From: Algoriphagus halophilus
GTDB lineage: Bacteria; Bacteroidota; Bacteroidia; Cytophagales; Cyclobacteriaceae
Direction: 5' to 3'
Assembly (NCBI RefSeq): GCF_900129785.1
Contig: NZ_FSRC01000002.1
Location: 186,001 to 250,000, forward strand
DNA length: 64,000 nt
Each line of letters opens with the position of its first letter. Position 1 is the stretch's first letter. Positions 1 through 64,000 of this stretch are shown in pieces. The notes below the pieces were generated by a model. It made no database searches and was not told the DNA's origin. It was given only the letters and a program-made list of their open reading frames with translations. The position numbers and the translations under genes are program-made.

Positions 1-273
1 AAGCATTCCTTCAGAGATATCTACTCCGATTACCTTTTCAGGATTAAGCGCTAATGCTTCAATGGCAAAATCTCCAGTTCCGGTAGCAATATCCAAAATC
101 AGTTTTGGCTGATCTTTTTTAAGATAGCTTATGGCTTTTTTTCTCCAAATAATATCAATCCCCATGCTGAGCACGTGATTGAGCAGGTCATACTTGCCTG
201 AAATATTGTTAAACATCTCAGCAACCTGAGCTTTTTTAGGGTCTTGCTTATCTTTGTAAGGTACTACAGACAT
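1..273 (-). CDS. menG: Demethylmenaquinone methyltransferase (MenG/UbiE), N-terminal part, cut by window edge
   Basis: Partial gene; 91 codons from an ATG at 273 are visible and the frame is open to base 1. It would methylate demethylmenaquinone in menaquinone synthesis using S-adenosylmethionine. The visible part starts [20 protein letters not shown], continues with [20 protein letters not shown], and reaches the SAM-binding motif [16 protein letters not shown], followed by [11 protein letters not shown]. This order is the hallmark of the UbiE/COQ5 family. It is divergent from engB, with a 121 bp shared upstream region. MenG rather than UbiE is inferred because Bacteroidota use menaquinone. 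The C-terminal two thirds lie outside the window. Confidence 0.9.
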
Positions 274-370
274 CACGAATCGTTCTTTGAAGGCGCAATA
301 ATACTCAAGAAACCCGAGGATTGGAAAATTGTTACCATTTATGAGAAAGACATTCCTAAACTATTATTAG

Positions 371-378
371 TATTTTTG
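371..378 (+). promoter_or_regulatory. Probable -7 box (TAnnTTTG) of engB
   Basis: TATTTTTG lies 17 nt before the engB ATG and matches the TAnnTTTG -7 element of the Bacteroidota primary sigma factor. No clear TTTG -33 element sits at the usual distance, so this rests on one box. Confidence 0.45.
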
Positions 379-394
379 CCACAAATCCACGTTT

Positions 395-1006
395 ATGATC
401 CAAAAAGCACAATTTGTAGTCAGTAACACAAACCCCGGAAATTGTCCAAAACCTGATCGGGCGGAAGTAGCATTTATCGGTAGATCAAATGTAGGAAAAA
501 GCTCCTTGATCAACATGCTGACAGGGAAAAATGACTTGGCCAAAACTTCCCAAAAACCAGGAAAAACCCAATTGATCAATCATTTTATGATCAATGACCG
601 TTGGTATTTGGTGGATTTGCCTGGATATGGTTTTGCCAAAGTCAATGTAAAAGTGAAGCAGGGCTGGGAAAATATGATCAGTACTTACTTGACCAAAAGA
701 GAAAATTTGTGTGGAGTATTTGTATTGGTGGATAGCCGTTTGGAGCCTCAAAAAATTGATTTGGAATTTTTACTTTGGTGTGGAACGGAAGGCGTTCCTG
801 CTGCTTTGGTCTTTACAAAAGCGGATAAGCAGTCTAAAACCAAGACCGATCAAAATATCCGGAAGTTTCTAAAAAAAATGGAAGAGATCTTCGAGGAGGC
901 CCCGGATTATTTTATTACTTCTGCTGAAAATGGGCAAGGAAAAGAACAATTGACCACATTTATAGAAGAACTGGTACAAGAATACGAATCTGGGGAAATC
1001 ATTTAA
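395..1006 (+). CDS. engB: Ribosome biogenesis GTP-binding protein EngB (YihA/YsxC)
   Basis: 203 residues, the usual length of this single-domain TRAFAC GTPase needed for late 50S subunit assembly. G1 is GRSNVGKS at residues 29-36, G3 is DLPGYG at 74-79, and G4 is TKAD at 141-144; the SAENGQG stretch near 178-184 is the G5 region. The ATG at 395 puts the P-loop at the family position. There is no recognisable ribosome binding site, as is usual in Bacteroidota. Its stop lies 39 nt before the next gene, which has its own promoter box. Function follows from the family and the intact GTPase motifs. Confidence 0.95.
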   Translation: MIQKAQFVVSNTNPGNCPKPDRAEVAFIGRSNVGKSSLINMLTGKNDLAKTSQKPGKTQLINHFMINDRWYLVDLPGYGFAKVNVKVKQGWENMISTYLTKRENLCGVFVLVDSRLEPQKIDLEFLLWCGTEGVPAALVFTKADKQSKTKTDQNIRKFLKKMEEIFEEAPDYFITSAENGQGKEQLTTFIEELVQEYESGEII

Positions 1007-1016
1007 TTGATAATCC

Positions 1017-1024
1017 TATATTTG
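1017..1024 (+). promoter_or_regulatory. Probable -7 box (TAnnTTTG) of the DUF5606 gene
   Basis: TATATTTG followed by CAGCC lies 21 nt before the ATG at 1046. Because the promoter sits between 1006 and 1046, the start at 1046 is preferred over a longer in-frame reading beginning at the TTG at 1007. Confidence 0.5.
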
Positions 1025-1045
1025 CAGCCTGAAAAAAACAAACCA

Positions 1046-1468
1046 ATGAATTTTAAAGACATCGCAACAGTAGCCGGAAAGCCGGGTTTATTCAAAGTTT
1101 TGAAACCATCTAGATCGGGAGTGATCTTGGAAAGTTTGGATGAGAAGAAAGCTAAACTAGTAGCAGGAATGTCTCAGCGCGTTTCTATCCTGAGCGATAT
1201 TTCTATTTATACCATGACTGAGGAAGGTGCTGAGCCATTGGAATCCATCATGAAAAAAATCGAGGCTGAATTTCAGGGGGACTTGGGATTGGATGCCAAT
1301 CCAGATGACTCCGAATTAAGAGCTTTCATGAAACATGTACTTCCAGAAGTAGATGAGTCCAGAGTCTATACCTCTGACATCAAAAAATTGATCTCTTGGT
1401 ATAAAATCATCAGAACTCAGGTTCCTGAAACCTTAGAGGAAAGTAAAGAAGAAGACAAAGAAGAATAA
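1046..1468 (+). CDS. DUF5606 family protein
   Basis: 140 residues starting MNFKDIATVAGKPGLFKVLK. The N-terminal pattern (K-D/E-I-x-x-V-x-GKPGL) and the length match the DUF5606 family, found in Bacteroidota and of unknown function. The N-terminal half (to about residue 65) looks like a small beta barrel; the C-terminal half is helical and ends in an acidic tail (ESKEEDKEE). No signal peptide or membrane segment, so cytoplasmic. The ATG at 1046 is chosen because a promoter box occupies 1017-1024. A rho-independent terminator follows immediately, so it is probably monocistronic. Confidence 0.8.
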   Translation: MNFKDIATVAGKPGLFKVLKPSRSGVILESLDEKKAKLVAGMSQRVSILSDISIYTMTEEGAEPLESIMKKIEAEFQGDLGLDANPDDSELRAFMKHVLPEVDESRVYTSDIKKLISWYKIIRTQVPETLEESKEEDKEE

Positions 1469-1473
1469 TTTAC

Positions 1474-1497
1474 AGCCCTGCCATGCGGGGCTTTTTT
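1474..1497 (+). terminator. Rho-independent terminator after the DUF5606 gene
   Basis: AGCCC and GGGCT arms around a short loop followed by a run of six T, starting 6 nt after the stop codon at 1466-1468. Confidence 0.75.
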
Positions 1498-1505
1498 GAT
1501 ATTTT

Positions 1506-1805
1506 ATGGCCAACTCACTTATTCAAGAAACTTTTCAGCTTCTGGAAAAAGATTTTCAGTTGCCCGAGGCCAAAACTGCTTTTGACGAGGAAAAAGCGAT
1601 TGATTTTCTTTCCAAAGTCATCCGCCAAATGCTGGATAGAGAGTTTGAACGCCTCCTCCAAATTTGCTATCGAGTCGATTTGGGAGAAGAAAAGCTGAAA
1701 AGAATCCTTCATGAATCCAAACCGGACCAAGTCGCACCTGATCTCGCCCGTGCACTGTGGGAACGACAAAAAATGAAGGTAGAGATGCGTAGAAGGTATT
1801 CTTGA
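1506..1805 (+). CDS. Conserved hypothetical cytoplasmic protein, 99 aa
   Basis: Starts at an ATG 9 nt after the upstream terminator and ends at the TGA at 1803-1805. The product (MANSLIQETFQLLEKDF...) is predicted almost all helical, with many charged residues, no signal peptide and no transmembrane segment. It has the look of the small conserved Bacteroidota proteins with an LLxxDF opening and an ALWERQK C-terminal helix, but I cannot name a family. An overlapping frame at 1483-1698 runs into the terminator and has non-protein-like composition. No function is assigned. Confidence 0.65.
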   Translation: MANSLIQETFQLLEKDFQLPEAKTAFDEEKAIDFLSKVIRQMLDREFERLLQICYRVDLGEEKLKRILHESKPDQVAPDLARALWERQKMKVEMRRRYS

Positions 1806-1888
1806 TTTATGATTTCAGATTTATGAGTTGAGATTTATTAATTTAGATTGTTCTTACATTTTCAATTTTAAATTAAAAACTGACCCCT

Positions 1889-3010
1889 ATGGCTAATCCG
1901 ATTTGGATCATGACATCCGCCTTCGATCAACTCAACCTAGAACAAACCATAGAAAAAGCGACGGAAATAGGCGTGCAAGGTCTGGACTTATGCGTTTTTA
2001 GAAAAGATGGAACCCGGGACGATTTTGTGGCTACGCATTTGGACTATGAAAATTTTGGTCCAGAAGAAGCAAAATATCTAATTGAGCAGTTCAACGGAGC
2101 AAAACTCCGACTTTCTATTGGAGCTTTTGAAAATTTGATAGGAGGTGATCCGGCTCAGCGAATCAAGAATCAAAATCACTTGCTTTGCTTGATCCGCATG
2201 GCTTATTTGTTAGGTGGAGATGAAAACGATGTAAAAGTAGGAACCTTTGTAGGCTATAACCACGAGCTAGGAAATCAAGAAGGTGGATTTGAGAAAAATT
2301 TATTGGAATACCAACGAATTTTCGGGCCTATCATTCGCTATGCCAATAACTTGGGTGTCACCGTCCTTTATGAAAATTGCCCGATGGAAGGTTGGAGAAG
2401 TTCAGGACACTTCGGAACCTTCAACAATCTTACGGGAGTTTTGGCAGCTCGAAAAATCATGTATGAATTGGTTCCAGAACTCAACCATGGAGAAATCTAC
2501 GATCCATCCCATGACATATGGCAACATACCGATCCAATTTCTGTTATCCGACAAACAGATATGAATCGCCTTAAAAGAATCCATGTTAAATCTACTCTAA
2601 ACAACCCAGATCCATTCTGGGGGAATATGTATCCCATGCAGGAAGTAAAAGCAGAATGGGCAGAGAAGTTGGGAATCCCTTCCAGTACTAACCCTTGGGA
2701 TAGACATCATTATGAAGCTACACTTCCAGGTTTTGGATTGGGAGATTCCATGGATTGGAGGGCTTTTATCAATGTATTGAAAGACAGAGGTTTTTCTGGT
2801 CCCTTTGAAATCGAAAATGAGGCGGTGCTATCGAAGCAAACCGGAAACATGGGGGCTATTGTTCAAGGCTGTAAAGCGGCTGTTCAGAATCTCGCACCTT
2901 TGCTATATGAATTAGGTGATGAAGGCTGGCAATATCCACAATCAGAATATAAACCTCTTTTAGAAGTAAACCGAGCAGATATTCCACTGCAAACAATGGA
3001 CAAATTATAA
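1889..3010 (+). CDS. Sugar phosphate isomerase/epimerase-like TIM-barrel protein
   Basis: 373 residues of the AP-endonuclease-2 / xylose-isomerase-like fold. It opens MANPIWIMTSAFDQLNLEQT with the GVQGLDLCVF strand of barrel strand two. The metal-ligand positions are recognisable: E in VLYENCPMEG (near 162), D and H in IYDPSHDIWQH (near 203-210), H in RIHVKS (near 232), and E in FEIENEA near 310. This fits the long variant of about 370 residues, larger than the common 280-residue members. No signal peptide, so cytoplasmic. The substrate cannot be read from sequence; the stand-alone context (terminator-like hairpin after it, convergent rnhA) gives no clue. Confidence 0.75.
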   Translation: MANPIWIMTSAFDQLNLEQTIEKATEIGVQGLDLCVFRKDGTRDDFVATHLDYENFGPEEAKYLIEQFNGAKLRLSIGAFENLIGGDPAQRIKNQNHLLCLIRMAYLLGGDENDVKVGTFVGYNHELGNQEGGFEKNLLEYQRIFGPIIRYANNLGVTVLYENCPMEGWRSSGHFGTFNNLTGVLAARKIMYELVPELNHGEIYDPSHDIWQHTDPISVIRQTDMNRLKRIHVKSTLNNPDPFWGNMYPMQEVKAEWAEKLGIPSSTNPWDRHHYEATLPGFGLGDSMDWRAFINVLKDRGFSGPFEIENEAVLSKQTGNMGAIVQGCKAAVQNLAPLLYELGDEGWQYPQSEYKPLLEVNRADIPLQTMDKL

Positions 3011-3014
3011 ATTG

Positions 3015-3052
3015 AGAAGTGAGAAGTTTAAAATTTCAGCCTTCTCACTTCT
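3015..3052. terminator. Candidate bidirectional terminator hairpin
   Basis: A perfect 12 bp inverted repeat (AGAAGTGAGAAG at 3015-3026 and its complement at 3041-3052) with a 14 nt loop lies between the convergent isomerase-like gene and rnhA. The flank is pyrimidine-rich rather than a clean T run, so termination is inferred mainly from position. Confidence 0.5.
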
Positions 3053-3065
3053 TACTTCCTTACTT

Positions 3066-3533
3066 TTATCGCTGGCTTTCTTCATAGCCTGCATCTGCAG
3101 GTAAATTATACCCCTCCGATGCAGCAACTGCCAGTTGATCGCATCGCTCATTTTCAGGATTACCAGCATGGCCTTTTACCCAGATAAACTTGGGTTTATA
3201 TTTTAAATGAAGCGGTATATACCTTAGCCAAAGGTCTGGATTCTTTTTATCCTTAAACCCTTTCTTTTGCCAGCCCCAAAGCCACCCTTTTTCGATGGCA
3301 TCTACTACATATTTGCTATCGGAATAAATCCGTACAGGAATCCCGGTCACTTTCAAGGCCTGTAAAGCCCGGATTACTGCCAGTAATTCCATGCGGTTAT
3401 TGGTGGTCAATCGAAACCCCTCAGAAAGTTCCTTACGAAGAATTTCTCCTTTATTGTTGAAAAGTAAAACGGCGCCATAGCCTCCTGGCCCTGGATTGCC
3501 TTTGGCAGCGCCATCCGTGTAAATGGTAATCAT
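3066..3533 (-). CDS. rnhA: Ribonuclease HI
   Basis: 155 residues, the normal length of bacterial RNase HI, which cuts the RNA strand of RNA-DNA hybrids. The catalytic set is present: D7 in TDGAAKGNPGPGG, E49 in NNRMELLA, D72 in YSDSKYVV, and H122 with D132 in KGHAGNPENERCDQLA. The basic handle segment (EKGWLWGWQKKGFKDKKNPD, about 81-100) is also there. Cytoplasmic. It is transcribed towards the isomerase gene and its start codon is 36 nt from the end of marC, so the two minus-strand genes marC and rnhA could be cotranscribed. Confidence 0.95.
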   Translation of the reverse strand: MITIYTDGAAKGNPGPGGYGAVLLFNNKGEILRKELSEGFRLTTNNRMELLAVIRALQALKVTGIPVRIYSDSKYVVDAIEKGWLWGWQKKGFKDKKNPDLWLRYIPLHLKYKPKFIWVKGHAGNPENERCDQLAVAASEGYNLPADAGYEESQR

Positions 3534-3569
3534 GGTACAAAGAAAAGGAAAATGATCAAGAGAAGAGTT

Positions 3570-4160
3570 TTAAACTCCGGAATCTACTCCGATTGGGAAA
3601 GCATTTGTCTTGAAAATTTTCACGGCGATGGAAAGAAGAATAATTCCAAAAATTCTTCTCAGCACATCCAATCCAGTCTTACCCAGCTTTCTCTCCAGCC
3701 AACTGGTACTTTTCAACACGCCATAGACAAAGATCAAATTCAACAAAATACCTATGGCAATATTGAGTTGGGCAAATTCAGCCTTCAGTGTAAGGATAGT
3801 GGTCAAAGTTCCTGCACCTGCTATCAATGGAAACGCAATGGGAACAATGGAAGCTCCTTCAGAAGCATCTGGATCAGGCTTAAAAAGTTCAATTCCTAAA
3901 ATCATTTCTGCTCCTATCGCAAAAATGATCAATGCACCCGCAATCGCAAAGTCCTCTACTCCGATTCCAAAAAGGCTCAAAACTGACTTCCCTCCAATCA
4001 AAAACAAGATCATTAATATCCCCGCTGCCAAGGTGGCTTTTTCGGACTGGATATGCCCTACTTTTTTCCGCAAATTGACTATAATCGGAATAGAACCTAG
4101 AATATCAATCACTGAAAATAAGATCAGTGAAACAGATAAAATTTCCTTGACATCAAACAT
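3570..4160 (-). CDS. MarC/SNG family inner-membrane protein
   Basis: 196 residues with six hydrophobic segments in a 3+3 arrangement, starting MFDVKEILSVSLILFSVIDI. The IDILGSIPI stretch near residues 18-26 and the AFPLIAGAGTLTTIL stretch near 108-122 are typical of the MarC (UPF0056) family of integral membrane proteins. The molecular function is not settled; the old link to multiple antibiotic resistance was withdrawn for E. coli MarC. It lies just upstream of rnhA on the same strand. Confidence 0.85.
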   Translation of the reverse strand: MFDVKEILSVSLILFSVIDILGSIPIIVNLRKKVGHIQSEKATLAAGILMILFLIGGKSVLSLFGIGVEDFAIAGALIIFAIGAEMILGIELFKPDPDASEGASIVPIAFPLIAGAGTLTTILTLKAEFAQLNIAIGILLNLIFVYGVLKSTSWLERKLGKTGLDVLRRIFGIILLSIAVKIFKTNAFPIGVDSGV

Positions 4161-4251
4161 GCCGCGAAAGTATGAAATTTATGATTGGTGTTATATGATT
4201 TTAGAATTAAAAAATAAAGAACTATATGTTATTTCAGAAACAGGAAGTAAG

Positions 4252-4291
4252 AAAAACCTCAATCAATATTTTTAGAATAATCATGAGGTTT
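4252..4291 (-). terminator. Candidate terminator after the aminotransferase gene
   Basis: Read on the minus strand, AAACCTCA (4291-4284) pairs with TGAGGTTT (4261-4254) across a 22 nt loop and runs into TTC-rich sequence. It sits 43 nt past the stop of the aroQ-aminotransferase pair. The long loop keeps confidence moderate. Confidence 0.45.
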
Positions 4292-4334
4292 CTCCTTGTC
4301 GTTTCTCTTCCTTCGATGTGACTTCAATAGTTAT

Positions 4335-5390
4335 TTAATACTTCGATAAAAAACTCATCAATTTATCCATTTCATCATTGGTGATGGCTGGAAAATTCGC
4401 AATCCTAAAACTAGTTGGTTTTAAGGGACCATATCCTGATCCTAATTGCATGCCCTCCTTTTCAGCATCTTTTTTCACAGTGGCAATTAACTCCTCCGGT
4501 CCAGCAACCGCTAAAACAGTCACGCTTCTCGTTTCGGAATTATCCACAAGCATCCTTAATGAGTTGGTATGAGCAATACAGCTTTCCAATTGTAACATAC
4601 GCTCTCTAAGATTGGCATCAATATGTTGGATTTCCTCCAAATCTTTCAAAACCCTATTCAACAAGTAAATCCCCATTACATTCGGGGTATAATGGGTTTG
4701 ATAGCCTTCTGCATTTTCCAGCATAAAACTTAAGCTATTGTACCTTCCGCTCTCTCCTTTTGCGGCACACTTTTCAATGGCTTTTGGAGAAAGAATCAAC
4801 ATCCCTAATCCTGCCGGTAGTCCAAAGCATTTTTGTACTGATGCGTACCAAACGTCTGCCAAACTGAAATCCAATTCTATCCCTGCCATAGAAGAAGTAG
4901 TGTCTACAGCAATCATTTTCTCTGGATATTTTTCTTTGATGGCCTCAATAACCGACATCGGAACTTGGGTAGCATTGGCTGTTTCGTTTTGGGTCAAAGC
5001 GATCAAGTCAAACTCCTCCGACACTTCAAGCCCAGCTACATCAATCGCTTGATTCGCTTCAATCTTTATTCCAGCTGTGGCGGGATTGATATGTTTCGCA
5101 AAGCCGATCCATTTTTTACCAAAAGAGCCAGAGTAAATATGAAAGCTTGCCTTTTCAACCAAAGACTGAGTGATGATTTCCCAGTTTTCGGTTGCACTGG
5201 AAGTGAACAATAATTTGTAATCATCTGGCATATAAAGCTTTTCCCGCATCAAAGATTCTGTTTCTTGATACAAATTCATAAATACCGAACTTCTGTGGTT
5301 GGCACTCAAAATCCCCTCTTGATAGGCATCCTGCAGGTAAGTTGGCAGAGAATCGTAGACCTTAGAAGGTCCTGGAGCAAAGGTTAACAT
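4335..5390 (-). CDS. Class V PLP aminotransferase, SerC-like
   Basis: 351 residues of the fold-type I class V aminotransferase family. The N-terminus LTFAPGPSKVYDSLP is the substrate-loop start seen in phosphoserine and alanine-glyoxylate aminotransferases. The PLP aspartate lies in IAVDTTSSMAG near 163, and the Schiff-base lysine is K187 in ASVQKCFGLPAG. The best guess is phosphoserine aminotransferase for serine synthesis (3-phosphohydroxypyruvate plus glutamate), but the N-terminus is not the classical SerC FNAGPS form, so a related 2-oxoacid aminotransferase is possible. It lies 12 nt downstream of aroQ and is very likely cotranscribed with it. Confidence 0.75.
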   Translation of the reverse strand: MLTFAPGPSKVYDSLPTYLQDAYQEGILSANHRSSVFMNLYQETESLMREKLYMPDDYKLLFTSSATENWEIITQSLVEKASFHIYSGSFGKKWIGFAKHINPATAGIKIEANQAIDVAGLEVSEEFDLIALTQNETANATQVPMSVIEAIKEKYPEKMIAVDTTSSMAGIELDFSLADVWYASVQKCFGLPAGLGMLILSPKAIEKCAAKGESGRYNSLSFMLENAEGYQTHYTPNVMGIYLLNRVLKDLEEIQHIDANLRERMLQLESCIAHTNSLRMLVDNSETRSVTVLAVAGPEELIATVKKDAEKEGMQLGSGYGPLKPTSFRIANFPAITNDEMDKLMSFLSKY

Positions 5391-5402
5391 AGGTTTGTAG
5401 GT

Positions 5403-5816
5403 TTATAGAAAATAGCGGATTCCCAATTCATAGCCCTTCAGTCCAAGCCCTGAAATCATGCCGATACAGGATTTGGAAATGATACTTTTATGGCGAAATT
5501 CTTCCCGCTTGTAAATATTGGAAATATGCACTTCCAAAGTCGGAGTAGTCACTCCAGCGATGGCATCTGAAATGGCCACAGAGGTATGGGTATATCCTCC
5601 TGCATTCAATAAGATGGCATCATAGCTAAATCCGACTTCATGGATTTTATTGATCAGCTCTCCCTCCACATTGCTTTGATAATACTCGAGTTGAATTTCA
5701 GGAAACGTGGATTTCAAGGTTTCAAAATATTCTTCAAAAGAAGTACTTCCATAGACCTCTGGTTCTCTTTTTCCCAAAAGATTTAAATTAGGCCCGTTGA
5801 TAATCAGTATTTTCAT
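5403..5816 (-). CDS. aroQ: Type II 3-dehydroquinate dehydratase
   Basis: 137 residues, typical of the small dodecameric type II enzyme that converts 3-dehydroquinate to 3-dehydroshikimate in the shikimate pathway. Seen directly: GPNLNLLGKREPEVYG with the catalytic R17 and Y22, LNAGGYTHTS (N and H near 71-77) and EVHISNIYKREEFRHKS (H near 97). Cytoplasmic. It is the first gene of a two-gene operon with the SerC-like aminotransferase, linking two amino-acid biosynthesis steps. The upstream gap of 244 nt to xerD holds a CCCGAT palindrome. Confidence 0.95.
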   Translation of the reverse strand: MKILIINGPNLNLLGKREPEVYGSTSFEEYFETLKSTFPEIQLEYYQSNVEGELINKIHEVGFSYDAILLNAGGYTHTSVAISDAIAGVTTPTLEVHISNIYKREEFRHKSIISKSCIGMISGLGLKGYELGIRYFL

Positions 5817-5852
5817 GTGTTTATTATTGATCTTTATTCGTCACATAGCCAG

Positions 5853-5870
5853 TCCCGATTTCTATCGGGA
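5853..5870. repeat. Short palindrome TCCCGAT-TTCT-ATCGGGA
   Basis: Perfect 7 bp arms and a 4 nt spacer, between the divergent aroQ and xerD genes. It cannot end transcription of either gene from this position. CCCGAT...ATCGGG palindromes look like the REP-type intergenic repeats common in Cytophagales, but only one copy is seen here. Confidence 0.5.
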
Positions 5871-6060
5871 GAATCTCACTTTGGCAATAATCATCCCAAT
5901 GTTTGATTCTTGATTCATGCTCGATTTCAAAACAATATTCGGTTGGTAAATTTCAACTCAAATGTAATTAGTTTCTGATTGGAAAGTTAAGACCTTTAAA
6001 CATTTGAACCTTCCAACTTTCCAACCTAATTTTCCAAACTTTCAATATTTATTTGCTCCA

Positions 6061-6966
6061 ATGCAAAAAACCTGGGAAAATCATATCAAACAATTCCGTC
6101 ATTACCTAAAAATCGAGCGGTCTCTTAGTGAAAACTCCATCGAGGCCTATAGCAGGGATGTGGAAAAATTGGCGAATTACAGTGAAGTAAATTTCATGGA
6201 ATTAGGTCCTCTTTCCTTGGAGCTGGAACACCTACGCAAATTCGTAAATGAAATTGCCAAACTAGGAATATCTGACTACACCCAAGCAAGGATCATTTCG
6301 GGCATCAAAGCTTTTTATAGGTTCTTGATGTACGAGGATAAAATTAATGAAGATCCTGCTCAACTTTTGGAGGCTCCAAAACTGGGAAGAAAGCTTCCAG
6401 ACACTTTAAGTTATGAAGAAATAGTCCAACTTCTAGAGGCCATCCCGCTTGGGGAACCAGAAGGTCACCGCAACCGGGCCATGTTGGAAATGCTTTATAG
6501 CTCCGGTCTCCGGGTGTCGGAACTGATTGAATTAAAAAAAGGGCAGGTTTTTGAAGATGTAGGTTTTCTGAAAGTCGTTGGGAAAGGCAACAAAGAAAGA
6601 CTAGTCCCCATCGGTAAAGACGCTTTGAAATATTTGAATATCTACAAAGATGAAGTTCGTGTGCATCAAGCGATCGCCAAAGGCCATGAGGAATATGTAT
6701 TTTTGAATAGAAGAGGTAAGAAACTTACCCGTGTGATGATTTTTCTGATCATCAAGAAAACCGCTGAGCAGGCAGGAATAGAGAAAAATATTAGTCCACA
6801 CACGTTCAGACATTCCTTTGCAACGCACCTGATAGAAGGAGGAGCAGATCTTCGTGCAGTTCAGGAAATGCTGGGCCATGAAAGCATCACGACTACGGAA
6901 ATTTACACGCATCTAGACCGCGACTATTTAAGGCAGGTTTTGACAGATTTTCATCCGAGGAAATAG
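6061..6966 (+). CDS. xerD: Site-specific tyrosine recombinase XerC/XerD
   Basis: 301 residues with an N-terminal SAM-like core-binding domain (about 1-105) and a C-terminal catalytic domain. All six catalytic residues are in place: R151 in SSGLRVSEL, K175 in GKGNKER, H247 and R250 in PHTFRHSFATHL, H273 in LGHES and the nucleophile Y282 in TTEIYTHLD. Length and lack of neighbouring mobile genes indicate the housekeeping enzyme that resolves chromosome dimers at dif together with FtsK (encoded 3 kb downstream). The ATG at 6061 is preferred: the frame extends upstream to a TTG at 6004, but that adds 19 residues of low-complexity F/P/N sequence. XerC and XerD cannot be told apart with certainty. 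Confidence 0.9.
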   Translation: MQKTWENHIKQFRHYLKIERSLSENSIEAYSRDVEKLANYSEVNFMELGPLSLELEHLRKFVNEIAKLGISDYTQARIISGIKAFYRFLMYEDKINEDPAQLLEAPKLGRKLPDTLSYEEIVQLLEAIPLGEPEGHRNRAMLEMLYSSGLRVSELIELKKGQVFEDVGFLKVVGKGNKERLVPIGKDALKYLNIYKDEVRVHQAIAKGHEEYVFLNRRGKKLTRVMIFLIIKKTAEQAGIEKNISPHTFRHSFATHLIEGGADLRAVQEMLGHESITTTEIYTHLDRDYLRQVLTDFHPRK

Positions 6967-7022
6967 TTGTTAGTTGGTGATTACTAAAAAAAGATTAGTT
7001 TTGAGTGTAATTTTTAGCCTCA

Positions 7023-7589
7023 ATGAAAAAGGAATTAGTATTATTTGCCTTTCTCTTTATTTTCTCAATTGTAAAAGCTCAAGATTACAATAAATTATCT
7101 TCAGAACAGGCTGAGGAAATTATCAGCACCCACAGAAATCTGACAGAGGGGTTGCCGATAGGAAATAATTTCCCAGAGTTTGATTACGTGGATCTAGAAG
7201 GAAACAAACTGGAATTTTCAGAATTGAAAGAAAAGGTGATCGTGCTTAATACTTGGTTTGTAGGTTGTACTGGTTGCAAGCAAGAAGAAGAAAATCTTAA
7301 AAAACTTACTAAAGAATTGAAAGATCATAAGGACATTGTATTCTTAAGTTTTGCAATGTCTTCACCACAAAAAATAGAGCGCTACTTTTCAAAGAATGGA
7401 GATTTCGGATACAAAACCGCTAGCGTCGAAAGAAAATGGGTGAATGAAAACTTCAAGATTGAAATATCGCCTACTCATTACATCATCAAAGACGGAATTC
7501 TAGTTGAGCTAATATCAATGCCCATTTTTTCGCCTGAAATTTTGTACTGGTACAAAAATAGGATTTTAGAGTTTGCTTCTGATTCTTAA
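7023..7589 (+). CDS. TlpA-like thioredoxin-fold protein, secreted
   Basis: 188 residues. A signal peptide (1-19, ending VKAQ) sends it to the periplasm. A peroxiredoxin/TlpA-like domain follows from about residue 48 (GNNFPEFDYVDLEG), with the redox motif C82-T-G-C85 in WFVGCTGCKQE and the cis-proline strand ISPTHYIIKDG near 148-158. It is probably a thiol-disulfide reductase or resistance-type thioredoxin keeping envelope cysteines reduced. It heads a small cluster with a two-helix membrane protein and a cysteine-bearing lipoprotein, a possible partner, although that link is only positional. Confidence 0.8.
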   Translation: MKKELVLFAFLFIFSIVKAQDYNKLSSEQAEEIISTHRNLTEGLPIGNNFPEFDYVDLEGNKLEFSELKEKVIVLNTWFVGCTGCKQEEENLKKLTKELKDHKDIVFLSFAMSSPQKIERYFSKNGDFGYKTASVERKWVNENFKIEISPTHYIIKDGILVELISMPIFSPEILYWYKNRILEFASDS

Positions 7590-7619
7590 AATTAATCCAT
7601 TCACTATTTACTTAAAATC

Positions 7620-7862
7620 ATGATAATTCTGCTTTATAAACTCTTCCCTCAATTAAACAAGCTCACAAATCGTCAGAAACTAATGTTTCGACTTTTGCTT
7701 CTAAGTGTGTATCTGTTGATTTTCGGAGCTTATTTTAAAATAACAGATCGACCTAATACTGATTTGATCCTAGGATCAGCTATTATCCTTCATATTATTT
7801 CAATTGTTGGCTTGCTAAGTAAATGGGCTAAATATCGAACGATAAGCGAGGTTTCTAATTAA
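7620..7862 (+). CDS. Small two-helix membrane protein, 80 aa
   Basis: Starts at an ATG 30 nt after the TlpA-like gene. Two transmembrane helices are evident at about residues 24-40 (LLLLSVYLLIFGAYFK) and 48-66. The segment GAYFKITDRPNTDLILGSA resembles the helix-loop-helix of the gliding-motility protein GldL and its small relatives, where a G-x-x-FKI-x-x-x-P-x-A/T-D pattern joins two helices. That resemblance is weak and from pattern only. It is probably cotranscribed with its neighbours. Function unknown. Confidence 0.6.
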   Translation: MIILLYKLFPQLNKLTNRQKLMFRLLLLSVYLLIFGAYFKITDRPNTDLILGSAIILHIISIVGLLSKWAKYRTISEVSN

Positions 7863-7884
7863 TTAAAGTTGAGAACTTAATATT

Positions 7885-8526
7885 TTGAAAAAGGAATTTC
7901 TAATATTATTTATTCTAATAGCTCTTTCAGCCTGCACTTCCACAAAAGTTTATACCCGCTTCAAATGTCATATTTGCTTGAGCAAATATGAAGGAGTATT
8001 GCTTTTGCCTCTTGGTTGGGACCCTGGTTTTAGCAGACTTTCACCTGGAGAGCAAAATCAATTGGAAAGCCAGATCTTGACCCTGTTACGAGATCAAGGA
8101 TTTACAAAAGTGGAATTGTATGATCGGATGGACTACGAATTGCTTTCCGCAGGAATCAAAGACCTCAATGATCCAGCACAACGAGCAAAAGTCAATTCTG
8201 ATTTAGGTTATCCTTATTTTTTGGGAATTACACTTGGAGAAACCGTAGATTCTGATGGTTGGGATTACAGAACTGCGCAGGAAGTTTATGAAATGAATCC
8301 TCCAGCGCCAGATCAGGATATTTCGGCCACACTCCCAGTAGCACTGATAGAAACAACCTCAGGAAATATCGTCTCAGACAATGCTATCGTCACAGAGATC
8401 AACGCATGGGGAATTCCCGACAAAGATGGGGGTGAGAATTATTGGAATTTTGGCACTATATGCCAGGCAATTCGTAAAGCAATCAATAAAGGAGTAAGTT
8501 TTATGGTGAAAGATTGTGATTGTTAA
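7885..8526 (+). CDS. Putative lipoprotein, TTG start
   Basis: 213 residues with a lipoprotein signal: KKEF, a hydrophobic stretch and the lipobox LSAC, giving a lipidated C17. The only start that keeps this signal is the TTG at 7885, since stops precede it and no ATG is in range. The mature part carries a CHIC motif (FKCHICLSKYEG) near residues 28-36 and then a fold resembling periplasmic proteins that form an alpha/beta sandwich (VLLLPLGWDPG, QILTLLRDQGFTKVELYDR, YPYFLGITLGE). The Cys pair and the TlpA-like gene two places upstream suggest a redox link, which is inference. No named family recognised. Confidence 0.7.
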   Translation: MKKEFLILFILIALSACTSTKVYTRFKCHICLSKYEGVLLLPLGWDPGFSRLSPGEQNQLESQILTLLRDQGFTKVELYDRMDYELLSAGIKDLNDPAQRAKVNSDLGYPYFLGITLGETVDSDGWDYRTAQEVYEMNPPAPDQDISATLPVALIETTSGNIVSDNAIVTEINAWGIPDKDGGENYWNFGTICQAIRKAINKGVSFMVKDCDC

Positions 8527-8573
8527 AGTTAAGCTCAGAACTCATTGATCTCGGATCTTGGAGAATCTGATTT

Positions 8574-8608
8574 TTTGTTATTTTCCAAGCTTTCAATGAT
8601 TAACTTTG
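8574..8608 (+). promoter_or_regulatory. Promoter of pyrD
   Basis: TTTG at 8574-8577 (-33 element) and TAACTTTG at 8601-8608 (-7 element), 23 nt apart, match the Bacteroidota TTTG/TAnnTTTG promoter. The -7 box overlaps a TTG at 8606 that would otherwise extend the reading frame, so translation must start further down. Confidence 0.6.
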
Positions 8609-8632
8609 CGTTTTGAAAAGAACTGCAAAACC

Positions 8633-9673
8633 GTGTACAAATCCATCCTGAAACCTCTCTTCTTCCTTAAGAATCCGGAAGATGCCCATCATTTCACATT
8701 TGATCTTACCAAATTCACTTTCAATTTCCCTATTGCCAAATCAATTGTCAAATCTACTTTTCAATTAGAGGATCCGAAATTGGAACGGGAGGTCTTTGGA
8801 TTGAAATTCAAAAACCCAGTAGGCTTGGCAGCTGGATTTGATAAAGACGCAAAGTTAATTGATGAAATGGCCATGTTGGGTTTTGGTTTTATTGAAATTG
8901 GAACCCTAACTCCCAAACCTCAAGACGGGAATCCTCTGCCGCGTTTATTCCGACTTCCTCAGGATGAATCTTTGGTAAACCGAATGGGCTTTAACAATGG
9001 AGGAGTAAAAGAGGCGGTAGAACGATTAAAGAAGAGAAAGTCAGATGTAATTGTAGGCGGAAACATTGGCAAAAACAAAGTCACCCCCAATGAAAATGCG
9101 GTGGATGATTACCTAATCTGTCTGGAAGAACTTCACCCCTACGTGGATTATTTTGTAGTGAATGTGAGTTCACCGAACACCCCCAACCTAAGAGATCTGC
9201 AGGAAAAAGAACCTTTAAAGCAATTGCTACAGGCTGTTAAAAATGCAAATGATCAAAAAGAGAAACCCAAACCTATCTTATTGAAGATTGCGCCCGACTT
9301 GACAGAAGGACAGCTGGATGACATTGTAGAAATCGTGTTGGAAACAAAAATAGACGGAGTCATTGCGACCAACACTACCATTGATCGTTCACAATTGTCC
9401 ACTCCAGTATCTCAAGTCGAAGCAATTGGAGCTGGAGGAGTGTCTGGAAAAGTTTTAGCGAGTAGAAGTACAGAAGTAATCCGATACCTTGCTGAGAAAT
9501 CAAACAAGGCGTTTCCCATCATTGGAGTAGGAGGAATCTTCTCTGCTGAAGATGCCATTGAGAAGTTAGAAGCAGGAGCAAGCCTTATTCAAGTATACTC
9601 GGGCATGATTTATGAGGGACCTGGGTTGATCAAAAAGATCAAGAAAGGATTATTGGCATATTTTTCTAAGTAA
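8633..9673 (+). CDS. pyrD: Dihydroorotate dehydrogenase (quinone), class 2
   Basis: 346 residues when read from the GTG at 8633 (product [21 protein letters not shown]). This is the membrane-associated class 2 enzyme that oxidises dihydroorotate to orotate and passes electrons to menaquinone. The N-terminal helical quinone-tunnel segment (to about residue 40) defines class 2. The FMN barrel shows [10 protein letters not shown], the substrate loop [11 protein letters not shown] with the catalytic serine, ATNTTIDR, and [11 protein letters not shown]. The GTG start is chosen because the promoter box lies at 8601-8608 and because YKSILKPL is the family N-terminus. It is followed 54 nt later by ftsK. 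Confidence 0.93.
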
Positions 9674-9727
9674 TGTGCTAAACTCAATCCAATCATCTTA
9701 TCTTAAAATCGGATTTTAAAGGAATAC

Positions 9728-12244
9728 ATGGCCACCAATTCACCTAGGACCAATACTTTTAGAAAAAAGGGAGAAACTACCAAGAAAAAATCAGCCTCTA
9801 AATCAACAGGCTTCAAGTTTTCTTTTGGTAAAATCAAAAGCTCCAAGCTGGTGTTGACCATGGGTATTTTACTCATGTCGATTGGGATTTTCCTTTTCAT
9901 AGCCTTTTTAAGCTACTTACTCAATGGGCCAAACGATCAGAGTTTAGTCATGAATGCACCCGTGGATAACGAAATCCGCGAAACTGCGAGAAACTCTACC
10001 AATTGGCTGGGATATTTAGGAGCCCAAGCAGCTCATTGGATGATTTACCGATGGTTTGGGATTGCAGCATTCCTTTTCCCTCCATTTCTTTTTCTTCTGG
10101 GATTTAAATGGAGTTTCAAAGTCTCTCTCATTTCCCTTACCAGATACACCACTTTTGCCTTATTCTTTACTTTTTGGCTAGGCTTATTGACTGGCTACAT
10201 CGTCATTTTAGTTGAAGGCTATTCCTACTGGAGTTTCCTTTCGGGTGGTTTTGGATATGAGCTGGCTAGACTATCTGCAGATTTTCTGAGCTGGGGAACC
10301 TTTATTGTCATAGGTGCAGCCCTGCTGATTTTTGTAATCTTCTTCTTTGACATTGATAAACTGGAGTGGTTTACAGCTAAATCAGAGCACATGGATGATT
10401 CCTCTGAAGAGTTGGATGAAGCCATAAATACCGCCAAAAACCCATTTGAAAAGGAAAATAAGAAATCAAAATCGGAAGATTTTATTGAAGAAGAACTGGA
10501 TGAAGAAGAGGAGTTTGAAGACGATGGAAGTGATTGGATAGTCAAAAATGACGAGGTGGAAATTGTAGATGAACCTAATCCTGCTCCAATAGAAGAAGAG
10601 GAAGACATCTTCAATATTTCCCAAGTCAATTTATTGGATGAAATAGTAGAGAAGCCTGCCAGTCCTATCGATGACAAAAACTTCTCAGTAACCAAAGCTG
10701 CTGGAGAAGAAAAAACAGCTTCCGAAGTTGAAAATTTAGATCCTTTTGACCCTACGCTGGACTTACCAAGATATAAATATCCTACGCTCGATTTGCTGAA
10801 CGAATACGATGTTCAGAAAGTGACGGTTTCTCGCCAGGAGCTGGAAGACAACAAAAACAAGATTGTTGAAACCTTGGAAAACTTTAAAATCGGAATCCAG
10901 GAGATCAAGGCTACTATTGGGCCAACTGTAACCCTCTATGAAATTGTACCAGAACCAGGGGTAAAAATCTCCAAAATCAAAAATTTGGAAGATGACATCG
11001 CCTTGAGTTTGGCCGCATTGGGGATTCGTATTATTGCTCCAATTCCTGGCAAAGGAACCATCGGTATTGAAGTCCCTAACAAAAACAGGGAATTGGTTCC
11101 TGCGCGAGCGGTACTGGGAACAGAAAAATTCATGCGTTCGGACAAGGACTTACCAATCGCATTAGGTAAAACCATTTCCAACGAAGTATTCGTGGCGGAT
11201 TTAGCTAAAATGCCCCACTTGCTGATGGCTGGAGCCACTGGGCAAGGTAAGTCTGTAGGCTTAAATATGATTTTGGCCTCTTTGATCTATAAGAAACACC
11301 CTTCTCAGTTGAAGTTTGTTTTGGTCGATCCTAAAAAAGTGGAGTTGACTCTTTTTAACAAGATTGAACGACATTTCTTAGCCAAACTCCCAGGAGCTGA
11401 AGAAGCCATTATTACCGATACCAAAAAGGTCATTTACACCTTAAATTCACTATGTATTGAAATGGATAACCGCTACAATCTCTTGAAAGATGCGGGAGCC
11501 AGAAATCTAAAAGAATACAATGCGAAGTTTATAGGTAGGAAACTTAATCCTGAAAAAGGCCATCATTTCATGCCTTACATCGTTTTGGTCATCGATGAGT
11601 TGGCGGATTTGATGATGACTGCAGGAAAAGAAATTGAAGCCCCTATCGCCCGATTAGCCCAGTTGGCAAGAGCCATTGGTATCCACTTAGTAGTGGCGAC
11701 CCAAAGACCTTCTGTCAATGTAATTACGGGTATCATCAAAGCCAATTTCCCAGCTAGACTTTCTTTCCGAGTTACTTCCAAAATCGATAGCCGAACCATT
11801 CTCGATGCAGGTGGTGCAGATCAATTGATCGGTATGGGAGATATGTTGCTTTCTTTAGGTTCAGATGTCACTAGGATCCAGTGTGCATTTTTAGACACTC
11901 CAGAGGTGGATGCGATCTGTGATTGGATTGGAGAGCAAAAAGGTTATTCCGATGCACACTTACTTCCAGAATTTGAAGGAGAGGACGGAGATGGATCGGT
12001 AGGAGATGTGGACCTTTCAGATAGAGACCCACTTTTTGACGATGCAGCCAAGCTAATTGTCATGCACCAGCAAGGCAGTACTTCCTTGATTCAAAGAAAG
12101 CTGAAATTAGGATACAACAGAGCGGGCAGAATCATTGACCAACTGGAAGCAGCAGGAATTGTTGGCGCGTTTGAAGGATCAAAAGCCAGAGAAGTCTTGG
12201 TGCAGGATGAAGCTAGTTTGGAACGGTTATTGAATAGCCTATAG
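9728..12244 (+). CDS. ftsK: DNA translocase FtsK
   Basis: 838 residues. An N-terminal basic stretch is followed by four or five transmembrane helices (about 40-215), an acidic linker (about 220-350, rich in E, D and S), and the motor: Walker A GATGQGKS near 501-508, Walker B VLVIDELADLMM near 620, and the FtsK signature ATQRPSVNVITG near 658. A winged-helix gamma domain follows (about 770-838, GSTSLIQRKLKLGYNRAGRI) that reads KOPS-type sequences. It couples septation to chromosome translocation and activates XerCD at dif; xerD lies 3 kb upstream. The linker is much shorter than in E. coli, as usual in Bacteroidota. lolA follows 35 nt downstream. Confidence 0.95.
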   Translation: MATNSPRTNTFRKKGETTKKKSASKSTGFKFSFGKIKSSKLVLTMGILLMSIGIFLFIAFLSYLLNGPNDQSLVMNAPVDNEIRETARNSTNWLGYLGAQAAHWMIYRWFGIAAFLFPPFLFLLGFKWSFKVSLISLTRYTTFALFFTFWLGLLTGYIVILVEGYSYWSFLSGGFGYELARLSADFLSWGTFIVIGAALLIFVIFFFDIDKLEWFTAKSEHMDDSSEELDEAINTAKNPFEKENKKSKSEDFIEEELDEEEEFEDDGSDWIVKNDEVEIVDEPNPAPIEEEEDIFNISQVNLLDEIVEKPASPIDDKNFSVTKAAGEEKTASEVENLDPFDPTLDLPRYKYPTLDLLNEYDVQKVTVSRQELEDNKNKIVETLENFKIGIQEIKATIGPTVTLYEIVPEPGVKISKIKNLEDDIALSLAALGIRIIAPIPGKGTIGIEVPNKNRELVPARAVLGTEKFMRSDKDLPIALGKTISNEVFVADLAKMPHLLMAGATGQGKSVGLNMILASLIYKKHPSQLKFVLVDPKKVELTLFNKIERHFLAKLPGAEEAIITDTKKVIYTLNSLCIEMDNRYNLLKDAGARNLKEYNAKFIGRKLNPEKGHHFMPYIVLVIDELADLMMTAGKEIEAPIARLAQLARAIGIHLVVATQRPSVNVITGIIKANFPARLSFRVTSKIDSRTILDAGGADQLIGMGDMLLSLGSDVTRIQCAFLDTPEVDAICDWIGEQKGYSDAHLLPEFEGEDGDGSVGDVDLSDRDPLFDDAAKLIVMHQQGSTSLIQRKLKLGYNRAGRIIDQLEAAGIVGAFEGSKAREVLVQDEASLERLLNSL

Positions 12245-12279
12245 TGGCTTTCAAATAGCGTTCTAAAAGCCTAGATTCC

Positions 12280-12933
12280 ATGAAAAGATTTGCCCTAGTA
12301 TTTACCCTATTTCTTTCTTTAAATTCTGTATTTGAAGCTTCTGCTCAAAAAGATCCAAAAGCCAAAGCGGTACTGGACGGGATGAGTCAAAAGTATCAGA
12401 GTATGAAAGGATTCACAGCTAGCTTTGACTATACTTACTCAGATCAAGCAGGTACCAGCGACCGTCAGAGTGGTGATATTTCAGTTAAAGGGAACCAATA
12501 CAGATTGAAACTTCCTGATCAAGAAATATTCAATGATGGGAAAACTGTTTGGACTTTTATAGAAACTCCTACTTACAAGGAAGTGACCATCAATGATGTT
12601 TCCCAAATGGAAGGAGAGTTAACTCCCACCAACATTTATAAGATGTATGAAAAGGGTTTTAACTACAAATTGTTAGCAGATAAATCTTACCAAGGAAAAC
12701 AAGCCAATGTTGTAGAGCTAGATGCTGAGAGCTCCAGTGCTCCTTTTCAGAGAGTAAAATTGATGATAGACAAAAACACCAAAGACTTATTAGGTTGGGA
12801 GATGTTTGACGGTCAAGGAGGCTCATTTACTTATGCCTTCAAAAATCTAAAGCCTGATCCAAGCCTTCCTGATTCCAATTTTGTGTTTGACCCCAAAAAA
12901 CATGCAGGGGTAGAAATCATTGATCTTCGATAA
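12280..12933 (+). CDS. lolA: LolA-like outer-membrane lipoprotein carrier
   Basis: 217 residues: signal peptide 1-23 (ending ASAQ) and a LolA/LolB-fold domain. The pattern VLDGMSQKYQSMKGFTASFD at the mature N-terminus and the LKLPDQEIFNDGKTVWTF strand pair are typical of LolA (an open hydrophobic beta sheet that carries lipoproteins across the periplasm). The ftsK-lolA order is also widespread in Gram-negatives and supports the call. It converges with pabA with only 2 nt between the two stop codons and no terminator hairpin in between. Confidence 0.85.
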   Translation: MKRFALVFTLFLSLNSVFEASAQKDPKAKAVLDGMSQKYQSMKGFTASFDYTYSDQAGTSDRQSGDISVKGNQYRLKLPDQEIFNDGKTVWTFIETPTYKEVTINDVSQMEGELTPTNIYKMYEKGFNYKLLADKSYQGKQANVVELDAESSSAPFQRVKLMIDKNTKDLLGWEMFDGQGGSFTYAFKNLKPDPSLPDSNFVFDPKKHAGVEIIDLR

Positions 12934-12935
12934 AC

Positions 12936-13502
12936 TTAGGCATCAAAAGTCTTTACCCAGTTTTGGATAAGCTTTAATCCATATTCAGTTAAAAATGCTT
13001 CCGGGTGGTATTGAATCCCCAGAATAGGCAGATCTTGGTGAACAAGTCCCATGACTTCACCTTTTGGGGTTTCCAATAATACTTTTAGCGTAGTAGGGAT
13101 TTCTCCTAATTGTAAGGAGTGGTATCGGGTGACATTAAAGCATTCGGGCATACCTTCCATAAATGGGTGATTTGCCGTTTTTCTTACCTGATGGACTTTA
13201 CCATGAATCGGAATTTCATTTTTCACCAACTTGGCCCCGAAAAACTCTCCGATTGCCTGATGACCAAGACAAACTCCTAAAACAGGTACTTTTTTATAAT
13301 ATTCCTCAAAAATCTGCATTAAGTTCCCTGCCTGGTCAGGCTTACCAGGACCAGGAGAAAGAATTAAAGCAGAAAATTCTATTGCTTGTATTTCCTCAAG
13401 TGAGGTGTCGTTTCTTACAATTTTTAATTCTACCCCTGCCTGACGAACCAAGTCGGCCAACATATGGCTGAAAGAATCAAAATTATCAATCAGCAGAATC
13501 AT
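12936..13502 (-). CDS. pabA: Anthranilate/aminodeoxychorismate synthase glutaminase (PabA/TrpG)
   Basis: 188 residues of class I glutamine amidotransferase. The catalytic triad is complete: C78 in GVCLGHQAIG, H166 and E168 in QYHPEAF. The N-terminal LLIDNFDSFSHML and the LSPGPGKPDQAG segment belong to the TrpG/PabA subgroup, which supplies ammonia to TrpE or PabB. With no trp genes nearby, a role in folate (p-aminobenzoate) or a shared role is likely; this is inference. The gene overlaps the end of cvpA by 17 nt, so translation is probably coupled. Confidence 0.88.
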   Translation of the reverse strand: MILLIDNFDSFSHMLADLVRQAGVELKIVRNDTSLEEIQAIEFSALILSPGPGKPDQAGNLMQIFEEYYKKVPVLGVCLGHQAIGEFFGAKLVKNEIPIHGKVHQVRKTANHPFMEGMPECFNVTRYHSLQLGEIPTTLKVLLETPKGEVMGLVHQDLPILGIQYHPEAFLTEYGLKLIQNWVKTFDA

Positions 13503-14031
13503 TTAATATTTCATCTACAATTTCCTCCAACCTCTCCAGATTCTCCTCCACTTTCGGGAAAAATGGTTCAATAGCCTCTACAATTGCCGGAGCAACTGGT
13601 TCTATAAAGCCCAAATATTCAGATTCTGCAGTCCATTGTTTAGGTAAATCCAATTTAAATAGGCTTGCTTGCCAGAAGAACAAACTGATAAAAAATGCGG
13701 CTTTCACAACCCCAAGAAATACCCCCGCCACAGAATCCAATGACCCTAACAAAACCATATCCATCGCTCTTTTCAATACCCAACCGACGGAATTGATTAA
13801 AACCAAGGTGAGTATAAAAATGACAAAAAAGCCAAGAATGGGATAGCCTAAATTGAATTCGGTTACATTTTCCTGTAACCAATCCGTCATTGGGTCCATG
13901 AAGTAAATCCCCAAAATAATGGCAATTACGAAACCAAAAAGGCCAAGGACTCCCATCAGGAATCCTTGTCTATAGCCTTCGAAAGCTCCAAGAACAAGTA
14001 TGACTAGCAATATGATGTCTACTGTACTCAA
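13486..14031 (-). CDS. CvpA family membrane protein
   Basis: 181 residues with four transmembrane helices in the first 115 residues, starting VDIILLVILVLGAFEGYRQGF, the typical opening of the CvpA/colicin V production family. The GYRQGFLMGV stretch follows the first helix. The C-terminal 50 residues are soluble and acidic (VEENLERLEEIVDEIL). Family members influence envelope homeostasis, but the biochemical role is unknown. It sits in the yqeY-cvpA-pabA operon: yqeY ends 1 nt upstream of its start codon. Confidence 0.85.
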   Translation of the reverse strand: MSTVDIILLVILVLGAFEGYRQGFLMGVLGLFGFVIAIILGIYFMDPMTDWLQENVTEFNLGYPILGFFVIFILTLVLINSVGWVLKRAMDMVLLGSLDSVAGVFLGVVKAAFFISLFFWQASLFKLDLPKQWTAESEYLGFIEPVAPAIVEAIEPFFPKVEENLERLEEIVDEILNDSAD

Positions 14032-14032
14032 C

Positions 14033-14485
14033 TTAGCTATTCAATAATGCTTTCACCTTATCTGCAATAGCCTTACCATCTGCTTTTCCTGCTAATTGTT
14101 TACTGGCTACTCCCATCACTTTTCCCATCTCTTTTGGGCTGGAAGCTCCAGTTTGAGCAATTATTTCCTGAATCGCCTGAGTTAACTCTTCGTCAGTCAA
14201 GGCTTTTGGCAAAAACTCCTGAATAATCGAAAGTTCTGCCATTTCCACAGCATATAAATCCTCTCGGTTTTGCTCCTTGTAGATATCTGCAGAATCTTTC
14301 CTTTGTTTGGCAGCTTTGGTCAAGATTTTCATTTCTTCATCTTCAGATAGCTCGCCAGCTGCTCCTCCTTTTGTCTCTTCCAATAGGATTAAAGATTTCA
14401 CAGCTCTCAATGCTCTTAATCTATCCTTATCTTTAGCGATCATTGCAGATTTAATTTCACTATCTACTTTCTGCTTTAAACTCAT
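14033..14485 (-). CDS. GatB/YqeY domain protein
   Basis: 150 residues starting MSLKQKVDSEIKSAMIAKDK, the standard YqeY opening, with AKQRKDSADIYKEQNREDL (about 80-98) and the C-terminal PKEMGKVMGVASKQLAGKADGKAI. YqeY resembles the tail domain of the GatB amidotransferase subunit that grips tRNA; its own role is not established. The ATG at 14485 is chosen because it fits the family N-terminus; the frame opens 33 nt further up without homology. It is divergent from pdxJ and is the first gene of the yqeY-cvpA-pabA operon. Confidence 0.9.
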   Translation of the reverse strand: MSLKQKVDSEIKSAMIAKDKDRLRALRAVKSLILLEETKGGAAGELSEDEEMKILTKAAKQRKDSADIYKEQNREDLYAVEMAELSIIQEFLPKALTDEELTQAIQEIIAQTGASSPKEMGKVMGVASKQLAGKADGKAIADKVKALLNS

Positions 14486-14544
14486 AAGCCCTAAGTTTGT
14501 GTTATTGGTTAAAATCAAACAAAAATACCTTTTTCGACCCGGAA

Positions 14545-15264
14545 ATGACTAAACTGAGCGTAAATATTAATAAGATCGCCACATTGCGTAATGCAAGAGG
14601 GGCAAACAACCCGGATGTAGTCAAAGTAGCTCTGGATGCTGAGCGCTTTGGTGCTCAAGGAATTACCGTACATCCAAGACCTGATGAGCGACATATACGA
14701 CATCAAGATGTGTATGACTTAGCCCAAGTTGTAACGACAGAATTTAACATCGAGGGATACCCCGACAAAAGATTTATGGATTTAGTAAAGGAGGTTAAGC
14801 CAGCCCAAGCCACGCTTGTTCCTGATCCACCCAATGCCATTACTTCCAATACAGGTTGGGATACCATCTCAAATCAAGGGATGTTAAAAGACATTGTAGC
14901 AGAGTTACAGGAATCAGGTATTCGGGTTTCTATCTTCATCAATCCCGAAGTCAGATATTTTGAACCAGCGAAATTAACTGGGACAGATCGAGTTGAGCTA
15001 TACACAGAGCCCTATGCAGTTGGGTATCCTCAAAACAAAGAGATGGCAGTAAAGCCTTATGTGGAAGTTGCAGAGATCGCAAAAGAATTAGGATTAGGGC
15101 TCAATGCAGGACACGACCTGGATCTACATAACTTGGCATTTTTAAAGCAATCCATCCCCTACTTAGATGAAGTATCCATCGGACATGCATTAATTTGTGA
15201 TGCGCTTTATTATGGATTGGAAAACACTATTCAAATGTATAGGAGGCAGTTGGAAGTTTTGTAA
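14545..15264 (+). CDS. pdxJ: Pyridoxine 5'-phosphate synthase
   Basis: 239 residues. PdxJ condenses 1-deoxyxylulose 5-phosphate with 3-amino-2-oxopropyl phosphate, the last step of DXP-dependent vitamin B6 synthesis. The start [19 protein letters not shown], the catalytic H43 in [11 protein letters not shown], the NIEGYP loop with the catalytic glutamate, ELYTEPYA, and the phosphate loop [15 protein letters not shown] are all family signatures. The ATG at 14545 is chosen by homology over an upstream in-frame TTG at 14497. Divergent from yqeY with 59 nt between starts. Confidence 0.95.
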
Positions 15265-15370
15265 TTAGTAATCAGTTGACAGTGGTCAGTAATCAACAAA
15301 GAGATATTAATTCTTCCCCTAATAAATAACCTAGACTTCCTTTTTCACATTTCGTAATTCGTATTTCAAA

Positions 15371-16129
15371 ATGAAATTAAACTTTAAAAAATTAGGAACT
15401 GGCAAACCATTTGTGATCCTTCACGGACTCTTTGGTTCCGCAGATAATTGGCTCAGTATTGCCAAAGGTTTAGAAAATCATTTCACCCTATATTTAGTAG
15501 ATCAAAGAAACCATGGAGATTCTCCGCACGCTGATGAGTGGAATTACAAAGTCATGGTGGAAGATTTAAAAGAGCTTCTGGATGACCAGAAACTGGACAT
15601 GGTTTATTTGATGGGACATTCAATGGGAGGAAAAACAGCAATGAAGTTTGCATGCACCTATCCCGAAAAAGTGGAGAAGTTAATTGTAGCAGATATTTCT
15701 CCGAGATATTACTCAGTCCATCACCAGAAAATTTTAGAAGGCTTAAATGCCATTGATCTATCTTCTATTAAATCCAGAAAAGAAGCCGATGATATCTTGG
15801 CAGGTTATATCCCGGAGTTGGGAATCCGTCAGTTTCTACTTAAAAGCTTAGGGAGAGACTCTAACGGTTTTGTATGGAGAATCAATTTACCAGTGATTAC
15901 CAAAAATATCGAGGAGGTGGGAAAAGCCTTAGAAGAAGGTGAACTGTATGATGGTAGGACCCTATTTCTTGCGGGAGAAAACTCGAATTATATCCAACAA
16001 TCAGACTTGTCTGATATTGAGCAACATTTCCCGAAATACGAAGTGGAATTTATTTCCAATGCAGGTCATTGGTTGCATGCAGAACAACCCGAATCAGTCA
16101 TTGCTGAAGTCCTTAATTTCATGAATTAA
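15371..16129 (+). CDS. Alpha/beta hydrolase, YbfF-like esterase
   Basis: 252 residues with the alpha/beta hydrolase fold. The oxyanion segment HGLFGSADNW lies near 18-27, VDQRNHGDSPH near 43-53, the nucleophile is S84 in MGHSMGGKTA, and the C-terminal histidine is in NAGHWLHAEQP. The HGLFGS plus DQRNHGxS pair is typical of YbfF/ABHD11-type acyl-CoA or carboxyl esterases. No signal peptide, so cytoplasmic. Substrate unknown. It ends at a strong bidirectional terminator. Confidence 0.85.
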   Translation: MKLNFKKLGTGKPFVILHGLFGSADNWLSIAKGLENHFTLYLVDQRNHGDSPHADEWNYKVMVEDLKELLDDQKLDMVYLMGHSMGGKTAMKFACTYPEKVEKLIVADISPRYYSVHHQKILEGLNAIDLSSIKSRKEADDILAGYIPELGIRQFLLKSLGRDSNGFVWRINLPVITKNIEEVGKALEEGELYDGRTLFLAGENSNYIQQSDLSDIEQHFPKYEVEFISNAGHWLHAEQPESVIAEVLNFMN

Positions 16130-16130
16130 A

Positions 16131-16163
16131 AAAAGAGCTGTTCAATTAATGAACAGCTCTTTT
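16131..16163. terminator. Bidirectional rho-independent terminator
   Basis: Perfect 14 bp stem (AAAAGAGCTGTTCA at 16131-16144, complement at 16150-16163) with a 5 nt loop, A-rich on one side and T-rich on the other, between the convergent esterase and amidohydrolase genes. Confidence 0.92.
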
Positions 16164-16173
16164 ATCATCTGCT

Positions 16174-17511
16174 TTATTTTACTCGCTTACCATTTTTGAT
16201 TACCATGTCCACATCCTGCAAGAGGCTGATATGCCTTAGTACATCTCCTCTTACTGCGATAATATCTGCCTTTTTCCCTTCTGAGATTGTTCCTACCTGA
16301 TCTGAAACTCCCATGGCAACGGAGGGCCAATAGGTTGCGGATTTAATTGCTAACATAGGGTCGTACCCAAATTCATTTACCCACACATCCAATTCATTCC
16401 ATGTGCTTTGGCTATGAAATTTCATTGGAATTCCGCTATCCGTTCCGATTAACATCACTACCCCACTTTGTTTAAGTTGATTGAATTTGCGTTCCAAAGT
16501 AGGCTTCCTCACGGGTGTCAATTGAAAATAAGGCATTCTGCCTGGGTATTTTAATGAAGCTTTGATATCTGCGATTATAGAATCCGGTAGATCCAAATGC
16601 CAGGATGGATCATCTAATTTTTCTGGATTATCTCTAACTGATTCATAATTATACAAGCCTTCTACCGTGGGAGTCCAAAACAATGGCCCCATATTCATTT
16701 TGGCAGCTCTTTCCTGAATCATAAGCATAATATCTTCAGGGTATTCCGGCGCAGAAGATAACCCAGTGTGTTCGAAACAATCCACTCCTATTTTAAGGCC
16801 TATTCTAATTTCCTCAGGCCGATGTGAGTGCCCTACCACCGGTAAACCATATTTATGAGCTTCATCTACCACTGCCTGTGCTTCCTCCAATGTCATCTGA
16901 TCTTGATCAATCAGCTTGATCACATCTACCCCGGCATCTGCCAGCTTTTTAACCTTCGCCCTCGCATCAGCTACCCCATTTATTCCCCAACGGAATGCTT
17001 CTGTATTTGGGTAAGGAGCTTTTTGAATAAAGGGACCAGAAACATAAATCGTTGGTCCTGGTATTTCTCCTCTGTTGATTCTATCCCTAACATTGATACT
17101 GGCTTCCAATGGTGCTCCTAAGTCTCTGGCACTAGTTACCCCTGCAAGTAATAACTGATGGGCAGAGGCTGGCATAATTACCGGGTCCAACACATTTATA
17201 TAAGTACTATCCCAATGTGTATAATCACTATGACCATTGATCATTAAATGGACATGCATATCCCATAATCCCGGCATCACAGACATTCCTTCCGTCGAAA
17301 TCACTTCCGCTCCATCCGGCACCTCCAAACTTCCTTCCTGACCTACAGCAACAATCTTTTCATCTTGAATCAAGATCACAGAATTTTGGATTGGGACACC
17401 TCCAAAGCCATCGATGAGCGTTCCTCCCACCAGGGCTTTCATATTCTGGGAAAAGGAAGAAAAACAGATAAGGGTAAATACTGCTGAAAACAAAAACTTC
17501 ATTCTTTTCAT
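16174..17511 (-). CDS. Secreted amidohydrolase (imidazolonepropionase-like)
   Basis: 445 residues: signal peptide 1-22 (ending SFSQ), a small beta-sandwich composite domain, and the amidohydrolase TIM barrel. Metal ligands are visible: H86 and H88 in WDMHVHL, the candidate carboxylated lysine in DVIKLIDQ near 200, H in VGHSH, H in CFEHTG and D in LIGTDSG. The C-terminal KADIIAVRGD closes the sandwich. This is the subgroup often annotated as imidazolonepropionase-related or Xaa-Pro dipeptidase-like (Sgx9260-type), which hydrolyses N-acylated or dipeptide substrates. Periplasmic; exact substrate unknown. Confidence 0.85.
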   Translation of the reverse strand: MKRMKFLFSAVFTLICFSSFSQNMKALVGGTLIDGFGGVPIQNSVILIQDEKIVAVGQEGSLEVPDGAEVISTEGMSVMPGLWDMHVHLMINGHSDYTHWDSTYINVLDPVIMPASAHQLLLAGVTSARDLGAPLEASINVRDRINRGEIPGPTIYVSGPFIQKAPYPNTEAFRWGINGVADARAKVKKLADAGVDVIKLIDQDQMTLEEAQAVVDEAHKYGLPVVGHSHRPEEIRIGLKIGVDCFEHTGLSSAPEYPEDIMLMIQERAAKMNMGPLFWTPTVEGLYNYESVRDNPEKLDDPSWHLDLPDSIIADIKASLKYPGRMPYFQLTPVRKPTLERKFNQLKQSGVVMLIGTDSGIPMKFHSQSTWNELDVWVNEFGYDPMLAIKSATYWPSVAMGVSDQVGTISEGKKADIIAVRGDVLRHISLLQDVDMVIKNGKRVK

Positions 17512-17601
17512 AAATAGACCTTCTTTCTAGTATGCTATTAAGTTAATGAATTTGCCATATTAACCTTACCTTTCGAGCAATATCAGAATGAATTCAAAAA
17601 A

Positions 17602-18312
17602 ATGCCCAAAGGAAAACTTTTTCTAATCCCCAATGTACTTGCAGAAAACACTGCCAATGAGGTGATCAGCCCTCAAATCAAAGAGGTGGTCAAACATACC
17701 AAGGTGTACCTGGTAGAGAATTTAAGGACTGCAAGGCGTTATATCAGCAGCCTGAAATTGGGAGTAAATATTGAGGAAATCCATATGGAGATTTTGGATA
17801 AAAAAACAAAACCTGAAATGATCAACCGATTAATGCAACCTCTCCTTAATGGTGCCGATATGGGAATCATTTCAGAGGCTGGATGTCCAGGAATTGCAGA
17901 CCCAGGAGCTTTGGCAGTAGCGCATGCGCACGTAAAAGGAATTCAGGTGGTCCCACTTTCCGGACCTAGTTCAATGTTTTTGGCACTAATGGGCTCAGGT
18001 TTTTCAGGACAATCTTTTGCCTTCCATGGCTATCTCCCCATAGATAGAAAAGACCGGGCAGCTGCATTAAAAGCATTGGAGTCCGAATCCCTAAGAGAAA
18101 AGAGAGCCCAGATTTTTATGGAAACTCCATTTAGAAATAACCAAATGTTAGAGGATTGTTTGAGAACACTTTCCTCAAATACCAAACTTTGCATTGCAAA
18201 AAACATAACGGCCATGGATGAGCTGATCCTCACCAAAACCATTGGAGAATGGAAAAAACTCCCAATTGACTTACACAAAATTCCGACAGTTTTTATCCTT
18301 CAAAGTTTCTAA
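17602..18312 (+). CDS. RsmI-like tetrapyrrole-methylase-family SAM methyltransferase
   Basis: 236 residues of the class III (tetrapyrrole methylase) SAM methyltransferase fold. It begins GKLFLIPNVLAENT and shows YLVENLRTARRYI, the SEAGCPGIADPGA loop near 92-104, and VPLSGPSSMFLALMGSGF. These parallel RsmI, the 16S rRNA C1402 2'-O-methyltransferase, but the protein is shorter than RsmI (about 280) and lacks its C-terminal extension. Such short paralogs are common in Bacteroidota next to a full RsmI elsewhere; substrate therefore uncertain. It is 3 nt from the M19 dipeptidase, forming a two-gene operon. Confidence 0.8.
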   Translation: MPKGKLFLIPNVLAENTANEVISPQIKEVVKHTKVYLVENLRTARRYISSLKLGVNIEEIHMEILDKKTKPEMINRLMQPLLNGADMGIISEAGCPGIADPGALAVAHAHVKGIQVVPLSGPSSMFLALMGSGFSGQSFAFHGYLPIDRKDRAAALKALESESLREKRAQIFMETPFRNNQMLEDCLRTLSSNTKLCIAKNITAMDELILTKTIGEWKKLPIDLHKIPTVFILQSF

Positions 18313-18315
18313 GAC

Positions 18316-19386
18316 ATGTTTACAATAGATGCCCATTTGGACTTAAGTATGAATGCATTGGAATGGAACCGGGATCTGACTCGCCCAGTTTCTGAAATCA
18401 ATGCTAGAGAAGTTGGATTAAAGGATAAACCTGATCGTGGAAATGCAGTAGTTTCACTACCTGAGCTTAGAAAAGGGAACATTGGCTTAGTCGTAGCCAC
18501 CCAAATTGCAAGGTATGTAGCCCCAGACAATTCTTTGCCAGGATGGCATTCTCCAGCTCAAGCATGGGCACAAACCCAAGGACAATTAGCTTGGTATCAA
18601 GCAATGGTGGATCAAGGAGAAATGTCTCAAATCCAAAATTTGGAGGAATTAAACCAGCATCTAGCTCTTTGGGAGAATGGGCAAGACAATTCTGCAAAGC
18701 CTATAGGTTTTATATTATCTCTGGAAGGCGCAGATTCCATTATCGATGTGAGTTATTTGGAAAAAGCTTATGAATATGGATTAAGAGCCTTGGGACCAGC
18801 TCACTACGGCCCAGGAAGATATGCCCACGGAACAGATGCCTCTGCTCCACTAAATCAAAATGGAAAAGAGCTACTTCGAAAAATGGATGAATTGGGAATC
18901 ATCTTGGATGCTACCCATCTTTGCGATCAGGCATTTTGGGAAGCCTTGGATATTTATCAAGGCCCTGTATGGGCAAGCCATAATAACTGCCGCGCCTTGG
19001 TTGATCACAATAGACAATTTTCGGATGAAATGATTAAAGCATTGATTGAAAGAGGTGCTGTAATAGGAGGTGCTATGGATGCCTGGATGCTTAGTCCTGA
19101 TTGGGAAAGAGGGAAAACTACTCCGCAAGAACGTGATGTAACATTGAATACCGTTTTAGATCATTTGGATCATATTTGCCAGGTGGCAGGAAATGCCAAT
19201 CACATTGGAATTGGCTCGGATTTGGATGGGGCGTTCGGAAAAGAGCAAGCTCCTTATGACTTAGAGTCCATCAAAGATTTGGACAAAGTCCCTGATTTAC
19301 TGAGGATAAGAGGCTACTCAGACCAGGATGTGGCAAAGGTAATGCATGGAAATTGGTTGAATTTTTTAAAAAAAGTATGGGCTTAA
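18316..19386 (+). CDS. Membrane dipeptidase-like M19 peptidase
   Basis: 356 residues of the renal-dipeptidase family. The dinuclear zinc site is intact: H7 and D9 in DAHLDL, bridging E137 in SLEGADS, H201 in DATHLCD, H222 in SHNNCRA and D302 in GIGSDLDG. The family hydrolyses dipeptides, including those with a D-residue at the C-terminus. There is no signal peptide, so this member is predicted cytoplasmic. It follows the RsmI-like gene after 3 nt. Confidence 0.9.
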   Translation: MFTIDAHLDLSMNALEWNRDLTRPVSEINAREVGLKDKPDRGNAVVSLPELRKGNIGLVVATQIARYVAPDNSLPGWHSPAQAWAQTQGQLAWYQAMVDQGEMSQIQNLEELNQHLALWENGQDNSAKPIGFILSLEGADSIIDVSYLEKAYEYGLRALGPAHYGPGRYAHGTDASAPLNQNGKELLRKMDELGIILDATHLCDQAFWEALDIYQGPVWASHNNCRALVDHNRQFSDEMIKALIERGAVIGGAMDAWMLSPDWERGKTTPQERDVTLNTVLDHLDHICQVAGNANHIGIGSDLDGAFGKEQAPYDLESIKDLDKVPDLLRIRGYSDQDVAKVMHGNWLNFLKKVWA

Positions 19387-19447
19387 TTGGGGAATAATTG
19401 GACAATTCCTTTGAGAATATATTGCATTAATACTTCATATTGAATTA

Positions 19448-19463
19448 TTTAGCGAAAGCTAAA
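19448..19463 (+). promoter_or_regulatory. Leader hairpin with GAAA tetraloop before the PEGA gene
   Basis: TTTAGC-GAAA-GCTAAA: a 6 bp perfect stem closed by a GNRA tetraloop, ending 16 nt before the ATG at 19480. No T run follows, so it looks like an mRNA leader element rather than a terminator. Role unknown. Confidence 0.4.
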
Positions 19464-19479
19464 CGCAAACCACCAATTT

Positions 19480-20817
19480 ATGAAGTGTAAAAATTTACTC
19501 ACCATTACCTTATTATTTCTTCTTACCCTTACTTATTCATATTCCCAAAAACTTCAGATTACTGCAAATCATTCAGATGCTAAATTCATCTTGTTGAATG
19601 ATTATGATGACTCTGACAAACAGGAACTCGGAACAGGAGCTATAGAGTACAAACTTGAAAAAGACAGTAGAAATAGAATAAAGGTAACCAAGCCAGGTTA
19701 CGAACCTGTCATTAAAGAATTCAACAAAGACCTGAAGTGGGATAAAGAGCAATATGTTTCTTTAGACTCAAGAAGAGTTGAGATTACAGCCGAACCCTAT
19801 GATGCAGAAATCTACGTGGATGGAAGAATGATCGGGACCAAAGCTATTTATCTGATCATTCAAAAAGACCGTTTTCACACGGTAGAAGTAAAAAAACCAG
19901 GGTTTGCGCCCATTACGAAAAGTTATTACAATTCCCCTGACCGGGAAACCCCTCCTTCCAAGGATTATTTTGAGTTGAAGGATCGCCAAGTTAGACTGGA
20001 AGTAACTCCAGCAGATGGGGTGGTCACTGCAAATGGAGTCAGCGTTGGAAGAGGAAACCAAGACATCAAAATCCCCTTGAATGATTGCGTAACTGTTACA
20101 GTCAACAAAGACGGATATGTTGAATACACCAAAGTATTCTGTAACAAACCTGATACTGATCCAGAACCACCGGTAAGAGAAATCGCTCAATTGGAAGACA
20201 GATTGGTGAAGATTACGACCAACCCAAATGATGCTGCCATTGAAATTGCAGGAAAGAGAGTAGGTACAGGTAGCTATGACTTGAAGGTTCCTAAAAATGG
20301 AAGTGTGGAAGTTCGTGTTTCTAAAGATGGTTACGTACGCTACATCAAAAATTATTACAACCAACCAAATATGCAGGAACCTCCTGTGACGGATTTCATA
20401 GAAATGAATGTAGACGAGGCCTACACCTCTTCTGTATCTTCAGACTTGGCAAATGTACGAATCACTGTCCCTGTCAATACGGAATACACTTCTGAAGAAG
20501 CTTGGAGAATTTTAAGCTCGATTATCACCAGGTACTTCGACATATTAGAAACCGTTGACTACAACACAGGTTATCTGACTACTTCATGGCAGGTTCAGAA
20601 TTTCCAGTCCAGTGTCATCAGAACAAGGGTAATTGTTAGTAGTGGCGGAAATTCAGACCAATTGGCCTACGCAATCAAGTTAATTAGCCAAGAGGCCTAC
20701 CTCGACGGACAAAACTCAGTAACCGTAAAAGACGATGAGAAATTTGAAGATTGGGCTCGTATCCTAAAAAAATATGAGGGTCTAATCGAGGAAGTACAAG
20801 CAAGACTTCAACAATAA
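19480..20817 (+). CDS. Secreted PEGA-type tandem repeat protein
   Basis: 445 residues: signal peptide 1-22 (ending YSQ), then four tandem beta-rich modules of about 70-75 residues starting near 24, 97, 171 and 244. Each has the plan R-x-V-x-I-x-x-x-P-x-D-A-x-I-x-x-x-G...K-x-G-Y-x-x-x-x-K-x-Y-N, the PEGA-like layout found in cell-surface proteins. Modules 2-4 each end in (Y/F)-(Y/C)-N followed by a proline-rich linker. The last 120 residues (from about 325, ANVRITVPVNTEYTSEEAWRI) form a different alpha/beta domain with a long C-terminal helix. Probably periplasmic or outer-membrane associated. Function unknown. Confidence 0.8.
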   Translation: MKCKNLLTITLLFLLTLTYSYSQKLQITANHSDAKFILLNDYDDSDKQELGTGAIEYKLEKDSRNRIKVTKPGYEPVIKEFNKDLKWDKEQYVSLDSRRVEITAEPYDAEIYVDGRMIGTKAIYLIIQKDRFHTVEVKKPGFAPITKSYYNSPDRETPPSKDYFELKDRQVRLEVTPADGVVTANGVSVGRGNQDIKIPLNDCVTVTVNKDGYVEYTKVFCNKPDTDPEPPVREIAQLEDRLVKITTNPNDAAIEIAGKRVGTGSYDLKVPKNGSVEVRVSKDGYVRYIKNYYNQPNMQEPPVTDFIEMNVDEAYTSSVSSDLANVRITVPVNTEYTSEEAWRILSSIITRYFDILETVDYNTGYLTTSWQVQNFQSSVIRTRVIVSSGGNSDQLAYAIKLISQEAYLDGQNSVTVKDDEKFEDWARILKKYEGLIEEVQARLQQ

Positions 20818-20833
20818 AAAAAACCACCATTCT

Positions 20834-20865
20834 AAACTCAGCCCTCCATGGCTGAGTTTTTTTTT
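20834..20865 (+). terminator. Rho-independent terminator after the PEGA gene
   Basis: AAACTCAGCC and GGCTGAGTTT arms (10 bp) around a 6 nt loop, followed by a run of T, 17 nt after the stop codon. Confidence 0.9.
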
Positions 20866-20979
20866 GCCTGAATCGATAAAATCCCTAGAAATAATTACCG
20901 TTCAGGTAAGAGACAGAAAGTAGACTTTCAAAAATGGGTTATATTAAGAATCTAATTTTTCCAATTAAACCCAAAACAT

Positions 20980-21687
20980 ATGAAACCTATTGTACAGATC
21001 TCTTTGGATCTTACAAATATCGATGAAGCCCTGGAAACCGCTGAGATGGCCATTCGTGCAGGAGTAGACTGGCTAGAAGCAGGAACTCCATTAATTTTAG
21101 CAGAAGGACTTCATGGCGTCAGAAAACTCAGAGAAGCATTTCCAGGCGTCCCCTTAGTTGCAGACCTCAAAACCATGGATGGAGGCTACCTCGAAGCGGA
21201 GATGATGGCTAAAGCAGGGGCTACCCACGTGGTCGTCATGGCAAGAGCCCATGAGGAAACCATCAAATGTGTGGTACAGGCTGGGAAAGATTTCGGAGTA
21301 AAAGTCATGGGAGATAATATGGTCTTTCCCGATATGGTGGAAGGAGCGAAATTTTTAGAAGACTTAGGCTGTGATTATGTGATCCATCACATTGGGTACG
21401 ATGAAAGAAGGGGTATAGCTGCTTCTGGTAGAAGAATGCCAAGTCCTCTTGATCAGCTTCAAGAAGTAGTGGGAGCTGTTAATATTCCAGTTCAGGCAGT
21501 GGGAGGACTTTCCCTAGAACAAGCCATTAAATGCCCTCAATATGGGGCTCCATTAGTGGTCTTGGGAGCACCATTGACCATCGATGCAGACTCATTCAAA
21601 ACTGCAAGTGGAGATTTGGAAAGTTCCCTCAAGATGATTTGTGAGGCTATCCATAGTCAAGAAACTGTTTTACCTACAAAACCCTAA
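20980..21687 (+). CDS. OMP-decarboxylase-superfamily enzyme (KGPDC/HPS-like)
   Basis: 235 residues with the D-x-K-x-x-D metal/catalytic motif at D62-K64-D67 (VADLKTMDGGYLEAEMM), which defines the 3-keto-L-gulonate 6-phosphate decarboxylase / 3-hexulose 6-phosphate synthase group of the OMPDC suprafamily. GAGVDWLEAGTPLI-like residues at 27-40 and the C-terminal phosphate loop QAVGGLSLEQA also fit. In this locus it is followed by MDR, SDR and isomerase genes and no kinase is seen, so the substrate may not be the classical phosphorylated one. Function beyond the superfamily is inference. It is 3 nt from the dehydrogenase that follows and starts the sugar operon. Confidence 0.8.
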   Translation: MKPIVQISLDLTNIDEALETAEMAIRAGVDWLEAGTPLILAEGLHGVRKLREAFPGVPLVADLKTMDGGYLEAEMMAKAGATHVVVMARAHEETIKCVVQAGKDFGVKVMGDNMVFPDMVEGAKFLEDLGCDYVIHHIGYDERRGIAASGRRMPSPLDQLQEVVGAVNIPVQAVGGLSLEQAIKCPQYGAPLVVLGAPLTIDADSFKTASGDLESSLKMICEAIHSQETVLPTKP

Positions 21688-21690
21688 ATC

Positions 21691-22725
21691 ATGTCCAGCA
21701 CGAAATCCGCAGCAGTAGTAAACTATGCTGAAGAAAAATATTCAGTTGAAATCAGAGAAATCTCCATTCCTGAAATTGGAGAAGAAGATGTATTACTGGA
21801 AGTAGAGAATGTAGGAGTTTGTGGCAGTGATCTTCATCAATGGACTTCAGATCACAGTTGGCCGGTAAACTATCCGGTGGTGTTAGGCCATGAATTCGGA
21901 GGGAAAATAGCCGCTATTGGAGATAAAGTTTCTGGATGGAAGGTTGGAGATAGAGTAGTCAGTGAAACTGCAGCAGTGATAGACAAGCAGAACCCCATGA
22001 GCAAAATTGGCTTATACAATTTAGACCCTACTAGAAAGGGGTTTGGATATGGGGTAAATGGAGCGATGACACGCTTTGTTAGAGTTCCTGCCAGATGTCT
22101 TCATACCGTCCCAGAGAATCTCTCTTTTGAAGAAGCTTGCCTGACCGAACCCTGTTGTGTTGCTTATAACGCTGTAGTTGGGAATTCTTCCATAAAACCT
22201 GGAGATCGGGTAATTGTCATTGGCCCTGGAACGATAGGGATTCTTTGTGCAGCTGTGGCTAGACTTTGTGGAGCCGAAGTAGCTGTATTGGGATTAGAAG
22301 CTGATAAAGGTCGATTAGAAATTGCCAGAAAGTACGGTTGTGAAGTGATTATAGGAGATGCCGAACATTGGGCTAGAAAAAGAGATGGATTAGGAGCTGA
22401 TTTAATCATTGATGCTGCAGGGGTAAGTGCTACCTTACAGATAGCCATGAAATTAGTTCGACCAAATGGTCAAATCACGAAAGTGGGTTGGGGACCTCAA
22501 CCTTGCAATTTTTCCTTGGATCCTATCATTCAGAAAAATGTAAGACTTCAAGGAAGTTTTAGCCACAACTGGCCGATTTGGGAACGTGTCATAGCCTTGC
22601 TTGCCAGTGGAGCTTTGGATGTCAAACCCATTATTGGAGGTGTTTGGCCTATTACCGAATGGAAAGAAGCATTTCAAAAAATGCATCATGGTCAAGTTGT
22701 CAAATCAGTTTTAAAACCTGTTTAA
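21691..22725 (+). CDS. Medium-chain zinc-type alcohol/polyol dehydrogenase
   Basis: 344 residues of the MDR superfamily, sorbitol/threonine dehydrogenase-like. Catalytic zinc positions: C44 in GVCGSDLHQW, and H67-E68 in LGHEFGG; E near 154 in CLTEPCCVAYNAV is the usual fourth position. The Rossmann motif is VIGPGTIGILCA (about 175-186). The structural-zinc lobe, normally with four cysteines near residues 95-115, has none here (SETAAVIDKQNPMSKIGLYN), so it is a one-zinc enzyme. It probably oxidises a sugar or polyol hydroxyl with NAD(P). It ends 1 nt before the SDR gene, so the two are translationally linked. Confidence 0.85.
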   Translation: MSSTKSAAVVNYAEEKYSVEIREISIPEIGEEDVLLEVENVGVCGSDLHQWTSDHSWPVNYPVVLGHEFGGKIAAIGDKVSGWKVGDRVVSETAAVIDKQNPMSKIGLYNLDPTRKGFGYGVNGAMTRFVRVPARCLHTVPENLSFEEACLTEPCCVAYNAVVGNSSIKPGDRVIVIGPGTIGILCAAVARLCGAEVAVLGLEADKGRLEIARKYGCEVIIGDAEHWARKRDGLGADLIIDAAGVSATLQIAMKLVRPNGQITKVGWGPQPCNFSLDPIIQKNVRLQGSFSHNWPIWERVIALLASGALDVKPIIGGVWPITEWKEAFQKMHHGQVVKSVLKPV

Positions 22726-22726
22726 T

Positions 22727-23530
22727 ATGAGACTCAAAGGAAAAGTCATCATCGTCACTGGAAGTACCATGGGTATTGGTAAAGCTATTGCCAAGAAGGT
22801 TGTTGAAGAAGGTGCAAAAGTTATCATTCATGGACTGGAAGAAGATTTAGGGATTCAGGTGGTTGAGGAGATTGGAGCTGAACAAGCCAAGCTACACATT
22901 GAAGACATCGTTAATGAAGGGGCTGGACAACGTTTAGTAGACTTAGCCATGGCAACTTGGGGAAGATTAGATGCTATTGTGAACAATGCTGCACTCGTGG
23001 CAGCTTCTACTATTCACAACACAGACAAAGCATTTTTAAACCGCATACTAGACATTAATACATTTGCTCCTTTATTTTTGATCAAATCAGCTCTTCCATA
23101 TTTAATTGAAAGTCGAGGGGCAGTGCTCAATATTGGCTCAATCAATGCGTGGAGCGGTGAGGATAATTTGTTGGCATACAGTATTTCCAAAGGAGCGTTA
23201 ATGACCATGACTAGGAATTTGGGGGATTCTTTATTTCGAGAAAATGGGGTGAGAGTCAACCAAATAAATCCTGGATGGGTACTTACAGAAAAAGAGATTG
23301 AACGTAAAAAAGAACATGGACTCGCAGATTCTTGGTACAAGGAATTATCTAAAATGTACGCTCCTGCCGGAAGAATCATTTGGCCTGAGGAAATAGCAGC
23401 GGCAACGATTTATTGGCTCTCTGATGAAAGTGGTCCAATCAGTGGGCAAGTGGTTGATTTGGAACAATTCCCGATGATTGGCAGAAATATCCCAAAAGAT
23501 TCGACTACTATCCCTCATAAAAAGAATTAA
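22727..23530 (+). CDS. Short-chain dehydrogenase/reductase
   Basis: 267 residues, classical SDR. Cofactor motif TGSTMGIGKA at 11-20, NNAALV near 86-91, the catalytic Ser in LNIGSINAWSG near 139, and Y-x-x-x-K in AYSISKGA near 152-156. The sequence INPGWVLTEKE near 184-194 is the usual substrate-side loop. It probably oxidises a sugar-derived secondary alcohol in the same pathway as the MDR enzyme upstream; the substrate is not readable. It is followed 12 nt later by the TIM-barrel isomerase. Confidence 0.85.
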   Translation: MRLKGKVIIVTGSTMGIGKAIAKKVVEEGAKVIIHGLEEDLGIQVVEEIGAEQAKLHIEDIVNEGAGQRLVDLAMATWGRLDAIVNNAALVAASTIHNTDKAFLNRILDINTFAPLFLIKSALPYLIESRGAVLNIGSINAWSGEDNLLAYSISKGALMTMTRNLGDSLFRENGVRVNQINPGWVLTEKEIERKKEHGLADSWYKELSKMYAPAGRIIWPEEIAAATIYWLSDESGPISGQVVDLEQFPMIGRNIPKDSTTIPHKKN

Positions 23531-23542
23531 CACGAAACTCAA

Positions 23543-24430
23543 ATGCCTAAAATAGCCGCCTTCCCAAAAGCATTTATGCAGGCCCTTTGTAAAGACGGGT
23601 CCATGAAAATTTCCGAATGGATTGATCTTGCTGCTCCCCTGGACATTGATGGGCTGGAGTGGTATGCAGGTTTTTTGGAAATGGAAAACAAGAAAAACTG
23701 GCCTGTATTCAGGAGAATGGTAGAGGATAAAGGAATGGTCATTCCAATGATGTGCTGCTCTCCAGACTTCACACATCGAGACAAGGCTTTTCGGGAAAAA
23801 GAGATACAAAAGCAAAAGCGTTGGATAGAAATGACCGATGAATTGGGAGGCAAATATTGTCGGGTTCTTTCCGGTCAATATAGACCTGAATTATCAGTCG
23901 AGGAAGGAATCAAATTAGCTAAAGAATGTATCGAGACCTGTCTCCCTTATGCTCAATCATTAGGAATTACCTTGATTATAGAAAACCATTACAAAGATGA
24001 TTTTTGGGAGTACCCTGAGTTTGCACAAAAAAGAGAGATTTTCACAAAACTGGTCAATAGCATTCATCATCCCTATTTCGGTGTAAACTACGACCCCAGC
24101 AATACTTATTTAGCAGGGGAAGATCCATTGGATTTATTGTATGATGTATCAGAAAGAGTAGTCACCATGCATGCCAGTGATCGGTATCTGAAAAATGGTA
24201 CTATAGAAGATCTGAGAAAAGAAGAAGGAGGAGCACAAGGCTATGCCAAAAGACTAAGTCATGGAGAAATCGGCCAAGGCATGAATGATTACGATGCCAT
24301 TTTTTCTGAATTAAAAAGAGTGGGCTTTGACTCTTGGATCAGCATTGAAGACGGGGTTGATGGGATGGATCAGCTCGAGCGAAGTGTAGGGTTTTTGAAG
24401 AAAAAAATAGCTCAGTATTGGCATCAATGA
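23543..24430 (+). CDS. Sugar phosphate isomerase/epimerase-like TIM-barrel protein
   Basis: 295 residues of the AP-endonuclease-2 / xylose-isomerase-like family. Likely metal ligands: E in LIIENHY (near 151), D in GVNYDPSN (near 185), H in VVTMHASD (near 212), and E in WISIEDG near 270. Members isomerise or epimerise sugars, keto sugars or sugar acids, and some decarboxylate. The operon position after the MDR and SDR genes suggests it acts on their keto-sugar product. No signal peptide. Confidence 0.8.
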   Translation: MPKIAAFPKAFMQALCKDGSMKISEWIDLAAPLDIDGLEWYAGFLEMENKKNWPVFRRMVEDKGMVIPMMCCSPDFTHRDKAFREKEIQKQKRWIEMTDELGGKYCRVLSGQYRPELSVEEGIKLAKECIETCLPYAQSLGITLIIENHYKDDFWEYPEFAQKREIFTKLVNSIHHPYFGVNYDPSNTYLAGEDPLDLLYDVSERVVTMHASDRYLKNGTIEDLRKEEGGAQGYAKRLSHGEIGQGMNDYDAIFSELKRVGFDSWISIEDGVDGMDQLERSVGFLKKKIAQYWHQ

Positions 24431-24477
24431 TATGCGAATTGAGAAATACGGAATACGATATTTTCGTAACCTTTGAG

Positions 24478-24510
24478 GCGTCATTTTGAAGGAGGTACGA
24501 CTAAAAAATC
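24478..24510. repeat. Candidate dispersed intergenic repeat copy
   Basis: The segment starting GCGTCATTTTGAAGGAGG and ending in CTAAAAAATC resembles degenerate copies of the GTCATTCTGAAGGAGG...GAAGAATC type of intergenic repeat known from several Bacteroidota genomes. Only one copy lies in this window, so membership is from memory of the pattern, not from alignment. Confidence 0.35.
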
Positions 24511-24547
24511 AACTCGAAGGTTTATAAAACATTTAACCTAAACAACA

Positions 24548-25429
24548 TTGAAGACCTATAACTACACTTCCGTTCCCTCCCAATGCTTTCTAGGTGAAGG
24601 CCCCTATTGGCATCATGACCGACAAAGCTTTTTCTGGGTTGATATTGAAAATGGGAAACTCTTTGAACATAAAATTAGCTCTGGAAAAACAAATTCAATT
24701 TCATTTCCTTACAGGCCAGCTGTTGTTTTGGAGGGGAATGACGGCAATTTAATATTAGGATTGGACCGGAAACTAGCACGCTACAACCTGGAAACAAAAG
24801 AATTGACTTGGCTTTTGGAAGTTGAACCAGAAGAAAGCCTTCATCGATTCAATGATGGCAAAGTAGACCCTAAAGGCAGGATTTGGATAGGAACTTTAAG
24901 CACTAAGTTCACTAAAGGCGCAGGTTCACTTTATTGTATAGATCAAGATTTAATACCTCAAAAGAAACTTTCCGATCTGACCATTTCCAATGGAATGGCC
25001 TGGACCAAAGACTCCGAAACTTTTTATTTTATTGATTCTCCAACCCAACAAATACAGGAATTTGATTTTAACATAGACACTGGGGCAATTGAATTAAAAA
25101 GAATAGCAGTGGAAATACCTCAAGACATCGGAACGCCAGACGGTATGTGTATCGATCAGGAAGGGATGCTCTGGGTTGCTCATTATGGTGGTTCGGGAGT
25201 CTATCGATGGAACCCAAACTCTGGAGAATTAGTAGACAAAATAGAACTTCCGGTTCCTCATGTGACTTCCTGTTGTTTCGGAGGAAAAGACCAAGACCAT
25301 CTATTGATTACTACAGCCCAAGAAAATCTAACCCAAGATCAATTAAAAGAGTATCCTCAAAGTGGCGATGCATTTTTGGTAAAGACAAATACAAAAGGCT
25401 TTCTGCCAAATCCTGCACAACTCAAATAA
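24548..25429 (+). CDS. SMP-30/gluconolactonase family protein, TTG start
   Basis: 293 residues of the six-bladed beta-propeller SMP-30/regucalcin family, which hydrolyses sugar lactones with a bound divalent metal. Visible metal-site signatures are LGEGPYWHHDRQSFFWVDI (E near 17), NDGKVDPKGRIWIGTL (N and D near 100), ISNGMAWTKDSETFYFIDS (N near 150) and GTPDGMCIDQEGMLWVAHY (D near 200). The start is the TTG at 24548: an in-frame stop lies directly upstream and no ATG exists before the first blade. It probably opens the lactone made by the dehydrogenases upstream. Confidence 0.85.
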   Translation: MKTYNYTSVPSQCFLGEGPYWHHDRQSFFWVDIENGKLFEHKISSGKTNSISFPYRPAVVLEGNDGNLILGLDRKLARYNLETKELTWLLEVEPEESLHRFNDGKVDPKGRIWIGTLSTKFTKGAGSLYCIDQDLIPQKKLSDLTISNGMAWTKDSETFYFIDSPTQQIQEFDFNIDTGAIELKRIAVEIPQDIGTPDGMCIDQEGMLWVAHYGGSGVYRWNPNSGELVDKIELPVPHVTSCCFGGKDQDHLLITTAQENLTQDQLKEYPQSGDAFLVKTNTKGFLPNPAQLK

Positions 25430-25699
25430 ATCGGAAATCCATCGATTTATGAGTGCTAAATGGAAGAGTTTTTAGAAAATTGAAAAAAACATAAAATAGT
25501 CTTGGGGATATTTTTTTCATTTCAACCGTTTGAAATAGCACTTTTTTAATATTCCTATTGAACATCAGTTAGATGGATAGAATTGAATGACAGGCTCTAT
25601 TTGTTTGATTGAAGAGTTAAATGTGTATTTTGAATGCTGATTTAAAGGGCTCTGACTCTTTTTTCAAAAAACCCAATCTGCCGAACTCAAATTAATTCA

Positions 25700-27181
25700 A
25701 TGAGAAAGCCCAAGCTCTCCTTTTCCCAGATCATCAACATGAATGTTGGTTTTTTTGGGATTCAATACAGTTTTGGTTTACAACAGAGTGCAGTCAACCC
25801 CATCTATGATATGTTGGGAGCTGCACCAGATGAAATCCCCATCTTAAATCTCGCTGGCCCCATGACCGGCTTGTTAATTCAACCTATTATTGGAGCTCTC
25901 AGTGACAGTACCTGGAGTCCTCGGTTTGGAAGGAGAAAACCATTTTTCTTCATCGGGGCATTGATGTGTAGTATCTGCCTTTTCTTCTACCCATTCAGTA
26001 GCTCTCTTTGGATGGCTGCTGGTCTGCTTTGGGTATTAGATGCCGCTAATAATACAGCTATGGAGCCTTATCGGGCTTTGATCGCGGATGTGCTTCCTGA
26101 TGAACAATACAGTAAAGGTTTTCTAACTCAAAGTTTCTTCACAGGACTGGGCATTACATTAGCTAACATCTCTTTATTCATATTCCAAAAATACATTCCA
26201 GGAATTGCAGGTTCACTGCCTGTTTGGGTGTATGCGTCTTTCTTCTTAGGGACGATTTGCTCCATTGGATCGGTAATTTGGAGTATTTCCAAAACTCCAG
26301 AATACCCACCTTCAGAAAAAGAATTGGAGATTTTAAATGAAAGGAATAAAGGCATGCCACATCCTGCCATCCAATTTTTCCTATCTATTCTCACCACCCT
26401 ATTTGCCTATTTAGTCTTATTCATTCTAGTTATCCCAGCTTTATTTGATCGTAAAATCATCAGAAGGACAATTCATTGGGCTGAAAATCACCCTACTTTA
26501 AAAGTAGTTTTTGCCCAAAACCTTGAAATTATCGAAGCATTGACACAAATGCCTTCCGTGATGTGGAAACTGGCTTTAGTCTACCTTTTCCAGTGGTATG
26601 CATTATTTTGTTATTGGCAAAACGCAGCAAAAAGTATTGCCCAATCTGTCTGGAACACTGCCCCTCTAGAAAACAAATCATTGTATGAGGAAGCCGTAGG
26701 TTGGACAGGACTTGTCAATGGATGGTACAATGTAGTTACTTTTCTCTCTGCCTTCTTTTTGGCAAGAATGGCCACGAAATTTGGCCCAAAGAAAGTACAC
26801 TTCATTTGCCTGATCATGGCCGGAGTAGGATTACTTGCTTTTCCTCATATTGAAAACAAATACTTACTATTTGCTCCGATGACAGGATTTGGAATCGCAT
26901 GGGCAAGTATGATGGGGGTCCCGTACCTTTTGGTTGTCAACGAAATTCCGAAAGAACGATATGGAGTATACATGGGAATCATCAATATGATGATTGTGAT
27001 CCCGATGATTCTCCAAACCTTAAGTTTTGGATTTATTTCCAAGACATTATTAAACAATAATCCAGGGACTGCAATCTCCTTTGCAGGAATTCTATTGCTC
27101 ATAGGAGCTTTGGCTGTCCTTCGAATTAAAGAAAATAAAAATATTACTGATGGCCCTACCCCTGGCCCTATTGGACACTAA
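25700..27181 (+). CDS. MFS sugar transporter, SLC45/sucrose-permease-like
   Basis: 493 residues with 12 predicted membrane helices and a cytoplasmic loop between helices 6 and 7 (about 190-290). The GALSDSTWSPRFGRRKPFFF segment between helices 2 and 3 (about 73-92) is the conserved loop of the GPH/SLC45 disaccharide-proton symporters. The product begins with the Q-I-I-N-M-N-x-G-F-F-G-I-Q pattern of bacterial maltose/sucrose carriers. Location next to an amylosucrase argues for sucrose as the substrate, which is inference. Amylosucrase follows 14 nt later. Confidence 0.85.
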   Translation: MRKPKLSFSQIINMNVGFFGIQYSFGLQQSAVNPIYDMLGAAPDEIPILNLAGPMTGLLIQPIIGALSDSTWSPRFGRRKPFFFIGALMCSICLFFYPFSSSLWMAAGLLWVLDAANNTAMEPYRALIADVLPDEQYSKGFLTQSFFTGLGITLANISLFIFQKYIPGIAGSLPVWVYASFFLGTICSIGSVIWSISKTPEYPPSEKELEILNERNKGMPHPAIQFFLSILTTLFAYLVLFILVIPALFDRKIIRRTIHWAENHPTLKVVFAQNLEIIEALTQMPSVMWKLALVYLFQWYALFCYWQNAAKSIAQSVWNTAPLENKSLYEEAVGWTGLVNGWYNVVTFLSAFFLARMATKFGPKKVHFICLIMAGVGLLAFPHIENKYLLFAPMTGFGIAWASMMGVPYLLVVNEIPKERYGVYMGIINMMIVIPMILQTLSFGFISKTLLNNNPGTAISFAGILLLIGALAVLRIKENKNITDGPTPGPIGH

Positions 27182-27195
27182 TAATTAATCACCCG

Positions 27196-29148
27196 ATGAA
27201 TATGATGGATCAACCTGCTTATTCCTTTGCTGTTGATATTTTATCAAAAAATGGTTTTTCGCAAAAAGAAAACTCCACGTTTTTCTTTCGACTTTCCAAT
27301 TCCATAGATACTATAAAAGACTTGTATAATGAGATTTATGGTCGAACTCCCGGGGCGCAACAGAGTTTTGGTCAACTCATATTGTCCCTAGCCAAAGCAA
27401 ACTCAGAAAGAGGGAAAGATTTGATAAAAAGAGATGCTGAAAAGGGAAAAACTGGAGACTGGTTTCTCAGTAACGAGCTAGTGGGAATGAGTTTGTATGT
27501 AGACAGATTTGCTGGGCAGTTGAAAAACATGAAATCAAAATTGGGATATTTTGAAGAGTTAGGGGTGAATTTCCTCCATCTCATGCCTTTGTTTGAAAGT
27601 CCCGAAGGTGAAAGTGATGGGGGTTATGCAGTATCAAATTTCCGAAAAGTAGATGAGCGGTATGGAACGCTAGAGGAACTGGTTGCATTGCGAAAATCCA
27701 TGCAAAAGAAAGGGATGTATTTAATGCTGGACATCGTATTAAACCATACTTCCCATCGACATGAGTGGGCCGAAAAGGCCAAAAAAGGAGATCCAGAATT
27801 CCAGAATTATTTCTACATGTATGACGACCGTTGGATCCCTAACCAGTACGATGCTTCCATGCCAGAAATATTCCCCGAAAGCTCTCCAGGTAATTTCACC
27901 TTCATACCGGAATGCAATAAATGGGTAATGACCGTTTTCCACAATTATCAATGGGATTTGAATTATATGAATCCCAATGTATTTCGCGCCATGTTGGACA
28001 ACATTCTGTTTTATGCCAATCTCGGAGTGGATGTACTTCGAATAGATGCTCCTGCCTTTATTTGGAAGCAAACCGGAACCAGCTCCCAAAATTTACCTCA
28101 GGCTCATACGCTGCTCAGGCTTATCAAACAATGTGTCTCAGTCGCCACACCTGGGATGGCCCTTTTAGGGGAAGCGATCGTGGCCCCAAAAGAAATTATC
28201 AACTATTTCGGGACGGGAGATTTTTTGGCCAAAGAATGCGATTTCGCATACAATGCCACTCAAATGGCGCTTCAATGGGACATGTTAGCATCAGGCGAAA
28301 CCAAGGTCATGCTTGCTGCCCAACATGAAATCCTCAAAAAGCCTGAAGGTACCAGTTGGATTACATACACCCGCTGTCATGATGATATAGGATTAGGTTA
28401 TGATGATTATATGATCGAACAGGCTGGTAAAAACCCATACGAACACCGACAGTTTTTGAAAAATTATTTCACAGGAATACATCCACATAGTCCTTCAATA
28501 GGAGCTTTGTTTTCTTCCAATCCCAAAACTGGAGATGCCAGAATCAGTGGTTCTTTAGCCTCCCTTTGTGGACTTGAAAAAGCCATAAATGACCAAAATG
28601 AATTCAGCATCCAACGATCCATCCAAAAGATATTGATGATGCAGGCTCATTCATTTTTTATTGGTGGTCTTCCCATGCTTTTTTATGGAGATGAACTAGG
28701 CTATACCAATGACTACAGCTATTTGGATGATCCTGGAAAAAGTTATGATAACCGATGGATGCACCGCCCTATTATAGATTGGAAAAAAAATGAAAAACGA
28801 AAAGACAAAGGAAGTGTTGAATATGAGATTTTTGAAGGGACACGGAAATTGATCTCACTAAGGAAAAAACTGAATGTGGTAGCTGACCATAAAAACTTAA
28901 GTTGGATTCCACCACATAACATCCATGTTGCAGGTTTTTTGCGCCAGTTTGGAGGTAAAAAATTGTACGGGATTTTTAATTTCAGTGCTGAAACATCCTT
29001 TTTAACTTGGTTCGCATTTAAAGAAATTAGACCAGTACCTGAAAAACTAGTGGATCATTGGAGTGGACAGGAATTTGAAATTGGAATGGACCATGAATAT
29101 CTGATTATGGAGCCTTATTCCTTTTACCTATTTGAGCCAATCAGTTAG
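27196..29148 (+). CDS. Amylosucrase-type GH13 glucansucrase
   Basis: 650 residues, the length of known amylosucrases (EC 2.4.1.4), which use sucrose to extend alpha-1,4-glucan and release fructose. An N-terminal helical domain (about 1-90) precedes the GH13 barrel: DIVLNHTSHRHEWA near 178-191, the nucleophile D284 in DVLRIDAPAFIWKQ, the acid/base E326 in LLGEAIVAP, and the transition-state stabiliser D396 or D397 in TRCHDDIGLG. The sequence FIWKQTGTSSQNLPQAH after the nucleophile is a strong match to the amylosucrase subfamily. There is no signal peptide, so the enzyme is cytoplasmic and would need imported sucrose from the transporter upstream. Confidence 0.9.
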   Translation: MNMMDQPAYSFAVDILSKNGFSQKENSTFFFRLSNSIDTIKDLYNEIYGRTPGAQQSFGQLILSLAKANSERGKDLIKRDAEKGKTGDWFLSNELVGMSLYVDRFAGQLKNMKSKLGYFEELGVNFLHLMPLFESPEGESDGGYAVSNFRKVDERYGTLEELVALRKSMQKKGMYLMLDIVLNHTSHRHEWAEKAKKGDPEFQNYFYMYDDRWIPNQYDASMPEIFPESSPGNFTFIPECNKWVMTVFHNYQWDLNYMNPNVFRAMLDNILFYANLGVDVLRIDAPAFIWKQTGTSSQNLPQAHTLLRLIKQCVSVATPGMALLGEAIVAPKEIINYFGTGDFLAKECDFAYNATQMALQWDMLASGETKVMLAAQHEILKKPEGTSWITYTRCHDDIGLGYDDYMIEQAGKNPYEHRQFLKNYFTGIHPHSPSIGALFSSNPKTGDARISGSLASLCGLEKAINDQNEFSIQRSIQKILMMQAHSFFIGGLPMLFYGDELGYTNDYSYLDDPGKSYDNRWMHRPIIDWKKNEKRKDKGSVEYEIFEGTRKLISLRKKLNVVADHKNLSWIPPHNIHVAGFLRQFGGKKLYGIFNFSAETSFLTWFAFKEIRPVPEKLVDHWSGQEFEIGMDHEYLIMEPYSFYLFEPIS

Positions 29149-29214
29149 TCGTTGGTTCTAAATCGGAGGATTTTTTAATTAAAACTCTATCCAATCAATT
29201 AAAAAAAGAAAAAG

Positions 29215-29286
29215 TAGCCCTGCTAGGAATCGAACCTAGATCTAGCGTTTAGGAAACGCTTGTTCTATCCGTTGAACTACAGGGCC
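29215..29286 (-). tRNA. tRNA-Arg (anticodon CCU)
   Basis: Read on the minus strand, a 72 nt cloverleaf: acceptor GGCCCTG with CAGGGCT plus discriminator A (one G-T pair), D arm GTTC/GAAC, anticodon arm AGCGT-TTCCTAA-ACGCT giving anticodon CCT, 4 nt variable region, and T arm CTAGG-TTCGATT-CCTAG. CCA is not encoded. It reads the AGG arginine codon. Confidence 0.93.
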
Positions 29287-29488
29287 AGAAAAGGTTACTT
29301 ATTCGAAGAAAAGGATTTTGTCCCAAATTGGAAACCCTTTTTTATCTGGAATGGTTAATTAAGCCTATTTCCAGTCTTTTTCAAGCAAAATAGTCGAATT
29401 ACTCCCAATTCGACTTGCAAGATAAAAGAAACGTCCACTTTCTGGCAAATATTCTTTAGCCAACTTATGGCTTTACAAGGATTTACAC

Positions 29489-29496
29489 TATCTTTG
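29489..29496 (+). promoter_or_regulatory. -7 box (TAnnTTTG) of the rpsP operon
   Basis: TATCTTTG followed by CA, 54 nt before the rpsP start. It places the transcript start just before the leader hairpin at 29510-29528. Confidence 0.65.
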
Positions 29497-29509
29497 CACT
29501 CCAAAATTA

Positions 29510-29528
29510 GGATGGACGGGTTCCATCC
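29510..29528 (+). promoter_or_regulatory. Leader hairpin of the rpsP operon
   Basis: GGATGGA-CGGGT-TCCATCC: a perfect 7 bp stem with a 5 nt loop, starting about 14 nt after the -7 box and ending 22 nt before the rpsP ATG. It is well placed to be a ribosomal-protein leader through which S16 or another product limits its own synthesis; that function is inference. Confidence 0.55.
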
Positions 29529-29550
29529 ACTCACTAAATACAACAAATTT

Positions 29551-30129
29551 ATGTCAGTAAAAATCAGATTAGCACGAAGAGGTAGAAAGAAAATGGCTAT
29601 CTACGACGTGGTTGTAGCTGATGCAAGAGCTCCACGTGATGGACGCTTCATCGAAAAAATCGGGTCTTATAACCCAAACACAGATCCTGCTTCTATTAAC
29701 ATCAACAATGAGCGCGCTCTAAAATGGTTGTTGAATGGAGCTCAGCCTACCGATACTGTAAAGGCAATGCTTTCTTACAGAGGTATCATGCTGAAAAAAC
29801 ACCTTCAAATTGGTGTATTGAAAGGTGCAATCACTCAAGAACAAGCAGACGCGAAATTTGAAGCTTGGTTAAGCGAAAAAGACGCGAAAATCGCTGGTAA
29901 AACTGAAGGTATCAATAAAGCAAAAGCTGACGCACGTCAGAAGGCTTTGGATGCTGAAGCAGCTAAGAACCAGGCTAGATTGGACGCTATCAAAGCAAGA
30001 GAAGAAGAACAAAAAGCTCTTCTAGCTGCTGCTGAGGCTGCAAACAATCCTGCTGCTGAAGAAGCAAGCGAAGAAGAAGCAACTGATGCTCCTGAGGCTT
30101 CCGCAGAAGGCGACGAAGCAAAAGCTTAA
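29551..30129 (+). CDS. rpsP: 30S ribosomal protein S16 with long C-terminal extension
   Basis: 192 residues. The first 80 or so ([21 protein letters not shown], then [13 protein letters not shown]) are canonical S16, a 16S rRNA-binding assembly protein. The remaining 110 residues are an extension of Lys/Ala/Glu-rich helix ending in an Ala/Glu tail ([24 protein letters not shown]), with a net basic part first and an acidic end. Long tails on S16 are normal in Bacteroidota. The ATG at 29551 is set by the conserved SVKIRLAR start; the reading frame is open 84 nt further upstream through the promoter. First gene of rpsP-rimM-trmD-rplS. Confidence 0.96.
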
Positions 30130-30144
30130 TAAAAAAATCTCCCC

Positions 30145-30675
30145 ATGAACAAGGAGCAATGCTTTCAATTAGGCTATGTAGCCAAAGTTCATGGACTGCG
30201 TGGAGAAGTGGTCGTGATGTTGGATACAGATAATCCAGAGGATTATGAAAATCTAGAACATCTCTTCCTTGAGCAAAAATCCCGGCTAGTGCCGTTTTTC
30301 CTGGAGCACTTTGTACTCCAACCCGGAAATAAAGCATTGGCAAAATTTGAGGATTATGATTCGCTCGATCAAGTAGAAGGATTAGTAGGTTCGGAAGTTT
30401 ATCTTCCACTCACTGAACTTCCCGAACTGGAAGATGACCAATATTATTTCCACGAGTTGATCGGATTTGAGGTCTTTGATGAGACCAAAGGTTTGATAGG
30501 AACTGTCCAGGTTGTTTATGACCTGGAAACACAGGATCTCCTCGGGGTGACGCACCAGGGTAAGGAAGTTTTGATACCCATTCAAGATGGAATTATCCAA
30601 CAGGTGGACAAGGCAGCAAAAAAAGTTTTCTGTCAATTACCCGAAGGTTTACTTGAAATTTATCTGGAAGACTGA
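30145..30675 (+). CDS. rimM: 16S rRNA processing protein RimM
   Basis: 176 residues: an N-terminal RimM beta-barrel domain (CFQLGYVAKVHGLRGEVVV at 6-24) and a C-terminal PRC barrel (YYFHELIGFEVFDE, then LLGVTHQGKEVLIPI). RimM helps mature the 30S head domain and binds ribosomal protein S19. It starts 15 nt after rpsP and ends 3 nt before trmD in the classical order. Confidence 0.95.
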   Translation: MNKEQCFQLGYVAKVHGLRGEVVVMLDTDNPEDYENLEHLFLEQKSRLVPFFLEHFVLQPGNKALAKFEDYDSLDQVEGLVGSEVYLPLTELPELEDDQYYFHELIGFEVFDETKGLIGTVQVVYDLETQDLLGVTHQGKEVLIPIQDGIIQQVDKAAKKVFCQLPEGLLEIYLED

Positions 30676-30678
30676 CCC

Positions 30679-31362
30679 ATGCACATTGATATAGTCACCG
30701 TGGTTCCTGGATTGTTGGATAGTCCCTTTTCCCATTCCATACTGAAAAGAGCGGAAGACAAAGGACTGGCAAGCATACGTGTGATCAATTTGAGAGATTA
30801 TGCAATGGGCAAGCAAAAGCAAGTCGATGATTATGCTTTTGGAGGGGGAGCAGGGATGGTCATGATGATCGAGCCAATAGCTCGATGCATCGAAGCACTT
30901 CAACAAGAGCGTACCTATGATGATATCATCTACATGACGCCTGATGGAGCTACTTTTGATCAACCCATGGCCAATGCGCTTTCGCTTAAAAAAAACCTAT
31001 TGATCCTTTGTGGTCATTATAAGGGAATAGATGAGCGGGTGAGAGAAAAATTCATCACCAAAGAAATCAGCATTGGAGACTTCGTATTGTCCGGAGGAGA
31101 ATTGGCCGCAGCGGTAGTTGCTGATGCAGTCATTCGATTGATTCCGGGAGTATTGAATGATGAAACTTCTGCTTTGACAGATTCTTTCCAAGACGGCTTA
31201 CTGGCGCCACCAGTATATACAAGGCCTGCAGAATATGAAGGAATGAAAGTCCCTGATGTTTTGCTTTCAGGCCATGAAGCCAAGATAAATGAATGGAGAT
31301 TTGAAGCGTCGGTTCGTAGGACCCAAGAAAGAAGACCTGATCTGCTCGGCGGACAGGAGTAA
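30679..31362 (+). CDS. trmD: tRNA (guanine-N1)-methyltransferase
   Basis: 227 residues. TrmD makes m1G37 in tRNAs to stop +1 frameshifting. The SPOUT trefoil-knot signatures are clear: [15 protein letters not shown] near 53-67, [12 protein letters not shown] near 111-122, [17 protein letters not shown] near 131-147, and the C-terminal [25 protein letters not shown] stretch (here starting RPAEYEG). Gene order after rimM supports it. Confidence 0.96.
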
Positions 31363-31368
31363 GGGAAC

Positions 31369-31385
31369 TTCGATACAGCATCGAA
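31369..31385 (+). promoter_or_regulatory. Hairpin in the trmD-rplS spacer
   Basis: TTCGAT-ACAGC-ATCGAA, a perfect 6 bp stem with a 5 nt loop, in the 84 nt spacer before rplS. No T run follows. A ribosomal-protein leader or mRNA processing site is possible; no direct evidence. Confidence 0.4.
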
Positions 31386-31446
31386 CGAGAAGTAATTAAA
31401 TAAGCCACTGAGATGGCAAAAAGCGAAAGCATAAAAAGATAAAGCT

Positions 31447-31812
31447 ATGAGCGAACTAATTAAAATAGTAGAGGCGGAATACAGCGAGGTTAGAGCTAAG
31501 TTCCCTACTTTCAAAGCTGGTGATACCATCAACGTACACGTACGTATCAAAGAAGGTAACAAAGAGCGTGTTCAGCAGTTCCAAGGAACTGTGATCCAGC
31601 GTAAAAACCCAAATACCAATGGCGAAACTTTCACAGTAAGAAAGATCTCTAACGGTATCGGTGTTGAGCGTATTTTCCCTATCATCTCTCCAGCAATAGA
31701 GCAAATCGATCTATTGAGACAAGGTAGAGTGAGAAGAGCTCGTCTATTCTACTTGAGAGGCCGTCAGGGTAAAGCTGCACGTATCAAGGAGAAAATCAGA
31801 GTGAAACACTAA
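31447..31812 (+). CDS. rplS: 50S ribosomal protein L19
   Basis: 121 residues, the usual L19 length. L19 sits at the subunit interface of the 50S particle. Seen: [20 protein letters not shown] near 24-43, [31 protein letters not shown] and [20 protein letters not shown]. Last gene of the rpsP operon, followed by a palindrome and a terminator. Confidence 0.97.
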
Positions 31813-31826
31813 GAGCAATTGCTCTT
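31811..31826. repeat. Palindrome AAGAGCAATTGCTCTT overlapping the rplS stop codon
   Basis: A perfect 16 nt palindrome that begins inside the rplS stop codon (31810-31812) and lies just upstream of the terminator. It could form a second, shorter stem-loop in front of it. Confidence 0.45.
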
Positions 31827-31831
31827 TCCAT

Positions 31832-31864
31832 AAAAAAGGAACCTAGTAATGGGTTCCTTTTTTT
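31832..31864 (+). terminator. Terminator of the rpsP-rplS operon
   Basis: AAAGGAACC and GGTTCCTTT arms around a short loop, with A-rich and T-rich flanks that extend the stem, followed by a run of T. Confidence 0.92.
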
Positions 31865-31865
31865 A

Positions 31866-32290
31866 TTGCTCAACCTTTGAGGTTTTCTAAACCTAGAAGG
31901 ATTTTATCATAGTCTCAAACTATTTAATTTAAAACTGCTTCTCCTATTTGCAGACACCATTTTTTAAAGAAAACTTCCATTGTCTTTGCTAATTTAACCT
32001 GCAAAAATGACTTTACCCCAATCTTGAATAGTCTAGAAAAACGCTATTCTCTGGCATTTACTCAAATTGAAGGGTTCAAATATTCTTAAGTAATAGAGCC
32101 CATCCTGATATGGATAAAATGGCCGCAAGAAAAAACACTTTCGTATAACTTTGGTAATAAATACCAAGATCAGCTCGTTTTAAATACAATCAAGCTCTTT
32201 TTGCATCTAAAATGAATTTAACTCGTTTTAATAATTAAACCATTGACAATCTGACCGATACTATCTAGTTTCACTAAAACTTTTTACCAC
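31866..32290. other. Intergenic region without a recognisable gene
   Basis: AT-rich spacer between the rplS terminator and the small membrane gene. All frames are broken by stops. One TAACTTTG box (32146-32153) could be a -7 element for the following gene, leaving a leader of about 130 nt; no -33 element is seen. Nothing else stands out. Confidence 0.5.
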
Positions 32291-32581
32291 ATGAATTCTT
32301 TAAACACCCTAGATCCGGCAAAAGGATTGGCCCATGTTGCTATCCGTGTCTTTCAGGTTTTATCTGTCTTAATCCTTTGCCTATCGGTGTATTTGATTTA
32401 TTTATCCTATCTGGATTTATTGCCTGATTGGGAAGTATCCAACCATTACTCAGGACATGATGATAATTGGTCCAGCAATTCAAACACTTGGCAAATGCTC
32501 ATCTTTGCTGTACCAGGCATCATTGCCATTGCCTTTTTCTTTCTTTTGGGCTATTTGGGAAAGGTTATCCAAAAAGAATAG
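32291..32581 (+). CDS. Small two-helix membrane protein, 96 aa
   Basis: Starts MNSLNTLDPAKGLAHVAI. Two transmembrane segments at about 21-45 (FQVLSVLILCLSVYLIYLSY) and 69-91 flank a hydrophilic, Ser/Asn/Asp-rich loop (SNHYSGHDDNWSSNSNTW) likely outside the cytoplasm. No family is recognised. It lies alone between the ribosomal operon and gltX. The overlapping frame at 32467-32703 has no protein-like composition. Confidence 0.6.
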   Translation: MNSLNTLDPAKGLAHVAIRVFQVLSVLILCLSVYLIYLSYLDLLPDWEVSNHYSGHDDNWSSNSNTWQMLIFAVPGIIAIAFFFLLGYLGKVIQKE

Positions 32582-32657
32582 AACTGATTTTTTTTACTAG
32601 GATAAAGTATCTCATCCTTTTCCCATTACTTCCATTCCAAACAAGATTATCCGCAGC

Positions 32658-32671
32658 CCTTTACGTAAAGG
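32658..32671. promoter_or_regulatory. Palindrome inside the gltX promoter
   Basis: CCTTTACGTAAAGG, a perfect 14 nt palindrome lying 12 nt upstream of the gltX -7 box, that is between the expected -33 and -7 elements. This is the place of a repressor operator; no regulator is identified. Confidence 0.45.
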
Positions 32672-32683
32672 CATACATTTCCT

Positions 32684-32691
32684 TATCTTTG
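32684..32691 (+). promoter_or_regulatory. -7 box (TAnnTTTG) of gltX
   Basis: TATCTTTG followed by CAGCC, 59 nt before the gltX ATG at 32751. It is nearly identical in context to the box before rpsP. Confidence 0.6.
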
Positions 32692-32714
32692 CAGCCTGAA
32701 TGAATGAAAAATCC

Positions 32715-32731
32715 CTGAAACCCAGTTTCAG
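32715..32731 (+). promoter_or_regulatory. Leader hairpin of gltX
   Basis: CTGAAAC-CCA-GTTTCAG: a perfect 7 bp stem with a 3 nt loop in the short 5' leader, ending 19 nt before the start codon. No T run follows. Function unknown. Confidence 0.4.
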
Positions 32732-32750
32732 AAAGCATAATTAGCAAAGC

Positions 32751-34289
32751 ATGAGTAAAGAAGTTCGCGTAAGATTTGCCCCATCCCCTACCGGCCCCTT
32801 ACATATTGGTGGTGTACGTACTGCCCTTTACAATTACCTTTTTGCCCGAAAAATGGGAGGAAAGTTTTTGTTGAGAATTGAGGACACAGACCAAATGAGA
32901 TTTGTTCCCGGCGCTGAAAAATACATTCAGGAATCATTGGCTTGGTTAGGAATATCTGCTGACGAAAGCCCATGGAAACCTGGAGACTGCGGACCTTATA
33001 GACAATCAGAACGAAAAGCTGATTACATGCAATATGCGTTGGATTTGGTGGAAGCTGGCCATGCTTATTATGCTTTTGATACGTCTGAGGAGTTGGAAGC
33101 GATGCGTGAGCGTCTAACCGCTGCTCGGGTAGTTCAACCCCAATATAATAGTATCACTAGAACTCAGATGAAGAACTCGCTTACTCTTCCTGAAGAAGAA
33201 GTAAAAGCAAGATTAGCATCAGGAGATCCTTACGTAATACGAGTAAAAATCCCTAGAAAAGAAGAGGTAAGATTAAACGACATGATCCGTGGTTGGGTGA
33301 TGGTCCATTCCAGCACCTTGGACGACAAAGTCTTGATGAAGTCTGACGGAATGCCTACCTACCATTTAGCAAATATCGTGGATGATCATCTAATGGGAAT
33401 TACCCATGTCATCAGAGGAGAAGAATGGTTGCCTTCGGCTCCATTACACGTGTTGTTGTATAAGTTCTTTGGCTGGGAAGATACCATGCCTCAATTCGCT
33501 CACTTACCTCTTTTATTAAAGCCCAATGGAAACGGAAAACTTTCCAAGCGAGATGGAGATAAGCTAGGATTCCCTGTATTTCCATTGAATTGGGAGAATC
33601 AAGAAACAGGAGAGACTGCTGCTGGATTTAGAGAGCAAGGATATTTACCTGATGCATTTGTAAATTTCTTAGCATTCCTAGGGTGGAACCCAGGCGATGA
33701 TCGAGAACTATTTTCTTTAGAAGAATTAGTAGAAGCGTTCTCAGTAGAACGAATTGGCAAATCAGGAACCAAGTTTGATATAGAAAAAGCTAAATGGTAC
33801 AATGAGCAATACTTGAGAGCTAAAAGTGACCAGGAACTTGCCAATTACATCATTGAAGATGCCTCCAAAGAAGGAATTGAATTAAAACAAGAAGTGGCAG
33901 AACAAGCAGCCGGATTAACCAAAGGCAGGATAACTTTCCCTCAGGATCTATGGAATGAAAGTAAATTCTTGTTTGTTCCTTTAACTTCATTCGATGAAGA
34001 CGTAGCCGCTAAAAAGTGGAATGGAGATGCTGTAAAAGTATTGACACACTATTCCGAAGCAATTACCCATTATGAAGGAACTTTTGACGCAGAAACGGCC
34101 AAAACCATGTTGGGCGCCTCCGCAGAAGTAGAAGGCATTAAGCTAGGGAAAGTAATGCAAGCAGTACGACTTGCAGTAACTGGATCGGGAGCTGGGCCGG
34201 ATTTGATGGAAGTTTTTGCTATTTTAGGTGCTCAAGAAGTGTCCAACCGCATTCAATTTGCGTTAAATACACTTCCAGTAATTGCCTAA
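32751..34289 (+). CDS. gltX: Glutamyl-tRNA synthetase
   Basis: 512 residues, class I synthetase charging tRNA-Glu. The HIGH motif appears as PSPTGPLHIGGVRTALYN near 12-29, and KMSKS as GKLSKRDGD near 261-269. The middle contains LLRIEDTD near 41-48 and HVIRGEEWLPSAPLH near 223-237. The C-terminal anticodon-binding helical domain runs from about 345. In Bacteroidota a single GltX is usual; whether it is discriminating cannot be read here. It is followed by a small gene 11 nt downstream. Confidence 0.96.
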   Translation: MSKEVRVRFAPSPTGPLHIGGVRTALYNYLFARKMGGKFLLRIEDTDQMRFVPGAEKYIQESLAWLGISADESPWKPGDCGPYRQSERKADYMQYALDLVEAGHAYYAFDTSEELEAMRERLTAARVVQPQYNSITRTQMKNSLTLPEEEVKARLASGDPYVIRVKIPRKEEVRLNDMIRGWVMVHSSTLDDKVLMKSDGMPTYHLANIVDDHLMGITHVIRGEEWLPSAPLHVLLYKFFGWEDTMPQFAHLPLLLKPNGNGKLSKRDGDKLGFPVFPLNWENQETGETAAGFREQGYLPDAFVNFLAFLGWNPGDDRELFSLEELVEAFSVERIGKSGTKFDIEKAKWYNEQYLRAKSDQELANYIIEDASKEGIELKQEVAEQAAGLTKGRITFPQDLWNESKFLFVPLTSFDEDVAAKKWNGDAVKVLTHYSEAITHYEGTFDAETAKTMLGASAEVEGIKLGKVMQAVRLAVTGSGAGPDLMEVFAILGAQEVSNRIQFALNTLPVIA

Positions 34290-34300
34290 ACCATAAGACG

Positions 34301-34501
34301 ATGGCCAAAAAAAAGAAGAAAGATACCGATCCAAAAGTGCATGAAGATTTGAAAGGATTCAAAATGGACATTAATTCATTTGGAGAAATTTCATCCAGCT
34401 TTTCCATTGATAAAATCAATGAATTCTTAAATAAGAATGTAGAAGATAAGAAGCTGAAAGACAGAGATGATCTGGACACAGATGAAGGTAAAAAAGAATG
34501 A
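34301..34501 (+). CDS. Small charged protein, 66 aa
   Basis: Starts 11 nt after gltX and ends just before a terminator, so probably cotranscribed. The product is Lys/Asp-rich: MAKKKKKDTDPKVHEDLKGF, a hydrophobic-patterned centre (INSFGEISSSFSIDKINEFLNK) and an acidic/lysine tail. No signal peptide or membrane segment. A similar small gene after gltX is, to my memory, conserved in Cytophagales, but the function is unknown. Confidence 0.65.
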   Translation: MAKKKKKDTDPKVHEDLKGFKMDINSFGEISSSFSIDKINEFLNKNVEDKKLKDRDDLDTDEGKKE

Positions 34502-34530
34502 AATTTCACTAATAAATTTTAACATAACTA

Positions 34531-34554
34531 AAAGCTCCTATTTGGAGCTTTTTT
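34531..34554 (+). terminator. Rho-independent terminator after gltX and the small gene
   Basis: AAAGCTCC-TATTT-GGAGCTTT with a T run, 30 nt after the small gene's stop. It lies only 29 nt before the start of the next gene at 34583. Confidence 0.9.
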
Positions 34555-34582
34555 GTTTTATTTAGAAAACTAAATTGTCATA

Positions 34583-37243
34583 ATGTTTCGAAATATTCAT
34601 TTTTGGTCTTCTAGACGAATTTTCTTTTGTATTCTTTTTTTAATTGCTCCATTACACCTCTACGGGCAAAATATCAACTTCTCAGGTACAATCACAGATG
34701 AATCAACCGGGCAAGCCCTGAAAGACATTCATGTTTTTGTCCCTAATTCTACCTTCCAAACTTTTTCAGATTCCCTAGGCCGCTTCACTATTCCAAATAT
34801 GCCTGCCGGAAGGTGGGAAATTGCATTGATCGGTGAAGGTTTTGAGAAAATTCAACAAGTCATAGAGCTTAAGAAAACACAGGTACCCAACTTTGACTTT
34901 TCGCTTTTGCCTACCAAAATAATGGCTCCTCCTGCCTTAAAATTGACAGAAAAAAAGAGAGAGAAATTAATAGAAGATTTTACCTCCCATTTTTTATTCA
35001 CCAGCAAGTATCAGAATCAGCTACGGCTTCTAAACCCGGAAGGATTGCTGTTTTTTGAAAAGGATAATTCAAATGAGCTGATGGTCGACACCAATGGATA
35101 CCTGATTTTCATCAATGATCAAACGGGCTTCCTTTTCACCTTGTATTTTGACCAACCTCAATCTCTTGAAGACCCAATTTCAACTGATCAAATCGAACTT
35201 GCCTTCTTGGATTTAATCAATGAGGTACCTGAATTAATTGAAGCAAGAAATTCAGAGCGGGAAAAGATTTTCTTGAATTCCCCAGCTTTCACATTAAGGC
35301 AAATGCTGACTGGAGAAATCAGTACTTCGGACGAACCTGAAGGAATTCAGGTAGCCTTTGGTAAATATCCGGGAGAATATCTTTTAACCTTTCCTAAGCC
35401 TTTTATTATCCAAGGAAAAGGATCGATTAGTTATTCTGATGACCAGCTTCCCGTAAGGTCTGAAGGAGCCGTGGTTTTTGAAGATCAGCTGATGCTAGAG
35501 GGAGGCTTTTCAGAGATCCATCCCTTAGATCAATTGCCAAGAAATTTCAATGGCGAAAAAACCCTTCAATTGGCCAACATTGAAAAGAATGCCCAAGTCA
35601 TGCAAGAAAAAGTGTTTTTGCAGACGGATCGAAGTCATTACCTAAAAGGGGAGACATTATTTTTCAAAGCCAATATGATTTATGCCAACCCATTATTGGG
35701 ACCAGAATTGAGCAAAGTACTCCACATAGAAATTTTAGATACAACAGGCTACCAGGAAATCCATGAAATCTTCAAGATTAACCAGGGTAAAGCATTCGGT
35801 TCAATAGAATTGCCTGTAGGGCTGAATCAGCAAAATTATCTCATAAGGGCCTATACCTCATGGAGCCTTAATTATGGTAATCATCAAGGAACAATACTTC
35901 CTATTCAAATTCTAGATCCCAGCTTAAGACCATTGAACTCAACTCCCGAAACACTGGCAAAAAAAGTAAGTATCTTTTCAGACAAACAAGTATATCAGGC
36001 AGGAGAACTAGTCAACTTAAATGTAATGGTTCGAGATGATCAGGGAAGACCCATTGCTTCTGATCTAGCGATCAGGGTATTGGATTTAAGTCAAAGTAAT
36101 CCTGTAAACTCTTCAAAAACCATTGAGGAAAGTTTTGAGCTCTCTCCTGTTCCAATTGACACGGACTTCACCAAATACCAATATCCTATAGAAAGTAGAT
36201 TTACTGTAAAAGGAGAAATCCAGGACACTGATAAGAACCCCATAGAAGGGAACGTAACTGCCTTAATCAATGGATTGGGAAACATAGAAAAGTATAAAGT
36301 TGGGAAGGATGGAGAATTTGAAATCCCTCAGCTCTCCTTTGAAGGTGAATTTGAAATTGCGGTACAAGGTACTTCGAAAGAAGGTTTTCCAATCAGGCAA
36401 ATATCATTGGAAGTAGAAGATTATCACCTAGAGGGCCCTCTCACTCATTTTAATTTCCCAAAACTGACATCCAATAATGTTCCTCCTTTGACGGCACAGG
36501 AAATACAGGCTAACATGGAGCAGGGCGAGATTTTGTTGGATGAATTTGTGATTGATGAGGAGAAATCAGATCCAACAGGCCCCATGATTTATGGACAGCC
36601 TGATAGTTCTGTTGACCCTAGCAAATTACAATTGAATGGCAGCACATCTCAATTCATTTATTTATTAGCAGGCCAGGTGGCTGGAATGAGCGTTACTGGA
36701 AACCCTCCATCCATCAGATTTAGAAACGGAGGTGAGCCCTTGGTTATGATTGATGGTGTACCTGTGAATCCTCCATCAGGACCTATGATCGGCGGGGGGA
36801 GTCCTGCCGGCCGTACCGCAACGGATATTATATCCGGAATCAATGTCTTTGCTATTGAGCGAGTGGAAGTCATCAAAAGAACCGTCCCTATGTTAGGTGA
36901 AGCAGGAAGAAATGGCATTATCTCTATTTTCATGAAAACTGGAGAAGAACTTCAAAAGGCGAATGACGCCATCAGAAATAATTTTACTCCTTTCAAACTT
37001 CAAGGATTTCAACAACAAAAATCTTTTCAAGAAGTGGTGGAGGAACAACAGCTCAATCCTTTGTTGAGGGGGTTGAAACCTACCTTGTATTGGAATCCAG
37101 AAGTAATCACCAATACAGAAGAACTATCCCAAGCAATTCAATTTAAAAGTTCAGAATCAGCTGCGCCAATGTGGGTGGAAATCAAAGGAATTACAGCAGA
37201 TGGACAACCGGTGGAAGGTAAATTCGTCATTAATCAACAATAG
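34583..37243 (+). CDS. Secreted carboxypeptidase-regulatory-like / MG2 / TonB-plug protein (paralog A)
   Basis: 886 residues. Signal peptide 1-29 (ending YGQ); a CarboxypepD-reg-like beta sandwich (about 31-110, FSGTITDESTGQALKDIHVF); an uncharacterised middle region (about 125-330); a macroglobulin MG2-like domain (about 341-455, EKVFLQTDRSHYLKGETLFF, ending IRAYTSWSLNYG); a second Ig-like module; a TonB-plug-like domain near 689-795 (YLLAGQVAGMSVTG, LVMIDGVPVNPPSG, ERVEVIKRTVPMLGEAGRNG) and a terminal module with LYWNPE near 837. No TonB-receptor barrel is present, so it cannot be a transporter by itself. It is a paralog of the next gene. Role unknown; partner or surveillance protein of the outer membrane is inference. 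Confidence 0.8.
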   Translation: MFRNIHFWSSRRIFFCILFLIAPLHLYGQNINFSGTITDESTGQALKDIHVFVPNSTFQTFSDSLGRFTIPNMPAGRWEIALIGEGFEKIQQVIELKKTQVPNFDFSLLPTKIMAPPALKLTEKKREKLIEDFTSHFLFTSKYQNQLRLLNPEGLLFFEKDNSNELMVDTNGYLIFINDQTGFLFTLYFDQPQSLEDPISTDQIELAFLDLINEVPELIEARNSEREKIFLNSPAFTLRQMLTGEISTSDEPEGIQVAFGKYPGEYLLTFPKPFIIQGKGSISYSDDQLPVRSEGAVVFEDQLMLEGGFSEIHPLDQLPRNFNGEKTLQLANIEKNAQVMQEKVFLQTDRSHYLKGETLFFKANMIYANPLLGPELSKVLHIEILDTTGYQEIHEIFKINQGKAFGSIELPVGLNQQNYLIRAYTSWSLNYGNHQGTILPIQILDPSLRPLNSTPETLAKKVSIFSDKQVYQAGELVNLNVMVRDDQGRPIASDLAIRVLDLSQSNPVNSSKTIEESFELSPVPIDTDFTKYQYPIESRFTVKGEIQDTDKNPIEGNVTALINGLGNIEKYKVGKDGEFEIPQLSFEGEFEIAVQGTSKEGFPIRQISLEVEDYHLEGPLTHFNFPKLTSNNVPPLTAQEIQANMEQGEILLDEFVIDEEKSDPTGPMIYGQPDSSVDPSKLQLNGSTSQFIYLLAGQVAGMSVTGNPPSIRFRNGGEPLVMIDGVPVNPPSGPMIGGGSPAGRTATDIISGINVFAIERVEVIKRTVPMLGEAGRNGIISIFMKTGEELQKANDAIRNNFTPFKLQGFQQQKSFQEVVEEQQLNPLLRGLKPTLYWNPEVITNTEELSQAIQFKSSESAAPMWVEIKGITADGQPVEGKFVINQQ

Positions 37244-37283
37244 CTTACTTTTAAAGTTTAAACCCCAACTATAAACAAAGAAC

Positions 37284-40055
37284 ATGAAGTTCATTTTAAC
37301 AACCCTATTCGTATTCCTTGGAATTCACTTTTTGGTTCTTGCCCAATCAGGCACAGTCACTGGAGTCGTCACTGATGCGGAAACAGGTGAAACCTTGCCT
37401 TTTTGTAATGTATTTATCAATAATACGACCATCGCTACAGTCACTGACATGGATGGGAAATACGTTCTTTCAAATCTGGAACCAGGCCCTTTGGAAATTG
37501 GATTCTCCTTTATCGGCTATGTAGCTGAAACCAAAAAAATAACACTCAACCCAGGAGGCACTTCCACAGTCAACTTAAATATGCAACCTTTTGCTCAGGA
37601 ATTGAGCGATGTGGAAATCAAAGCCTCTAGAGACAAAAGTTGGGAAAGAGACCTTAGAAAATTTGAAAATCTCTTTTTAGGGAATGACGAAATTGCCAGT
37701 AAGTCAACTATTGAAAACCCTTGGGTGATCGATTTCCCTGAACCCGAAGAGAAAAACACGTTCCAAGCCACGGCTGGGATTCCTTTAGAAATCACCAATA
37801 ATTATTTAGGCTACAAAATCAGCTTTGACTTAAAAGAGTTTTTTGACTCTCCTACCAACTATAGAATCGCTGGTGCTGCCAGATTCGAAGAAATGGTTCC
37901 AGAAACAGAGGATCAACGTAGTACCTGGGAAAATAACCGAGCTGAGGTCTACAGAAAATCTCCAATGAATATGTTTCGAGCGATGATCACTGGTGATCAA
38001 GAAAAAGAAGGATTCTTCCTCTACGGTGATAAACCAGGAGGGTCTCCGTCCATGAATATGCGCTCAGATATTTTCGCAAACGAATTGGGTAAATCAGTAG
38101 TGCCTTACAAACCAGATAATTTGGTCACACCTGCTCCAAATAAAGAGGGTGAGTATTTGATCAATTTGAAAGGAAGAATTGAGATTCACTACCAAAAAGG
38201 ATATTCTCAAGTCAACACTTATAAGGATGCTCCTTACCCTGTTTCCTGGTTAGAAGTGTATAAAAACACGGTGCGTGTCAAGGAAAACGGAATGGTCTTA
38301 AACCCTCAGGATTTGGTATTCTCAGGAGATATGGATCGGAAAAGAATTTCTACTCTACTTCCTTTGGATTATGATGCAGAGAAAGCCATCCAACTTCAAG
38401 ACTTAGAAAAAACAGCCGCAAATTATCAGGAGAAAGTGTTTGTCCATAAAGACAAACCTTACTACTACGCGGGAGATCAACTCTATTTAAAGGCCTATTT
38501 TAAATATGGGAATCCATACTTACGGGATGAACTTAGCAAGGTATTGTATGTAGAAGTGATTAATCAAAATAGAGATTTGATTATTGAAAAGAAGCTTCCA
38601 ATACGAGATGGGATTGCTGTTGGAAATTTCTCACTTCCTGACACGCTTTCTCAGGAAAATTATTTCTTAAGAGCCTATACCAATTGGCAAAAAAATTATG
38701 GCCCTAACCATTATTTTGTGGAACCTGTCAGCATACTAACTCCTTACCAAAGAGTGGTAGAATTTGAATCCAGAGAATTTCGAGAGCCTACTGGAATCGC
38801 GGTAACGGCCGATAAGGAGGATTATGGAAAAAAAGAAAAAGTCACTTTGACAATTAAAACGCTTTCTGAAAAACAGATGCCTCTTTCTTCCAATATTTCT
38901 GTGGCTGTAGTAGATCAAACACAGGTTTTACCTATTGAGGAAACAAGTAATATCAGTACTGACTTCCAACTTGAATCCATTCCATCCAGCATGGGATTGG
39001 ACCGTTTTACTTATCCGGTAGAAAAATCTCTTTCCTTGGAGGGCTTTGTAACCGATGATAAAGGCAAACCCACTTCTGCCTTGATTACGGCCTTTGTCAA
39101 CGATTTTGAGGGAATGGTGGACCTAGAATCCAATAGAGATGGAGAATTCACAATGGAAGAAATGGAGTTTTACGGCCCTTTAAAACTTGCATTTAAAGCC
39201 ACGGACAAAAAAGGAAATACAGCAGGCACCGTAAAATTAATAGATGATTTAAAGGCGCCAGTAGCACTTCCAACGAATGCATATTTCCCAAAAAAGGAAA
39301 CCGTATCCACTTCTATCAGACCTGAACCACCGTTATTAGAAGAACAAGAAGATGCTCCCGAGGAAGAAGAAGCAAAAGAAAAAACTGAGAAAAAAGCCCT
39401 CTATGGCACTCCAAACTATATTGTACCCGGAGAAAAATTAATGGCCACTGGCAATACCGCTGATTTGGTCAATAGTTTGGCAGGGAATGTTCCAAGTATG
39501 CGAGTAACCTTAGCGGGAGCCTCTGGACAGCAACAAATCAGGTTGAGAGGAGGTGCTGTTTCAGCAAATGGAAACCTAGAGCCATTAGTAATGGTGAATG
39601 GAACAATATTGGCACAAACAGGTGCTACTACCGCTGCTGATAATTTAAGGAATATTAATGTTCAGGACATTGACCGAGTGGAAGTGGTAACTCGAACGGT
39701 ATCTATGCTAGGTGATCAGGGTAGAAATGGTGTAATTGCTGTTTATCTGAAGGAATATGATCCCAATGCAGAAAATCCATTGATGTCTGGAGAAGGCTTG
39801 AATACTTATACTGTCGAAGGTTATACCACTTATAAGCCCATTTATGTAATGGATTATTCGCAGGAAAACGATCCTGACTTGATTGACAAAAGACAAACTT
39901 TATACTGGAATCCATATTTAGTTACGGATGATAATGGAACAGTCACCATCACCTTTTACACCAATGAGAATGGAGGCCCTATGAGTGTATATGTAAAAGG
40001 CCTAGGGGTAAATGGACAGGGATTATCCGGTTCTTTTACGATCAATTCCAAATAA
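37284..40055 (+). CDS. Secreted carboxypeptidase-regulatory-like / MG2 / TonB-plug protein (paralog B)
   Basis: 923 residues, same architecture as the gene before it: signal peptide 1-20 (ending VLAQ); CarboxypepD-reg-like domain (SGTVTGVVTDAETGETLPFC at 22-41); a middle region with a YRKSPMNMFRAMITGDQEKE segment that parallels FLNSPAFTLRQMLTGE in paralog A; MG2-like domain from about 381 (EKVFVHKDKPYYYAGDQLYL ... RAYTNWQKNYG); an acidic linker near 688-705; a plug-like domain (LVNSLAGNVPSMRVTLAG, LEPLVMVNGTIL, DRVEVVTRTVSMLGDQGRNG); and a terminal LYWNPYLVTDDNGTVTITFY module like that of alpha-2-macroglobulin-type proteins. No beta barrel. The pair looks like a tandem duplication that has diverged. 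Confidence 0.8.
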   Translation: MKFILTTLFVFLGIHFLVLAQSGTVTGVVTDAETGETLPFCNVFINNTTIATVTDMDGKYVLSNLEPGPLEIGFSFIGYVAETKKITLNPGGTSTVNLNMQPFAQELSDVEIKASRDKSWERDLRKFENLFLGNDEIASKSTIENPWVIDFPEPEEKNTFQATAGIPLEITNNYLGYKISFDLKEFFDSPTNYRIAGAARFEEMVPETEDQRSTWENNRAEVYRKSPMNMFRAMITGDQEKEGFFLYGDKPGGSPSMNMRSDIFANELGKSVVPYKPDNLVTPAPNKEGEYLINLKGRIEIHYQKGYSQVNTYKDAPYPVSWLEVYKNTVRVKENGMVLNPQDLVFSGDMDRKRISTLLPLDYDAEKAIQLQDLEKTAANYQEKVFVHKDKPYYYAGDQLYLKAYFKYGNPYLRDELSKVLYVEVINQNRDLIIEKKLPIRDGIAVGNFSLPDTLSQENYFLRAYTNWQKNYGPNHYFVEPVSILTPYQRVVEFESREFREPTGIAVTADKEDYGKKEKVTLTIKTLSEKQMPLSSNISVAVVDQTQVLPIEETSNISTDFQLESIPSSMGLDRFTYPVEKSLSLEGFVTDDKGKPTSALITAFVNDFEGMVDLESNRDGEFTMEEMEFYGPLKLAFKATDKKGNTAGTVKLIDDLKAPVALPTNAYFPKKETVSTSIRPEPPLLEEQEDAPEEEEAKEKTEKKALYGTPNYIVPGEKLMATGNTADLVNSLAGNVPSMRVTLAGASGQQQIRLRGGAVSANGNLEPLVMVNGTILAQTGATTAADNLRNINVQDIDRVEVVTRTVSMLGDQGRNGVIAVYLKEYDPNAENPLMSGEGLNTYTVEGYTTYKPIYVMDYSQENDPDLIDKRQTLYWNPYLVTDDNGTVTITFYTNENGGPMSVYVKGLGVNGQGLSGSFTINSK

Positions 40056-40090
40056 TTACGAGTGCTAGTTGGATTTCTTTAATTTTGAGC

Positions 40091-40768
40091 ATGAACCGAA
40101 TTATTTTGGCATTGGTCCTTGTGATCAGTTCCTTTTCTCTAAACGCACAGACAAGTATTGGAATCAAAGGAGGATATACCACCTCCTCCTTTTCTTACAT
40201 CCCTGCCTTGAATATCAGAAGCATTTCCGTTGACGGACTCTCTGCTCCTACTTTCGCTTTTGTTTTCGAACATTTCAATGCAAAAAATGCAGGAATTGAA
40301 TTGAATGTTCAATATCTGTCTACTGGTTACAACCAGAGCATTACAGATACAGAAGGGGCTATTTTGAGCAATGAAACTCAGCTTGATTACCTGAAAATAC
40401 CCATGATGGCGAGCTTCTTTATAGGAAGATCCGGAAGATTTCAAATCAAATTCGGACCACATCTTGGTTACTTATTGAGTGCAAATGATATCCAGAGGGA
40501 TATTATAGATAGCTCGCCTCCTGAAATCCCCACTTATGGAGGGGCCGATGACAATCCAAAAAAATTAATGTATGGACTAAGCGCCGGCGCAGGTATTTCT
40601 AAACTTTTTGGTAAAAGTACCATTGCTGGAGAGGTACGGTTTGGTTATGATTTTACCAATCCAGAATCCCAAGAAAGGATCTTTGATTTAAATTTCACCA
40701 CTTTGGAATTCACTCTTGCATACCTTTTTCAAATCAAGGATGCCAAGGTGAAAGTGACACCAAAATAA
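40091..40768 (+). CDS. PorT-family outer-membrane beta-barrel protein
   Basis: 225 residues: signal peptide 1-20 (ending LNAQ), then alternating amphipathic strands of a small barrel, beginning TSIGIKGGYTTSSFSYIP. Segments such as KIPMMASFFIGRSGRFQIKF and KFGPHLGYLLS are typical of the outer membrane beta-barrel (PorT-like) domain. The C-terminus is not a strong Omp F/W signal (ends KVKVTPK). The ATG at 40091 is preferred to the TTG two codons upstream. It lies 35 nt after paralog B. Confidence 0.8.
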   Translation: MNRIILALVLVISSFSLNAQTSIGIKGGYTTSSFSYIPALNIRSISVDGLSAPTFAFVFEHFNAKNAGIELNVQYLSTGYNQSITDTEGAILSNETQLDYLKIPMMASFFIGRSGRFQIKFGPHLGYLLSANDIQRDIIDSSPPEIPTYGGADDNPKKLMYGLSAGAGISKLFGKSTIAGEVRFGYDFTNPESQERIFDLNFTTLEFTLAYLFQIKDAKVKVTPK

Positions 40769-40855
40769 TTCAGCTGATAAGAATTGGCTGAAACTTTTTA
40801 TTTTTTTTAAACCCATTGTCATATATCCCGAATAATATCCGACTAACCTATGTAA

Positions 40856-41350
40856 ATGAATCGCCAGCAACTTGACCATATTCTCCAAACCTACCACAGG
40901 GATGCTTACATCTGGGCAAGGCAGTGCTGTTCATTTGATGACGAATTAGCCAAGGATGTTCTTCAACAGGTTTATTTAAAAATCTTAGAAGGAAAAGCAA
41001 AGCTGAAAAATATTGATAAGGCAAAGACTTGGCTTTTCTCAATTATTCGATATACTTCCATAGATCAATTAAGGGCCTCCGGCAAATTGGTATCCTTGGA
41101 AGAGTCCTATGAAGTACCAGATGTACAGGAGGAAATGGATCAGACGGATTACCAAGGGTTAATCAAGAAATTACCCAAAATGCAACAGGAGGTACTACTG
41201 ATGGTATTTTATCATCAGATGACAATAGAGCAAAGTGCCGAAGTTCTACAAATCGGACTAGGAACCGCAAGAACACATTACGATCGCGGTAAAAAGAAAC
41301 TCAAGGAAATCATTACAAAAACCCAAACACAGGAGCACTATGGAAGATAA
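40856..41350 (+). CDS. ECF-type RNA polymerase sigma factor
   Basis: 164 residues with sigma2 (AKDVLQQVYLKILEGKAK near 33-50, containing the core-binding region, and KTWLFSIIRYTSIDQLR near 57-73) and sigma4 (LPKMQQEVLLMVFYHQMTIEQSAEVLQIGLGTARTHYDRGKKKL, about 106-150, a helix-turn-helix). The separation by a short acidic linker is typical of extracytoplasmic function sigma factors. It overlaps the next gene by 11 nt, so the pair is translationally coupled as sigma/anti-sigma pairs usually are. Confidence 0.9.
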   Translation: MNRQQLDHILQTYHRDAYIWARQCCSFDDELAKDVLQQVYLKILEGKAKLKNIDKAKTWLFSIIRYTSIDQLRASGKLVSLEESYEVPDVQEEMDQTDYQGLIKKLPKMQQEVLLMVFYHQMTIEQSAEVLQIGLGTARTHYDRGKKKLKEIITKTQTQEHYGR

Positions 41351-41651
41351 CGCAGAACTGAAAAGGTTTTTTGAAAATATGAAGGAGCAAGATCAACAAT
41401 TGGAAATCCCTCCTTACCCAAGCTATAAAACAAGAAAAATCAATTTCTGGATTCCGGCGGGGATTGCAGCCTCTTTGGCATTGCTAGGCTTGATTATGAA
41501 CGAGCCTCAACCAATTCCTGAAGCACCGAAAGAAGTTTTAATTATCACACTTCAGGAAGATGAAAACAATGAACAAGAATTTATCATTGAAGAAACTACC
41601 TATTTGGATGTTTGGGAATCTCCCACTGCCTCTTTACTTACTGACTTCTAA
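41340..41651 (+). CDS. Small single-pass membrane protein, probable anti-sigma factor
   Basis: 103 residues. An N-terminal cytoplasmic part (MEDNAELKRFFENMKEQDQQ, 1-33), one transmembrane helix at about 35-52 (INFWIPAGIAASLALLGLIM) and an acidic periplasmic tail. No zinc-finger anti-sigma motif is present. Position and 11 nt overlap with the sigma gene make it the candidate anti-sigma factor; the sequence alone does not prove it. The C-terminal part is proline-poor and rich in Glu and Asp. Confidence 0.65.
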   Translation: MEDNAELKRFFENMKEQDQQLEIPPYPSYKTRKINFWIPAGIAASLALLGLIMNEPQPIPEAPKEVLIITLQEDENNEQEFIIEETTYLDVWESPTASLLTDF

Positions 41652-41664
41652 ACCAACTTATATT

Positions 41665-42444
41665 ATGAAATACCTACTCATCCTCTTTTTTATCCTAGGT
41701 GCCGGAATGGCCCAGGGGCAGGTAGCCACCTCTGTTTATTCCAATCAGGATATTTTCCAAAGGAATCTATATTCTGCTGATAGAATCATGGGAATGCGAG
41801 AAGAATTGGAGCTAACAGATGCTCAGGTCGCCAATATCAAAAAAGCCTACAGCAAAAATGCCGGAGAATTCAGCACACTTAAATGGGACTTAGATGCGGC
41901 CACTTTAAAATTGAAAAACTTACTGGATCAACCGAAAATCGATCAAGCGGAAGTCCAAAAACAGATGGATGCAGTGCTGAAATTGGAAAACCAGTTGAAG
42001 AAATTGCAATTGGACAACCTGGTCTCCATTAAAAATGAGTTGACCGAAGAGCAGCAAGAAAGTCTTCAATCTTCCCCAAATTTAATTTTTGGTAGAGTTT
42101 CTGGTGTCCAGTCGATGACAGGAGGACAAGCCATTCAATTCGGCCAAAATGGTCTTTCCCAAACAAAAGTGATCGGATATCCAGCAGCCACAAGCATCAA
42201 GGGAGGAGGCGCAGTAAGCCCTAGTGTATCAGTTCGTGTAGCAGGCAGCGCCAAAGATGGGAATGAGCCAATGTATTTTCTAGATACAAAAAACGGCATG
42301 AAACCCATCAAAGAAATTAAGGATATCGAACCGAATAACATTGAAAGTATCTCTGTGTTAAAAGGCGATGCAGCTATTGAAAAGTTTGGAGAAAAAGCTA
42401 AAAATGGTGCTATCGTCATCAAACTTAAAAACGAGCCTAAATAA
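41665..42444 (+). CDS. Periplasmic LTxxQ (Spy-like) protein with TonB-plug-like C-terminal half
   Basis: 259 residues from the ATG at 41665. Signal peptide 1-20 (ending AQGQ); a helical hairpin-type region (about 30-135) with MREELELTDAQVANIKKAY and LTEEQQES, matching the LTxxQ motifs of Spy/CpxP stress chaperones; then a plug-like half (about 136-259) containing IFGRVSGVQSMTGG, SVSVRVAGSAKDGNEPMYFLD and NIESISVLKGDAAIEKFG. The last three are the RIRG/LYVVDG/SISVLKD landmarks of TonB-receptor plugs. A periplasmic sensor for the coupled sigma/anti-sigma pair is a reasonable reading. The ATG at 41665 is preferred because an upstream frame opening at 41560 lacks a signal peptide and overlaps the preceding gene. 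Confidence 0.75.
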   Translation: MKYLLILFFILGAGMAQGQVATSVYSNQDIFQRNLYSADRIMGMREELELTDAQVANIKKAYSKNAGEFSTLKWDLDAATLKLKNLLDQPKIDQAEVQKQMDAVLKLENQLKKLQLDNLVSIKNELTEEQQESLQSSPNLIFGRVSGVQSMTGGQAIQFGQNGLSQTKVIGYPAATSIKGGGAVSPSVSVRVAGSAKDGNEPMYFLDTKNGMKPIKEIKDIEPNNIESISVLKGDAAIEKFGEKAKNGAIVIKLKNEPK

Positions 42445-42464
42445 TATTTGGTTGATTTATAATT

Positions 42465-42495
42465 AAAAAAAGGAACCCAAATGGGTTCCTTTTTT
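42465..42495. terminator. Bidirectional rho-independent terminator
   Basis: A run of A leads into GGAACCCA with its complement TGGGTTCC and a run of T: 13 bp stem with a tight loop. It serves the Spy-plug gene and the convergent DUF885 gene (stop at 42511). The GGAACC core is the same as in the rplS terminator. Confidence 0.9.
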
Positions 42496-42510
42496 ATGAG
42501 GGAGATTTGA

Positions 42511-44193
42511 TTAATCCAAAAACTTCCAACTAGCTTTATGATCCCTCTTCAAAGGATTCCCAGTCACTTTCGCCCTCAAAATTTCAATTGGCATGGCGTT
42601 CTGACTTAAAATCAAATCATGAAATTCCTTTTCTCCCATTTTACCAGAATTGACCACTTCGTCTCTCATAGAGTAAATTTCCAACGCCCCAATCATGTAG
42701 GCAATTTGATAAAGCGGACCATATCTTCCTTCAAAAGATCTTCTGACTTCCGCTTCCGCATTGGCTCTTTCGTGCCCTACTTTATCCACCAACAAGTCAA
42801 TACATTCTTGTGGAGTCATTTCTTCCAGATGATAGCTCAAGGAGAAGATAATTCTGGCGCATCTATGCATTCTCCAAAATAGCATCCCGATTTTATCTTT
42901 CGCATCTCTTGGAAAACCTCTGTCCCAAAGAACAAACTCCCAATACAAAGCCCATCCTTCTGTCCAAAATGGAGTTCTGAACATCCTCCTATGCGTCATG
43001 TTTCTTTGATTCATAAACTGCTGTAAATGGTGTCCAGGAATCAATTCATGCTGCACTGTTGCCCTTGAAAAATGAGGATTATTCCCTCTCATGCTCATCA
43101 TTTTCTCTTCATGGCTCATCTCAGAAGTAGGATAGGAAATCTGAATGGTCTCACCTCCCAAGAAGAAGGGACTTACTCGCTGTCTCTCAGCAGAAATCAT
43201 GGTGGTCCTCCAAGTTTCTTTTGCCATTGGAGGCACGGTCACCAAGTCATTTTTTTCTACATATTCGGTAGCTTCTTCTGCTAGTCGAATCACCTCTGCA
43301 GGCCATTCCCCGGCCGGCAAATACGTCTCTTTGACCATCTCCAAGGCAGCTTTCCAATCATCGCCAAATCCCAATTCGTTAGATGCTTTCAGCATTTCTG
43401 CCTCACACCATTCAAATTGCTTTTCTGCTTCTGCGATTAATTCTTCCGGGCTATAAGCAATCATTTCGAAGGCCAACTGATTCAATAATGCCTCACGCCC
43501 AATAGGTTTTCCGATAATCCCACTTCCATCATCCTTCACAGAATTGGTAAAATGCCCACGTAATGCTTTGGCATAAGCCTTCATGCTTTCATCCAGTTTT
43601 TTCCAAGGTTCAGGCATCCACCAAGTAAACATGGGATCATAATCATAATAGTAGGAGTAAGCTTCTCCAACTACTCTATTCAATCGTTCAACCGCTTCTG
43701 CAGCCAAATCTGCTTTTTGCCAACTGGTATATTTTGGCATACTAGGAAGTGCTGCTAATTGAGCATCTACTTTTTTGGCTACCTCATTCCACGTAGCTGC
43801 CAAGGCTTGGGAATCCGGAGTTTTCGCTCTTCTCCTTCCTACCGCAAACTCTTCAAGCGGCGCTCCAAAAGCCACCACGGAAGAAATTTCTTCAAAGGCT
43901 CTTCGCTCCAGATCTAATTCAGCCAATTCCTTTTCCAAAAAATTTCTGAACAAGACGTAATCAATCTTGCCGTCTTCAGATAGGCTATTGTAATTCAACT
44001 TATTTAAGTCATTTAGGTAGTTGGTGTTGAATTCTTCAATTCGATCAAAGTATTCAAGAGACAAGTTATTCGTGTATAACCTCCTCAAAGCACCCCAGTC
44101 AGCCTGGTAAGTTTCAATGGTCTGAACTAGTTCTGTGGCAGATATACTATTCAAAACCATACTCAATAATACGAGTAGTAGTGTTTTCTTCAT
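42511..44193 (-). CDS. DUF885 family putative metallopeptidase
   Basis: 560 residues: a signal peptide 1-19 (ending ISA) and a long helical domain with HELIPGHHLQQFMNQRN near residue 382, the H-E-x-x-P-G-H zinc signature of the DUF885 family (distantly related to M2/M32-like carboxypeptidases). ERQRVSPFFLGGETIQISYP just before it and EGWALYWEFVLWDRG after it are also conserved landmarks. Predicted periplasmic. Substrate unknown. It shares no operon with its neighbours. Confidence 0.85.
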   Translation of the reverse strand: MKKTLLLVLLSMVLNSISATELVQTIETYQADWGALRRLYTNNLSLEYFDRIEEFNTNYLNDLNKLNYNSLSEDGKIDYVLFRNFLEKELAELDLERRAFEEISSVVAFGAPLEEFAVGRRRAKTPDSQALAATWNEVAKKVDAQLAALPSMPKYTSWQKADLAAEAVERLNRVVGEAYSYYYDYDPMFTWWMPEPWKKLDESMKAYAKALRGHFTNSVKDDGSGIIGKPIGREALLNQLAFEMIAYSPEELIAEAEKQFEWCEAEMLKASNELGFGDDWKAALEMVKETYLPAGEWPAEVIRLAEEATEYVEKNDLVTVPPMAKETWRTTMISAERQRVSPFFLGGETIQISYPTSEMSHEEKMMSMRGNNPHFSRATVQHELIPGHHLQQFMNQRNMTHRRMFRTPFWTEGWALYWEFVLWDRGFPRDAKDKIGMLFWRMHRCARIIFSLSYHLEEMTPQECIDLLVDKVGHERANAEAEVRRSFEGRYGPLYQIAYMIGALEIYSMRDEVVNSGKMGEKEFHDLILSQNAMPIEILRAKVTGNPLKRDHKASWKFLD

Positions 44194-44396
44194 TTGGTTG
44201 ATGGTTAGGTTAATTCCTTAAATTAATTCATTTGATCCGAAACTCGGGGAATATTTGATAAGCGTCATTTTTTCAGTTTTTAGGAAAAAATTTTTCATGT
44301 ATGATTAAGTCAAAACTGTAGAACTCTAGATGACATGAATTAAAATGAAGCAGGCCAACAAGTATACTACCTCCTGATTATGAATGGATTGATGCT

Positions 44397-45650
44397 TTAA
44401 AAGCGAAATAGATACCCACCCAAATCGCTGAAAGTATTAGACCTACGTGTGGAGTCAGAATCCTTCTTTTTAAGATAGGTTTCCCATCCATCCGAATCAG
44501 ACAATCCAATTTTTACTTCCACTAATTTTTCTTCAGAAAAAGAGTTCATCCCACGCATTTCGTCTACCAAACCCACATAACTATTATCCGATAGACGATA
44601 TATTTTTGCCCAACCCTGATCCGCAGACAATTCCAAACCGAGATTCTGAGTCATGAAATTTTCCATTGGAAGAATGTCTTTATAATAAAGCCAAGTGATG
44701 CTTGCATAAAAATTATATTCAGTCCCTAAAGAAGTTGCCAAGGGTTTCCTACCTTTCAATTCTGGAATGAATTTTTCATTTTCAGGATGCATTCTGAACA
44801 TTTCAAATTCCAATAAATAGCCTTCCGGATCCATCGCAACAAACCCATCATGTGCACCATCTGGCTTAACTTTCAGGGTGTATTTGATCGTTACTTTTTC
44901 CTTTTGTAAGTGGCTATACCATTCTTCCAAATTATCAGTCAATAAAGCTAGGGCAACGGATTTTGCTTCATTCCCTGAATACCCACTTCCCTCTACACTT
45001 TTGATAACAAGTCTTGAGTCCCCAACAATCTGAAAAGTAGCGGATTTCTCTTCCTCAGAAAGTATTTTCAACCCCAGCGTCTCGCTGTAAAATTTCTTTG
45101 CTTCAGGTAAATCCTTATAAAACCAAATTAATTCTTGACCGGTAATCCCAAAGTCTCCTAGGTCTTTAAAATCTGAATTCTGAGCCAGCAAATTGTTAAT
45201 ATTCGATTCAGGATACCCAAGCATTCTTCCAAAAGTCCTTGAAACATCTTCCTTTTTTTGACCTGAGTATTCCTTTGAAGCTTCTAATTCATTTGCTCTT
45301 TTTTTCAGCATTTGATAAGCTTCTAAGGATTCTCCTTTATACAGAATTAATACCTCTTTTCCCTGGACCACTGAGGAATCAAACAAACTAGTTCCAATCA
45401 GATTAGGCTCTCGAAAAACTGAAATTTCATATTTCTCAGCAATACTCGTTGCTTCCGGCATAAATAAATCCATTTCAGAAGGACTTAAAGGTTGACTCAA
45501 AGCAATAGGTTTCACACCAGCTTGGACCATTTCAGCAAACACTTCAAAAGCCCCTGATTCCTTTTTAAATTCTACTTTTTGGCAGGAGTATAGAATCATA
45601 ATTAAAGAGATCAAAAACAAGGGAGGAAGATGATTTTTCCTAAAGTTCAT
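44397..45650 (-). CDS. Lipoprotein with two glyoxalase/VOC-fold domains
   Basis: 417 residues. A lipoprotein signal ends in LYSCQK, giving lipid at C23. The N-terminal 150 residues include coiled-helical character. Two VOC (glyoxalase/bleomycin-resistance) beta-alpha-beta modules follow: about 175-285 (FYKDLPEAKKFYSETLGLKI, ending GFVAMDPEGYLLEFEMFRMH) and about 312-417 (WLYYKDILPMENFMTQNLGL, ending GGYLFRF). VOC enzymes are normally cytoplasmic, so a lipid-anchored periplasmic member is unusual. Metal ligands of glyoxalase I are not obvious. Function unknown. Confidence 0.75.
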   Translation of the reverse strand: MNFRKNHLPPLFLISLIMILYSCQKVEFKKESGAFEVFAEMVQAGVKPIALSQPLSPSEMDLFMPEATSIAEKYEISVFREPNLIGTSLFDSSVVQGKEVLILYKGESLEAYQMLKKRANELEASKEYSGQKKEDVSRTFGRMLGYPESNINNLLAQNSDFKDLGDFGITGQELIWFYKDLPEAKKFYSETLGLKILSEEEKSATFQIVGDSRLVIKSVEGSGYSGNEAKSVALALLTDNLEEWYSHLQKEKVTIKYTLKVKPDGAHDGFVAMDPEGYLLEFEMFRMHPENEKFIPELKGRKPLATSLGTEYNFYASITWLYYKDILPMENFMTQNLGLELSADQGWAKIYRLSDNSYVGLVDEMRGMNSFSEEKLVEVKIGLSDSDGWETYLKKKDSDSTRRSNTFSDLGGYLFRF

Positions 45651-45876
45651 AAGGGTAGATTCTTTGATTTAATAATCGAGTTTAGGAATAAGTTTCCAAA
45701 AAGGAGCAACCACACAGGGAAATCCTGCATCTATTATCAAAGAACTGCGATACTCCTGAACACCTAAACCATTTAAAAACAATTTCTTATATTCCAATAG
45801 CAAAAAAATATCACTTCCAAACACATGCTTTTCTAGACTTTTTTTAACAATCACTTCAACCCCCAATCAATTTAAT

Positions 45877-46764
45877 ATGGAGTTAATTATCAAAAATTTA
45901 TCAAAGACTTATCCTAATGGAGTAAAGGCTTTGAATGACATTTCTCTCACTATACCACAAGGGATGTTTGGACTACTTGGTCCCAACGGAGCAGGTAAAT
46001 CCACCTTGATGAGAACTATTGCCACCCTTCAGGATGCCGACAATGGAAGTATCCTATTGGATGACATAAATGTATTGAAAGACAAACAATCTGTTCGTGA
46101 GCGTTTAGGCTATCTACCTCAGGATTTTGGATTATACCCTAGAATTAATGCGGAGGTCATGTTGGACCATATAGCTCAAATGAAAGGAATAGGAAATAAA
46201 TCCGACCGTAAGGTATTGGTCGAGAATCTCCTTCAAAAAGTAAACCTATACGCTGATAGAAAGAAAGGATTAGGCACCTATTCCGGGGGAATGAGGCAGC
46301 GATTTGGTATTGCACAGGCACTAGTAGGAAATCCTTCCTTAATCATTGTAGATGAGCCGACCGCTGGCTTAGACCCTTCCGAACGAAACAGATTCTACAA
46401 CTTGCTTTCCGAAATCGGGGAAAACACCATTGTAATCCTTTCTACCCACATCGTAGAAGACGTGAATACCCTTTGTTCTAATATGGCCATCATCTGTAAA
46501 GGAGAGGTATTGATGCAAGGAAAACCCAAAGATGGAATCACCTCTATTCAGGGAAGGATCTATCAGAAAGCCATAGATAAATCGGAGTTAGACACCTATA
46601 GAAACGAATACAATCTTATTTCCACCAAATTAATTGAAGGAAGATTAAGTCTAAGAATTGAAAGTGAAACAGACCCTGGAAACGGATTTGAACCAACTCC
46701 AGCTGATCTTGAAGATGTCTATTTCAGTCACATTTCAAAAAAAGTAGATCCTATCACTATTTAA
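45877..46764 (+). CDS. ABC transporter ATP-binding protein
   Basis: 295 residues. Walker A GPNGAGKS at 35-42, Q-loop YLPQDFGLYP near 75-84, signature YSGGMRQR near 134-141, and Walker B with D-loop LIIVDEPTAGLDP near 155-167; the switch histidine is in STHIVED. This is the ABC-2/NatA-type ATPase used with membrane permeases. About 60 C-terminal residues extend beyond the core. It is followed after 9 nt by the permease-peptidase fusion, its evident partner. Confidence 0.93.
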   Translation: MELIIKNLSKTYPNGVKALNDISLTIPQGMFGLLGPNGAGKSTLMRTIATLQDADNGSILLDDINVLKDKQSVRERLGYLPQDFGLYPRINAEVMLDHIAQMKGIGNKSDRKVLVENLLQKVNLYADRKKGLGTYSGGMRQRFGIAQALVGNPSLIIVDEPTAGLDPSERNRFYNLLSEIGENTIVILSTHIVEDVNTLCSNMAIICKGEVLMQGKPKDGITSIQGRIYQKAIDKSELDTYRNEYNLISTKLIEGRLSLRIESETDPGNGFEPTPADLEDVYFSHISKKVDPITI

Positions 46765-46773
46765 GAAATTGAC

Positions 46774-49700
46774 ATGTTTTTAGACATTTTCATTTTTGAA
46801 CTGAGATACCGGTTTAGTCGGCCGGCTACTTATATCTACTTTGGACTATTGCTTATTGTGGCAATGCTATTAATTGGCTTCGGAAACACGCCTGCTTCCG
46901 AAAAAGTATATCACAACGCTCCTATTGTAATTGCCAACCTTCAATTATTGATTTCTCTGTTTGGAATCTTGTTGGCTTCTGCTGTAATGGGTGTTCCCCT
47001 TTATAGAGATTTAGAGCATAAAACAGGTACATTCCTTTTCAGTTACCCCATTTCCAAATTCAGCTATTTTATGGGAAGGTTTTGGGGCTCTTTTGTCACT
47101 TTGCTTTTCATTTCTTTAGGAAGCCTTATTGGTATTTACCTAGGAAGTATTTTGGGACCTACCTTTGGAACCGATGCGCTTCGATATGGACCAAACCTAC
47201 TTTGGAACTACCTTCAACCTTGGCTGACTTTAACCTTGCCAAATCTATGGTTTGCATCGACATTATTCTTTGCATTGATTGTTTTTACTAGAAACATCAA
47301 ATCCATTTACTCTGGAGGAATCGTGGTATTCATCGCCTACCTATTGGCAAATTTCCTGGCCAGCGATATAGAAAACAAGGATTTAGTACAGCTTTTGGAT
47401 CCGTTTGGATTAAACACCTTTGATTACCAAACTCGGTATTTAACACCCTTTGAGCAAAACAATTTCATCCTTCCCCTTAGTGGAAACTTGCTTTTAAATA
47501 GGATAATTTGGTCTGGGATTGGATTGGCATTTTTCCTAGCTTCCTATTTCAAATTTAGCTTCTCGTATTTCTTCAGTACGATTCAGAAAAAGAGCAAAAA
47601 AGAAGCTGAAAAGAGCGAAACACCCGTATTGAAAAAAGTACTGGCAAAAGCAGATTTCACAGGAAACTATCAATGGAATAGCTTTAAAACACTTACCAAA
47701 ATAGAAGTACAAAACATCCTCAAGGATGTCTATTTCCGTTCCATTTTATTGGGCGGTTCTGTATTTTTGATTTTGGATTTTTGGATTGGAAATACACTTT
47801 ATAGCGTACCAAATTTCCCTTCCACCTCCTTTTTGATGGAGTACAAAACCTTTGATTATAATATTTTTGTCTTCATCATCATCGTGTTTTTCACTGGAGA
47901 AACACTGCATCGAGACAAGTCTTCGGGTTACTCCGTCATCAATGATACTTTTCCTGTAAAAGATGGGGCGGTAATTGCATCCAAATTCTCTGGGATGGCT
48001 TTTATCTGCCTTTTATTGACGACTTTGCCCATCGTAGTTGGGATCATTATCCAAACTTTAAAAGGATATTTCAACTATGATTTAGGCGTCTACCTAGTAG
48101 ATAGTTACCTCATTTCTTTGCCAGATTACCTTCAAATGGTCATGTTGGTATTTGCTGTCCATTTGTTAGTCAATAACAAATTCGCAGGCCATGCTGCTGC
48201 CATTGGAATTTGGGTCTTGATTATAGTTTTAAGGAATTTCGCCAATTACGATTTCAACATGTTCTTCTTCTCCTATAAACCGGGATATAGATGGAGTGAC
48301 ATGAATGGGTTGGGGCACTTTGGGGAACCGCTATTCTGGTTCAACTTATATTGGACGGCATTCGGAATATTTCTAATCCTATTTTTCAGCATTTTCTATA
48401 GCAGGGGAACTGATAGCTCCACAAAAAGTAGGATTAGCACCGCAAAAAATAAATTGGGTAAAAAGACTGCTTTGACTTCTTATGGATTTTTGTTTATAGC
48501 CCTTCTTTCCGGTGCCTACATATACCAATCGACAGTATATGACAATGGCTATCAAACTTCAGAGGAAGGCGAAAAAAGACAAGTGGCCTATGAAAAACAA
48601 CTCAAGCAATATGAGTTTATGGCCCAACCTAAAATCATTAAGGTTAATCTAAAAGCGGATCTTTACCCGCTAGAGAGAGATGCTTATTTTGAGGCTGAAG
48701 TAAGCATGGTGAACAAAACTGACGAGCCTATAGATTCGGTTCATTTCAATAGTGCCTCATTAACCGACTTTGAAATTCTTTACAATGGTCAGGAATTGCC
48801 CTATCGTTTTCCTCTCCATTACGAGCCAAGAAAGTTTCAAATCTTTGGTAAAAAAGCTGAGAAGGAATGGTATCGAATTACTGCCTTACCTCAAACACTG
48901 ATGCCGGGGGACACCTTGGACCTGGTGATCAAGAGTAAGGTCATCAATGATAAATTTCCTAACTCAGGTTTTGGAAGAGAGTTAGTTCATAATGGTTCTT
49001 TTATTGCTGGAGGAATGCCGGAAATTGGCTATTCATCAAGTATTGAGTTGAGTAGTGATGAAAAAAGAAGAGAATATGAATTGCCAGAAAAGCCAGATGA
49101 TCTACCTCCACATAATGATCCCTATGGAAAAAGAACTTTGTTATTTCAAGACGATGCGGATTTCATCGATTTTGAGGCAACTGTCAGTACTATTCCGAGC
49201 CAAATTGCTGTGGCACCAGGGTATTTGCAAAGGGAATGGATTGAGGGAGACCGACGCTATTTCCATTATATACAGGACAGTCCAATTCAGGCATTCTTTT
49301 CAGTTTTGTCAGCAGAATATGAAGTCTTAAGAGACAAAACCAGTTTACCGAATGGACAGAGTATAGATATTGAAATTTATTACCAAAAAGGCCATGAATA
49401 CAATCTGGATCGATTTGTACAATCCTATAAAGATGGATTGACTTATTTCTCTGAAACGTATGGACCATTTCAATTCAGGCAAATGAGGATTTTGGAATTC
49501 CCTCGCTATGCAGGTTTTGCCCAATCTTTTCCAAACACAGTTCCTTTTGCAGAAAGCTTTGGTTGGGTAGCAGATTTCTCCGATCCAAACAGCTTTGATT
49601 ATGTCTATTATGTTACTGCTCACGAATTGGCTCACCAATGGTGGGGGCATCAAATTACGCCAAACTATACAAGAGGAGCCAATTTAACTTCTGAAGCTTT

Positions 49701-50418
49701 GGCGGAATTTTCAGCTTTGATTCTTTCTGAACGGAAATATGGGAAGGAAAACATGAAAAGATTCCTCAAGGATGAATTAGATGATTACTTACGGGGTAGA
49801 TCGAACGAAAGCAAAAAAGAAAATGTGTTCATCAACTGTAATAGGCCCTACCAATGGTATAACAAAGGAAGTTTGATCTTATATGGACTTAGGGATTTGA
49901 TCGGTGAAGAAGCGATAGATAGTGCGCTATATAATTTTAATGCTGAGTTTGGTTTAAAAACTATCCCTCCATTCCCTGGAAGTGCAGATCTGTATAGACA
50001 CTTGGAAGCGTATACTCCTGATAGTTTGCGGTATTATTTGGATGATACTTGGAACAAAATCACATTGTACGACAACAAAGCGGAGGAAGTCACGGCTACA
50101 AAAATTGCTGAGGATGAATATGATGTAACCATCAAAATCCATTCTCAGAAACTTTATGCTGATTCAGCCGGTGAAGAATCTGATGCCTCTTATGAAGGTG
50201 ATTATATAGATATTGGCGTATTCGCTGCGGAGGACCAAGACGAAAATGGAAAGGATCGTGTAAATCCCCTCTATGTCCAGAAATATAAAATAAAACCTGG
50301 TGAAACCACCCTTACAATTAGGGTGAAAGGAGAACCCGTCAAAGCTGGAATTGATCCCTACAATAAATTGATAGATCGAATTCCTGATGACAATACGATT
50401 TCTGTGGAAATTTTATAA
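46774..50418 (+). CDS. ABC-2 permease / M1 aminopeptidase fusion
   Basis: 1214 residues. The first 570 or so are an ABC-2-like permease with about 12 membrane helices in two sets (about 15-250 and 320-560) starting FLDIFIFELRYRFSRPATY; the rest is a periplasmic M1-type metallopeptidase. The zinc site is H950-E951-x-x-H954 in AHELAHQWWGH and E974, with 19 residues between H954 and E974. The usual G-x-M-E-N exopeptidase motif is not found; its place is held by YAGFAQSFPNTVPFAE near 908-923. This permease-peptidase fusion is known in Bacteroidota annotation. The substrate is unknown. Cognate ATPase is directly upstream. Confidence 0.9.
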   Translation: MFLDIFIFELRYRFSRPATYIYFGLLLIVAMLLIGFGNTPASEKVYHNAPIVIANLQLLISLFGILLASAVMGVPLYRDLEHKTGTFLFSYPISKFSYFMGRFWGSFVTLLFISLGSLIGIYLGSILGPTFGTDALRYGPNLLWNYLQPWLTLTLPNLWFASTLFFALIVFTRNIKSIYSGGIVVFIAYLLANFLASDIENKDLVQLLDPFGLNTFDYQTRYLTPFEQNNFILPLSGNLLLNRIIWSGIGLAFFLASYFKFSFSYFFSTIQKKSKKEAEKSETPVLKKVLAKADFTGNYQWNSFKTLTKIEVQNILKDVYFRSILLGGSVFLILDFWIGNTLYSVPNFPSTSFLMEYKTFDYNIFVFIIIVFFTGETLHRDKSSGYSVINDTFPVKDGAVIASKFSGMAFICLLLTTLPIVVGIIIQTLKGYFNYDLGVYLVDSYLISLPDYLQMVMLVFAVHLLVNNKFAGHAAAIGIWVLIIVLRNFANYDFNMFFFSYKPGYRWSDMNGLGHFGEPLFWFNLYWTAFGIFLILFFSIFYSRGTDSSTKSRISTAKNKLGKKTALTSYGFLFIALLSGAYIYQSTVYDNGYQTSEEGEKRQVAYEKQLKQYEFMAQPKIIKVNLKADLYPLERDAYFEAEVSMVNKTDEPIDSVHFNSASLTDFEILYNGQELPYRFPLHYEPRKFQIFGKKAEKEWYRITALPQTLMPGDTLDLVIKSKVINDKFPNSGFGRELVHNGSFIAGGMPEIGYSSSIELSSDEKRREYELPEKPDDLPPHNDPYGKRTLLFQDDADFIDFEATVSTIPSQIAVAPGYLQREWIEGDRRYFHYIQDSPIQAFFSVLSAEYEVLRDKTSLPNGQSIDIEIYYQKGHEYNLDRFVQSYKDGLTYFSETYGPFQFRQMRILEFPRYAGFAQSFPNTVPFAESFGWVADFSDPNSFDYVYYVTAHELAHQWWGHQITPNYTRGANLTSEALAEFSALILSERKYGKENMKRFLKDELDDYLRGRSNESKKENVFINCNRPYQWYNKGSLILYGLRDLIGEEAIDSALYNFNAEFGLKTIPPFPGSADLYRHLEAYTPDSLRYYLDDTWNKITLYDNKAEEVTATKIAEDEYDVTIKIHSQKLYADSAGEESDASYEGDYIDIGVFAAEDQDENGKDRVNPLYVQKYKIKPGETTLTIRVKGEPVKAGIDPYNKLIDRIPDDNTISVEIL

Positions 50419-50422
50419 TGCA

Positions 50423-50457
50423 AAAAGCCATGTTCTACTTCTTTGAACATGGCTTTT
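50423..50457. terminator. Bidirectional rho-independent terminator
   Basis: AAAAGCCATGTTC (50423-50435) pairs perfectly with GAACATGGCTTTT (50445-50457), 13 bp with a 9 nt loop, between the fusion gene and the convergent small membrane gene. Confidence 0.93.
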
Positions 50458-50473
50458 CTTAGTTAGAAAATCT

Positions 50474-50683
50474 TTACTTTCTTTTTCTAAGTATGGCAAC
50501 TAGAATTAGTACAAAAACTGCCACGCCTACAACCCAAACCCAGGTTTGTTCGTACCATTCTGGCTCACCGATACTGACATCAATGTCCAGCCCCCCGTCT
50601 TGTGCAAATGATGTAAGACTTGCAGTCATTGCCATCATCACTAAAAAAAGATTTTGCGTGTATTTAATCAATTGATTTTTCAT
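50474..50683 (-). CDS. Small single-pass membrane protein with signal peptide, 69 aa
   Basis: A cleavable signal peptide (1-28, ending SFAQ), a short acidic stretch (DGGLDIDVSIGEPEWYEQTW), one membrane helix (VWVVGVAVFVLILVAILRKRK) and a basic end. The layout, with a mature N-terminus outside and a C-terminal membrane anchor, is common among short Bacteroidota proteins. No family recognised. It lies 21 nt downstream of the beta-barrel gene and is probably cotranscribed with it. Confidence 0.7.
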   Translation of the reverse strand: MKNQLIKYTQNLFLVMMAMTASLTSFAQDGGLDIDVSIGEPEWYEQTWVWVVGVAVFVLILVAILRKRK

Positions 50684-50704
50684 GGTTGAAATGGTTTTAG
50701 TGAA

Positions 50705-51250
50705 TTATTTAAATCGAATATTATAGGTGACAGCCACACCTATACTTTGGACATCGATAGATGGGTCAGCTCTAAAAACTTGATTGTAATACCCATAGAT
50801 ATTCCAATCATAATTGTGATATCCAAGCTGTGGTCTGATATAGGCCCCTCCGTCAGAAGAGTTAACACTTGTCAAAAACGTGTAACCCACGTCAGTTCCT
50901 ATGAAGAATCCTTCGGGTTGAGGATAATATCGAAACATGATTCCAACTGGAATAGCACCAAACCCATCATTTAAGCCGTCATAATTTTCAGCACTGGATT
51001 TTTCAAAATACTTGGTATAGCCAGTAGCGATGCCTAATCCATAATTGTCTGTTCTCATAAACTGAGCCGCTACATCAAGGCCTAAAGCAAAGGAAGAATA
51101 GTTTCCTACATCCCCAACGGGAGCACCTAAATTGACCCCTAGTTTCAACCAGGAGTTATCCTCGTTGATTTCATCAAGTTCTCTTACTTGTTGAGCATGA
51201 ACTGTAAGACCTGCAATCAGCAGTGTAATGGATAAAATAAGCTTTTTCAT
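50705..51250 (-). CDS. Outer-membrane beta-barrel protein
   Basis: 181 residues: signal peptide 1-19 (ending VHAQ) and a small barrel with alternating hydrophobic strands (SWLKLGVNLGAPVGDVGNYS, ALGLDVAAQFM, FFIGTDVGYTFLT, AYIRPQLGYHNYD), ending in strand VGVAVTYNIRFK-like sequence. Typical of PorT-like or OmpA-barrel-like outer-membrane proteins of unknown function. It is the first gene of a pair with the small membrane protein. Confidence 0.75.
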   Translation of the reverse strand: MKKLILSITLLIAGLTVHAQQVRELDEINEDNSWLKLGVNLGAPVGDVGNYSSFALGLDVAAQFMRTDNYGLGIATGYTKYFEKSSAENYDGLNDGFGAIPVGIMFRYYPQPEGFFIGTDVGYTFLTSVNSSDGGAYIRPQLGYHNYDWNIYGYYNQVFRADPSIDVQSIGVAVTYNIRFK

Positions 51251-51433
51251 AGTTGGTTAGTTTTAAACTATGAAAGCCAAAGCAAGTGCCTCACTTCAAT
51301 AGGGCATAAAAAATTAAGGTTAAAATGTTTTAAAACACTTATAACCAGACTATTAAATGTATTTTTTAATTAATTATTTCTAAGAATCTCCTACCCTTTT
51401 CATATTAAAAATAAATAGCAACCACCCTATTTC

Positions 51434-51449
51434 GGGGAATTTAGTCCCC
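51434..51449 (-). terminator. Weak hairpin after the araC-type gene
   Basis: GGGGA-ATTTAG-TCCCC, 5 bp stem, 12 nt beyond the regulator's stop codon at 51461. No proper T run, so termination is only suggested by position. Confidence 0.25.
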
Positions 51450-51460
51450 TTTGATTGAAT

Positions 51461-52327
51461 CTAATTTAACTTTCTCCAAGACTTCGGAGTTTGATTCGTG
51501 AGGCTTTTGAAGGTTTTATTAAAATGGGATAATGTTTGAAAACCTACCTGAAAGGAGATCTGTGAAATCCCCAGATCGGTTTCAATCAAAAGTTTTTTGG
51601 CCTCGGTGATTCGTAGTTGTTGGAGGTATTGGGTAAATGTCTTTCTCGTTCTTAGTTTGAAAAATCTGCAAAATGCTTCTTTGCTCATAAATGCTTGCTC
51701 TGCCACCTCATCCAAAGAAATAGGCCTGGAACTATTTTCCAGAATAAATCGCATAACCTGATCCATTCTTTTCCCATCTCGCTCGGATAGTGACTTAGAA
51801 ACAGGAATCATGTTTAATGCCTTCAAATCCTTGGATTCAAAATTCAATAGAGCTAACATATGAAGTGCCCGCTGTAGCTTTTCTAATCCTGATAAAGAGG
51901 AGAAGCCGTCAAACAGTCTCATAATTTCTTCTTTGGTCTTCCCTTTTATTTTGAAACAGCCATTAATTCGCTCATTTAATTGAATCAGTTCTTTAAACTC
52001 ATCCACCTCCTCCAACGATTTTCCAAAAGCTTGAAAATCGAAAAATATGGTGTTTCCTGCAGTAGATAACTTACTATCATCTTCAAAATACTCTGCATCA
52101 CTTCTAAAAACATGGGGAATACTTTCACCTAATAGGAATACATCACCTGCTTCAAAACGCCCTACATAGTCTCCTACTAATAGCTGACCTCGACCTTCTA
52201 AAATCACAGTCAACTGGCATTGTGGATGCTGGTGAAGGTTATTATAAAAATACTTTCCTCTATCTTCTTGGTACTGTACAAAGGTCCTTCCAGACTTAGG
52301 GATTTGGAAAGAAATTACTTTACTCAT
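51461..52327 (-). CDS. AraC-family transcriptional regulator of the hydroxyproline operon
   Basis: 288 residues: an N-terminal cupin sensor (YNNLHQHPQCQLTVILEGRG near 28-47, LLVGDYVGRFEAGDVFLLGE) and a C-terminal double helix-turn-helix AraC domain (about 190-288), with ISLDEVAEQAFMSKEAFCRFFKL and GISQISFQVGFQTLSHFNKTFK. It is divergent from the four-gene hydroxyproline operon, with 133 nt of shared control region. That it controls the operon is inferred from this layout. Confidence 0.88.
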   Translation of the reverse strand: MSKVISFQIPKSGRTFVQYQEDRGKYFYNNLHQHPQCQLTVILEGRGQLLVGDYVGRFEAGDVFLLGESIPHVFRSDAEYFEDDSKLSTAGNTIFFDFQAFGKSLEEVDEFKELIQLNERINGCFKIKGKTKEEIMRLFDGFSSLSGLEKLQRALHMLALLNFESKDLKALNMIPVSKSLSERDGKRMDQVMRFILENSSRPISLDEVAEQAFMSKEAFCRFFKLRTRKTFTQYLQQLRITEAKKLLIETDLGISQISFQVGFQTLSHFNKTFKSLTNQTPKSWRKLN

Positions 52328-52436
52328 AAGCTATAATGGTATTAAATTGCCGCAATTTTAACAATTTTTTAATTATTTCGTCAATATAGAATCATTTTTT
52401 ACTAATTCAGTGAGCGAAAAACATTCCTGCATCCCC

Positions 52437-52444
52437 TAATTTTG
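52437..52444 (+). promoter_or_regulatory. -7 box (TAnnTTTG) of the hydroxyproline operon
   Basis: TAATTTTG, 16 nt before the ATG at 52461, in the divergent control region. A clear -33 box is missing, which fits a promoter that needs the AraC activator, although that is inference. Confidence 0.5.
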
Positions 52445-52460
52445 AAATAAAAAAAACGAT

Positions 52461-53351
52461 ATGAACTGGAAAGGCGTATTCCCTGCGGTAACTACTAAAT
52501 TCCATGCGGACGGAAGTCTAGATATGGATTTGTTTTTCAAAAACATTGATTTCCAATTGGAATCAGGAGTACATGGAATTATCCTTGGCGGAACTCTTGG
52601 AGAAAGCTCTGTATTGAGCCAAGAGGAAAAAATCACTTTGACCAAAGAAACGGTGGATTATGTTGCAGGTAAAGTTCCTGTCATCCTAAACATCGCTGAA
52701 GGTGCTACCCAAGACGCATTATTCTGGGCTGCTAAGGCAAAAGAACTAGGTGCTTCAGGATTGATGATGCTACCTCCAATGAGATATGCTGCTGATGCCA
52801 GAGAAGTAGTCACTTATTTCAAAACTGTAGCAAATAGTACAGACCTACCGATTATGATCTACAATAATCCAGTGGATTATAAAACATTAGTGACGATTGA
52901 CATGTTTGCTGAGTTAGCAGACTGTTCTAATATTCAAGCAATCAAGGAATCTACTCGTGACATTTCTAATGTTACCAGAATGATCAACAGATTTGGTGAC
53001 CGTTTCCAATTATTATGTGGTGTAGATACACTTGCGATGGAAGAATTGTTAATGGGAGCTGTAGGATGGGTTGCTGGATTAGTTTGTGCTTTCCCAAAAG
53101 AGACCGTTACTATTTTCAATTTAGTCAATGAAGGAAAAATCGAAGAAGCTCGTAAGATTTATCGCTGGTTCCTGCCATTGCTAGAACTAGACATCCATCC
53201 AAAATTAGTTCAGTACATCAAATTAGCTGAACATCATTGTGGAATCGGATCTGAACATGTTCGTGCACCGAGATTGACGCTAATAGGAGAAGAAAGAGAA
53301 CGAATTGAAAAAATTATCAAAGACGGAATTGCCAATAGGCCTAGTCTTTAA
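52461..53351 (+). CDS. DHDPS-family lyase, probable 1-pyrroline-4-hydroxy-2-carboxylate deaminase
   Basis: 296 residues of the dihydrodipicolinate synthase/N-acetylneuraminate lyase family. Catalytic Schiff-base lysine K162 in QAIKESTRD, Y134 in MIYNNPVD, and the GGTLGES loop (43-49). DapA itself would sit in the lysine pathway, but the neighbours (KGSADH, hydroxyproline epimerase, FAD dehydrogenase) place this member in trans-4-hydroxy-L-proline breakdown, where it removes ammonia and water from pyrroline-4-hydroxy-2-carboxylate to give 2-oxoglutarate semialdehyde. First gene of the operon. Confidence 0.85.
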   Translation: MNWKGVFPAVTTKFHADGSLDMDLFFKNIDFQLESGVHGIILGGTLGESSVLSQEEKITLTKETVDYVAGKVPVILNIAEGATQDALFWAAKAKELGASGLMMLPPMRYAADAREVVTYFKTVANSTDLPIMIYNNPVDYKTLVTIDMFAELADCSNIQAIKESTRDISNVTRMINRFGDRFQLLCGVDTLAMEELLMGAVGWVAGLVCAFPKETVTIFNLVNEGKIEEARKIYRWFLPLLELDIHPKLVQYIKLAEHHCGIGSEHVRAPRLTLIGEERERIEKIIKDGIANRPSL

Positions 53352-53434
53352 TCATTAAGTTGTAATCGCCAGAATAAAAAGTCAGGGCTTAGGAACAAAA
53401 ATTGTAACTTAAGCTCTGGCTTTTAGCTTAATGA
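53352..53434 (+). promoter_or_regulatory. Long nested stem-loop between the deaminase and the semialdehyde dehydrogenase genes
   Basis: Directly after the stop codon: an outer perfect 8 bp inverted repeat (TCATTAAG at 53352-53359 with CTTAATGA at 53427-53434) encloses a 15 bp stem (53377-53391 with 53410-53424, two G-U pairs) over an 18 nt loop. TTTTAG follows the inner stem. It may reduce read-through or be a processing site within the operon. Confidence 0.55.
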
Positions 53435-53472
53435 ATTTTCTTATCTGATAACCTTTTCAATTTTAAATTTCT

Positions 53473-54927
53473 ATGAATCTCGATACAATATTTTCCGCAG
53501 CTCAAGAAGCATTTCTATCCTATAAAAATTTACCTGCCGGTAAGAAAGCTGATTTCTTGGAAAAAATCGCTGAAATACTGGAGGAAAACAGAAGTGCTAT
53601 TGTTCTGATGGCTGTGAGAGAATCTAATCTTCCGGAAGGAAGAATCAATGGGGAGCTTGGAAGGACTACTGGCCAAATAAAACTTTTTGCATCTCTAGTT
53701 AGAGAAGGAAGCTGGTTGGAAGCGACTATTGATCCTGCCGATCCTAATCGAACTCCATTACCTAAAGCAGATATTCGAAGAATGTTGACTCCATTAGGCC
53801 CTGTCGTGGTATTTGGAGCAAGTAACTTTCCTTTGGCATTTTCTACTGCAGGAGGTGATACGATTTCTGCATTAGCAGCGGGTTGCCCTGTGGTATACAA
53901 AGGACACCCAGCACACCCTGACACCTCAAAATTTGTGGGAGAATGTATTTCTCAGGCAGTAATAAAATCAGGCTTACCAGCCGGAGTGTTCACACACGTA
54001 GAAGGTGGAGTAAAAATGGGGCAAGACTTGGTCAAACATCCATTGGCGAAAGCAGTAGGTTTTACTGGTTCTTATGGAGCAGGAAAATCCCTTTTCAATA
54101 TTGCTAATGATCGTAAAGAACCTATTCCCGTATATGCGGAAATGGGTTCGGTTAATCCAGTTTTTGCTTTTCCTGAGCGATTAGAAAATGAATTGGTACC
54201 GATGGCTCAAAGCTACGTAAGCTCACTTACTTTAGGAGCCGGTCAATTCTGTACCAACCCAGGATTAATCTTTGTTCCAAGAGCATTGGCATCAAGATTT
54301 GAAAATGCAGTATCTGAAGCCTTGCAATCTGCGGCAGCTGGCCCAATGTTGCATGAAGGAATTGCTTCCTCCTACTATACGGCCATTGAAAATCTTCAAG
54401 CCCGTCCAGAATTAAAATGGGTAAAAGTTCCAGATGCCAAGCACCTTATCAATGTCAGTCCTGCATTGGCAGAGATTAAAGCTTCTGACTGGATTGCAGA
54501 TGATCTCTTCCAAGAAGAAGTATTTGGTTCCTTTGCCTTGATGGTAGTCTATGAAGATGAAAGTGAATTGATTCAGATAGCCAAAAAACTTCACGGACAA
54601 TTAACTATCACCCTTTGGGCGGACAAATCTGAATTGAAAGCTCAATCTGAACTGATCAACCTTCTAGAAGAAAAATGCGGAAGATTGTTGTTTACAGGTG
54701 TTCCTACAGGAGTAGAAGTTGGCTATGCGATGCAACATGGTGGGCCTTTCCCTTCTACTACGGATTCTAGAAGCACTTCTGTTGGGGCGCATGCCATTAA
54801 GCGTTTTGCAAGACCAATTGCATTCCAGGACATGCCTTCTGAATTGCTTCCGGACGCCCTGAAAGACGAAAATCCTTTAGGTATTATGAGACAAGTGAAC
54901 GGGAAATTCACGTCAGATAAAATTTAA
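53473..54927 (+). CDS. 2-oxoglutarate semialdehyde dehydrogenase (KGSADH-type aldehyde dehydrogenase)
   Basis: 484 residues of the aldehyde dehydrogenase superfamily. Catalytic C260 in GAGQFCTNPG, general base E223 in YAEMGSVNP, and N118 in FGASNFPLA. The GSVNP motif after the glutamate and the SNFPLAFST oxyanion region are specific to the 2,5-dioxopentanoate dehydrogenase group that oxidises 2-oxoglutarate semialdehyde to 2-oxoglutarate. This completes hydroxyproline breakdown into the TCA cycle. It lies between two structured spacers. Confidence 0.9.
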   Translation: MNLDTIFSAAQEAFLSYKNLPAGKKADFLEKIAEILEENRSAIVLMAVRESNLPEGRINGELGRTTGQIKLFASLVREGSWLEATIDPADPNRTPLPKADIRRMLTPLGPVVVFGASNFPLAFSTAGGDTISALAAGCPVVYKGHPAHPDTSKFVGECISQAVIKSGLPAGVFTHVEGGVKMGQDLVKHPLAKAVGFTGSYGAGKSLFNIANDRKEPIPVYAEMGSVNPVFAFPERLENELVPMAQSYVSSLTLGAGQFCTNPGLIFVPRALASRFENAVSEALQSAAAGPMLHEGIASSYYTAIENLQARPELKWVKVPDAKHLINVSPALAEIKASDWIADDLFQEEVFGSFALMVVYEDESELIQIAKKLHGQLTITLWADKSELKAQSELINLLEEKCGRLLFTGVPTGVEVGYAMQHGGPFPSTTDSRSTSVGAHAIKRFARPIAFQDMPSELLPDALKDENPLGIMRQVNGKFTSDKI

Positions 54928-54936
54928 TATTCCAAG

Positions 54937-54996
54937 ACCTTAGAGGGTGTTTGAAATGGATAGTTCAGTTTATCATACCCAAACGCTCTTCAAGGT
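54937..54996 (+). promoter_or_regulatory. Long imperfect stem-loop before the epimerase gene
   Basis: A 17 nt arm at 54937-54953 pairs with 54980-54996 with three G-U pairs and one mismatch, enclosing a 26 nt loop; 18 nt separate it from the epimerase ATG. It has no T run. An mRNA structure between two genes of the operon is the likely reading. Confidence 0.5.
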
Positions 54997-55014
54997 ATAA
55001 TTGCGCACTAATTC

Positions 55015-56019
55015 ATGTCAACAAGACACACTTTCTCGTGCATTGATGCACATACTTGTGGGAACCCTGTTCGGGTAGTATCAGGAGGTGTCCCATTTCT
55101 AAAAGGGGATAACATGTTGGAAAAACGACAGTTTTTCCTTGAAAACTATGACTGGATTAGAACAGGATTGATGTTTGAACCCCGAGGTCATGATATGATG
55201 TCGGGTTCCATGCTTTTCCCTCCACACAACCCTGAAAATGATGTTGCTGTATTGTTTATCGAAACCAGTGGATGTTTGGCCATGTGTGGCCATGGAACCA
55301 TCGGGACAGTCACCATCGCCATAGAGGAAGGATTGATATATCCTAAAACCCCTGGACAATTAAGACTTGAAACTCCTGCCGGATTGGTACTGGTAGAATA
55401 CAAGCAGGAAGGTAGAAAAGTGAAGTCCGTCAAACTCACCAATGTCAAAAGTTTCCTCGCCTCAGAAGGGCTGGAAATAGAATCGGATGAATTAGGAAAA
55501 TTGACGGTGGACGTAGCATATGGAGGAAACTTCTATTGCATCGTGGATCCTCAGGAAAACTTTCCAGGACTGGAGCATTTCAAGGCGGAACAATTAATCT
55601 CAATGGCCCGCTCACTTCGGAAAAAGATGAATGAGAAGTACGACTTCATCCATCCCGAACATCCTCAAATTCGAGGATTATCGCATATCCTGTGGACAGG
55701 TAAAACTTTAGACCCTACTAGCACTGCAAGAAATGCTGTATTCTATGGAGATAAAGCCATCGATCGATCACCATGTGGAACAGGTACCTCTGCTAGACTT
55801 GCACAATGGTATTCCAAAGGACTATTGAAGCCTGGAGAGGACTTTATTCATGAAAGCTTTATCGGATCCAAGTTCATAGGAAGAATAGAAGAAGAAACAG
55901 AAATTAATGGTAAACCAGCGATCATCCCAAGCATTGAAGGTTGGGCCAAAGTGTATGGGTACAATACCATCCTTTTGGACGATGATGATCCTTATGTACA
56001 TGGATTCCAAGTAATATAA
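55015..56019 (+). CDS. 4-hydroxyproline 2-epimerase (proline racemase family)
   Basis: 334 residues. The two catalytic cysteines are C91 in MCGHGTIGT and C254 in SPCGTGTSA, the Cys-Cys pair of active proline racemases and 4-hydroxyproline epimerases. The variant of dehydratases, with a Thr in place of one Cys, is excluded. Epimerises trans-4-hydroxy-L-proline to cis-4-hydroxy-D-proline, the first step of the pathway. The AIDRSPCGTG stretch has the general acid-base region. Its start ATG at 55015 follows a structured spacer. Confidence 0.92.
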   Translation: MSTRHTFSCIDAHTCGNPVRVVSGGVPFLKGDNMLEKRQFFLENYDWIRTGLMFEPRGHDMMSGSMLFPPHNPENDVAVLFIETSGCLAMCGHGTIGTVTIAIEEGLIYPKTPGQLRLETPAGLVLVEYKQEGRKVKSVKLTNVKSFLASEGLEIESDELGKLTVDVAYGGNFYCIVDPQENFPGLEHFKAEQLISMARSLRKKMNEKYDFIHPEHPQIRGLSHILWTGKTLDPTSTARNAVFYGDKAIDRSPCGTGTSARLAQWYSKGLLKPGEDFIHESFIGSKFIGRIEEETEINGKPAIIPSIEGWAKVYGYNTILLDDDDPYVHGFQVI

Positions 56020-56021
56020 AT

Positions 56022-56043
56022 TGTACCAAGTACCAAGTACTTG
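56022..56043. repeat. Short direct repeat with palindrome before the FAD dehydrogenase gene
   Basis: The motif GTACCAA is repeated in tandem (GTACCAAGTACCAAGTACTTG), ending in the palindrome CAAGTACTTG, in the 34 nt spacer after the epimerase. It looks like simple intergenic micro-repeat sequence. Confidence 0.5.
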
Positions 56044-56053
56044 AAGCTAAATT

Positions 56054-57301
56054 ATGAAACCAACTATCATCATTGGAGGCGGAATTACGGGGTTATTTAC
56101 CGCTTATTTTCTTCAAAAAGAGGGGGTCGAAGTTCAGATTATTGATCAAACTGACCTACAGGCCAATTGTTCTACTGGAAATGCAGGGATGATTGTACCA
56201 AGTCATATTATCCCATTGGCCGCTCCTGGCATGATCAGCAAAGGCATATCTTGGATGTTTTCTTCCAAAAGCCCTTTCTATATTCAGCCAAGATTGGATG
56301 CCAAGCTTTTAAAATGGGGACTGCTTTTCTACAAAGCAGCTAACCCTGCCCATGTAGAGCGAAGCATCCCTTATTTGAAAAATCTAAGTCTACTCAGCAA
56401 AGCACTTTATCTTGATTTTAAGGAAGAGCATCCAGAATCTGCTATTGCATTGCAGGAGAAAGGGCTGATGATGATCTATCAAACCAAAGCTGTGGAAACA
56501 GAGGAGGTTGAATTTGCCCACTTGGCTCGCAAAAATGGCTTGGAAGCCGAAATCCTAAGCCCAGAAGATATTCAGAAAATCGAACCAAATCTTGAAGTAA
56601 ATGCCAGGGGAGCTGTTTTATTTCCTGGAGATGCCCATTTGGACCCTGGAAAGTTATATAGTTTCTTAAAAAGCTATTTGGAAGAGAAAGGAGTTTCATT
56701 CCTTTCTAATACGCAGGTTCATGGCTTTGAAAAATCCCAAGGAAAAGTACAAGCGGTATTAACTGACAAAGGAAAAATCGAAGCAGAGAAGGTCATTCTT
56801 TGTGGAGGATCCTGGTCAGGGGAGTTGGCTAAAATGCTTGGTTTCACTCTTCCAATGATGGGAGGAAAAGGATACTCCTTTATTCAGGAAAACAAACCTG
56901 AGATTAAACAAGCTGCTATTTTAACTGAAATGAAGGTAGCTGTAAGTCCTTATGGAGAGCAAATCCGATTCGGAGGCACCATGGAAATAACAGGTACCAA
57001 TCAAAAAATAAACCTCAATCGAGTTAAGGGGATTTACGAATCGATCAATCGCTATTACCCTGATTTCGAAGCAAAATTCCCGGAAACGGATCAAATTTGG
57101 AAAGGCCTGAGACCTTGCTCTCCAGATGGATTACCTTACATAGGTTTTGCCCCAGGATATTCCAATGTGCTGGTAAACTCTGGTCATTCCATGATGGGAG
57201 TGAGCTTGGCTCCCGCCTCTGGAAAAGTCACTGCAGAGCTTCATCAACAAAAAGATGCCAGCCTGGAAATCAAAGGATTTGAAGTAGGCAGGTTTAATTA
57301 A
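56054..57301 (+). CDS. FAD-dependent D-amino-acid (cis-4-hydroxy-D-proline) dehydrogenase
   Basis: 415 residues of the DAO/DadA family. The dinucleotide-binding motif is IIIGGGITGLFTAYFL near 5-20, and STGNAGMIVPSHIIP near 41-55 is typical of DadA-type oxidases. The C-terminal RPCSPDGLPYIGF and NSGHSMMGVSLAPASGK close the FAD site. In the operon it oxidises cis-4-hydroxy-D-proline to pyrroline-4-hydroxy-2-carboxylate, the substrate of the deaminase encoded first in the operon. The operon ends with a terminator. Confidence 0.88.
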   Translation: MKPTIIIGGGITGLFTAYFLQKEGVEVQIIDQTDLQANCSTGNAGMIVPSHIIPLAAPGMISKGISWMFSSKSPFYIQPRLDAKLLKWGLLFYKAANPAHVERSIPYLKNLSLLSKALYLDFKEEHPESAIALQEKGLMMIYQTKAVETEEVEFAHLARKNGLEAEILSPEDIQKIEPNLEVNARGAVLFPGDAHLDPGKLYSFLKSYLEEKGVSFLSNTQVHGFEKSQGKVQAVLTDKGKIEAEKVILCGGSWSGELAKMLGFTLPMMGGKGYSFIQENKPEIKQAAILTEMKVAVSPYGEQIRFGGTMEITGTNQKINLNRVKGIYESINRYYPDFEAKFPETDQIWKGLRPCSPDGLPYIGFAPGYSNVLVNSGHSMMGVSLAPASGKVTAELHQQKDASLEIKGFEVGRFN

Positions 57302-57319
57302 TTCTTCCGATCTCTTTAA

Positions 57320-57361
57320 TCTAAAAAAGGCTTCTCAGTGATCTGGGAAGCCTTTTTTAGA
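57320..57361. terminator. Bidirectional terminator between the hydroxyproline operon and argJ
   Basis: Perfect 15 bp stem (TCTAAAAAAGGCTTC at 57320-57334 with its complement at 57347-57361) and a 12 nt loop, with a T run inside the stem on either strand. Confidence 0.93.
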
Positions 57362-57378
57362 TTCTATTATATTAAAAC

Positions 57379-58590
57379 TTAGGTAGTATATACAGAGTTA
57401 AACATTACATAATCGGTGGTCAAATCACTGCCCCATCCTATGCCTTCTTCCTCACCTGAATTAAGCTCCAATAACACTTGAATTTGACTTTCTCTTAGTA
57501 GCTTTTTCATATAAGCTTTATCAAATTCCAAAGGATTCCCTTTATCCAAAACCTGAACAAGGTGATTCTGATCCCCAATAAATAGATTAACTTTTTTATA
57601 ATTGAATGGAACACCGGCATTGCCACATGCTGCCACAATTCTTCCCCAATTGGGATCTCGACCAAACATGGCTGTTTTTACTAAGGTAGAATCTGAAATT
57701 GCCCGGATTAAGGTCCTCGCAATTTGTTCTGTTTTGGCTTTCGTTACTTTGTATTCAATGAATTTGGAAGCTCCTTCTCCATCAGAGACGATCAGTTTTG
57801 CCAAGTGAGTTAAGATCTCCAATAACTTATTTTGAAACAACTCATAACCTGGATCTTCTTTGCTAGTCACCTTTCTGTTGCCTGCCAAACCATTGGCCAT
57901 TACAGCTACCATATCATTGGTAGAAGTATCCCCATCTACCGTGATCATATTAAAAGAACGATCTACGCAATAGCTTACCGCTTCTTGGAGTAGATGTTCA
58001 TCGATATTAAAATCTGTTACAATAAATGCCAGCATAGTAGCCATATTGGGATGAATCATACCTGAACCTTTGGCCACGCCTCCCATATTGATGGACTCCC
58101 CTTCATGTTTGAATTCCACAAAACCTTCTTTGGCAAAGGTATCCGTGGTCAAAATGGCATTTGCAACAAAAGAACCAGCTTTCAGCTCATCACTCAATTT
58201 TGGAAGATTTACTTTCAGTCCCTCTACCACATCCTCTGTAGGAAACTCCACACCAATAATCCCGGTAGAAGCCACAATCACATCATCTTCTGGTATCTCC
58301 AAAATTTCTGCGGTAGTCTTTACCATTGCCTCCGCACCTTCTCTTCCTTGCTCTCCTGTACATGCATTCGCATTCCCTGCATTACAGATTATCACTTGAG
58401 CTTTATTATTTTTCAAATGCTTTTCCGTGATTTTGATGGGTTCTGCCCGCACTTTGTTTTGGGTTAATGTCCCTGCTGCAGCGGCGGGAACTTCAGAATA
58501 TATAATTGCCAAGTCACGCTTCATTGACTTGACGCCGGTATGTGCTCCCCAACATTTAATACCTCTTACATTCGTTATATTCTTGATCAT
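57379..58590 (-). CDS. argJ: Glutamate N-acetyltransferase / ornithine acetyltransferase
   Basis: 403 residues. ArgJ transfers the acetyl group from N-acetylornithine to glutamate, recycling it. The self-cleavage site and nucleophile are A184-T185 in MIHPNMATMLAF; the cofactor-side motif VDGDTSTNDM is also present. CNAGNANACTGEQG near 69-82 is typical of ArgJ. Presence of ArgJ points to N-acetylated intermediates here. Last gene of argB-argD-argC-argJ on the minus strand; its start lies 11 nt from the end of argC. Confidence 0.95.
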   Translation of the reverse strand: MIKNITNVRGIKCWGAHTGVKSMKRDLAIIYSEVPAAAAGTLTQNKVRAEPIKITEKHLKNNKAQVIICNAGNANACTGEQGREGAEAMVKTTAEILEIPEDDVIVASTGIIGVEFPTEDVVEGLKVNLPKLSDELKAGSFVANAILTTDTFAKEGFVEFKHEGESINMGGVAKGSGMIHPNMATMLAFIVTDFNIDEHLLQEAVSYCVDRSFNMITVDGDTSTNDMVAVMANGLAGNRKVTSKEDPGYELFQNKLLEILTHLAKLIVSDGEGASKFIEYKVTKAKTEQIARTLIRAISDSTLVKTAMFGRDPNWGRIVAACGNAGVPFNYKKVNLFIGDQNHLVQVLDKGNPLEFDKAYMKKLLRESQIQVLLELNSGEEEGIGWGSDLTTDYVMFNSVYTT

Positions 58591-58601
58591 TATTTTTCCT
58601 G

Positions 58602-59645
58602 TTAAGGTTTAAGTGGTAGTTGATTTAGTCCTGTATCCTCTGGTAAATCAAACATTAGATTCATATTATGAACAGCTTGACTAGCCGCTCCTTTAAGTAA
58701 ATTATCAATAGCCGAAAGGACAATCACACGGGATGTCCTTGTATCCCAAACAGGGAAAACATCACAAAAATGACTTCCTCTGACATCTTTGATTCCCGGA
58801 GCCTGATTCCTAAGTCTGACAAACGGTTTATCCTGATAAAATTCATGATAAATTTTTGTCAGCTTTTCTTGGTTCATTTCTCCTTTGACTTTGGCATAAG
58901 AAGTGGCCAAAATCCCTCTATCTACAGGTAATAAATGAGGTGTAAACTGTACCGTGGTAGCAGAACCCGCTAAACCACCCAATTGTTCTTCGATCTCAAT
59001 GGTATGTCTATGCCCCGCAATACCGTAGGCTTTAAAGTTTTCATTCACATTGGAAAAATGCGTGGTGGCATTCGCTTTGATCCCTGCGCCAGTTAAACCT
59101 GATTTTGCATCAATGACAACCGAATCAGCCTCTATTATCCCAAGTGCATAAAGAGGTGCCAAACTCAAAATGGACGCGGTTGGGTAACAACCTGGATTCG
59201 CAACTAAATCAGCATCACCAATTTGCTTGGAAAATAATTCCGGTAGACCATACACACTGGTCTTAAATCCATCAGGATAGGTATGTTTCTTACCATACCA
59301 TTCTTCATAAACCTCTTTGGAAGAGAGCCTAAAGTCACCTGACAAGTCAATGATTTTTGCTCCTTTATCCTTCCATCTGGCTACAAAGTCCATAGAAACT
59401 CCGTGAGGTAAGGCAAGAAAAATGACATCCACGTCCACTTTTTCCACCTGATCTGCACTCTCCAAAGGAATATCCAACCTGGAATAAAATTGAGGATGTA
59501 AATCAGAAAATGGTTTTCCTACATGAGATTCAGAAGTAATCATTGATATGGTTACTTCTGGATGGCTAATTAGCAATCGAGCCAATTCTGAACCCGTAAA
59601 TCCAGAAGCTCCAACGATAGCAACTTTTAATTTTTCAGGATTCAT
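58602..59645 (-). CDS. argC: N-acetyl-gamma-glutamyl-phosphate reductase
   Basis: 347 residues from the ATG at 59645. Rossmann motif VGASGFTGSELARLL near 11-25 and the catalytic C153 in VANPGCYPTAS. Reduces N-acetylglutamyl phosphate to the semialdehyde with NADPH. The ATG at 59645 starts 8 residues before the first strand; a longer frame beginning at 59669 would overlap the end of argD by 23 nt and is not preferred. It follows argD, which ends at 59647, with one base between them. Confidence 0.95.
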   Translation of the reverse strand: MNPEKLKVAIVGASGFTGSELARLLISHPEVTISMITSESHVGKPFSDLHPQFYSRLDIPLESADQVEKVDVDVIFLALPHGVSMDFVARWKDKGAKIIDLSGDFRLSSKEVYEEWYGKKHTYPDGFKTSVYGLPELFSKQIGDADLVANPGCYPTASILSLAPLYALGIIEADSVVIDAKSGLTGAGIKANATTHFSNVNENFKAYGIAGHRHTIEIEEQLGGLAGSATTVQFTPHLLPVDRGILATSYAKVKGEMNQEKLTKIYHEFYQDKPFVRLRNQAPGIKDVRGSHFCDVFPVWDTRTSRVIVLSAIDNLLKGAASQAVHNMNLMFDLPEDTGLNQLPLKP

Positions 59646-59646
59646 C

Positions 59647-60843
59647 TTAGGCGTTTGTTTTAGTTTCAATTAATATTTCATCCAGTTTGTCCAAGAAAAT
59701 CTGAAGCTCTTCCTGATGAATATTCAAAGCTGGGACTAATCTTAGGATATCACCTGCGGTAGCATTTGCAACAATTCCTTCTTCCAGCAATCTTTTGACT
59801 AAAGGTGCTCCAGGAGATTTTAACTTCACACCAATCATCAAACCGAGACCTCGTACAAATTCCATTTCCTCATGCTTGCCAATTAGTTCTTCGAGTTTTT
59901 CCCTTAACCAAGCCCCAGTTTCAAAGGCTTTTTTACACAATTGCTCTTCAGCTATAGTATCAATAGTTGCAATAGCAGAAGCTGCTGCCAAAGGATTTCC
60001 ACCAAAAGTGGTCCCATGGTCTCCAAACTGGATCGCATCTGCAACTTTTTCATTGCAAAGCACAGCCCCGATAGGCATACCTCCACCCAGTCCTTTTGCC
60101 AAGGTCATAATATCAGGCTGCACTCCATAATGGTCTTTAGCAAACCATTTTCCAGTTCGTCCTATTCCACATTGGATTTCGTCAAAAATTAAAAGTACTC
60201 CTTGTTCGTCACAAAGCTTCCGAAGTCCTTCAAGGTACGACTTGTCAGCCGGAATTACCCCTCCTTCTCCTTGTACAGGCTCTAAGATCACAGCAGCAGT
60301 ATCTTGATCGATCGCAGAAGCTATAGCTTCTAAATCGTTAAATGGAACCTGTGCAAAACCTGTCGGAATAGGTCCAAATCCTTCTTGATATTTCTTCTGA
60401 CCGGTAGCAATGGTAGCCAAAGTCCTACCATGGAAGGAGTTTTCCATAGAAATCACTTTCCCCCCTTTACCATGTTTATGGGCATATCTTCTCGCAATTT
60501 TAATGGCTCCCTCTACCGATTCAGCACCACTATTGGTTAGAAAAACCCGATCTAAGCCAGAAATTTTAACCAATAATTCACTAAGTGCTACCTGCTGTGG
60601 GCTCACGAAGAAATTGGAAATATGCATCAATTCCGCAGCTTGTTTTTGGATCGCAGAAACTACTTTGGGATAGCAATGACCTACATTATTAACTGCAATT
60701 CCCGCCAATAAATCAACGTATTCTTTTCCATCTGCATCCCAAAGTCGGCTTCCTTTTCCTTTGATAAAGGCAATAGGAAACCGGTTAAAGGTTGGTAAAT
60801 AATTCTCCCTGTCCTGAGTATATAAATCTTGGTTATTCATCAT
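59647..60843 (-). CDS. argD: Acetylornithine aminotransferase
   Basis: 398 residues, class III PLP aminotransferase. PLP lysine K250 in DIMTLAKGLGGG, the PLP aspartate D221 in IFDEIQCGIGRT, and the GRT loop. It transfers an amino group to N-acetylglutamate semialdehyde. It begins with ATG-ATG (60843 and 60840) right after the argB stop codon, which lies at 60844-60846, so the two genes are probably translated in a coupled manner. Confidence 0.93.
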   Translation of the reverse strand: MMNNQDLYTQDRENYLPTFNRFPIAFIKGKGSRLWDADGKEYVDLLAGIAVNNVGHCYPKVVSAIQKQAAELMHISNFFVSPQQVALSELLVKISGLDRVFLTNSGAESVEGAIKIARRYAHKHGKGGKVISMENSFHGRTLATIATGQKKYQEGFGPIPTGFAQVPFNDLEAIASAIDQDTAAVILEPVQGEGGVIPADKSYLEGLRKLCDEQGVLLIFDEIQCGIGRTGKWFAKDHYGVQPDIMTLAKGLGGGMPIGAVLCNEKVADAIQFGDHGTTFGGNPLAAASAIATIDTIAEEQLCKKAFETGAWLREKLEELIGKHEEMEFVRGLGLMIGVKLKSPGAPLVKRLLEEGIVANATAGDILRLVPALNIHQEELQIFLDKLDEILIETKTNA

Positions 60844-61659
60844 TTATTTGAGTGTCAGTGTAGTTCCAATTTGTTTTCCTTTAATCGCATAATCTGCAAT
60901 TTGTTGAGGTTTCGTTCCATTCAGAATAATGGACTTCTTCACTCCTTCTTTCAATGCCAAAACACAGGACTGAATCTTCGGGATCATACCTCCTTGAATA
61001 GCTTTCCCCATGTATTCATTTACCTGAGATTCATTAAGTTCCTGAATGATTGAGTCAGGGTCTGGATAGTTTAAAAATAACCCATCTACATCCGTCAGTA
61101 CGATAAATTGATCTGCTTTCACTGCTGCAGCCAATTTTCCTGCAAAAGTATCCGCATTGATATTATAACTTTGACCATCCGGGCCATCAGCGATACATGC
61201 TACTACTGGCACATAACCTGCATCACATAAAGTCTCCAGTAATCCCTTATCAATCTCTGTTATCTCACCTACTAAGCCTAAATCCACCAATTCCCCATTG
61301 GCGGATGTATGTTGCAGTTTCTTGGCCTGAACCATTCCAGCATCTTTTCCAGATAGGCCAATAGCTTTTAAGTTATTTTTATTGAGTGTGGATATAAGGT
61401 CGGCATTGACTTCGCCAATCAATGCTTTTTGGATTTCCGCAAAAGCATTTTTCTCCGTTACTCTCAAACCATCCACAAACTGGGTGGTAATTGCTGCTTT
61501 CTCTAGCGCTTTATTGATAAATGGACCACCTCCATGAACCATGATGACTTCAAAACCAGCTTGCTGAAGTTTAAAAATTTGCATCGCAATCTCTTCTTGC
61601 AAGTCTGAATTGACCATCGCATTCCCACCATACTTGATGAGAATTCTTTGCTTAGACAT
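60844..61659 (-). CDS. argB: Acetylglutamate kinase
   Basis: 271 residues of the amino acid kinase family. KYGGNAM near 9-15 and the substrate-binding VHGGGPFINKAL near 40-51 are family signatures; NINADTFAGKLAAAVKADQF near 165-184 is the second phosphate-binding stretch. Phosphorylates N-acetylglutamate (in some Bacteroidota N-succinylglutamate; argJ favours the acetyl form here). First gene of argB-argD-argC-argJ, with 493 nt of upstream sequence. Whether it is arginine-inhibited cannot be told. Confidence 0.95.
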   Translation of the reverse strand: MSKQRILIKYGGNAMVNSDLQEEIAMQIFKLQQAGFEVIMVHGGGPFINKALEKAAITTQFVDGLRVTEKNAFAEIQKALIGEVNADLISTLNKNNLKAIGLSGKDAGMVQAKKLQHTSANGELVDLGLVGEITEIDKGLLETLCDAGYVPVVACIADGPDGQSYNINADTFAGKLAAAVKADQFIVLTDVDGLFLNYPDPDSIIQELNESQVNEYMGKAIQGGMIPKIQSCVLALKEGVKKSIILNGTKPQQIADYAIKGKQIGTTLTLK

Positions 61660-62152
61660 TTTTACTTTTTTTATAATAAATTGATCTTTTCCTAAAATGA
61701 ATTTTCCGTTTGAATCCTCATTCCTAAAATCGATCAGAATTGAATTTCTACTGTTTAATAATGAATACTTGATTTTTATGCTATTTTAAAAGATTGAGCA
61801 TAGGCTTTTTGGAACAACCATCATACCGAAAATGGCCAATTGTATAAATCAATGGTTCTATAGAAAAAATTAAAGTTCATTATTAGAATAATTCAATTAC
61901 ACATTATTATTTCATGAATAATGGTGACAAGCTGTCAGTAAAAACTTAAAGGACTTACTTAAAACGCCCATTTTTTCAAACCGGAATTCCCCAGGTTGGG
62001 GAAATAATTGGACATGAGTTTTTAGGGAAAATAATTTCCTTAATAATCGTCTTAATACCGATTGTTAATAATATAGAGCAGTTTCTATAAATATGGTTTT
62101 AAATGAACGCTATAATTATAAATTAAGCTATTCAACTAGAAATAGCTTAATC
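61660..62152. other. Intergenic region between argB and doxX
   Basis: AT-rich region without a convincing gene. It holds a small stem-loop TTCCCC-AGGTT-GGGGAA (61987-62003) and the perfect inverted repeat at 62122-62151 described separately. The argB promoter must lie in the first part, but no TAnnTTTG box is visible. Confidence 0.6.
62122..62151 (+). promoter_or_regulatory. Perfect inverted repeat touching the doxX start codon
   Basis: ATTAAGCTATT (62122-62132) and AATAGCTTAAT (62141-62151): 11 bp arms, 8 nt spacer, ending 1 nt before the ATG at 62153. As RNA it would fold over the ribosome-binding region; as DNA it is a typical dimer operator. Role unknown. Confidence 0.6.
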
Positions 62153-62557
62153 ATGATAGATACTATATTAAAAAATGCTGGAAAATTATTGGTTCGCTTG
62201 AGCGCTGGAGCCATGATGCTTACTCATGGTATTCCTAAAATCAGCAGATTATTCGGAGAAGGTCCTGTAAGATTTCATGACCCGTTCGGACTAGGACCGG
62301 AAATATCCTTGGCATTAGCAATCATAGCAGAAGTAATTTGTACTGCTTTGATCATGGTTGGATTTAAAACAAGGCTTGCTACTATTCCCTTGATTCTAAC
62401 AATGCTCACTGCTGCATTCTATGCGCATGCTGATGATCCTTTTGGTACCAAAGAAAAACCGCTATTATTTATTGTCGTGTTTATAGCCATCGCTATTATG
62501 GGACCCGGAAAATATTCTGTTGATGGGTTAAAAAAGAAAAAACGAAGCCTTTTCTAA
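62153..62557 (+). CDS. DoxX family membrane protein
   Basis: 134 residues with four predicted transmembrane helices. The opening LVRLSAGAMMLTHGIPKI near 12-29 is a DoxX-family signature, as is the pattern LALAIIAEVICTALIMVGF near 50-70. DoxX proteins are small inner-membrane proteins, some linked to thiosulfate:quinone oxidoreductase or oxidative stress; the role here is unknown. The ATG at 62153 is chosen because it gives the family N-terminus; an ATG at 62093 opens an in-frame extension of 20 residues that would translate through the inverted repeat. Confidence 0.8.
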   Translation: MIDTILKNAGKLLVRLSAGAMMLTHGIPKISRLFGEGPVRFHDPFGLGPEISLALAIIAEVICTALIMVGFKTRLATIPLILTMLTAAFYAHADDPFGTKEKPLLFIVVFIAIAIMGPGKYSVDGLKKKKRSLF

Positions 62558-62942
62558 GTCTTAGGAAATGCATGTAACTCTTTTGAAATTCCTATTAAAC
62601 CAAAACAATAATTCATTGGAATCTTCTCTTGCTATTGGTATAAAAATATACCTGCTAAGAAACTGCTATCGTTTTAACAGAGTAATTTGCAATTGACATA
62701 GACAGAAACAGTTAGCCCCCTTGCACAATTTTTTATAGTCAAAAAAAACGGGGTTGACTCTTAATGAGTAGAGAAAAGAAATAAATACAACAACCTAGCC
62801 CCAAATTAAGATTATAGTAAATATCAAACGGGAAGTATGTTTGTTATCTGGATTATTTTCAAATCATTATCTTAAGTACAGGAAAGCCATCTATGCGAAT
62901 AATCCCTGATGGATTTCAAGTTTTCAACCCAAAAGCAACCAG
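62558..62942. other. Intergenic region between doxX and the TolB-like gene
   Basis: No gene-like frame and no clear promoter box. A loosely matching pair of G-rich and C-rich stretches (CGGGGTTGAC near 62750 and CCTAGCCCC near 62793) could pair weakly, but the match is poor. Nothing else stands out. Confidence 0.5.
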
Positions 62943-63857
62943 ATGAAACGTATCACCCTACTCTTTTTCCTTTTAAGCAATGTCTTATTAGCGCAGGTTC
63001 CGGAAGGAAAGCAAGTGATCAGCTCTTTATACATTTATGATCTTCAATCAGGAGAATCCACTTTAATTTTAAAAGAGGAAAGACACTTTGAAGCCCCAAA
63101 TTGGTCTCCTGATGGAAGATTTCTCTTAATAAACAGTGCGGGAAAATTGGAGAAAATCGGATTGGATGGAAAAAATCTAGGTACTTTAATTACCGGAGAA
63201 ATCCAAAAAGCCAATAACGATCATGGATATGCTTTTGATGGAAAAACCCTATTTATTTCCAGCGGAAAACCTGATGTACGGGGAGGTTCATATATCTACA
63301 AAGTAGAAGCTGAAGGCGGAATACCTGAATTGATCACTGAACTGAGTCCATCCTATTGGCATGGAGTTTCTCCTGATGGAAAAGATGTCGTTTACTGCGC
63401 CCAGAGAAACAATAACTTTGATGTGTATAAAATTAGCACCAATGGAGGTGAAGAAATACGATTGACGTCGGAATCAGGTCTGGATGATGGCCCTGAATAT
63501 TCTCCCGATGGTAAGTTTATTTATTTTAATTCCTATAGGTCTGGAATGATGCAAATTTGGAGGATGAAACCTGATGGTTCCGACCCCGAACAAATGACGT
63601 TTGACAATCATTCCAACTGGTTTGCCCATATATCCCCGAACAACAAGGTAGCAACGATCATTACCTACATCGAAGATCAAAAAGAAAGTCATCCTTTTGG
63701 CAGGCAGGTAAAGCTGAGGTTACTTGATTTGGAAACCAAAGCAGTGACGGATTTAACTGAGGAATTTTATGGAGGCCAGGGAACCATCAACGTGCCTTCT
63801 TGGAATCCTGAAGGAACCAAGTTTGCTTATGTACGATATGCGTTGAAGGATATTTAA
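62943..63857 (+). CDS. TolB-like beta-propeller protein with PD40 repeats
   Basis: 304 residues: signal peptide 1-18 (ending LLAQ) and repeated PD40/WD40-like motifs with the core W-S-P-D-G-x-x-(I/L): NWSPDGRFLLIN near 55-66, YAFDGKTLFISSG, GVSPDGKDVVY, YSPDGKFIYFNSYRSG and WNPEGTKFAYVRY. This is the propeller of TolB and of periplasmic sensor or peptidase-linked domains. It lacks a separate catalytic domain, so it is probably a binding protein. Periplasmic. Confidence 0.8.
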   Translation: MKRITLLFFLLSNVLLAQVPEGKQVISSLYIYDLQSGESTLILKEERHFEAPNWSPDGRFLLINSAGKLEKIGLDGKNLGTLITGEIQKANNDHGYAFDGKTLFISSGKPDVRGGSYIYKVEAEGGIPELITELSPSYWHGVSPDGKDVVYCAQRNNNFDVYKISTNGGEEIRLTSESGLDDGPEYSPDGKFIYFNSYRSGMMQIWRMKPDGSDPEQMTFDNHSNWFAHISPNNKVATIITYIEDQKESHPFGRQVKLRLLDLETKAVTDLTEEFYGGQGTINVPSWNPEGTKFAYVRYALKDI

Positions 63858-64000
63858 AAAAGAAAAACGAATCAATATTGATCGGCTTCGTAGTAGAGGG
63901 AACAGGGCTCTAAAAACAACTATTTTTACAGCGTATTATACAAAAAGGGGATAGGTTTATTTTGCTTATACAATTTTAAATTTATTTGAATACTATCATT

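What the first reader, a model, noticed from the sequence alone, without database searches (positions are those of the whole stretch)
34583..42444. Locus of three barrel-less TonB-plug proteins beside an ECF sigma/anti-sigma pair
Seen: two tandem 886 and 923 residue secreted proteins with carboxypeptidase-regulatory-like, MG2-like and TonB-plug-like domains, a PorT-like barrel, an ECF sigma, a coupled one-pass membrane protein, and a Spy-like protein with its own plug half. All three plug proteins share the landmark S/V-x-V-(L/I)-K...(G)-x-x-G-x-N-G, yet none has a barrel. In classical systems the plug is inside the TonB receptor and signals through FecR. Here the plug-like domains stand alone beside the sigma pair. 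Inference: a regulated envelope module in which free plugs either cap or test other outer-membrane transporters, or report unfolded barrels. This is the strongest candidate for an undescribed system here.
Basis: partly seen in the sequence, partly recalled or inferred. Interest (0 to 1): 0.72.

Follow-up and report, generated by a model that had tools for sequence, protein, structure and literature searches.

The report
Stress-sigma switch with half-plug sensor
Beside some independent secreted proteins sits a conserved three-gene switch of Algoriphagus and related bacteria, in which a chaperone-like protein carrying half of a transporter 'plug' probably helps to hold a stress-response sigma factor in check; what it senses is unknown.

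Summary
The plug-like domains are real but do not form one locus. PL1, PL2 and the small barrel OMP look like a separate unit: terminator-like hairpins bracket it, no sigma promoter was found before it, PL2 is in 16 and PL1 in 7 of 27 Algoriphagus-type loci, and none of the three was found beside the sigma genes in 13 regions from other genera. What is conserved is the trio sigma / anti-sigma-like protein / Spy-plug protein (adjacent in 55 of 58 loci). The Spy-plug is a Spy/CnrX/ZraP-like cradle, a disordered tether and the C-terminal half of a SusC/RagA plug, kept in 58 of 58. The anti-sigma-like protein ends in a conserved tail, WESPTxSLLTE[FY]. All 56 sigma upstreams read carry TGTC[AC]TA[TC] 37-40 nt before the start; of 48 sites fetched by genome-wide pattern searches in relatives, 46 precede the sigma or one lipoprotein (DUF4221-like propeller). 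Best reading: a CnrH-CnrY-CnrX-like ECF switch without a conserved metal site, with a half-plug added to the sensor. New variant of a known kind. The signal, and tail-sensor binding, are inference.

The parts
40817..40846 (+). Promoter of the sigma operon: TGTCATATA-N16-ACTAA, 39 nt before the sigma ATG
   Evidence: 56 of 56 upstream regions have TGTC[AC]TA[CT] 37-40 nt before ATG (mean 0.4 of 56 in mononucleotide shuffles); only window match with fewer than 2 mismatches
40856..41350 (+). ECF sigma factor, 164 aa
   Evidence: Pfam Sigma70_r2 and r4_2; TIGR02937 62.8 bits over cut-off 42.9
41340..41651 (+). Putative one-pass anti-sigma, 103 aa, overlaps the sigma gene by 11 nt; basic stretch then hydrophobic segment (about residues 36-53, by eye), so C-terminus probably periplasmic
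   Evidence: Sequence; adjacency in 55 of 58 loci; no Pfam family up to E 1; some relatives named 'Anti-sigma factor' in UniRef
41613..41648 (+). Conserved C-terminal tail of the anti-sigma-like protein, consensus WESPTxSLLTE[FY]-end
   Evidence: W92 55/55, L99 55/55, E93 54/55, S98 54/55 distinct rows; mean top-residue frequency 0.82 vs 0.39-0.61 in the other segments; synonymous codons vary
41665..42444 (+). Spy-plug protein, 259 aa: signal peptide, Spy/CnrX-type cradle, disordered tether (residues 142-197), half-plug
41752..42072 (+). Spy/CnrX/ZraP-like helical domain (residues 30-136)
   Evidence: AlphaFold2 block means mostly above 90; best chains of ZraP, Spy, CnrX and CpxP at Foldseek probability 0.99-1.00, but no E-value under 0.001
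42268..42432 (+). Half-plug, C-terminal half of a SusC/RagA plug (residues 202-256), strand-strand-strand-helix-strand
   Evidence: TIGR04056/04057, below cut-offs; profile hits SusC/RagA chains 5t3r, 6zlt, 6sml at 6e-12 to 2e-11; model block means 84-92
34583..37243 (+). PL1: CarboxypepD_reg + MG2 + Plug, no barrel (not part of the sigma unit)
   Evidence: in 7 of 27 Algoriphagus-type loci
37284..40055 (+). PL2: CarbopepD_reg_2 + Plug, no barrel (not part of the sigma unit)
   Evidence: in 16 of 27 Algoriphagus-type loci
40085..40768 (+). Small outer-membrane beta-barrel OMP_b-brl_2; beside sigma in 27 of 27 Algoriphagus-type loci, found in none of 13 other-genus regions
34530..34552 (+). Terminator-like hairpin upstream of PL1
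   Evidence: 11 found in the region, 8.6 expected in shuffles, so weak alone
40769..40792 (+). Terminator-like hairpin between OMP and the sigma promoter
   Evidence: 10-bp stem then T-rich tail; weak alone

Best explanation
The conserved object is a self-contained ECF signalling unit that works like CnrH-CnrY-CnrX. Shown from sequence: a sigma, a small anti-sigma-like membrane protein and a periplasmic Spy/CnrX-fold protein with a tethered SusC/RagA half-plug are encoded together, behind a conserved promoter-like element that also stands before one lipoprotein gene in many relatives. Inferred: the short cytoplasmic N-terminus of the membrane protein holds the sigma; its conserved C-terminal tail is bound in the periplasm by the cradle of the Spy-plug protein (a dimer, by analogy with Spy and CnrX as recalled); when the Spy-plug protein is drawn off by a client of the cradle or a partner of the half-plug (most likely a SusC-type receptor or its assembly factor), the anti-sigma lets go, and the sigma transcribes its own operon and, where present, the DUF4221-like propeller lipoprotein. 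PL1, PL2 and OMP belong to a neighbouring, independent unit.
For: Trio adjacent, same strand and order in 55 of 58 loci (two misses are contig ends, one is a distant sigma); also in a genome of another family of the phylum, G606. Spy-plug found in 43 of 59 genus genomes and in 37 of 39 good-quality ones. Half-plug NG motif in 58 of 58: 55 by pattern, 3 by eye. Tail conserved, at protein level. Cradle resembles ZraP/CnrX/NccX/Spy/CpxP. Promoter element in 56 of 56 sigma upstreams. Of 28 newly fetched genus sites 16 precede sigma, 10 the lipoprotein, 2 neither; of 20 sites in 17 genomes of 13 other genera 15 precede sigma (one truncated) and 5 the lipoprotein. Matches exceed the reversed-pattern control: 40 vs 14, 20 vs 2. 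The 20 lipoprotein genes that the script could read, of 25 places, have the -35 element, up to one mismatch, 46-64 nt upstream. In Cupriavidus, inactivating CnrY or CnrX switches the system on (PMC4803752, passages read), the precedent for a sensor that helps to repress.
Against: No result shows that the tail binds the Spy-plug, that the membrane protein binds the sigma, or what the half-plug binds. A PDB sequence search with the anti-sigma profile finds no CnrY. The lipoprotein is not found at E<=1e-60 in 19 of 43 genus genomes that have the Spy-plug, so it is not an obligatory target. The strict pattern matches in only 22 of 59 genus genomes, and in 4 of 28 loci scanned it misses even the sigma site. 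With up to 2 mismatches it is not enriched in the own genome (32 vs 69 in control). Foldseek matches have high probability but none is under E 0.001, and VIA-align Z for a helical hairpin is not specific.
Confidence: 0.62

Rival explanations
1. The Spy-plug protein is only an output: a chaperone made under sigma control, while the anti-sigma senses by itself, for example by proteolysis after a protease recognises its C-terminal SLLTE[FY] tail, as in RseA/DegS-type regulation (recalled).
For: The tail sits at the free C-terminus and its last aligned column is F or Y in 54 of 55 rows; Spy/CpxP proteins are classical stress outputs (recalled); the gene is in the operon behind the conserved element.
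Against: Co-encoding in 55 of 58 loci and the CnrYXH precedent favour a sensor; the conserved WESPT part is more than a hydrophobic end would need (inference).
Confidence: 0.25
2. A metal-responsive CnrX-like switch, as database names such as 'periplasmic heavy metal sensor' suggest.
For: Metal_resist domain at its cut-off, ZraP and CnrX structural matches.
Against: Among His, Met and Cys, one cradle column is mostly His (79%, Tyr in the window) and two mostly Met (86%, 79%); no conserved His cluster. Neither gene that recurs behind the promoter in relatives looks like metal efflux.
Confidence: 0.08
3. One reading: PL1, PL2 and the Spy-plug are three free plugs of one sigma-controlled module that caps or tests outer-membrane transporters.
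For: Physical adjacency; all three match plug models to some degree; OMP beside sigma in 27 of 27 Algoriphagus-type loci.
Against: With up to one mismatch, the only matches in the window and in the 28 loci L054-L081 are at the sigma gene or its truncated copy (the scan misses even the sigma site in 4 of the 28, so diverged sites could be missed); terminator-like hairpins; PL2 in 16 and PL1 in 7 of 27 loci; none found in 13 other-genus regions.
Confidence: 0.05

Closest known systems
CnrH-CnrY-CnrX of Cupriavidus metallidurans (and NccX)
   Same: ECF sigma, small membrane anti-sigma, periplasmic sensor of the CnrX/ZraP fold, autoregulated operon (precedent read as passages of PMC4803752 and PMC7406223)
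   Different: No conserved His cluster, added half-plug on a tether of about 55 residues, gene order sigma / anti-sigma / sensor instead of Y-X-H, a lipoprotein instead of efflux genes behind the promoter, no sequence match of the anti-sigma profile to a CnrY chain in the PDB
Spy / CpxP / ZraP periplasmic chaperones and sensors
   Same: Helical cradle with LTxxQ-like motifs
   Different: Fused half-plug; genetic partner is an ECF pair, not a two-component system
SusC/RagA TonB-linked receptors
   Same: C-terminal half of the plug with the SusC/RagA signature
   Different: No TonB-receptor barrel and no N-terminal half of the plug
FecI-FecR-FecA cell-surface signalling
   Same: ECF sigma, membrane anti-sigma, plug-related part
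   Different: No FecR domain found in the anti-sigma-like protein, no receptor; plug half is on a soluble Spy-like protein
DUF4221 lipoproteins (structure 3s9j)
   Same: Top Foldseek match of the target lipoprotein is the DUF4221 structure 3s9j
   Different: Pfam scores below cut-off (15.9-18.3 vs 23.4 in 3 orthologues, none in 2 others); function of the family unknown

Membership tests
CnrYXH-type ECF system | ECF sigma gene in one operon with a small anti-sigma and a sensor | tested here: inconclusive
   Gene order, spacing and shared promoter fit, but the anti-sigma and sensor roles themselves are not tested
CnrYXH-type ECF system | Sensor with CnrX/ZraP fold | tested here: met
   Foldseek: 3lay_A, 2y39, 3epv_A, 2y3d_A, 4clv_A at probability 0.96-1.00, TMt 0.52-0.84, E 0.0095-0.46; no E-value under 0.001
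CnrYXH-type ECF system | Conserved metal ligands (His cluster; CnrX ligands recalled) | tested here: not met
   One column mostly His among 56 rows
CnrYXH-type ECF system | Anti-sigma homologous to CnrY | tested here: inconclusive
   No PDB chain of CnrY matched by profile A1; short, divergent family
CnrYXH-type ECF system | Single transmembrane segment in the anti-sigma, N-terminus inside | tested here: inconclusive
   Seen by eye in the sequence; no topology predictor run
FecI/FecR/FecA signalling | FecR domain in the anti-sigma and an adjacent TonB receptor | tested here: not met
   No Pfam family in the anti-sigma-like protein up to E 1; no full receptor among the six proteins scanned
SusC/RagA receptor | TIGR04056 match at its cut-off, with barrel | tested here: not met
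   PL2 79.5, PL1 27.5 and Spy-plug 34.9 bits against cut-off 368
Spy/CpxP (LTXXQ / Metal_resist) | Family model match | tested here: inconclusive
   Metal_resist 29.2 at cut-off 29.2; LTXXQ 21.6 below 24.3
DUF4221 (target lipoprotein) | PF13970 at curated cut-off | tested here: not met
   No hit for L086; 15.9-18.3 bits for 3 of 4 orthologues, cut-off 23.4; top Foldseek match 3s9j

The most novel reading that the evidence does not exclude
The half-plug is a surrogate of an unassembled SusC-type receptor: it competes with real plugs for whatever handles them in the periplasm (chaperone, assembly machine or TonB partner), so the Spy-plug protein measures the load of receptor biogenesis and, through the anti-sigma tail, sets an ECF sigma. 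This would be a receptor-assembly counterpart of the E. coli sigma-E pathway in Bacteroidota.
Probability: 0.2. Interest if true: 0.8.

Novelty: new variant of a known kind. Interest (0 to 1): 0.52.

Why it matters
A passage in PMC7406223 says that in Bacteroidetes only 6% of ECF sigmas are associated with a class I anti-sigma domain, and that other modes of regulation may dominate. This trio is a compact candidate for such a mode, with a defined tail, sensor, promoter and one recurrent target, so each link can be tested directly. If the half-plug does report on receptor assembly, it gives a handle on how bacteria rich in SusC-type receptors monitor their outer membrane.

Tried and rejected
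Rejected: one module of three plugs. Rejected: metal sensor by conserved ligands. Rejected: FecIRA membership. The co-occurrence of Spy-plug and lipoprotein (24 of 24 lipoprotein genomes have the Spy-plug, 0 of 16 genomes without it have the lipoprotein) is not used as evidence, because most genomes without the Spy-plug are small or incomplete.

Led nowhere: pattern search with 2 mismatches in the own genome (32 matches vs 69 in control); own-genome sites before a 154-aa secreted protein and a thioredoxin-like lipoprotein are exact but were not seen among the 48 sites read in relatives. VIA-align ranking was dominated by generic helical hairpins. The PL2 paralogue in the same genome (L166) is not among the 50 Plug matches, so it is not counted as a plug protein. 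That covers open-licence PMC text only. Of the listed papers only passages of PMC7406223 and PMC4803752 were read; the rest were seen as search listings.

Not done: complex prediction of the tail with the Spy-plug; topology prediction; structure of PL1/PL2; 5 of 25 lipoprotein places were not read by the script; 8 of 40 genus promoter matches were not fetched.
Full report
What is there. The window lies in an Algoriphagus genome (the sigma is 98% identical to one in A. lutimaris). Reading the + strand: PL1 (34583-37243), PL2 (37284-40055), a small barrel OMP (40085-40768), an ECF sigma (40856-41350), a 103-aa anti-sigma-like protein (41340-41651) and a Spy-plug protein. The last most likely begins at 41665 with a signal-peptide-like stretch, not at 41560 where the longest ORF starts. 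Pfam supports the plug assignments, marginally for PL1 (24.3 vs 23.9 bits) and below cut-off for the Spy-plug (20.6); for the Spy-plug a profile of 35 relatives finds SusC/RagA chains of the PDB at about 1e-11. None has room for a receptor barrel.

Two units, not one. BLAST in 58 loci (L025-L082) shows sigma, anti-sigma-like and Spy-plug genes adjacent in the same order in 55; L035 and L049 are cut by contig ends, L082 holds only a distant sigma. Some loci come from the same genome. Among the 27 loci of the Algoriphagus type (L054-L079 and L081) OMP is present in 27, PL2 in 16, PL1 in 7; two of the PL2 misses (L067, L073) are contigs too short to tell. In 12 wider regions from other genera plus Litoribacter (L080) the trio stands without a homologue of PL1, PL2 or OMP at E 1e-5. 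Terminator-like hairpins lie before PL1 and between OMP and the sigma promoter (weak alone, 11 found where 8.6 are expected by chance). With up to one mismatch the promoter pattern is found only at sigma (or its truncated copy in L080) in the window and in 28 loci, though it misses the sigma site itself in 4 of the 28.

The anti-sigma tail. Over 55 distinct sequences the last 12 residues are the most conserved segment (mean top-residue frequency 0.82 against 0.39-0.61): W and one L invariant, E and one S in 54. Codons vary synonymously there, so the constraint is on protein. The tail follows a hydrophobic stretch with basic residues on its N-terminal side, so it should be periplasmic (by eye). 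I infer that it is the docking peptide for the Spy-plug cradle; a protease or PDZ contact is the main rival. Some database relatives are already named 'Anti-sigma factor'.

Promoter and regulon. All 56 sigma upstream regions hold TGTC[AC]TA[CT] 37-40 nt before the ATG (mean 0.4 of 56 in mononucleotide shuffles); 43 of 56 also fit the second element at the expected spacing. In the own genome exact matches precede the sigma, a 154-aa secreted protein and a thioredoxin-like lipoprotein, and a one-mismatch site precedes a 396-aa lipoprotein; with two mismatches allowed the pattern is not enriched (32 vs 69 in control). In 59 genomes of the genus there were 40 matches, in 22 genomes, against 14 for the reversed pattern; of the 28 newly fetched, 16 precede sigma, 10 the 392-396 aa lipoprotein, 2 neither. 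In 21 genomes from 16 other genera there were 20 matches (17 genomes, 13 genera) against 2, 15 before sigma (one a truncated copy) and 5 before the lipoprotein. A lipoprotein profile finds 25 places in 24 of 59 genus genomes; the script read 20 of them and these 20 have the element, up to one mismatch, 46-64 nt upstream (the other five were not read either). Its model (mean pLDDT 83.3) has DUF4221 structure 3s9j as top match, followed by other beta-propellers, though Pfam scores stay under the cut-off. Against a fixed two-gene regulon: 19 of 43 genus genomes with the Spy-plug lack the lipoprotein at that threshold.

Distribution. The Spy-plug is found in 30 of 148 sampled family genomes (22 of 84 genera) at E 1e-20, and in 43 of 59 genus genomes, 37 of 39 good ones. 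In an order sample the anti-sigma profile matched 16 of 241 genomes; the matches outside the family, and two others inside it, are weak (about 1e-4 to 1e-3). In a phylum sample of 395 genomes the only strong match outside the genus is G606, of another family, where the whole trio recurs with an extended tail; the other matches outside are about 1e-4 for the anti-sigma profile, or hit only the half-plug.

Mechanism and comparison. The arrangement works like CnrH-CnrY-CnrX, where CnrH is released from a CnrYX complex and loss of CnrY or CnrX turns the system on (PMC4803752, passages). It should not be filed as a metal system: the metal-site feature is not met and the recurrent target is a lipoprotein. 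It should not be filed under FecIRA: there is no FecR domain and no receptor. What looks new is a plug half on a soluble Spy-like protein tied to an ECF sigma. Nothing here shows what the half-plug meets.

Noticed in passing
L210:1438-1992 (+): A small protein with a signal-peptide-like start and two tandem half-plugs, downstream of an OmpA-like protein (both by eye): half-plugs occur as free modules elsewhere in the phylum.
   Followed up: no
L211:949-1683 (+): Another half-plug at the C-terminus of a small protein with several cysteines in its N-terminal part.
   Followed up: no
L080:3287-3652 (+): Litoribacter populi has a second, truncated sigma copy behind its own promoter match about 4.7 kb upstream of the complete trio.
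   Followed up: partly
L166:5096-7867 (+): A PL2 paralogue (924 aa, about 27% identical) in the same genome; no sigma, OMP or PL1 recognised among its neighbours, and the Plug model does not hit it at E 0.01.
   Followed up: partly
window 42511-44193 (-): A 560-aa protein whose homologues (60-98% identical) lie on the opposite strand after the trio in 25 of 27 Algoriphagus-type loci and in several other genera; conserved neighbour, no promoter match of its own.
   Followed up: partly
L083:1014-1478 (-) and L084:1494-2705 (+): Exact promoter matches before a 154-aa secreted protein and a thioredoxin-like lipoprotein in the own genome; not seen among the sites read in relatives, perhaps species-specific targets.
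   Followed up: partly
P0018, P0343, P0222: Relatives of Spy-plug, anti-sigma and PL2 are listed for Algoriphagus machipongonensis; a number of Spy-plug relatives carry names such as 'TonB-dependent receptor' or 'SusC/RagA receptor' although they have no barrel.
   Followed up: no
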